From Chitinophagaceae bacterium (lineage in GTDB: Bacteria > Bacteroidota > Bacteroidia > Chitinophagales > Chitinophagaceae): 35,343 bases of DNA. The translations under genes and the position numbers were made by a program. Shown here piece by piece: positions 1 through 35,343 of the stretch (positions are counted from its first letter, which is position 1; each line of letters opens with the position of its first letter). Below the pieces are notes generated by a model. The model was not told the DNA's origin. It did no database searches and worked only from the letters and a program-made list of their open reading frames with translations. The stretch is taken from contig JAJTCI010000010.1 of assembly GCA_021323155.1 (NCBI GenBank), positions 1 through 35,343 of the forward strand. The letters are read 5' to 3'.

Positions 1-9
1 GTGATGTAC

Positions 10-2058
10 TTATTGCGGTTTTTTTGCCACCATGGTCAGAATGGTCGCTACACCGGTTAGTTCATCGGTCTCATCCAGCATTTCCACCATCCACTTAACA
101 ATGCCTTTCTCGATATCATCCTCTTCCTTCTTTTCCTGCGAGGTCTTTTCCTTGCAGGTAAAACGTATATATATCTCGGCGCCGGGGTAAACCGGTTTTG
201 TAAAACGCAATTCATCGATGCCGTAGTTCAGCAATACCGGGTTTTTTTCGTAGCTGTCCACAAATAACCCGGCGGCCGCGCTCATGATAAAATAACCATG
301 TGCCACCTGCCGTTCGAACATAGTACCCTTGAAATCAGTTTCTTTGATGTGCGCGTAAAAATGATCTCCACTCAGCTCGGCAAAGCGATCGATGTCTTCC
401 GACGTGATCAGTCTTTTCTCCGTGACCAACTGGTCACCCACCTGCAGTTCTTCAAAATACTTCTTGAACGGATGCTTGCCCGGGTCTTTGCCCTTTGCAT
501 TCTGCTGGTACACATTGCTGATCTCGGTAATGGTGGTGGGTGACCCCTGTATCGCTACCCGTTGCATATAATGCTTTACACCGCGGATGCCGCCCATCTC
601 TTCACCACCACCTGCCCTTCCCGGACCGCCATGCACCAGTAAGGGTAAAGGAGATCCATGCCCGGTGCTTTCTTTCGCGCACTCGTTATTCAGGACCAGT
701 ATCCTTCCATGAAAAGCCGCGGCGCCCAAGACGTATTGTTTCGCGATCTTATTATCCGCTGTCACGATAGAAGACACCAGTGAACCTTTGCCCAGCCTTG
801 ATAAGGCGATCGCTTCATCAATAGATGAATAAGGCATCAGCGTAGACACTGGTCCAAACGCTTCCACCTCGTGCGACTCCATACCCGTAAACGGCTTTTC
901 GTTGAGCAATAACAAAGGACTCATGAAGGCGCCCTTTTCTCCATCCGCGTCAATCACTTCCACGCTGTCGAGGCTACCATATATGATCTGTGACGAGGCC
1001 AGTAATTTCTGCACCTGTTGTTTTACTTCATCCCGCTGGCTCAAGCCGGCAAGGCTGCCCATCCGCACTTTCTCATTCGCCGGGTTACCGATGGCAGTCT
1101 GCGCGAGCGCTTTGCCCAAAGCGATATGCACATCTTCGATCCTGTCCTGCGGCACGAATATCCGCCGGATCGCCGTACACTTCTGCCCGGCCTTTACGGT
1201 CATCTCTTTTTTTACTTCCCTGATGAATATATCCCATTCCGGTACACCTGGCTTTACATCCGATCCAAGCACAATGCAATTGAGCGAATCCGCTTCCATA
1301 TTAAAGGTCACATTCTGCTCCAGTATATTCCGCTGGCTTTTAAGCATCAGCCCGGTAGTGGCAGATCCGGTGAATGTGATCACATCCTGTGACAGCACAT
1401 GGTCGAGCATGTCGCCCGCGGAACCACAAACCAATTGCAAAGCGCCATTCGGTAAAATGCCGGAGGCAGCGATCTCTTTTACCACGGCTTCAGTTAAGAA
1501 CGAGGTGATAGTAGCAGGCTTCACCACTGCAGGGACACCTGCCAGCAGGTTCACCGCAATCTTTTCTAGCATCCCCCAGACCGGGAAATTAAAAGCGTTT
1601 ATGTGAACGGCGATTCCTTCCTTCGGCACCAACAGGTGATGACCCATGAACGTTCCGCCTTTTCCCAACTGGTGACCTTCCCCATCAAGACAAAAGGATT
1701 CATCCGGGAACTTCCGGCGGAGCGAGGCATAAGAGAACAGGTTTCCAATCCCGCCTTCTATATCGATCCAGCTATCGATCTTTGTCGCACCGGTAAGGTA
1801 ACTGATGCTATAAAACTTGTCTAAATGCTTCCTCAGGTGGAGCGCCACTGCCTTAAGCATCAGTCCGCGTTCCTGGAAAGTTAATTTGCGTAACGCGGGG
1901 CCGCCTATGACCCTTCCATAGTCCAATACCGAAGCGAAATCCAGTCCTTTTGTACTCGCATGGGCCACCACCTCACCGCTAACGGCATTGTATAAAGGTT
2001 GTCCCGCGCCGTCTCCCGTAACCCAGCTACCAGTTATATAGTTCTCCAGTTTTTGCAT
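10..2058 (-). CDS. paaZ: Bifunctional aldehyde dehydrogenase / MaoC-type enoyl-CoA hydratase, PaaZ-like (phenylacetate ring-opening)
   Basis: 682-aa ORF; N-terminal ALDH with catalytic-Cys context 'KAGQKCTAIRRIFVP' and C-terminal MaoC-like 'SGDHFYAHIKETDFKGTMFERQVAHGYF'; fusion architecture and length typical of PaaZ. Confidence 0.93.
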   Translation of the reverse strand: MQKLENYITGSWVTGDGAGQPLYNAVSGEVVAHASTKGLDFASVLDYGRVIGGPALRKLTFQERGLMLKAVALHLRKHLDKFYSISYLTGATKIDSWIDIEGGIGNLFSYASLRRKFPDESFCLDGEGHQLGKGGTFMGHHLLVPKEGIAVHINAFNFPVWGMLEKIAVNLLAGVPAVVKPATITSFLTEAVVKEIAASGILPNGALQLVCGSAGDMLDHVLSQDVITFTGSATTGLMLKSQRNILEQNVTFNMEADSLNCIVLGSDVKPGVPEWDIFIREVKKEMTVKAGQKCTAIRRIFVPQDRIEDVHIALGKALAQTAIGNPANEKVRMGSLAGLSQRDEVKQQVQKLLASSQIIYGSLDSVEVIDADGEKGAFMSPLLLLNEKPFTGMESHEVEAFGPVSTLMPYSSIDEAIALSRLGKGSLVSSIVTADNKIAKQYVLGAAAFHGRILVLNNECAKESTGHGSPLPLLVHGGPGRAGGGEEMGGIRGVKHYMQRVAIQGSPTTITEISNVYQQNAKGKDPGKHPFKKYFEELQVGDQLVTEKRLITSEDIDRFAELSGDHFYAHIKETDFKGTMFERQVAHGYFIMSAAAGLFVDSYEKNPVLLNYGIDELRFTKPVYPGAEIYIRFTCKEKTSQEKKEEDDIEKGIVKWMVEMLDETDELTGVATILTMVAKKPQ

Positions 2059-2178
2059 ATCAATCGTTTGAACCGGGCAAAGCTAATAATTGCACCATAA
2101 CAAAATCAGCATTTTATAGCGGCTAGCATGCAATTTGCACAGCTGTGACCGGGAAGCGATTCCCCATGAATAAGTATT

Positions 2179-2676
2179 ATGGCAAAAAAGAACAAACGAC
2201 TGAACCGATTCTTTGATAAGTTTTCTACGCGGGTCACCAAGATCACCGGGAGCCTCTGGGCTTTTATCGTGGCTGTGGTCCTGATCCTCGTTTGGGCATT
2301 AACCGGCCCTTTGTTCGGATTTTCTGACACCTGGCAACTGGTGATAAACACCGGTACTACCATCGTCACGTTCTTAATGGTGTTCATCATCCAGCAGACG
2401 CAGAACAAGGACACTACGGCAATTCACCTCAAGTTGAATGAACTCATCGCTTCCAATAAAATGGCCAGCAACCGGCTTGTAGACGCGGAAGACCTGACCG
2501 ATGAAGAACTGCAGGTGCTCAAGAAATTCTATGTCCGTCTTGGTAACCTCGCTGAAGAAGAGGGTGATATTCACGCCACCCATACTATTGAAGAGGCTGA
2601 AGACCTCCAGGAAGAAAAATCCCGGACAAGAAGCAAGACAAAGCAGAAGGCGGGTTCTACTGCAAAAAAACGGTAA
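2179..2676 (+). CDS. Low-affinity iron permease family (Fet4-like) small membrane protein
   Basis: 165 aa; 'ITGSLWAFIVAVVLILVWALTGPLFGFSDTWQLVINTGTTIVTFLMVFIIQQTQNKDTTAIHLKLNELI' matches the family signature. Confidence 0.85.
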   Translation: MAKKNKRLNRFFDKFSTRVTKITGSLWAFIVAVVLILVWALTGPLFGFSDTWQLVINTGTTIVTFLMVFIIQQTQNKDTTAIHLKLNELIASNKMASNRLVDAEDLTDEELQVLKKFYVRLGNLAEEEGDIHATHTIEEAEDLQEEKSRTRSKTKQKAGSTAKKR

Positions 2677-2815
2677 TCACCTGTCCCGCACATCTTTTTT
2701 GAAACGACCGTTTTACCCCATCCCATATTCACCCATTTATCCATCTCTAAATCGGTGGTATCCAAATGTGGTTATCTTTAGGCCCGTTTAAATTCTAATT
2801 TCAAGGAGAGACTGA

Positions 2816-3865
2816 ATGCAACAGCTTTTTCGGCTTTTAATGATTGTATTATTGGCCGCTTCATGTGGGGACGGCGACAAAAAAAAGGTGACCGTTACGA
2901 CTACCCAGCAACAGCCACCGGTGATGGTGGATGTGATCCTTGCTGGCTACCAGCCGCTCTCGAACACAATAGAAGCAAATGGTACCGTGGTGGCCAACGA
3001 GACAACAGAGCTGAGGCCTGAAGTCAGCGGACGGCTTACTTACCTTAATATACCCGAAGGCCGCGCGGTAGGAAAAGGAACCGTGCTTGCCCGGATCAAC
3101 GATGCCGACCTCCAGGCGCAACTGAGGAAGCTTCGTTCACAGTTGGTGCTTGCACAGAAAACAGAAGAGCGCTTCCGGAAACTGCTGGAAGTGGAAGGCA
3201 TCAACAGGGCGGATTATGACGTCGCGCTGAACCAGGTGAATACTTTAAAAGCCGACATAAACGTGGTTCAGGCTGATATCAGCCGGACCGTGGTGCGGGC
3301 GCCTTTCAGTGGTACTATCGGCCTTCGAAACGTGAGTCCCGGCGCTTACGTAACCCCGCAAACTGTATTGGCAACCATTCAACAAGTGAACCGCTCCAAG
3401 ATAGATTTCACCCTACCCGAAATATACGCGGGTGTTGTAACAAAAGGCCGAACCGTCGTGGTAGAGGTCAGCCCGACCGAAAAACGCAGGGCGACGATCC
3501 TGGCAGTTGAGCCGCAGGCAAGCACTGCTACGAGAAATCTTACTGTGCGCGCGATCATTGACAATGGCGTGCTAAATCCCGGAACTTTTGTAAAAGTGTT
3601 GATCGAGGCGGGATCGAAAGCGCAAACGATCATGGTGCCAAGCAGCGCCATTATACCGGACGCGAAGTCAAAGAAAGTGATCGTCGCAAAGAACGGTAAA
3701 GGCATTATGACCACTGTTGAAACAGGCCTGCGGACCGCTTCCGGGGTGGAGATCACAAGCGGGTTGAACATCGGCGATTCAGTGGTGGTGACGGGTGTTT
3801 TATATGTAAGGCCTGCTTCAGTAGTTAAGGTGCGAAGCGTAAAGAAACTGGAAGAGATTTTATAG
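2816..3865 (+). CDS. RND efflux periplasmic adaptor (HlyD/MFP family), predicted lipoprotein
   Basis: 349 aa; lipobox-like 'LLAASC', biotinyl-lipoyl-like motif 'LTYLNIPEGRAVGKGTVLARINDADL', 'VRAPFSGTIGLRNVSPGAYV'. Confidence 0.93.
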   Translation: MQQLFRLLMIVLLAASCGDGDKKKVTVTTTQQQPPVMVDVILAGYQPLSNTIEANGTVVANETTELRPEVSGRLTYLNIPEGRAVGKGTVLARINDADLQAQLRKLRSQLVLAQKTEERFRKLLEVEGINRADYDVALNQVNTLKADINVVQADISRTVVRAPFSGTIGLRNVSPGAYVTPQTVLATIQQVNRSKIDFTLPEIYAGVVTKGRTVVVEVSPTEKRRATILAVEPQASTATRNLTVRAIIDNGVLNPGTFVKVLIEAGSKAQTIMVPSSAIIPDAKSKKVIVAKNGKGIMTTVETGLRTASGVEITSGLNIGDSVVVTGVLYVRPASVVKVRSVKKLEEIL

Positions 3866-3912
3866 TGGGGAATAAAAGAAAGACACACAGCACAGTGTCG
3901 GGAGAATAAGCG

Positions 3913-6900
3913 ATGAACATTTCAGAATTATCACTGCGGCGACCGGTTCTCGCGGTTGTCATGAATATACTCATCCTGCTCTTTGGTGCAGTGGGATACA
4001 CCCATTGATCCGCCGATCGTGAATGTGCGGACGACTTACACGGGTGCGAATTCAGACATCATCGAAACGCAGATCACAGAACCACTGGAGAAAGCGATCA
4101 ACGGTATCCCTGGTATCCGCACCATTTCATCTTCCAGCTCACAAAGCTCCAGCAACATCACCGTTGAATTTGAACTCAGCGCCGACCTTGAAGCTGCCGC
4201 GAACGACGTGCGGGACAAGGTGAGCCAGGCGCAGCGAAGCCTGCCGCAGGATATTGACGCGCCACCGGTGGTGAGCAAGGCCGATGCGAATAGCGACTTT
4301 ATCATATTGCTGGCCGCGCAGAGTCCCAGCAAAGGGTTGATGGAACTAAGCGACTATGCGGAGAATGTGCTGATGGAGCGATTCCAGACGATCTCACAGG
4401 TGAGCGCGGTGAACATCTTTGGCCAGAAGCGCCCTTCGATGCGTATCTGGATGGATCCCGACAAACTCAACTCTTACAATATTTCTTTCCGTGATGTACG
4501 GACGACGCTGGACCGCGAGAACGTAGAGATACCATCAGGAAAGATCTATGGTGAGAGTACCGAGCTCACGATACGTACGCTGGGAAGGCTTACTACCGAA
4601 GAAGATTTCCGGACACTCATCCTGCGGGAAGACTCGGCCGGCATCATCCGGCTGGGCGATGTGGCAAAAGTAGAGGTGGGCCCGGAAAATGAAGAGTTCA
4701 GCTGGAAGCTGAACGGGTTGAACGCGGTTGGTCTTGCCATCATTCCACAACCGGGCGCGAACTATATCGAGATATCAGACGAGTTCAATAAGCGATTAGA
4801 GGAGCTGAAGCGTTCGGAAAAGAGTGATATTGATCTTACGGTATTGATCGACACCACTAAAAATGTAAGACGGTCCATCAAGGAGGTGGAGGAAACTTTG
4901 CTGATTTCTTTCAGTCTGGTAGTACTCGTGATCCTTTTCTTCTTCCGGAACTTCCTGATCGCCATCCGCCCGTTGATAGATATCCCGATTTCCCTGGTAG
5001 CCACCTTCTTCATAATGTACATCGCGGGTTTCTCCATCAACGTGCTCACATTGCTGGGCATCGTATTGGCGACCGGGTTGGTGGTGGATGACGGGATCGT
5101 GGTGACCGAAAATATTTTCCGTAAAATGGAGCAAGGCTTTCCGATCAGAAAGGCGGCATTGGAAGGCAGTAAGGAAATCTTCTTTGCCGTTATTTCCACA
5201 TCCATTACGCTGGCCATCGTTTTCTTACCGGTAATATTCCTTGAAGGATTCGTAGGAAGTTTATTCCGGGAGTTCGGTATCGTGGTGGCGGGAGCGGTAC
5301 TGGTGTCGGCCTTCGTCTCACTCACCATCACGCCGGTATTGAACGTGGTGCTCACCCGGAACAACCGGTCCGGACATGGTAAATTTTATGAGAAAACGGA
5401 GTTCATTTTCCGTGGGATGGAGAACGGCTACATGCGCATGCTCAAAGGATTCCTCCGCGTGCGGTGGATGGCCTGGGTGATCGTATTGGTCTGTGCGGGG
5501 GTCATTTATTTTATCGGTAAGGATATGCCAAGCGAACTTGCCCCGATGGAAGATAAAAGCAGTGTCCGGTTCCAGCTCTCCGGCCCTGAAGGCGCGAGCT
5601 ATGGTTATATGACAACTGTAGGGGAAAGGCTGGTGAATTTCCTTTACGATTCAGTGCCCGAACGCACGTTCACGTTCGGCGCCATCCCCGGTTTTGGATC
5701 GGGTGGTTTGAACAGCGGTACCGCGCGACTGGGTTTAAGTGCGCCCAATGAAAGAAATCGTAGCCAGAGTGATATCGTCAAAGATCTCAACAGGAAATTA
5801 TCCAGGTTCAACGAACTGCGGATATTCGCTGTTGAAGAGCAAACCATCTCTGTCGGGTTGGGATCCAGAGGCGCCTTGCCGGTACAATTCATTTTACAGA
5901 ACCTGGACTTTGAAAAAATAAAAGCGGTCGTTCCTAAGTTCCTGGAGGAAGCGCGAAAGAACCCAACGTTTGGAAACGTAGATGTGAACCTGAAGTTCAA
6001 TAAGCCCGAATTGGAGCTGACCATCGACCGTATGCGCGCAAAGGACCTCGGCTTATCCATATCAGATGTCGCGGAGGTGGTGCAGAGCGCGTTCAGTGGC
6101 CGGCGCGTTGGTTACTATACCACCAACGGCCGTCAATACCAGGTGATCTCACAGGTGGAATTGGAAAACCGTGAAACGCCCTCCGACATATCGCGGTTGT
6201 ATGTACGCAATAACCGGAATGAGAATATACCATTAAGCGCCGTGGTGAAGATCGAAGAATCTTCCAACCCGCCAACGCTTTACCATTACAATCGCTTCCG
6301 GTCGGCAACTATTACCGCCTCGCTCGCCGAAGGCAAGACCATCGGCGATGGGGTGGAAGCAATGCGATCGATCGCGAACGGCTTGCTTGACGAGAGTTTC
6401 CAGACATCGCTCGGTGGACCTTCGAGGGATTACGCGGAAAGCTCTTCCAATACAATGTTCGCTTTATTTCTCGCCCTTGGGTTGATCTACCTGGTACTCG
6501 CCGCCCAGTTCGAAAGTTTCCTGGACCCGATCACCATCATGTTCACGATTTTATTTGCGCTGGCGGGCGCGCTGCTCACGCTCTGGATATTCGGTCAAAC
6601 ACTTAATATCTTCTCACAGATCGGGATGATCATGCTAGTCGGGCTGGCGACCAAGAACGGTATCCTCATCGTGGAATTCGCCAATAAGAAAAGAGAGAAT
6701 GGCTTATCGAGATATGACGCGGTACTCGAAGCTTCGGCGCAACGGATGCGGCCGATCCTGATGACCAGTCTTGCAACCGCACTTGGAGCTTTGCCTATCG
6801 CAATGAGCATCGGTGCCGCGGCGACCAGCCGGATCCCGCTGGGTATCGTGATCGTTGGTGGCGTGATACTATCGATGCTGCTCACCTTGTTCGCCATCCC

Positions 6901-6961
6901 GGCCATTTATACATACATTTCAGGTAAACGAAAAGTAAAGACCACCGAGATCACAGAGTAA
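3913..6961 (+). pseudogene. RND efflux permease (AcrB/MexF-like), N-terminus disrupted by an apparent short frame-changing deletion
   Basis: ATG at 3913 gives MNISELSLRRPVLAVVMNILILLFGAVGYTH* in one frame; homology resumes in the +1 frame as '..IDPPIVNVRTTYTGANSDIIETQITEPLEKAI' through 6961. The usual 'FLGVRE(Y/F)P(A/S)' linker is missing. The ORF track start at 3983 is a TTG that would skip TM1. Confidence 0.85.
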
Positions 6962-6974
6962 AGAAATACGCCAG

Positions 6975-8267
6975 ATGAGAAGATGCCTCGTGATATTAGT
7001 CTTGATGATCGCCGCACCCGGCTTCGGGCAGCGGGTGCTTACGCTTCGTGAAGCGATCGATTCCGCTTTGAAAAATAATCTTGACATAGCGATCGCCCGA
7101 ACCGATGTGGAAGCTACCGTGGTCAATAACCATATCAGCGTGGCCGGTGGGATCCCTTCTGTAACGGGAACGATCAATAGCCAGGAACAGGTGACCGCTG
7201 TAAATCAAAAATTAAACTCCGGCCAGGAGATCAATCGCAGCAGCGCGGCCTCGAACAGTACACAGGTGGGTATTACCGCGAGCATGCTGGTATTTAACGG
7301 GTGGAGGGTAGTCGCCACCAAAAAACGCCTGGAAGAATTGCAGAAGTTGAGCGAAGCACAACTGGCGGCGCAGATACTGAACGTGGTGGCAAACGTGATG
7401 CTGAGCTATTATGACGTAGTCCGCCAGGGAGATTACCTTAATACGCTCGACTTCTCGCTGACCCTTGCAAAAAAACGCCTGGAGATATTCAATATCAGGA
7501 AGGAAGTAGGCCTCGCCAATAATGCGGACATCTTCCAGGCACAGATCGACGTGAATACCATACTCCAGAACATCGCTTCGCAACAATTGGTATTGAGCCA
7601 GGCGAAGATCGACCTGATGGACCTGATGGATACAAACGATTCGTCCTTCCGTGTAAGTGACACTATTATTGTTGATGAAACAATTTCACTGCAGCCGGTG
7701 CTGGAAGTGTTGCAGCGTAACCCCGAGGTGCTGGTAGCTGAACAGCAGGTCCTCGTGAACGAACAGTTGGCAAAAGAAACGAGGGCCCAACGTTACCCGG
7801 CCGTTCGCGTAAACGGGGGTTATAACTTCAACCGGAACCAGAACGCTGCCGGCCTCACTTTGCTGAACCAGAGTTATGGCCCTTTTATCGGGTTGAATGT
7901 ACAGGTGCCGATATTCAACGGTGGCGCAACGAGGCGGCAGGTGAAAGTGGCGGAGATCAATACCACTATCGCGCGGCTACAGAAGGAAAATGTTTTGTCT
8001 TCACTGCAGTCCGCCGCGCTGCGTGCATTTGAATCTTACCGGAATACGCTCATCCAGCTGCAGCACGAAAAGGAGAATTACGAGTTATCGAGGAAGCTCG
8101 TCGACCTTACATTGCAACGCTTTTCCCTCAGCGTCGCTACGATCATTGAAGTAAGAGAAGCGCAACGCAGCTTCGAAGAGACCGGTTTCCGGCTGGTAAA
8201 CCTTGCGTATGCGGCCAAAGTCGCCGAGATCGAACTGAAAAGACTCTCGGGCAACTTGCCGCTTTGA
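6975..8267 (+). CDS. TolC-family outer membrane efflux protein
   Basis: 430 aa; signal peptide, 'LTLREAIDSALKNNLDIAIARTDVEA', two coiled-coil OEP halves; 13 nt after the permease gene. Confidence 0.93.
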   Translation: MRRCLVILVLMIAAPGFGQRVLTLREAIDSALKNNLDIAIARTDVEATVVNNHISVAGGIPSVTGTINSQEQVTAVNQKLNSGQEINRSSAASNSTQVGITASMLVFNGWRVVATKKRLEELQKLSEAQLAAQILNVVANVMLSYYDVVRQGDYLNTLDFSLTLAKKRLEIFNIRKEVGLANNADIFQAQIDVNTILQNIASQQLVLSQAKIDLMDLMDTNDSSFRVSDTIIVDETISLQPVLEVLQRNPEVLVAEQQVLVNEQLAKETRAQRYPAVRVNGGYNFNRNQNAAGLTLLNQSYGPFIGLNVQVPIFNGGATRRQVKVAEINTTIARLQKENVLSSLQSAALRAFESYRNTLIQLQHEKENYELSRKLVDLTLQRFSLSVATIIEVREAQRSFEETGFRLVNLAYAAKVAEIELKRLSGNLPL

Positions 8268-8525
8268 TCCTTTCAGCACCTTTTAAGCGTTTTTCAAATC
8301 CGCTTTAAGTAAGTTCTCCTTATACAAGCGTAGTTTTGTGTTGTAATCGAAGCTATCAAGGCCATATAAGCTGCTTAAGTAGAAAAGTTCCTTTTTATCC
8401 TGATACCCGCTTTACTGTTTTTGCTGCGATAAGATAGCCGGTTACAAGGTCTTAATAGAAAACCCCCATTTCCCCCCAATCCTGTTTACGCCTTAGACCC
8501 TTTTAAAAAACACCTCCCCCGAAGT

Positions 8526-8533
8526 TATATTTG
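8526..8533 (+). promoter_or_regulatory. Bacteroidota-type -7 element (TATATTTG) upstream of the aminotransferase
   Basis: Matches TAnnTTTG about 18 nt before the GTG start; coordinates good to about 1 nt. Confidence 0.45.
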
Positions 8534-8550
8534 CGGCTTAAATATTTGCC

Positions 8551-9702
8551 GTGATAAGTCTGCATTCAAAATTGCCTGACGTAGGCATTACCATCTTCAC
8601 TGTAATGAACCAGCTGGGCGCCCAGCATAACGCTGTCAATCTCGGGCAGGGATTTCCTGACTTCCCAATGAGCAGCCAACTGACCGATCTCGTGAATAAA
8701 GCGATGAGGGATGGGTTCAACCAATATACCCATATGAATGGCTTACCCTTGTTAAGGGAACGCATCGCGGCGAAAGTCCAGAAATTATACAGTACGTCTA
8801 TCGATCCTGAGACACAGGTCACCATAACGCCAGGAGGTACTTATGCTATCTATACAGCGCTTACCGCGGCATTGCAACCGGGAGACGAAGTGATCGTGTT
8901 CGAGCCTGCGTACGACAGCTATATCCCGAATATAGAAGTGAACGGCGCGAAAGCCGTGTTGATCTCGCTTGCATTCACGGACTATTCCATCCCATGGGAT
9001 GAAGTAAGGCAAAAGATCACGGCAAAGACCCGGATGATCATGGTCAACACGCCGCAGAACCCTACAGGAAGCGTACTAGGCGAAAACGATATTGAACAGT
9101 TGAGAGCGATCACGGCAGGGACCGGTATCATGATCTTAAGTGACGAAGTATATGAGCATCTCATTTTTGACGATATACCACATTATAGTATCCTCCGCTA
9201 CCCCGACCTGCTGGAAAGAAGTTTTGTTTGTTTCTCCTTTGGTAAAACATACCATTGCACCGGTTGGAAGCTGGGCTATTGTATTTCCTCCGCGGAACTC
9301 ATGAAGGAATTCAGGAAGGTGCATCAGTTCAATTGCTTCACCTGTATCACGCCATTCCAGGTAGCATTAGCGGAATACATGCAGGACGAGGAAGCGTATT
9401 TATCCCTGCCCAAATTCTACCAGAGGAAAAGAGACTTTTTTGCCAGTCTCATGAAGGCTACGCCTTTCAAGCCAATGGTGAGCCACGGTAGTTACTTTCA
9501 ATGTTATAGCTATTCTCATCTCTCCGAAGAGAGCGATAAGGACTTCGCCTTGCGCCTGATCAGGGATTATGGCATCGTTACCATCCCCGTTTCGGCTTTT
9601 TACAAGAATGGGAAGGATGACAAAGCGCTTCGGTTCTGCTTCGCGAAAAAGGAAGAGACTTTGGAAAAAGCAGTTGAAAAGCTCGTGAAATTCCCTTCTT
9701 GA
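8551..9702 (+). CDS. PLP-dependent aminotransferase (methionine aminotransferase / YbdL-KAT-like)
   Basis: 383 aa, GTG start; 'NLGQGFPDFP', 'NTPQNPTGSV', 'SFGKTYHCTGWKLGY' fold-type I motifs. Confidence 0.9.
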   Translation: MISLHSKLPDVGITIFTVMNQLGAQHNAVNLGQGFPDFPMSSQLTDLVNKAMRDGFNQYTHMNGLPLLRERIAAKVQKLYSTSIDPETQVTITPGGTYAIYTALTAALQPGDEVIVFEPAYDSYIPNIEVNGAKAVLISLAFTDYSIPWDEVRQKITAKTRMIMVNTPQNPTGSVLGENDIEQLRAITAGTGIMILSDEVYEHLIFDDIPHYSILRYPDLLERSFVCFSFGKTYHCTGWKLGYCISSAELMKEFRKVHQFNCFTCITPFQVALAEYMQDEEAYLSLPKFYQRKRDFFASLMKATPFKPMVSHGSYFQCYSYSHLSEESDKDFALRLIRDYGIVTIPVSAFYKNGKDDKALRFCFAKKEETLEKAVEKLVKFPS

Positions 9703-9832
9703 TGCTTAGATAAGTTAAACGGATGCCCCATTTGGGTGCGTGAGCGGGTACTTACAATGAAGCGGGCACTACCTCGTTTAAGATAACGGAATTAAGTAGT
9801 ACAATTTCTCATCCCTTGGTCCTGAAACTATC

Positions 9833-9865
9833 GGCGGAAGGTTCTCCTTCCGCCTTGTTGTTTTT
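9833..9865 (+). terminator. Rho-independent terminator
   Basis: GGCGGAAGG-TTCT-CCTTCCGCC perfect 9-bp stem followed by TTGTTGTTTTT. Confidence 0.8.
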
Positions 9866-9967
9866 ATAAGGCACCAGCGCCTGGTTTATCCCACCACTTC
9901 TTCTAAACCCTTCCTCTCCATCTGAGCTAATCAATCTTAACCGCATACTGATCGCGAACTATAGAGA

Positions 9968-10034
9968 TAAAGCATAGATAAAGCATGGCTATAGGCAGGG
10001 TTTATCTATGCTTTAAGCATAGTTGACCTATGCT
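9968..10034. repeat. Cluster of inverted repeats built on GCATAG/CTATGC
   Basis: Perfect 15-bp arms 9968-9982 / 10001-10015 (TAAAGCATAGATAAA / TTTATCTATGCTTTA), followed by AGCATAG-TTGAC-CTATGCT at 10016-10034. Confidence 0.75.
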
Positions 10035-10230
10035 CCGTATATGGGTTAACTGCAAACTTTTAAAAATTGCCTGGCTTTTGCCGGATGGTGCGACTATAAA
10101 ATAATACACTCATCCCTCTATTTTACCGTTCATCATTTGTGCCAACCATGTTGTCTAAGCTATAATATTGATAATCAGCTTAATATGCTTAGTCGGCTTC
10201 TATTCGGTACAGATTACCTAAAAAAACTTA

Positions 10231-10251
10231 GTACCATGTGTTGCATAGTAC
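10231..10251. promoter_or_regulatory. Candidate PadR operator
   Basis: GTACCATG-TGTTG-CATAGTAC, 8-bp arms with one mismatch, in the upstream region of the small ORF/padR/pspC cluster; TAGTACCA also occurs as a direct repeat at 10229 and 10246. Confidence 0.5.
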
Positions 10252-10335
10252 CAAATAATCCTGCATCTTTGTGTTGTCAAGGGGTAGGAACCCTGGCAAA
10301 GAAGAAACAAACACAAAAACATTAAAATAGATTTT

Positions 10336-10524
10336 ATGAGAACAGACAACACAAACCTCCTTGCTGGAATTAGCAACGACGAGATCAACGAACTGACCAA
10401 AGAAGTAAAAGAAACTGTCGCTTCGGCGCACCACCAGGATAACAGCCGCAATTTCAGCGCAGCCGAACTCTGGAGGATCCAGAAGAACCAGAGAATGCGC
10501 GTGCAGCGGAGGATGATCTTTTAA
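10336..10524 (+). CDS. Small hypothetical protein (62 aa) preceding PadR
   Basis: ATG ORF MRTDNTNLLAGISNDEINELTKEVKETV...FSAAELWRIQKNQRMRVQRRMIF, positioned as first gene after the candidate operator; basic C-terminus. Confidence 0.65.
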   Translation: MRTDNTNLLAGISNDEINELTKEVKETVASAHHQDNSRNFSAAELWRIQKNQRMRVQRRMIF

Positions 10525-10595
10525 AAGGTCAAAAGACAATAGTCAAGTGAAAGGCCAGGTGCCTCACAAACAATAAAACAAAAAAACTCCAGGTT

Positions 10596-10946
10596 ATGGA
10601 TATACAGAACACACAAAGCCAGATGCGGAAAGGGGTATTGGAGTTTTGCATCCTGTCTATTATCCAGCAAGGGGAAGTATACCCTTCGGATATAGTGGAA
10701 AGGATGAAAGCAGCCAACCTCAATATTCTGGAAGGTACCCTCTACCCTTTGCTAACAAGGTTAAAGAACGCGGGCCTGCTCACTTACCGGTGGGTAGAAA
10801 GCAACAGCGGTCCACCACGCAAGTATTTCCTGATGACCGATAAGGGCCAGGAGTTCTACCAGGAACTGGAAAGAACGTGGAAAGAGCTTGCTGATGCGGT
10901 GCACGCGTTAACCCAACCTGCAACACATACAGAAAACCCAACTTAA
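10596..10946 (+). CDS. PadR-family transcriptional regulator
   Basis: 116 aa; 'LEFCILSIIQQGEVYPSDIVERMKAANLNILEGTLYPLLTRLKNAGLLTYRWVESNSGPPRKYFLMTDKG' winged-helix signature. Confidence 0.95.
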   Translation: MDIQNTQSQMRKGVLEFCILSIIQQGEVYPSDIVERMKAANLNILEGTLYPLLTRLKNAGLLTYRWVESNSGPPRKYFLMTDKGQEFYQELERTWKELADAVHALTQPATHTENPT

Positions 10947-11008
10947 ACCAAAACTGAGCATGGAGCGCGCCTGTCGCGATACACCAGTTAAAAACTAAAA
11001 CAAAAGAG

Positions 11009-13237
11009 ATGAAAAAGGTAATAAACATAAACTTCCAGGGCAGGGTGGTTCCCATCGAGGAGACAGCCTATGACATACTGAAGCAGTATGTTGACAGCCT
11101 TAGCAGGTTCTTTGCCAACGAGGAAGGGAAAGACGAGATCATCAATGATATCGAAGACCGTATTGCCGAGCTTTTTTCCGAGGTATTGAAAAAAGGAAGT
11201 ACGTGCATTACAGATGATGACGTAAACACTATTATCGCCAGCATGGGCAGGCCCGAGGAATTTGAAGCGGAAGAGGCAAGCGTGAAATCACAACTGGGCG
11301 GCGAAGGAAATGCGCATGCAGGCGCCGGGTACCAGTCCGCTACAGCAGACATTCCCCGTGGACGTTTGTACCGTGATATCAATGATAAGATACTGGGTGG
11401 TGTGTGCGGCGGTTTGGCCAACTACCTCCGGATCGATTCTTCATTAGTGCGGATATTGTTCGCCATCATCACGTTCGGTGGTTTCGGTGCAGGCGTATTG
11501 TTGTACGTGCTGATGTGGATCATCCTCCCAAAGCGCGGGCTTGACAGAAACGTGATCAGGAAAAGATTGTTTCGCAATCCCGAAGACAAAGTGATCGGTG
11601 GTGTGGCCGGTGGCCTCGCGGCATATTTCAACATGGCCGTATGGATACCCAGGCTGATCTTCGCCTTTCCACTGGTGATCGGCATTTTCACCTCCATCAT
11701 GCGTAATGCATTCTGGCATTTCGATCCATTCCCCTCTATCGTCTTCGGTTCGTTCGGAGGTACGTTATTCATCGTGTATGTTATACTGTGGGCGGTGATC
11801 CCTGAAGCAAGAAGTGCTTCCGAAAAACTGGAAATGAAAGGAGAGAAAGTAGACCTTAATACAATAAAGACGACCATACAGGAAGACCTCAGTGGTTTTA
11901 AAGCAAGGGCGGAGAAATGGGGTAAAGATGCCGGGGAGCGTGTAGGAGAGATCGGGAAAGAGATGAGTGATACTGTTCGCCAGCAAACAGTGAAAGCGGG
12001 CAGTGAAGCGGGTACCACGGTACGCCGGGGCGGCAGCAGGATCCTTTCAATACTGGGAGTGCTTATCAAAGCTTTTTTCCTGGTAGTAGCCGGTGTGATC
12101 GCATTTTTCATGCTGATGGCGCTGGTACTGGGTTCGATCAAAGGATACGATTTTATACCCCTGAAAGATTTTTTACTTGAAGGTGATGTGCAGCATGGAC
12201 TGGTATGGCCTACTATTATACTGTTCATATTCACGCCGGTTATCGGTCTCATCGTATGGTTGATCAGGCGGTTGATGAAGGTAAAGTCGGGCCGTCATTA
12301 CCTGGGATGGATATTCGGCGGGCTTTGGTTCATCGGCCTGATCTGCGCCATCGTACTGGGCACCAGCATCGGCAGCAATTTCAGCCAGCAGGTATCAGAG
12401 AAGTTTCATGTGAACATGGTGCAGCCTTCTTCACAAACCCTTACGGTAAGGCTTGGTGCCGAACCAGGCAAATTCTATCCCTATACCGTGTTCGATGACG
12501 ACCATGGCAACGATGACATATTCATGCTTACCAAGAATGAAGATTCGATGCTGGTGAAGCGCGTGACGGTTGAGATCGCCAAAAGTGATGACTCCCTGTA
12601 CCATGTGTATATGATAAAGATGTCAAGAGGAAAGTCTGTTCCAACTGCGGAGGAGAGCATGCAGAGAATATCTTTTACCGTAAACCAGGCGGACAGCGTA
12701 CTCTCTCTTCAGAAAGGGTTCGCCATCACGAAGGATTCTAAATTCAGGGATCAAAGGGTGGCGGTGGTTGTGGAAGTACCCGTTGGAAAGAAAGTATTGC
12801 TTGACGAGAACGTTGCCTGGTATGATGATTTCAACCTTGATTTCGACCGGGGTTACGCGAGGAATACCGCGTACGATAAACGTACCTACAGGGTGTATAT
12901 CGGTGTGGCGTATATAATGACCAACTCCGGCTTGGAAAGAGTGAATAAGGAAAACAGGCACGAGGAAGGTTACGATCATGACGCACCCACAGAGAAAACC
13001 AGGGAAGAATTGCTGAGAGAAAAAGAGCAGAACGAAAGAGAAAAGAAACGTATTGACGAAGAATTAAAGAAAAGGACCGATAGCAGCGGTTATCGCTACA
13101 AACCAGCAGCCTCCCTTTATCATCCTAAACCCACGGCTGCTGACTTGCAAGTAACAGGCAGCGAGCCGGCAACGAATAAGCAGCCAGCCAGACATTTTCT
13201 CCTCGGAGACATTTTAATGATGCGGTTCGGCAGCTAA
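11009..13237 (+). CDS. PspC-domain membrane protein with two PspC-like modules
   Basis: 742 aa; 'LYRDINDKILGGVCGGLANYLRIDSSLVRILFAIITF' and 'FRNPEDKVIGGVAGGLAAYFNMAVWIPRLIFAFPLV'; TM segments and an extracytoplasmic C-terminal domain. Confidence 0.92.
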   Translation: MKKVININFQGRVVPIEETAYDILKQYVDSLSRFFANEEGKDEIINDIEDRIAELFSEVLKKGSTCITDDDVNTIIASMGRPEEFEAEEASVKSQLGGEGNAHAGAGYQSATADIPRGRLYRDINDKILGGVCGGLANYLRIDSSLVRILFAIITFGGFGAGVLLYVLMWIILPKRGLDRNVIRKRLFRNPEDKVIGGVAGGLAAYFNMAVWIPRLIFAFPLVIGIFTSIMRNAFWHFDPFPSIVFGSFGGTLFIVYVILWAVIPEARSASEKLEMKGEKVDLNTIKTTIQEDLSGFKARAEKWGKDAGERVGEIGKEMSDTVRQQTVKAGSEAGTTVRRGGSRILSILGVLIKAFFLVVAGVIAFFMLMALVLGSIKGYDFIPLKDFLLEGDVQHGLVWPTIILFIFTPVIGLIVWLIRRLMKVKSGRHYLGWIFGGLWFIGLICAIVLGTSIGSNFSQQVSEKFHVNMVQPSSQTLTVRLGAEPGKFYPYTVFDDDHGNDDIFMLTKNEDSMLVKRVTVEIAKSDDSLYHVYMIKMSRGKSVPTAEESMQRISFTVNQADSVLSLQKGFAITKDSKFRDQRVAVVVEVPVGKKVLLDENVAWYDDFNLDFDRGYARNTAYDKRTYRVYIGVAYIMTNSGLERVNKENRHEEGYDHDAPTEKTREELLREKEQNEREKKRIDEELKKRTDSSGYRYKPAASLYHPKPTAADLQVTGSEPATNKQPARHFLLGDILMMRFGS

Positions 13238-13258
13238 CCTTGGTTGAAGTTGGGAGTA

Positions 13259-13302
13259 CAGAACCCTGTCTTGATCACAGGAGAGGGTTCTTCCCTTTTT
13301 TT
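13259..13302 (+). terminator. Rho-independent terminator after the pspC-like gene
   Basis: AGAACCCT...AGGGTTCT stem (inner CCTGT/ACAGG) followed by TCCCTTTTTTT. Confidence 0.7.
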
Positions 13303-13351
13303 CATCTTCACATTCCGGTTGTTTCAATCGGCCCACCCTTAAACTTATTGT

Positions 13352-13750
13352 ATGAAGGTAATTCTGATCGCAATGGTCGCAGCCATGTTTGCAATGGGCT
13401 GCCGGCATCCCTCTATGGGATTTCGCGCATATTTCTGTACTACATCACTGAAGGCTGACAAACACTACCTCTATATTGATAATGTGAAGCAAGGGGTGTT
13501 GCCCGTGGTTGAAAGTGTACCGGAAGTTGACCAGGCCTATAACAATGACGGGATACTGTTCGCTGCTTTGACCGGCGGGAAGCATACGGTAGAAGTGAAG
13601 GACAGCGGGGGAAAAGTGATCTTTTCGGAAGTGTTGAAAGTGCGCCGTGTAGCGGGTTCAGCCTCCGTAAGCTCAATCGTGAAAAACCCCGCCTGGGATA
13701 CGCGGGTAAAAGTAAAAGACGATCAACTGGTTTTAGCCCTCATTTATTAG
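13352..13750 (+). CDS. Hypothetical lipoprotein
   Basis: 132 aa; N-terminal signal with lipobox 'FAMGC'. Confidence 0.65.
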
Positions 13751-13752
13751 TA

Positions 13753-13774
13753 AGCACCACACGGTGCTTTTTTT
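13753..13774 (+). terminator. Rho-independent terminator
   Basis: AGCACC-ACAC-GGTGCT followed by T7, directly after the lipoprotein stop. Confidence 0.8.
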
Positions 13775-13823
13775 CTGCCCCCTTCGCTCACTTCTCCTAT
13801 TTTTGCTGCCTAAATTTTTCCCG

Positions 13824-14915
13824 ATGAAGAGCACTCCTTTTACCGGTAAACATATTTCTCTTGGCGCCAAGATGGCCGAGTTCGCTGGATATAATATGCC
13901 GATCAGTTATTCAGGAATCAACGACGAGCATGCGACGGTGAGAAAGAACGCCGGCGTATTCGATGTGAGCCACATGGGAGAATTCATCCTGAAAGGCCCT
14001 GACGCGCTGGACCTTATCCAGAGGGTAACGAGCAACGATGCTTCCAAGCTCAAGCCCGGCCAGGCACAATATAGCTGTCTTACCAACGAACAAGGGGGGA
14101 TCGTCGACGACCTGATCGTTTATTGCATCGAGGAAAACAGTGTCTACATGCTGGTGGTGAATGCTTCGAATATTGAAAAAGACTGGAACTGGGTGAGCAA
14201 ACACAACAACCGGAATGTGGAGATGCATGACATCAGCGATAAGACCTGCTTACTGGCGATACAAGGGCCTAACGCGACCAAGATCCTGCAGCCGCTTACC
14301 GATATCGATATTCTCAACCTTAAATACTACACGTTCGTTAAAGGCACGTTTGCCGGCGTTGAGAACGTTCTGATCAGTGCCACCGGCTACACCGGTAGTG
14401 GCGGTGTAGAGATATACTTCGAGGATAAGGATGGCAGTGCTGATAAGATCTGGGATGCGATCTTCCAGGCCGGATCCTCGCAAGGGTTAAAGCCGATCGG
14501 CTTAGCCGCAAGGGACACGCTGCGCCTGGAAATGGGATATTGCCTTTACGGCAATGATATAGACGATACGACTTCTCCTTTAGAAGCCGGGCTTGGCTGG
14601 ATCACCAAACTGGCGAAGACCACACATTTCACTGCGAAAGAGATCTTGGAGAAACAGAAATCAGAAGGCATCCGTCGCAAGCTGGTGGGTTTTGAAATGA
14701 TCGAGCGCGGCATACCCCGCCACGACTACCTCATCAAAGATGCGGAAGGAAAGGAAATCGGTAAGGTTACCAGCGGGACGCAATCTCCTTCATTGAACAA
14801 AGCGATTGGCCTGGGTTATGTAACGCTTGACAACGCGGGACTGGATACCGAGATATTCATTGATGTACGTAACAACCCCGTCAAAGCGAAGGTGGTAAAA
14901 TTCCCTTTTGTATAA
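13824..14915 (+). CDS. gcvT: Glycine cleavage system aminomethyltransferase GcvT
   Basis: [53 protein letters not shown]...; the ORF track start at 13764 adds 20 unlikely residues and overlaps the terminator. Confidence 0.96.
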
Positions 14916-14962
14916 CCAATAACTTTCTCAAGTCCTGAACTTTGAAAATTTGCGCTCCATAA

Positions 14963-15418
14963 ATGCCCGTTATCACACTTACTACGTTGATCAACGCACC
15001 CATCGAGAAGGTCTTTGACCTCGCACGGAGCATCGACCTCCACCAGGAAAGCATGGCACATACCGGGGAGAAGGCTGTGGCGGGAAGATTGTCAGGCCTG
15101 ATCGAAGAAAACGAAACGGTGACCTGGGAAGCACGCCATTTTTTTCGCAAGCGCAGGCTTAGCTCCAGGATCGTTTCAATGCAAATACCGACTTATTTCC
15201 GCGATGAAATGATCGAAGGCGACTTCAGTTCAATTGAACACGATCACTTTTTCCGCGAGGTGACAGGTGGTACCGAGATGAAAGACGTGTTTCGTTACGA
15301 GGCGCCGTATGGCATCTTTGGAAAACTTGCATCTCGGCTGTTCCTTACCGCCTATCTCAAAAAGCTGATCAGGGAGCGAAATGGTATCATCAAAACGCAG
15401 GCGGAATCACATCAATGA
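14963..15418 (+). CDS. SRPBCC-family protein
   Basis: 151 aa; 'LINAPIEKVFDLARSIDLHQESM...GLIEENETVTWEARHFF'. Confidence 0.85.
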   Translation: MPVITLTTLINAPIEKVFDLARSIDLHQESMAHTGEKAVAGRLSGLIEENETVTWEARHFFRKRRLSSRIVSMQIPTYFRDEMIEGDFSSIEHDHFFREVTGGTEMKDVFRYEAPYGIFGKLASRLFLTAYLKKLIRERNGIIKTQAESHQ

Positions 15419-15727
15419 GAGGATGATCCACAGGATAATAATCCCGTCCACCAGTATCAAACCCATCACCAGGTTCCGGAACGTGCGGTTCAGCGAAAGG
15501 TTGCGTGCGGCACCATAACAGATCATCGAGATAATGGTCAGGGCAGCTACGATCAGCATGATCACCGTGGCATCCTGTAAAAAGACAGGGAATTTAGCAG
15601 CATACCGTTCGATGGCTGACCTGACATCGGTGGAGGCGACGAGATTAAACCAGTAGGCGATGTTCGCCAGGATAAATAGCTGTAACAGCAAGCCGATGAT
15701 AAAGTATGCCGTGATGGTCTTCCTCAT
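15407..15727 (-). CDS. Small hypothetical integral membrane protein
   Basis: 106 aa, several hydrophobic helices; start codon overlaps the stop of the AI-2E-type gene (ATGA). Confidence 0.7.
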   Translation of the reverse strand: MRKTITAYFIIGLLLQLFILANIAYWFNLVASTDVRSAIERYAAKFPVFLQDATVIMLIVAALTIISMICYGAARNLSLNRTFRNLVMGLILVDGIIILWIILSLM

Positions 15728-16739
15728 TCTTTTTTGATTTGCTGCCTTGTACTGCGTCTTGTGGCAAACTCGTTAATGTAAATTTTCATCAGTAGCAGGA
15801 ACATGGCAATGACGATGGGTCCGAATATCAGCCCGACGAATCCAAACAGGTTTACTCCAATAATTACTCCAAAAGCCGTGATCAGCGGGTGAACGTCTCC
15901 CCATTTTCTCTGGATCACGATGCGAAATACGTTATCCACCAGCCCGATCACCAGGAACCCCCAAAGTAGTACTGCCGTGCCCTTCCATGAAGGCCCCACG
16001 CTGAACATGTATATGCCGAGCGGAATGTACGCGGCCGCCGCACCTACGAAGGGGAGCATGGAAGTGATGGCGGTGATCACGAACCAAAACCAGGGATCAG
16101 GCACACCGATGATCAGGTAGCCGACGAGGCCGACCACACCTTGCAGGAATGCGATAAGGGGTACAGCCAACGCATTGTTGTACACCAGCATGTTCATTTC
16201 TTTGGCGATGAGGTCGATGTTCTGGTCTTTTAACGGAATGTATTCATATAACATCGTCTCCATTTCCTTGCTTCGTATCAGCTGAGTGACAGCAAGGTGC
16301 TGAATGTGGCACCGAGGATCCGGGGTAATGAATTGGCAATGTAAGCACCGGCCTGTTGGAAATTCTGTTCCGAAAGCAATTCGATCTTGTAGCGTTGTTC
16401 TATCCCGGCAACGAAAGTGTTGAGCGTGCCAAGCACTTCCTGCGAGTGATTGATGGCATAGGAGAGCTTTGTACCCAGCATTGTCACGAGTATCCAAACA
16501 GGTACCAGGACGATGAGGAATGAAAGGAACATCAGCGCAGCGGCCGCGCCACCTCGTCGCCATTTGCGTTTATAAACCAGTTTGTGCATGGTGTTGCGCA
16601 TCATTACATAAAAAGTAATGGCGCCAAGGAAAGATGGGATGTAGACGGAGATCTCGCCGAAGATCACCCAGCCGAGCCCGATCAAAATAGCGAGGTATCC
16701 AATCTGTTTAAGCCGGCTGTTATCGATATATGTTTCCAT
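15724..16739 (-). pseudogene. AI-2E family (PerM/TqsA-like) transporter, interrupted by an apparent frame-changing deletion near 16280
   Basis: N-terminal half METYIDNSRLKQIGYLAILIGLGW...LPRILGATFSTLLSLS* (16739-16278) and C-terminal half ..LIRSKEMETMLYEYIPLKDQNI...FGVIIGVNLFGFVGLIFGPIVIAMFLLLMKIYINEF (to 15724) lie in different frames; the intervening hydrophobic helix (usually like VVMYFILYFM) is missing. Confidence 0.85.
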
Positions 16740-16775
16740 TCATGCGGTATTGCACGAACAAATTAGTCAAATTTA

Positions 16776-17795
16776 TCAGAACCGGCACCGAACCTTGTCC
16801 GCTTCCAGCGAACGATGCGTGAATGGTGCGACATAGGAGGCCGTGAGCTCTAACCCACCGCGCCAGTTAGAAGCAGTGTTCAGTTTGGACACGTTTACGT
16901 CGTAACTCAGGCCAAGACTGAGTTTATATATATCCATCTTTATTACGGGGATAAAAGCGTCGTTCCAACGGTAGAATGCGCCAAAGGCGAGGTTCAGTGC
17001 CTGTTCTTCGTCGTAATTGCGCTGCAACTCCGTCTGGTATAATACGCCGCCAAGGAACTGCCGGTGGCCACCCTGGATAAAAAGGTCACCGAACATGATG
17101 AATCGATTGATCTCGTTCGTAGCATGGTTCACTCCCGCATTGATAACGTATTTATTCTGCAGCGTTGTGGTGCTGTTGTTTTCGTAAAAAGCCACTTTGG
17201 GGCGGTTGAAATGGAATACCGCGGCTCCAACATAAAACCGGGAATCGTCACCGAACCCACTGTTGTAAGTAAGACCAGCACCGGCGTCCCAATAAGTGAA
17301 CCCCGTCCTTGAAAAAATTTGAGCGGTAGCATTGCCGGGGTCAAAGACACCGCCGACAAACTGGTCGCCCATGCGGATCTTGGTAGGATCGAACTGGCTG
17401 GTAACCGGCCCCGCCATAAAAGCCATGGAAAGGAAGTCATCGCGGTTTTCGCTGAGCGATTTGTGATAATTCACTACAGGCAGAAGCTGGGTTCTTTTCA
17501 TCCGTACATCGCCGGCAATATCGTGCGTGGCCTGCAAACCGATCGTTACCCAATCGTTCCATGCGGCGAGTGGAAACTTCACTTCGGCACTCAACGCGCT
17601 GGTCTGGAATGGAACCGTCACGCTTTGCCATTGACTGCGATGCACCCCACTTACGCGTACGTCACCGGTGAATACCCCCGCGAGCGCCGGGTTTCTCAAC
17701 AGTGGCTTCTCGTAAAATTGGGAGAAAGTAAGATCCTGCGCATGCCCGGTCATTACCAGGATAATCATCGAGCAACACCATGCAATTCTTTTCAT
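16776..17795 (-). CDS. PorP/SprF family type IX secretion system membrane protein
   Basis: 339 aa; 'QDLTFSQFYEKPLLRNPALAGVFTGDVRVSGVHRSQWQSV' signature; directly downstream of a type B CTD protein. Confidence 0.93.
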   Translation of the reverse strand: MKRIAWCCSMIILVMTGHAQDLTFSQFYEKPLLRNPALAGVFTGDVRVSGVHRSQWQSVTVPFQTSALSAEVKFPLAAWNDWVTIGLQATHDIAGDVRMKRTQLLPVVNYHKSLSENRDDFLSMAFMAGPVTSQFDPTKIRMGDQFVGGVFDPGNATAQIFSRTGFTYWDAGAGLTYNSGFGDDSRFYVGAAVFHFNRPKVAFYENNSTTTLQNKYVINAGVNHATNEINRFIMFGDLFIQGGHRQFLGGVLYQTELQRNYDEEQALNLAFGAFYRWNDAFIPVIKMDIYKLSLGLSYDVNVSKLNTASNWRGGLELTASYVAPFTHRSLEADKVRCRF

Positions 17796-17865
17796 AATTT
17801 GTTATTTAGCCGGCTTAACCGTTTTCAAATCGTTTACCATACACCATTTGTACTTATCCTCGTTC

Positions 17866-20800
17866 TTACTTAATTATCGCCACGTTTCCTTTATAGGTGT
17901 ATGGAATATCATTTTCGCAAACCACCTCGCAGGTGTACACGTACACATCCGGTGGCGCTGGAATTCCTTTTACTTTTCCATCCCATCCCTGGCTGTCGAT
18001 GTTCGGGGTGAAATTTGCTTTCTCGAACACCAGCTGTCCCCAACGGTTGAACACCCTGAAGCTTTTTATTGACTTCACACCTTTGGCGCGAACCGTTAAA
18101 ATATCATTTATACCATCACCGTCGGGTGTGAACGCATTCGGTATGAAAACCTGGGAACTTTCGCAGAATACCTTGATGCAAACACTGTCACTTCCACTGC
18201 ATCCAAAGAAATTGGTAGCGGTAACGTTATAACAGATATCTTTTTTCGCTGTTGCAACCGGTGTTGGGCAGTTTGCGCAGCTCAGATCGTTCGATGGGCT
18301 CCAGGTCCAAAGTGCAATGGGGCCGTTCGTGACAGTGGGTGCAAGGTTCACGAGCGTACCGGTGGCCACGGTGTGATCGGTTCCTGCATTTACCGTAGGA
18401 TAATTACCCACGCCGATGGTCACGTATGCGGTATCCTGGAAGCAGTTGTGGGCATCATAACCAATCACCCGGTAAATAGTGGTGAAAGTGGGACTGGCTA
18501 CCGGGTTCGGGATATTGGTTGCACTTAATCCTGTCGCGGGGCTCCAAACATAGGTGGTGGCACCGGTTGCATTGAGTTGCCTGGTTTGTCCAATACACAT
18601 TACTGCATCCGGGCCTGCAATGACGTCGATTGGTTGCGGCACCGTTATTAAAATGGTATCCCTGCCTGCACAACCGAAACCGTTGTAACCGGTAACCACA
18701 TATTGGGTGGTTGTTACGGGCGAGGCAATTGGGTTCGGGCAGGTAGTACAACTCAGTCCCGTGAATGGTGCCCAGTCATAGGTGAACGCTCCGGTAGCGT
18801 TCAGTTGAGCGGATTGCCCGCGACAGATCTGCATGTTCGGGTTGGTATTGACAGTGGGCGACGGGTTGATCGTAATTGGTTTTGAGGTTGTGTCATAGCA
18901 TCCGAACGCGGTGCCTACGATCAGTTGACCGTTGAACGTGCCGGCGGATCCATAATTATTAATAACAGTTGGTGAATTGCCCGTCGCCCCGTTACTAAAT
19001 GTCCAATTGTAATAGGTGACCGGGTCATTTGAAGTCACCACGGAATTGTAGGTCACCGGTTGATTTACGCAACCGGTATTGTCACTGACGATCGATACGA
19101 TGGGCTTACTGTCCACTTTTACAAAAACCGGGATGTTGACAGTGTCTGCACAGCCACTCACTCCTTGTGCGATCAGTTGTATCGGCCATGTATTTGTTGA
19201 AGTATATACGTGCACCGGGTGTCTTACCGTGCTATTATTTCCATCACCAAAATTCCATTGCCAGCCATTCAGGCCGAAGTATGACCGTGAAGTATCAGTG
19301 AATGCAACGGTAGTGGTTCCACAAGTCTTCACCTGGCTGTAAACAAAACCCGCGCTTACATATTCTACACGGATCGTATCGGGGCCCTGTAACGTTCTGC
19401 GACATGTTCCCCCTGGTGCGGCGATGAGCTGCGCGGTAGGCACATATATTCCCGGCTGGCTGTATACGTGGTATACAATATGAGCAGTAGTTGAGAGAAT
19501 GGTGCCGTCACCAAAGTTCCATCGAATTGAATCAGTGCCGGTAACAACGGCTTCAAATCGCACAGGCCTGTCACCACATATATACCCGTTATCATAAGTA
19601 AATGACCCATTGGGCCCGGCTGTCACGATCTGTTTGGTGGCAGAATAAGTACATCCATTGATATCTCTTGCCGTCATCGTAACCGTGAACGTACCTACCT
19701 GGGTGAAAGTGTGGGTTACTATGTCTCCGGTATCAACATTGCCGTCACCGAAGTTCCAGGTAGTAAGAGAAGAAGGAAGGCTGTGGTTGGTGAACGTTAC
19801 ATTGAATGGTACACAGGTGCTCACCGAATCAGACACTGAGAAAGATCCGGGCAGCGAAGCTACCACCGTCACCTGCTTAATGATGCTATCAGTACAGGCG
19901 TTGCCGGGACCGTATTGGCGGATACCGATCAGTTTAACATCGTAAGTGCCCGGGGTGGTATAAGCGTGCGTCGGGTTGGTGAGTTGAGATGTTATCCCGT
20001 CATCAAAATTCCATAACAAGCCAGTGATGGTATCACTTTGATTGGTAAAGAACAGTGTATCACCCACACAGATCGGTACCGGCATCACGGTAAAGTTCAC
20101 CAATGGTTTCGCGAAGACAGATATGGTTTCTGTGATGGTGGTGTCGGTACAGCCATTGCTCGCCTGGATCGACACATTGAATGTGCCAACTGTCAGGTAA
20201 GTATGCTGGATCGTATCGATATTATTCGTTGTGCTCAGGAGGTTGCCATCGCCGAAGTCCCAAACAAAATTGGTAGCGCCGGTGGAGTTATTGTAAAAGT
20301 TAACTGTATGTGGCGCGCAGCCGGTTTTCTCATTACCGTTCACAGCTACATCCAGCTCAATTGTCCTGGCAGCCACCACCACGTTATACCTGCCTGTATC
20401 GCTACCGCAATCATTGGTGGCAATGAGCCGCACGTCAAACGTATCCTGCTGTGCGGTATTGTAAGTATGCTGAACCGGTAAGGTGTTGTTGGTGAAGAAA
20501 GGCGCGCTGCCATCTCCGAAATTCCATTGGTAGGTCATATTCGCGCCGAGTGAAATATTATTGAACACGACAGTCAATGGAGAACAACCGTAAGTGATGT
20601 TGGGTGTTATGATCGCTTTCGGTTTGGATCTCACCCGAATATCTACCACCTTAATGATCGTATCGCATTGCGTAAACGCCGCGAGTGACACGTGGTATAC
20701 GGTATCGCCTGCAGTGGGATTTGGCTGAAAGATGATCGTGCCCGGGTTTTGCGCGGATGAGATGATGCCGTTTCCGAAATTCCAATTATAGCTGAACTTG

Positions 20801-23800
20801 TCTATCAGTGGCGTAGTGTTGGTGAATGTGACTGACAGCGGCCCGCAACCTACGGTATCGCTCGCGTCAAAATCAGTCACCGGTTTTGGTATCGTATAGA
20901 ACCATCTTTCAGCGCTGTCGTTCTTACAGCCAAACAGGCTGATCGCTTTCATTTTTATATACACCGAATCGCCCGGTGCTACTATCGTATAACCAGGAAA
21001 GGTAGTGCCCGTTCCGATCAGCACGCCATTTGCATACCATTCGTATACGCCATTGCGTGTGGGGTAGAGGACTGGTTGAATTACACTATTGTCAATGTTA
21101 AATGGCGCGCAATCTTCAAATGGCGCATACACATATTCTGCAAGCGCATCCGGGTTGACGAACACTTCAATCAAAGCCCTTGTTCCTTCACAGCCTAATG
21201 GCGTTGCCTGGCTGACATAGTAGTTGGTTACTCCGACAGCGGACGTGGAAGGTACTGGCGCGTTAAGATCCGGTGTACCTCCGGTAGCGCTCGTGTACCA
21301 CCGGAGTGAATTGCCTGGCGCCGGTGTTGCCGTTAGCGGCACAGACAGCGCGTCGATGCAGTAATTAACGGGTGAAGTTACGGCAGGGGCCGCAGGCAAG
21401 GCAGTTACCGTAACCGGTACCGAGGCCTGTGGAGAAACGCAGTTATTCAAAGTCGCGGTCACAAAATATGTCCCGGTATTCACTGCACTCGCGTTGACGA
21501 TCGTTGGGTTCTGCAGGTTACTTGTAAAGCCAGCAGGGCCTGTCCAGGTATAGACAATTGCTCCAGGTGTAGTCGTATTCGCGGTCAGCAATAATGTTTC
21601 ACCGTTACATATCGGGCTGTTGCTTCCCGCGGTAGGTGTTGCAGGAGGATTTGGATCCGCCAGGATAAAAGGTCCTACCGTGTTGGATGGGCAACCAACC
21701 AATGTGGCCACCCTGATACTTGCATAAGTTCCCGCTGTAAGTCCCGGGATGGTCAGTACGCCGCTTCCGTCAGATGTTATCGTCGTCGAAACCGGTGTGC
21801 CATCACGCGTATAAGTCACTGTATAGGCAGTCGAAGCAGACAATCCATTCAATATGATCGAACCGGTGGCGGTCAAACAACCTGTGGGGTTGGTGAACGA
21901 TGGGTTGATAATAACCGGAGTTGGATTGACTACAACGGTAGTGGTGCCTGCAGCCGAAGGGCAATTCCCGGTGAATGCGGTAGCAACCACGTTATACAGG
22001 CCGTTAGCCGCGGTAGTTGCGCCAACGATCGATGGATTCTGTGCGCTGTTGGCAAAACCATTCGGACCGGTCCATGACCAGCTGACTGTTCCGCCGAACG
22101 TTGTTGTCGCGGTAAGGAGCAGTGTGCTGTCTGCGCATATCGGCCCGTTGTTGCCGGCCACCGGGGTAGCAGGTGTTTCATTGATCGTAACATTCACGGT
22201 GCCGGCCGCGGAAACACAACCATCGAGTGTAGCGGTTACACTATACACACCATTAGCAGCCATTATCGCTCCAGGTATAGAAGGATTTTGTTGTGTGCTC
22301 GAGAACCCGTTCGGGCCACTCCAGGTATAAATGATCGCGCCAACCGATGAAGTAGCTGACGTAAGATTGAGCGTATTGCCACTGCAGATCGGGCCATTGC
22401 TTCCGGCTGTTGGTGTGGCGGGGGGATTTGGATCAGTAAGCGTGATCGATGCGATAACATTCGAAGGGCAACCGGTTAGGGTCACGCGTATGTTCGTGTA
22501 GGTGCCCGCTACGAGGTTGTTGATCAACACGGAACCGCCCGCATTGGATGTGATACTAACTGATTGAGGATTCCCGTTGAAATTGTATTGAACCAAATAC
22601 AGGGTGGAAGCCGCTAATCCATTCAAAGTAATGGACCCGGTGGGCGTGGTACACTGCGTTGGATTGGTAAAGCTGGTGGTAGTGATGACGGGAGTAGGAT
22701 TGATCACTACAGTGGTGCTGCCGGTAGCAGAAGGGCAATTCCCGGTAGTAGCGGTAGCTATCACAGTATAAATTCCATTTGCCGCCATCGTGATATTCGG
22801 TATGGAAGGATTTTGAGATATGCTATTAAAGCCATTGGGGCCTGTCCATGACCACGTCATTGTTCCGGCACTGGCGGTAGACGCCGTGAGGTTGAGTGTA
22901 CTGTCTGAACAAACGGGTGAATTGCTTCCGGCTACCGGCATAGCTGGTGTTTGATGTACCACGACATTCACCGTTCCTGCCGCGGAGGTACAACTATTGA
23001 TCGTGACGGCTACGGTATAGGTCCCGGTTGCCGCTGTGGTTACATTGGTGATCGATGGATTCTGATCTGTGCTCACGAATCCATTGGGCCCTGACCAGGC
23101 ATAGCTTGCTGTACCTGGGGATGTAGTGCTCGCGGTAAGATTTAAAGTATTGCCACTGCACACCGGTCCGTTGCTCCCTGCCGTTGGTGTGGCAGGAGGT
23201 GTTGGGTCAACCAGCGTGAATGGCCCGATTACATTCGAAGGGCAGTTGTTCAGCGCTACAGATATGTTGGTATAGGTTCCTGCGGCAAGGTTCGGGATCA
23301 CCAGCGTGCCACCCGCATCTGATGAAAGCGTGGCGGTCTGAGGTGTGGCGCCTTGCGTATAATTCACCGTATAAGAAGTGGAGGGCACAAGCCCTGTCAA
23401 CGTGATCGACCCTGTTGTCGTCGCACAGTTTGTCGGGTTGTTCGCGGTACCGTTAATGTTCGCGGTAGGATTAACAACAACAACGGTTGAACCCGGCGCG
23501 GAGGGGCAGTTCCCTACTGTTGCCGTGGCAATCACATTGTATGTGCCGCCTTCAGCGGTAGTGGCATTACTGATCGTCGGATTCTGAAGCGCGTTACTAA
23601 AACCGTTTGGTCCTGTCCAGGCATATGTTACGCCAGCGGATGGCGTGCTGGCAGTTAAATTGATGGTTCCACCGGAACAAACGGGTGAGTTGCTACCCGC
23701 GGTAGGCGTGACCGGCGTCGCATTCACAGTAACATTTACGGTGCCTGCCCCGGAAGTACATCCATTCAGCGTTGCGGTTACGCTATAGGTTCCCGTTGCA

Positions 23801-26800
23801 GCTACGAGCGCATTGGTGATCGAAGGATTTTGCGTTGTACTGTTGAATCCATTGGGCCCGCTCCAGGCGTAAGTCACTCCGGGTGTTGCAGAGTTGGCGG
23901 TGAGCAGCAAAGTGTTCCCGCTACAAATTGGTGAATTGCTTCCAGTAACCGGTACAGAAGGCGGCGTGGGATCAGAAAGCGTGAAAGGTCCTACGGTGTT
24001 CGAAGGACAATTATTTAATTCCACAAATATGCTGGTATAAGAACCAGCCGGCAGGTTCGTGATCGTGATGGATCCGCCTGCATTAGAAGAAAGCGAGACA
24101 TTTACCGGGTTGCCGTTCTGTGTATAGCGAACGGTGTAGATGGTAGATGCGTTTAAGCCATCCAGGGTGATTGAACCGGTAGACGTTGCACAAGTTGTAG
24201 GATTGACAGTACTGCTTCCACTAATGTTTGGTGTAGGATTTACTGCTACTACTGTAGTGCCTGCGCTTGAGGTACAGGAGCCTAGTGTAGCGGTAACAGA
24301 ATACGTTCCGGCGGCAGCGGTAGTTGCAGTTGCTATAGACGGGTTCTGAACACTGCTTGAAAAAGCATTGGGTCCTGTCCATGCGTAAGTGGCTCCACCG
24401 GTTGTTGTATTCGCGGTAAGGTTCAACGGATTTCCTGAACAGACCGGTGAGTTGCTTCCAGCTATGGGAATGACGGGTGTTTCATTTATCACGGGTGTTG
24501 TTGTTCCTGCCGCGGACGTACAACCATTAATGGTGACCGTTACGGAATATGTTCCAGCTGCGGCGAGCGTCACATTTGTTATGGATGGTGTTTGGCTCGT
24601 ACTGGTAAATCCACTTGGTCCGCTCCATGACCAGGTAGCGGTGCCCGGAGAAGTGGTATTGGCGCTGAGTGCAAGTGTATTGCCACTGCATATGGGCGAA
24701 TTGCTTCCAGCAACGGGAGTTGCAGGAGGTGTTGGGTCGACCAGCGTAACCGGGCCAACAGTATTAGAAATACAACCATTCAAGGTGACGGTGAGGTTAG
24801 CATAGATACCGGCTAAGAGGTTGGGGATCACCAGCGAGCCTGTACCATTACTTGCGATCGTTGCAGGCGTAGCCGGATTCCCATTGAATGTATAGTTGAC
24901 GGTGTAGGTGGTATTGTTTGTAAGACCGTTGAGCGTGATCGACCCGCTTGGGGTAGCGCAGTTAGTAGGATCGGTGCTCGTTGTACCGCTGATGTTTGGC
25001 GTTGGATTGACGATAACGGTAGTCGTTCCTGCTACTGAAGCGCAACTTCCAAGGGTAGCGATCACGGAGTAAACTCCCGCATCCGCAATTGTCACATTGC
25101 TTACTGAAGGATTCTGCACACCACTGTTAAAACCATTTGGTCCTGTCCATGCGTATGTCACACCCGCCGTTGAAGTGTTAGCGACCAGGTTCAGGGTAGC
25201 ACTGGTGCACAGGGGACCATTATTCCCCGCGGTTGGCGCAACCGGTGTCGTGTTGACGACCACGCTGACAGTTCCGGCAGCGGAAGTGCAATTAGCGATC
25301 GTGACAGTTACATTATACGTGCCGGTAGCCGCTGTTGTCGCGTTAGAAATACTTGGGTTCTGCGTATTGCTTGTAAAGCCATTCGGTCCGCTCCAGGTAT
25401 AAGTAGCTACGCCAGGCGATGTAGTGTTTGCATTAAGCGTTAATGTATTTCCCGCGCAAATGGGAGAGTTGCTGCCAACGGTAGGTGTGTTCGGTGCAGT
25501 AGGGTCAGCAAGCGTAACAGGGCCGAACGCATTCGAAGGGCAGGTGCCGAGCGTAACGGTTATATTATCGTATACACCTGCGGCAAGATTTGGTATAACG
25601 ACCTCACCACTTCCATTCGAAGTTAATGAAACCGGTGTTGCCGGATTACCGTTGAAAGTATAGTTGGCCGTATAGGTAGTGTTATTCGCCAGGCCAGTTA
25701 GTGTTATAAATCCTGTAGCCGAAGCACAACTCGTTGGATTTGTCCCGCTTCCACCACCGATTACCGGAGCGGTATTCACGACCACCGTTGTGTTTGTTGC
25801 CGGTGATGGACATCCACCCGCAGTTGTGATCAATGTGTAAACGCCTGCGTTTGCCGGTATGCCATTACTGATGGTCGGGTTTTGTGCATTGCTGGTAAAT
25901 CCATTGGGACCTGTCCAGGAAAAAGTAGCACCTGCGGTTGTGGAGTTACCGGTTAGATTAATTGTTTGACCGCTACAAATCGGGCTGTTACTTGAGGCGG
26001 AAGCATTCACCGGCGGGCGCACGGTTACAATCACCTGTTCGGATTCGCCCGTACACACCGGGGAACCGGGATTATATACTACGATGGTATATGTGACTGT
26101 AACATCAGTTGTGCCTGTATTGGTGAGCGTGTTTACGATCGAGATGGTAGTAGAAGGTGAAGCCTGGTTTGAATTGCCCGTAAGTGTTCCGCCGGCAATG
26201 GATGAGCTCCATGTATACTGTGCCCCCACCAGCGAACTGGTAAGGGAAATGGTGAGTTGTTCACCACTGCATAGTATAGGCGCGGAAGGTGCGGGCGTGA
26301 AATCTGGAATGGGCTTTACGGTTACATCTAAATTGAACGCGTTCCCATTGCAGCCGTTGGCGATGGGTGTGATCACATACCGCACTACCGCGTCAACGCT
26401 CGCAGATGGATTCGTGAGTGCGTCGTTGATCGTTGCACTTGTGCCTGCCGCCGTATTGCCAGTAGCACTGCCGGAAATGACACTGGAGGTCCAACTGAAA
26501 GTACTGGATGGGACAGAAGATGTGATCGTATAATTGAGGTTGCTTCCACTGCAGACCGTTCGCGTGGCAGCGCTGGTGATGTTATTGTCTGGATGGATGA
26601 TGATTTGGACGGTGTCGCGGACCACAGGGCATACAGATCCTGCAGGTGGAGTAGCAGTGTAAATGAGCCGAACTGTGCCATTCGATTTATCAGTTCCACT
26701 AAATGTATAAGCAGGATTTGAAATGTTGGGATTTGAAATTGAACCCGTACCAAAGCCTGGCTGGATACTCCATACCGCGGTGTACCCTGCCGGCCCGGAT

Positions 26801-28758
26801 GAAGATCCGTTGAGATTAACCGAGGCGGTCGAAAAACATACAGCCTCGTCGGTGCCTGCATTCACAGTCACCGGTTGGTAGAACAATATTTGCTGTGTAG
26901 CGGAATCGATCCCGCAATCATTGGTGAATCTTACTTTGACGTTGTAGGTGCCATAGGCATTGAACTGCACTTGTGGATAGCGGGAATTCGCGTCCGTGCC
27001 CCCAACGAATGTGACAGTGCCGGGCGTAAAGGTCCATTGGTATGCCAATGTCCCGGTGTTGACGTTGTACGTTGTTACATGTCCTGGTGAGGTCAGAAAA
27101 TTCAGTGTTTGCAGTCCGCAGTATTGCTGGTTGCCAGGGAGATTCACATCCGCATCCAGCAAGAGAGAAACAGTTCTGTCCCTGGTGAATGTTCCGCAGG
27201 AGTTACTGATCGTTAAGCGGATGATATAATTACCCGGTTCAAGGAAAGTGATCTGCGGAATGGAGTCGGTTGCACTCGGTGTGATGGTATAATGCACACC
27301 CAGGGTTGCCGGCGCAAGAGATGGCGACAACAATACCTGCCAGTTCCAGTTAAAAGGCCTGCACGAGCTGGTATTCGTAAGGTTGGCAATGGTCACCACC
27401 AAAGGCGCACAGCCCGCAAGAGAAGCCTGGCCATTCATCGAAAAGTCCGGCACCGGAACTTCCTCGATACAGATGTACATGGTGGTGTCGTCGCTACATG
27501 GATCGTTCAGTGCCACCAGTTGTACGGAGTGCATACCCGGCGTGGAGAACGAATGTACCAGGTTCGTTGCGCTGCTGGCGAAAGAGCCATCAACGTACCA
27601 TTCGTATAGGGTGGAATTGGTACAGTTCACCGCATTATTGTTCCCGGAAAGCCCGACCTGGGACGTATTGGTGAAGGTGATGTTGGTATTCAGGCAACCA
27701 TAAGTTGGATTGATGAAATTTGCTTCCGGGCGTTCCCATACCTTGGCAAATGAACTGATCGGTGTGAAGCTATTTGAACAAAACTGGTTAGATGCAGTCA
27801 CACTGACGCGAAAGGCATTATACTGGTTCGGCGTGATATCTGTGATAGCAGGTTGTCCACAGGAAGTCTGTGTATATTCATGATCCACCGCCCCGTTGAT
27901 CGTCATTAACTGGCAATGGGTATAGGTGGTTGTGTTGCCGTCGCCCCAGTTGATCGTATAAATAGTTCCAGGGTAATTGTTCTTGATTCCGCCCGCTGCA
28001 GTGGTGTTGATCGTGTATTCTTTCGTATCGGGCAAGCAGATCTCGTTAGAACCTGCGGTTTGCAAGCTCAGGTTACTGGTGGAAGCCAGCACCAGGAAGC
28101 TTTTTATGGAAATGCTGTTATCAGCGTTCCGGATAGTTAGCTGGACGGTGTAATAATTTCCAACCACCATTGTGAAGCTGATGGATGTCGCGCCTACAGT
28201 AGCCGCCACGTTATTTCCAAGGCTATCGAGCACTTTCGCAACAAGCGTTTTACCACCAGGTACAGAGACGCCCAGGTTGAGTGTGGCATTGCTGATGATG
28301 AGACATCTGCCAAAAGTGGAGTCGTTGATCGTATTGGTGGGGCTGGTGGTAGGATTCGTAACCGGCGTGGTGGCAGTGGCAACTATTGTGAACGGGTTAC
28401 TTGTAGCTACCGGTCCTGCGGGGCTGGTAGACACTACCCTCACCCTGTAGTTCCCGCCTGGTGCGGTCCCTGCGGGTATGATGCCGTTGACAAAAGGCGT
28501 AAAGAAGCTGTTATAAGTACCGATGAGTGTGCCCGGAAAATTACCTGCCGCATCCGAAAGGTATAATTGGAAAGTGTTGGCCTGGTTGAAGCAGCCACCG
28601 CTGAGCTGGATGGGTACCGTGATGCCGCCACCGGCACCATATGAAGCCGTACTGAAGTTCGTATTGTCAATAGTAATCGTCTGTGCATCGGCAATAAGCC
28701 CGATTGCGCCCAACACCAGAATGAAAGCCAGTCTTCGAATCAAATTTTTTCTCATCAA
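17866..28758 (-). CDS. Giant multi-domain surface adhesin with Ig-like/PKD repeats and gliding-motility-type (CHU_C, type B) T9SS C-terminal domain
   Basis: 3630 aa uninterrupted ORF; signal peptide ..GLIADA|Q; tandem 'AGSNSPICSGNTLNLTA..YTWSGPNGF..' modules; eight PKD 'WNFGDG'-type modules; C-terminus 'VFIPNAFTPDGDGINDILTVRAKGVKSIKSFRVFNRWGQLVFEK...GNVAIIK'. Confidence 0.95.
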   Translation of the reverse strand: MMRKNLIRRLAFILVLGAIGLIADAQTITIDNTNFSTASYGAGGGITVPIQLSGGCFNQANTFQLYLSDAAGNFPGTLIGTYNSFFTPFVNGIIPAGTAPGGNYRVRVVSTSPAGPVATSNPFTIVATATTPVTNPTTSPTNTINDSTFGRCLIISNATLNLGVSVPGGKTLVAKVLDSLGNNVAATVGATSISFTMVVGNYYTVQLTIRNADNSISIKSFLVLASTSNLSLQTAGSNEICLPDTKEYTINTTAAGGIKNNYPGTIYTINWGDGNTTTYTHCQLMTINGAVDHEYTQTSCGQPAITDITPNQYNAFRVSVTASNQFCSNSFTPISSFAKVWERPEANFINPTYGCLNTNITFTNTSQVGLSGNNNAVNCTNSTLYEWYVDGSFASSATNLVHSFSTPGMHSVQLVALNDPCSDDTTMYICIEEVPVPDFSMNGQASLAGCAPLVVTIANLTNTSSCRPFNWNWQVLLSPSLAPATLGVHYTITPSATDSIPQITFLEPGNYIIRLTISNSCGTFTRDRTVSLLLDADVNLPGNQQYCGLQTLNFLTSPGHVTTYNVNTGTLAYQWTFTPGTVTFVGGTDANSRYPQVQFNAYGTYNVKVRFTNDCGIDSATQQILFYQPVTVNAGTDEAVCFSTASVNLNGSSSGPAGYTAVWSIQPGFGTGSISNPNISNPAYTFSGTDKSNGTVRLIYTATPPAGSVCPVVRDTVQIIIHPDNNITSAATRTVCSGSNLNYTITSSVPSSTFSWTSSVISGSATGNTAAGTSATINDALTNPSASVDAVVRYVITPIANGCNGNAFNLDVTVKPIPDFTPAPSAPILCSGEQLTISLTSSLVGAQYTWSSSIAGGTLTGNSNQASPSTTISIVNTLTNTGTTDVTVTYTIVVYNPGSPVCTGESEQVIVTVRPPVNASASSNSPICSGQTINLTGNSTTAGATFSWTGPNGFTSNAQNPTISNGIPANAGVYTLITTAGGCPSPATNTTVVVNTAPVIGGGSGTNPTSCASATGFITLTGLANNTTYTANYTFNGNPATPVSLTSNGSGEVVIPNLAAGVYDNITVTLGTCPSNAFGPVTLADPTAPNTPTVGSNSPICAGNTLTLNANTTSPGVATYTWSGPNGFTSNTQNPSISNATTAATGTYNVTVTIANCTSAAGTVSVVVNTTPVAPTAGNNGPLCTSATLNLVANTSTAGVTYAWTGPNGFNSGVQNPSVSNVTIADAGVYSVIATLGSCASVAGTTTVIVNPTPNISGTTSTDPTNCATPSGSITLNGLTNNTTYTVNYTFNGNPATPATIASNGTGSLVIPNLLAGIYANLTVTLNGCISNTVGPVTLVDPTPPATPVAGSNSPICSGNTLALSANTTSPGTATWSWSGPSGFTSTSQTPSITNVTLAAAGTYSVTVTINGCTSAAGTTTPVINETPVIPIAGSNSPVCSGNPLNLTANTTTGGATYAWTGPNAFSSSVQNPSIATATTAAAGTYSVTATLGSCTSSAGTTVVAVNPTPNISGSSTVNPTTCATSTGSITLDGLNASTIYTVRYTQNGNPVNVSLSSNAGGSITITNLPAGSYTSIFVELNNCPSNTVGPFTLSDPTPPSVPVTGSNSPICSGNTLLLTANSATPGVTYAWSGPNGFNSTTQNPSITNALVAATGTYSVTATLNGCTSGAGTVNVTVNATPVTPTAGSNSPVCSGGTINLTASTPSAGVTYAWTGPNGFSNALQNPTISNATTAEGGTYNVIATATVGNCPSAPGSTVVVVNPTANINGTANNPTNCATTTGSITLTGLVPSTSYTVNYTQGATPQTATLSSDAGGTLVIPNLAAGTYTNISVALNNCPSNVIGPFTLVDPTPPATPTAGSNGPVCSGNTLNLTASTTSPGTASYAWSGPNGFVSTDQNPSITNVTTAATGTYTVAVTINSCTSAAGTVNVVVHQTPAMPVAGSNSPVCSDSTLNLTASTASAGTMTWSWTGPNGFNSISQNPSIPNITMAANGIYTVIATATTGNCPSATGSTTVVINPTPVITTTSFTNPTQCTTPTGSITLNGLAASTLYLVQYNFNGNPQSVSITSNAGGSVLINNLVAGTYTNIRVTLTGCPSNVIASITLTDPNPPATPTAGSNGPICSGNTLNLTSATSSVGAIIYTWSGPNGFSSTQQNPSIPGAIMAANGVYSVTATLDGCVSAAGTVNVTINETPATPVAGNNGPICADSTLLLTATTTFGGTVSWSWTGPNGFANSAQNPSIVGATTAANGLYNVVATAFTGNCPSAAGTTTVVVNPTPVIINPSFTNPTGCLTATGSIILNGLSASTAYTVTYTRDGTPVSTTITSDGSGVLTIPGLTAGTYASIRVATLVGCPSNTVGPFILADPNPPATPTAGSNSPICNGETLLLTANTTTPGAIVYTWTGPAGFTSNLQNPTIVNASAVNTGTYFVTATLNNCVSPQASVPVTVTALPAAPAVTSPVNYCIDALSVPLTATPAPGNSLRWYTSATGGTPDLNAPVPSTSAVGVTNYYVSQATPLGCEGTRALIEVFVNPDALAEYVYAPFEDCAPFNIDNSVIQPVLYPTRNGVYEWYANGVLIGTGTTFPGYTIVAPGDSVYIKMKAISLFGCKNDSAERWFYTIPKPVTDFDASDTVGCGPLSVTFTNTTPLIDKFSYNWNFGNGIISSAQNPGTIIFQPNPTAGDTVYHVSLAAFTQCDTIIKVVDIRVRSKPKAIITPNITYGCSPLTVVFNNISLGANMTYQWNFGDGSAPFFTNNTLPVQHTYNTAQQDTFDVRLIATNDCGSDTGRYNVVVAARTIELDVAVNGNEKTGCAPHTVNFYNNSTGATNFVWDFGDGNLLSTTNNIDTIQHTYLTVGTFNVSIQASNGCTDTTITETISVFAKPLVNFTVMPVPICVGDTLFFTNQSDTITGLLWNFDDGITSQLTNPTHAYTTPGTYDVKLIGIRQYGPGNACTDSIIKQVTVVASLPGSFSVSDSVSTCVPFNVTFTNHSLPSSLTTWNFGDGNVDTGDIVTHTFTQVGTFTVTMTARDINGCTYSATKQIVTAGPNGSFTYDNGYICGDRPVRFEAVVTGTDSIRWNFGDGTILSTTAHIVYHVYSQPGIYVPTAQLIAAPGGTCRRTLQGPDTIRVEYVSAGFVYSQVKTCGTTTVAFTDTSRSYFGLNGWQWNFGDGNNSTVRHPVHVYTSTNTWPIQLIAQGVSGCADTVNIPVFVKVDSKPIVSIVSDNTGCVNQPVTYNSVVTSNDPVTYYNWTFSNGATGNSPTVINNYGSAGTFNGQLIVGTAFGCYDTTSKPITINPSPTVNTNPNMQICRGQSAQLNATGAFTYDWAPFTGLSCTTCPNPIASPVTTTQYVVTGYNGFGCAGRDTILITVPQPIDVIAGPDAVMCIGQTRQLNATGATTYVWSPATGLSATNIPNPVASPTFTTIYRVIGYDAHNCFQDTAYVTIGVGNYPTVNAGTDHTVATGTLVNLAPTVTNGPIALWTWSPSNDLSCANCPTPVATAKKDICYNVTATNFFGCSGSDSVCIKVFCESSQVFIPNAFTPDGDGINDILTVRAKGVKSIKSFRVFNRWGQLVFEKANFTPNIDSQGWDGKVKGIPAPPDVYVYTCEVVCENDIPYTYKGNVAIIK
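18900..20880 (-). repeat. Eight tandem PKD modules, ~256-nt period
   Basis: 'WNFGDG'-type codons near 18995, 19245, 19508, 19745, 20003, 20252, 20512, 20770. Confidence 0.8.
21635..25484 (-). repeat. Five tandem ~768-nt super-repeats (A-B-C domain cassette) within the adhesin gene
   Basis: The C-module end 'DP(T/N)PPATP' (or variant) encoded near 21635, 22412, 23186, 23951, 24716, 25484; spacings 777, 774, 765, 765, 768 nt, all multiples of 3. Confidence 0.85.
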
Positions 28759-29102
28759 CTGTTACTCTAAAGGTTTAAAAGTCCCGGCAATACCGGAGTT
28801 GATTTTCAAAGGATCATTGGAAAAGAAAAGCGTTGACGGCCGGAACTGGATATGCATCCGGCGGTCATCGCCTTAACGTGGTGTTTTCAACAGGTAAACA
28901 CGGCTATCCCAACAAAGATTGCCGCTGTGATGGGATGCCTTTCGAACAGGAGGACCTATCACTGCCAGTACCGCGTGGTACGGTCTGCTAAAATGCCGAA
29001 AATTTCCCGGTTTACCGCTTAAAAAAGAAGTAAATCACCCATCAAAAAAGGGTATTCCAAAACCAGTTGAATCCCAGGGTTATGATAAGCTCCGGGGTAT
29101 AA

Positions 29103-30509
29103 TCAGATCTTCACTTTTTTCCAGCGTCCCCGCCGGAACAAGATGACACCTGCAATGGATATCGCTGTCTCGGCGGTAACGATGGCTATGAAAACCCCGG
29201 TCGGGCCCATTTCCAGTATCACCGCCAGCCAATAGGCGAGCGGTATCTGGAAGGCCCAGAACCCGAAGAGATTGATCCAGGTTGGGGTGCGACTATCACC
29301 CGCTCCATTAAACGCGTTCATCATCACCATGCCAACGCCGTAGAAGATGTAACCCAGGCTCACGATGCGTAATGCCCTGACGCTTACATTGATCACATCC
29401 TCATCTTTGGTCATCAGGCCAACGCAGAATTCGGCACCCACCAAAAAGAATAGCGAAACAAAGGCCATGAACAACGTATTGTATTTCGCCACTTTCCACA
29501 CGGAACGCTCGGCCCTTTCGGGTTGGTTTGCACCCAGGTTTTGCCCGACTAAAGTAGCGGCGGCATTGCTCAGACCCCAGGCCGGCAATATGAAGAAAAC
29601 AATAAGTCTTATCGCTATGGTGTAGCCCGCGATCACATCGTCGCCGTAGCGTGAAATGATCTTTATCAGCACCATCCAGCTGGCCGAAGCGATGAGGAAT
29701 TGTAAGGTGGCGGTAGACGCGACATTGATGAGCGATTTCAGTATGTTCCAGGCGGGCAAAAAATGTTGCCTTTTCATACGGATAATTCCCCTGTTATTAA
29801 GTAAGTGATAAACCTGGTATATCACACCGACACCTCTTCCTATTAATGTGGCGACGGCAGACCCTTCAAGACCTAACTCGGGGAAGCCTGCCCATCCATT
29901 GATCAATAAAGGGTTTAATATGATATTGAAAATATTGGCGATCCATAAGCTCTTCATTGCGATCGCGGCATTACCTGCGCCACGAAAAACCCCGTTGATC
30001 ATGAATAGCAGCATGATCACAACGCTGCTGGAAAGGAGTATCCGTGTGTACCCCGTCCCTTTCGTCACCACTTCTTCACTCCCGCCCATTATTGCAAGGA
30101 TTTCCCCGGCGTATATCGCACCTAGCACGCTGATGATCACCGTTATGCCTAACGCCAGCATGATCGCCTGCGCTCCTGAACGGGATGCTTCTTCATGATT
30201 TTTTTCTCCCACACGCCTTGCCACCATTGCTGTTGCGGCCATGCTAAGGCCAATTGCAATAGAATAAACAATGGTGATCACCGATTCTGCCAGGCCAACC
30301 GTAGAAGTAGCATAAGTGCCTAGTTTGCTCACAAAGAAAGTATCTACCACGGCGAACACCGATTCCAGGCTCATCTCCAGGATCATGGGGATGGCCAGCA
30401 GTATCACCGCCCTTCGCATGCTGCCCTTTGTAAAATCCTGGTGCTCGCTGGAAAGTGATTGTTTTATGAAAGAGAAAATACCCTGTCTCTTATTCGTATG
30501 TGTGGTCAT
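29103..30509 (-). CDS. MATE family efflux transporter
   Basis: 468 aa; 'RAVILLAIPMILEMSLESVFAVVDTFFVSKLGTYATSTVGLAESV' and 'NGVFRGAGNAAIAMKSLWIANIFNIILNPLLI'. Confidence 0.95.
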   Translation of the reverse strand: MTTHTNKRQGIFSFIKQSLSSEHQDFTKGSMRRAVILLAIPMILEMSLESVFAVVDTFFVSKLGTYATSTVGLAESVITIVYSIAIGLSMAATAMVARRVGEKNHEEASRSGAQAIMLALGITVIISVLGAIYAGEILAIMGGSEEVVTKGTGYTRILLSSSVVIMLLFMINGVFRGAGNAAIAMKSLWIANIFNIILNPLLINGWAGFPELGLEGSAVATLIGRGVGVIYQVYHLLNNRGIIRMKRQHFLPAWNILKSLINVASTATLQFLIASASWMVLIKIISRYGDDVIAGYTIAIRLIVFFILPAWGLSNAAATLVGQNLGANQPERAERSVWKVAKYNTLFMAFVSLFFLVGAEFCVGLMTKDEDVINVSVRALRIVSLGYIFYGVGMVMMNAFNGAGDSRTPTWINLFGFWAFQIPLAYWLAVILEMGPTGVFIAIVTAETAISIAGVILFRRGRWKKVKI

Positions 30510-30676
30510 TGATTGTGTTTAAGCCCCGACGGGGAGATTACGAAAGCTGTGAAATTCCTGCGCCGCGCATGGCATTGCAGTGTCGACCGCGGTATCAATC
30601 GCAGCGATAGGTTGTAAATCGGGCTTAAGCGATGTATCTAAGCCCTGCTTAGATCTTCATATGCTGTGTATTGAAT

Positions 30677-30720
30677 AAAAAAATCCGCCAATAACAAACA
30701 CTTGTTCATCATATGGCGGA
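30677..30720 (-). terminator. Rho-independent terminator of the tRNA-Asn unit
   Basis: Minus strand TCCGCCA...TGGCGGA followed by T7 (stem 30684-30690 / 30714-30720; A-run 30677-30683 on plus). Confidence 0.75.
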
Positions 30721-30733
30721 CTTTAAAATGTTG

Positions 30734-30807
30734 CTCCTCAGCCCCGACTTGAACGGGGGACCCTCTGATTAACAGTCAGATGCTCTAACCAACTGAGCTA
30801 CTGAGGA
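30734..30807 (-). tRNA. tRNA-Asn (GTT)
   Basis: Minus: TCCTCAG-TA-GCTCAGTTGGTTAGAGC-A-TCTGA-CTGTTAA-TCAGA-GGGTC-CCCCG-TTCAAGT-CGGGG-CTGAGGA-G; full cloverleaf, anticodon GTT, CCA not encoded. Confidence 0.95.
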
Positions 30808-30830
30808 GTTTGTTATTCCTTTCTTCCCGG

Positions 30831-30886
30831 TGGCCCTCTGATTAATCCCGCACGTGCGGGACTCTAACCATCTGAGCTACCGAGGA
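30831..30886 (-). pseudogene. Degenerate tRNA-Asn-like copy with palindromic anticodon arm and no T-arm or 3' acceptor strand
   Basis: Minus: TCCTCGGTAGCTCAGATGGTTAGAG-TCCCGCACGTGCGGGA-TTAATCAGAGGGCCA; flanks of the palindrome match the adjacent intact tRNA-Asn. Confidence 0.8.
30846..30861. repeat. Perfect 16-bp palindrome TCCCGCACGTGCGGGA
   Basis: Self-complementary by inspection; occupies the anticodon-arm position of the tRNA-like relic. Confidence 0.95.
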
Positions 30887-30913
30887 GTTTCCGAAATGGT
30901 TTTTTCGGGGCAG

Positions 30914-30943
30914 CAAAAATAGGAGATTTTGAATACCTCCCAA
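30914..30943 (-). promoter_or_regulatory. Bacteroidota-type promoter upstream of the tRNA-like/tRNA-Asn unit
   Basis: Minus strand GTTG, with TTG at 30943-30941, then 19 nt and TATTTTTG (30921-30914), fitting TTG-N19-TAnnTTTG. Confidence 0.55.
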
Positions 30944-31079
30944 CAGGTTTTTTAAAGTTTTTGGCAATGTTCCAGGCCGCGGGGTTTGTGATCTGGTAAA
31001 ATTTGATAATATTAGGAGGGCTTTTGTGCATTTTGGATGAAAGCCTGATCTTATCCCTTTGTAAACTAAACCTACCACT

Positions 31080-32054
31080 ATGAGAAAATTAAATGCGGCC
31101 ATCGCCGCCCTCTTTATTTTCATCGTCCTGTCAGCTTTTTTCAGCGCCAATTTCCATAAAGGGGCGCAGGAGTTAAAGATCACAATGGACGACGGGGACA
31201 CTTATTCATTCCTCGATCTCAATCTTGACTTGTATGACAACATTCACGATAGAGAAAACCCGGATTATTACACGGCCAACCTTTTTTTTGATGCGGATAC
31301 GCTTACCGTTCCGGGATCCGGGGAGCTCGAGCAATTTGCAACCGGGAATAATAATGCGAAAGACCTTATCAGTTACGTTAACAGGATCTCGCTTGGCCGG
31401 GGGCTCGGTTACCGGAATGTTTACGATCGTAAAGGCAGCAGCGATGGGACAATAACCGACCACCGGTATGCCTTCCTGGACAGCGCTGGTTATATTGTTT
31501 GGAACAAGACCGACAATTTCAGCGAATATTATCATTCGCTTTTTAAGTCTCAACTGGCGAGAGGCCTCCTATTCAACGAAGCGTTGGGTATCGTCCACCG
31601 AATGACTCAAAAATACCCGGCGGACTTTAAGAAACGCGTTATCACCGAGATTGACAGCCTTATTGTTTTCACAAAGTCATTGAAGAAGCGGGTGTATTCT
31701 GAAAATAAGGATTTCAAAGTTTACTGGGAGGGGTTTATTTACAGGCGATACTTCGTTGATAAGGTTCCTGCGGCGGAAATTGAATCAGCACTTAAAAAGG
31801 CCAGGAACACGTTGTCGGCCGTTAAACCGTTAAGTGACCATGGTCATAAGGTGACGTTCAATAACTCATTCACTGTGTATTCATCCGCAGGCGTTTTCAT
31901 ACTTGCGTCAGAATCAAATAAAAAAGAGCTGTCATTTAATGGGGCTATCGAACAAGTGAAATACATCAAAGGCAAAGGCTTTGAAATAACCTATACTGAC
32001 AAGAAGCGGAAGTTGCATTCGGTAACCTACACGGCGCAATTGAAAAAAATTTAG
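31080..32054 (+). CDS. Hypothetical protein with N-terminal signal/anchor segment
   Basis: 324 aa ORF, hydrophobic N-terminus 'AAIAALFIFIVLSAFFSANF', no family recognised. Confidence 0.75.
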   Translation: MRKLNAAIAALFIFIVLSAFFSANFHKGAQELKITMDDGDTYSFLDLNLDLYDNIHDRENPDYYTANLFFDADTLTVPGSGELEQFATGNNNAKDLISYVNRISLGRGLGYRNVYDRKGSSDGTITDHRYAFLDSAGYIVWNKTDNFSEYYHSLFKSQLARGLLFNEALGIVHRMTQKYPADFKKRVITEIDSLIVFTKSLKKRVYSENKDFKVYWEGFIYRRYFVDKVPAAEIESALKKARNTLSAVKPLSDHGHKVTFNNSFTVYSSAGVFILASESNKKELSFNGAIEQVKYIKGKGFEITYTDKKRKLHSVTYTAQLKKI

Positions 32055-32055
32055 G

Positions 32056-33246
32056 TCAATATAAATGCTCGGACCGGTAAGGGTAACGGATATGATAGAG
32101 GTCGCGCACCTTCTGTAAGATCCTTGTCCTGAGTTCCTCGATGTTCTGCCTTTCAGTAGCGGAGACGAAAATGGAGTTTCCTTCGGTGAGATTGTCCCAC
32201 TTTTCGTGGAGCTCCCGAAGGATCTCCTTTTTTACATCATCGCCCAGCCACTCGTCAAAATTCTTTTCCTCGTACTGGTCTACTTTATTGAAGATGGTGA
32301 GTATGGGCTTTTCAAACGCTTTGATCTCCTGCAAGGTCTTGTTGACTACGCCTATCTGTTCCTCGTGCTGTGGGTGGGAGATATCTACCACGTGTAGCAG
32401 GATGTCTGCTTCGCGAACCTCGTCGAGGGTGCTTTTAAAGCTCTCTACCAGGTGGTGCGGCAATTTGCGGATGAACCCAACCGTATCGCTTAGCAGGAAT
32501 GGTGTGTTTTCAAAAACAACTTTCCGCGTAGTGGTATCGAGCGTTGCGAATAGCTTATTCTCTGCGAACACCTCGCTCTTCGTGAGCAAATTCATCAACG
32601 TACTCTTTCCAACGTTGGTGTAACCTACCAACGCCACCCGGATAAACTCGCCCCTGTCTTTTCGTTGGGTAAAGGCCTGTTTGTCTATTTCTTTCAGGCG
32701 TTTCCGGAGTAGGGTGATTTTTTCACGGATGATACGCCGGTCTGTTTCGATCTCGGTTTCACCAGGACCTCTTGTACCGATACCTCCGCCCAGTCTTTCA
32801 AGGTGACTCCACATACCGCGCAGCCTCGGTAATATATATTGATATTGTGCAAGCTCCACCTGTACTTTGGCCTGCGCGGTGCGGGCTCTTCTTGCAAAAA
32901 TGTCCAGTATCAGGTCGCTGCGATCGATGGTCTTAATGCCTACCGCTTTTTCAATGTTTTGTATCTGTGATCCGCTGAGTTCATCATCAAAAATCAACAG
33001 GTCGATATTGCGGCTGCTGACGTACGTTCGTATCTCTTCGAGCTTTCCTTTTCCTAAGAATGTCCGGCTGTCGGGGTGTGGCAGTTTTTGGGTAAACCTT
33101 TTTACAGTTATGGCACCGGCTGTCTCGGCGAGAAAAGCAAGCTCCTCCAGGTATTCATCCACCTGCTCCTGCGTCTGGTCTTTTTGAACCAGCCCTACCA
33201 GAACCGCCCGTTCTTCCTGCTGAATCCTTTGCTGCTTTTCTATCAA
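32056..33246 (-). CDS. hflX: GTPase HflX
   Basis: 396 aa; 'GPGETEIETDRRIIREKI', 'RVALVGYTNVGKSTLMNLLTKSEVFAENKLFATLDTTTRKV', 'SDTVGFIRKLPHHLVESFKSTLDEV'. Confidence 0.97.
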   Translation of the reverse strand: MIEKQQRIQQEERAVLVGLVQKDQTQEQVDEYLEELAFLAETAGAITVKRFTQKLPHPDSRTFLGKGKLEEIRTYVSSRNIDLLIFDDELSGSQIQNIEKAVGIKTIDRSDLILDIFARRARTAQAKVQVELAQYQYILPRLRGMWSHLERLGGGIGTRGPGETEIETDRRIIREKITLLRKRLKEIDKQAFTQRKDRGEFIRVALVGYTNVGKSTLMNLLTKSEVFAENKLFATLDTTTRKVVFENTPFLLSDTVGFIRKLPHHLVESFKSTLDEVREADILLHVVDISHPQHEEQIGVVNKTLQEIKAFEKPILTIFNKVDQYEEKNFDEWLGDDVKKEILRELHEKWDNLTEGNSIFVSATERQNIEELRTRILQKVRDLYHIRYPYRSEHLY

Positions 33247-33284
33247 GTGCTATAGTTTAGTATTGCTATATAAAAGAAAGTGCC

Positions 33285-33322
33285 ATAAAAATAAAACCCC
33301 GCCGGTGATTGAGGCAGGGCTT
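33285..33322 (-). terminator. Rho-independent terminator of the outer-membrane protein gene
   Basis: Minus: AAGCCCTGCC...GGCGGGGTTT stem with wobbles, followed by TATTTTTAT. Confidence 0.55.
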
Positions 33323-33340
33323 TATATTCAATCTGTTTGT

Positions 33341-34072
33341 TTAAAGTCCACTGATGGTTAGCCCGATGGACCAGGGACGTAATTCAGGTCCTACACCTTC
33401 TTTCAATAATGTAGTTATCTGGTATGCGCCATGCAGCGAGAAGATGCCGTATCCTACTCTCGCGGTGGCCGCGATCTTTGTTCCATTAAAGAATTTCTTG
33501 TCTGCCTCTTTCACAATATACTTGCTTCCGTAAAGGCTGGTCTCCGCTTTGTTTTGGAGGTCCTTTCCTTTAGTGAAAGCCTTGAGCATCGTACCCACTT
33601 TTGCACCCAGTGCGAACTTGAATCCGCCATCGGTTGAATTGGGATTGGACGTATATCTTAATTCAACCGGTGCTTCCAGGTAGATCGTGGTTAATTTGTA
33701 TTTGCTGAAATGATCCAGGCTGTCAGCCCTGCGGAAAGGCAATGTTGCCGCCGTAGACTTAAGGTCGATGTTCATTTTATCGAAGAAGATGTTGCTGCTG
33801 CCGATACCCGCCCCGTAAGCTACGCTCAACTTAGGGTTGTTCTGGAAAGGCTTCCCGAACATGAAATAGATATTGAAGTGCCGTGAAAATCCTTTTGTCC
33901 GGATGCTGTCTGGTTTGCCGGACCACCCATCGGCGCCAAACTGTATCAGCATGTGATCGCTGGCTTTGTCGGTGATGCCTACCTTGATATTTTGCGGCGC
34001 GGTAGTGGTATCCTGGGCAAACACGGAAGTGGCTGCGAAAAAGGAGATAAGCAGTGCGAAAATTTGTTTCAT
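33341..34072 (-). CDS. Outer-membrane beta-barrel family protein (PorT-like barrel)
   Basis: 243 aa; signal peptide 'LLISFFAATSVFAQ', alternating beta-strand pattern, terminal 'WSIGLTISGL'. Confidence 0.7.
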   Translation of the reverse strand: MKQIFALLISFFAATSVFAQDTTTAPQNIKVGITDKASDHMLIQFGADGWSGKPDSIRTKGFSRHFNIYFMFGKPFQNNPKLSVAYGAGIGSSNIFFDKMNIDLKSTAATLPFRRADSLDHFSKYKLTTIYLEAPVELRYTSNPNSTDGGFKFALGAKVGTMLKAFTKGKDLQNKAETSLYGSKYIVKEADKKFFNGTKIAATARVGYGIFSLHGAYQITTLLKEGVGPELRPWSIGLTISGL

Positions 34073-34291
34073 CCGGAGTCTTTTGTTTTGTTTTGGCCTG
34101 TAGCCTTCTTTTCGCCACCCGGGGGCAGGTCAGGTTAAGGCTGTATTGGTGATCAATGGTGTAAGGAGGCAAAAATAGCTGAATCAAACACTTATTGGGT
34201 TAAAATAAAGTCAAAAAGGGGCAGAGATTTATTTGCAACAGGGCATGGGCGGGGCTATTTTGCGGTTGCAAGCGCTATTCCAATTACATGA

Positions 34292-34699
34292 ATGACCATG
34301 AGTATGGATTCTTTTCTCGACGGCAAGAGCATTTTACTGGTAGAGGATAACACCATCAACCAGATGCTGGTTAAGTATACGCTGTCGGCTTCGGGAGCTA
34401 TGGTAGACATCTGTGATACGGGCTCCAAGGCATTGGAGAAATTGCATCACAAGCGGTATGATTTCATTCTTATGGACATTCACATGCCGGAGTTAGACGG
34501 TTTCCAGACAACCGAGATCATCAGGAATGAACTAAAACTGGATACTCCTATTCTTGCAATGACAGCGCTTTCGATCGGTATTGAAGAAGAAAAATGTTTT
34601 CGTGTAGGTATGAATGGATCCGTTTCCAAACCTTTCACCATTGATATCCTGAATACCGCGCTGGCAAAATGGGTGTATCGACAGCGTTCACCGGAATGA
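34292..34699 (+). CDS. Receiver-domain response regulator (hybrid-kinase-like REC)
   Basis: 135 aa; 'ILLVEDNTINQMLVKYTL', 'DFILMDIHMPELDG', 'MTAL', 'SKPF'. Confidence 0.93.
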   Translation: MTMSMDSFLDGKSILLVEDNTINQMLVKYTLSASGAMVDICDTGSKALEKLHHKRYDFILMDIHMPELDGFQTTEIIRNELKLDTPILAMTALSIGIEEEKCFRVGMNGSVSKPFTIDILNTALAKWVYRQRSPE

Positions 34700-34760
34700 C
34701 CCGTTTGGCATCCTTAGTAGATAATAGTATATTCAAGCTCCTGACAAGCCCTCCGCAAAA

Positions 34761-35123
34761 ATGAAAATCCTGGTCGCCGAAGATGAAGCCCTGATGCTCG
34801 CCGCCCTGGTGAGAAACCTGGAAACTGACGGGTACGAGGTGATCAGTACCACCGATGGCAGGGAGGCTTTGGAAAAATACCGCACCGAATCACCCGACCT
34901 GATCATCACTGATATACTGATGCCCTATACATCCGGCCTGGAGCTGATTGGTATTGTAAAATCAAACCCGGAAAAGAATATCCCGATCATTGTTCTTTCG
35001 GCCCTTGGCCAGGAAGCAACAGTGCTTGAGGCTTTCAATCTTGGCGCCGATGATTTTATCGCTAAGCCATTCAATCCGGGTGAGCTGAACCTGAGGGTCA
35101 AAAGGCTCCTTAAACGGAAATAG
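34761..35123 (+). CDS. Receiver-only response regulator
   Basis: 120 aa; 'ILVAEDEALML', 'DLIITDILMPYTSG', 'LSALG', 'KPFNPGEL'. Confidence 0.93.
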   Translation: MKILVAEDEALMLAALVRNLETDGYEVISTTDGREALEKYRTESPDLIITDILMPYTSGLELIGIVKSNPEKNIPIIVLSALGQEATVLEAFNLGADDFIAKPFNPGELNLRVKRLLKRK

Positions 35124-35152
35124 CTTATTTTGCTTTACTGATACCGACGCTC

Positions 35153-35343
35153 ATGAAGATTCTTATCGCGGAAGATGAGCCGCTTATCCTCCAGACCATT
35201 GAATTAAAACTGAAGAAAGAGGGGTACGAGGTGATCGCCTGCGTAGACGGACTTGATGCTTTGCAAAAGATCGACTCCGAAAAGCCAGACCTGATCATTA
35301 CCGATATAATGATGCCATATATGTCCGGGCTTGAAGTAGTTCG
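35153..35343 (+). CDS. Receiver-domain response regulator, truncated by window end
   Basis: Open frame MKILIAEDEPLILQTIELKLKKEGYEVIACVDGLDALQKIDSEKPDLIITDIMMPYMSGLEVV, closely similar to the preceding gene. Confidence 0.88.
   Translation, partial: MKILIAEDEPLILQTIELKLKKEGYEVIACVDGLDALQKIDSEKPDLIITDIMMPYMSGLEVV

Follow-up and report, generated by a model that had tools for sequence, protein, structure and literature searches.

What is a tRNA-like relic with a perfect palindrome in its anticodon arm, lying just upstream of an intact tRNA-Asn gene? The relic is found on the minus strand of a 35,343-nt stretch of a Chitinophagaceae bacterium (contig JAJTCI010000010.1, assembly GCA_021323155.1), analysed here at its full length and referred to as the window. 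The original prediction, made from the letters alone, described a promoter, a leader hairpin, a tRNA-Asn-like 5' half in which CATCTGACTG is replaced by TCCCGCACGTGCGGGA, the retained TTAATCAGAGGG, no T arm, then a complete tRNA-Asn and a terminator. All of these are present on the minus strand (Table 1), and its statement that this is the only tRNA in the window is borne out by both ARAGORN and Rfam. For the relic itself it left a choice between a decayed duplicate, a leader or processing signal, and an inserted repeat element.

Table 1. Features of the tRNA-Asn transcription unit in the window
Feature	Position	Strand	Basis
Promoter TTG-N19-TATTTTTG of the tRNA-Asn unit, Bacteroidota type	30914..30943	-	Sequence; TATTTTTG aligned in three unit-less relatives
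Promoter sub-parts: TTG, N19, TATTTTTG	TTG 30943-30941; TATTTTTG 30921-30914	-	Sequence
Leader hairpin CCGAAA/TTTCGG	30891..30908	-	Similar hairpin CCGAAATCAAAATCGG at the same-genus empty site (G001)
tRNA-Asn-derived hairpin-bearing unit, 79 bp, flanked by direct repeats AAACTCCTC	30812..30890	-	Absent at tRNA-Asn in G001, G018 and G015; family members elsewhere
tRNA-derived segment (acceptor 5' strand and D arm), CTCCTCGGTAGCTCAGATGGTTAGAG	30862..30887	-	Compared with the tRNA-Asn downstream of the unit
Hairpin TCCCGCACGTGCGGGA in place of CATCTGACTG	30846..30861	-	Sequence; all slot inserts are hairpins of this type
Retained 3' part of the anticodon arm, TTAATCAGAGGG	30834..30845	-	Sequence
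Linker standing where the T arm and acceptor 3' strand would be; its ACCGGG is predicted to pair with CUCGGU	30812..30833	-	Fold prediction
tRNA-Asn(gtt), intact	30733..30807	-	ARAGORN; Rfam RF00005, 68 bits
Terminator TCCGCCA...TGGCGGA followed by T7	30677..30720	-	Sequence; paired changes in G001

The 10 nt missing from the relic comprise the 5' strand of the anticodon arm and the loop up to the first base of the anticodon, and the palindrome that takes their place is 16 nt long. The acceptor 5' strand and D arm of tRNA-Asn are kept, and the T arm and acceptor 3' strand are gone. With neither an anticodon nor a T arm, and with no call from ARAGORN or Rfam, the unit does not qualify as a functional tRNA, and its predicted fold is one long hairpin (z = -5.1), not a tRNA. 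The 79-bp unit carries no gene of its own, including the tyrosine or serine integrase of a tRNA-integrated island, and no GIY-YIG nuclease gene lies beside it; the frame through its TTAATCA still reads VAQMVRVPHVRD, with no nuclease attached. The closing (outer) stem was considered as a conserved feature of such units and rejected: the stem of the window unit beats all swaps, but specific co-evolution is absent across 28 units (swap test, mean z -0.08).

Comparison with relatives provides an empty site. G001, a genome from the same genus, has the promoter and a leader hairpin like that of the window, with tRNA-Asn coming directly after them and no unit in between, and a MATE gene (Pfam MatE in the window) lies downstream in both genomes; the G001 terminator, TCCACCG...CGGTGGA, differs from TCCGCCA...TGGCGGA of the window by paired changes. 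The unit is likewise missing at tRNA-Asn in two genomes of the same family (G018 and G015) and in G004. Since it is absent from the same tRNA-Asn leader in relatives, the 79-bp unit is gained or lost as one block, an empty site that was seen for the ORF-less unit only, not for the nuclease-bearing form described below. The CCGAAA hairpin near the predicted transcript start was correctly noted, but a similar hairpin stands in the unit-less G001 leader, and it therefore belongs to the leader and not to the unit. An ordinary tRNA at this position in relatives had been proposed as a sign of mere debris; close relatives do lack the unit, but more distant ones carry it, often in tandem.

A wider search of contig records with the DNA pattern TAGAGTCCCGCANNTGCGGGA returned at least 119 matching stretches; the matches listed belong to Bacteroidota, save two Chlorobiota MAGs and one uncultured bacterium, and a few are plain terminators (L063, L067, L125). 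Viral contigs searched with the same DNA pattern gave no match, and a viral origin was rejected on that ground. Such copies occur in about 100 Bacteroidota contigs, as tandem arrays preceding tRNA-Asn, as the terminal part of a GIY-YIG gene of about 100 aa immediately behind it, or as both. The usual order is (copies)n - tRNA-Asn - (GIY-YIG + copy)n, and the GIY-YIG genes, one to three in number, each reach their stop within a hairpin copy. The stop codon of the nuclease is the TAA of TTAATCA, and the protein C-terminus is therefore LAQLVRVPHVRD. The T arm is missing from most upstream copies; those downstream retain the 3' half and, in many cases, the terminator. The relic is one copy of this widespread repeat unit, so that, among the options first offered, the inserted repeat element is the one favoured. 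As a separate observation, some upstream copies have a hairpin in place of D-arm sequence as well (L097, TCCCGAGAATTCGGGA; L158, a GCCTGCC hairpin).

The slot in the anticodon arm was assessed in two ways. In loci picked by their palindrome, it is occupied by an intact arm or by hairpins, including ones with a mutation or two, and by nothing else; given how those loci were chosen, the unbiased test is one that specifies the flanks alone (CAGNTGGTTAGAG N11-30 TTAATCA), applied to 345 genomes of the class. This search found 23 inserts in 14 genomes, every one of them a hairpin, and the reversed-pattern control gave 0. The inserts are 15-17 nt long, with stems TCCCG...CGGGA (once TTCCG...CGGAA) and free loops, and the covariation sought in the palindrome is found among them as paired changes (pair 6 is C-G, A-T or T-A; pair 2 is C-G or T-A). 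To judge from this search, the slot hairpin is not decaying at random and the unit is not debris. With the same insert in the same slot across the phylum, the view that such a palindrome is not expected from random decay stands.

The ORFs linked to these copies belong to the GIY-YIG superfamily (Pfam PF01541, E 1.6e-14), with Y5, Y16, G18, R26, H30 and E64 invariant in 14 sequences. A profile built from 14 tRNA-linked GIY-YIG proteins and searched against genomes of the class has matches in 166 of 246. At 66 of the 90 loci read, a tRNA lies within 135 nt upstream on the same strand (median 49 nt; 16 isoacceptors), and 54 of these 66 tRNA-linked loci hold a copy of the 3' half of the neighbouring tRNA, the terminator flank being copied as well in 37 of 49. 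Identity of the copy is about 85-100% in the T arm and acceptor 3' strand, the D arm is partly copied (in less than half of the units) and the acceptor 5' strand hardly at all. Where the D arm and the 3' half both align, the anticodon loop is kept in none of 26 copies, and 23 of the 26 hold a hairpin that beats shuffles at p <= 0.05. On a nuclease tree of 83 columns, in which single forks are weak, tRNA isotype changes 27 times as compared with 59 when shuffled, and none of 200 shuffles is as low; one Asn group of 24 spans several families of Bacteroidota. A tRNA link of GIY-YIG proteins in general was rejected, since, of the 30 top-scoring Pfam hits in the class, only 3 lie near a tRNA; the tRNA-linked proteins form only a subset.

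The genome of the window itself (G000), 76% complete as assembled, contains one such GIY-YIG gene, situated behind at least three tandem tRNA-like units (locus L365, contig C148:13720-14358). These units are about 116 bp long, each with two TCCCG...CGGGA hairpins and a terminator, and ARAGORN calls none of them. Within this incomplete genome, the exact 16-mer TCCCGCACGTGCGGGA occurs once, in the window.

The full element is a cassette of about 300-450 bp just after an intact tRNA, in which a GIY-YIG gene of about 80-100 aa runs into a partial copy of that tRNA. The copy holds some of the D arm together with the T arm and acceptor 3' strand, and often takes in the terminator; its anticodon arm is lost, and in most cases a GC-rich hairpin stands in its place. 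The relic is probably a solo, ORF-less unit of this Bacteroidota family of tRNA-linked, SegB-like GIY-YIG elements, which would spread and amplify by recombination at tRNA genes. The original prediction did not anticipate the link to a GIY-YIG gene, the range of tRNA types or the copies downstream.

SegB is a free-standing GIY-YIG homing endonuclease of T-even phages; its gene lies among tRNA genes, and the enzyme is implicated in the cleavage of DNA that contains tRNAs (PMC2988022; PMC13096335). The segB locus is amplified in tandem, probably via recombination of a tRNA 5' region with the segB 3' region (PMC13096335). The Bacteroidota elements share with it the GIY-YIG nuclease among tRNA genes and the tandem amplification. 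They differ in residing in bacterial genomes, with none in viral contigs by DNA pattern, in having a bare domain of about 80-100 aa and at least 16 tRNA isoacceptors, and in the 3' end of the nuclease gene being joined to a tRNA copy with a hairpin substitution. By analogy, we infer a mobility in which the nuclease would cut tRNA genes without an element, as phage SegB does, and recombination over shared tRNA sequence would insert the cassette beside the tRNA, leaving the tRNA intact. Recombination of the tRNA copy at the 3' end of the gene with the resident tRNA would yield the observed order, and unequal recombination between tRNA copies could give rise to tandem arrays and to ORF-less units like that of the window. 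By removing the anticodon, the hairpin would leave the element's copy no working tRNA, and it may perhaps also remove the cutting site, sparing that copy from its own nuclease.

Several points count against the SegB-like reading. The outer stem of the units is, as noted above, not generally conserved. The intact tRNA adjoining an element should, on the proposed mechanism, stay a target. The unit of the window has no neighbouring GIY-YIG gene. Finally, the reading does not account for the slot hairpin being nearly always TCCCG...CGGGA, which is also a common terminator stem in the genome of the window; the substituted hairpins share this stem but have no T run.

That stem gives some weight to a small dispersed palindromic element, similar to those of Rickettsia, which would enter tRNA copies by itself, with the GIY-YIG gene incidental. 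In the genome of the window, TCCCG-N5-7-CGGGA outnumbers the reversed control about 20-fold (39 versus 2), and about 32 of 74 downstream copies have a second hairpin of the TCCCG...CGGGA type that takes the place of sequence within or next to the T arm. Most such hairpins read elsewhere in that genome (L366-L379) are, however, intrinsic terminators followed by T runs, and the linkage to the GIY-YIG gene is strong, which makes this explanation unlikely. Somewhat less likely still is a host regulatory or processing leader, in which co-transcribed hairpin units would steer the maturation or level of tRNA-Asn. The units are indeed placed after the promoter and ahead of the tRNA, have strong predicted folds (z -3 to -5) and stand in tandem upstream of tRNA-Asn in several orders, but their number varies from 0 to 6 between species, the unit is missing in the same genus despite the same promoter and leader, and the same hairpin copies are met behind the tRNA too, where the nuclease gene ends in them, and beside other tRNAs. 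The leader or processing role first suggested thus finds no support.

A decayed duplicate, that is, a tandemly duplicated 5' half of tRNA-Asn that lost its function and bears its palindrome by accident, would account for the missing T arm and acceptor 3' strand and for the absence of the unit from sister species. The window copy may indeed be without function today; as the origin of the unit, simple decay is ruled out by the flank-only slot search, in which all inserts are hairpins with paired changes, and since this hairpin recurs at that position in about 100 contigs and for tRNAs of several types, we regard this explanation as very improbable. Equally little probability attaches to an RNA-protein pair, in which a tRNA-like hairpin RNA would partner the nuclease, either as a decoy resembling type III toxin-antitoxin systems or in the manner of a guide RNA, its sequence overlapping the gene at the 3' end: tandem structured repeats before a terminator accompany a small nuclease gene, whose 3' end the putative structured RNA overlaps, but many arrays have no nuclease and many nuclease copies are broken.

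Other known systems resemble the SegB-like elements in part. Integrative elements that target tRNA genes insert in such a way that the tRNA stays whole and its 3' part is duplicated, and the same combination is seen in the Bacteroidota elements, which, unlike such islands, have no integrase, measure about 300-450 bp and hold a copy that often includes the D arm and has lost the anticodon arm. Small bacterial palindromic elements, such as the Rickettsia palindromic elements and REP/RAYT, are short hairpins at recurrent sites, with or without a linked enzyme gene. The Bacteroidota units resemble them in all these respects, having forms with and without a linked enzyme gene, and, unlike them, are tied to tRNA copies and a GIY-YIG gene, with no RAYT transposase seen. 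Small GIY-YIG proteins of the UPF0213 type have size and domain in common with the tRNA-linked nucleases, and to our knowledge no link of these proteins to tRNA has been described. The best PDB matches, 1zg2 (E = 0.004) and 1ywl (only 0.12), both of this type, are weak.

The open-access literature contained no description of the repeat unit, no paper with the tail LAQLVRVPHVRD and nothing relevant on GIY-YIG proteins together with palindromes, tRNA-Asn, Bacteroidetes tRNA genes or UPF0213; the repeat family is apparently undescribed. More tentatively, and with slightly less than even confidence, we suggest that these are undescribed minimal tRNA parasites of Bacteroidota chromosomes: cassettes of about 300-450 bp, with a single-domain GIY-YIG nuclease and an anticodon-less, hairpin-substituted tRNA copy, whose largely isotype-faithful nuclease lineages would home at tRNA genes, with the hairpin shielding the element's own copy and ORF-less units riding along. 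Such parasites would explain the tRNA-encoded tails and tRNA-adjoining position of many small Bacteroidota GIY-YIG proteins, would stand as a bacterial equivalent of phage SegB whose natural targets span at least 16 isoacceptors, and would provide a ready system in which to study how such an enzyme switches from one tRNA target to another. At one locus (L254, G539:C9:905000-912500), ten tandem 457-bp GIY-YIG units stand beside tRNA-Met(cat).

Annotators should be aware that hairpin-substituted copies can be called as tRNAs; at one locus (L217, G009:C20), ARAGORN calls them tRNA-Arg(tct), 82 nt. Elsewhere in the window, an open reading frame of 3630 codons extends over 17866-28758 on the minus strand.
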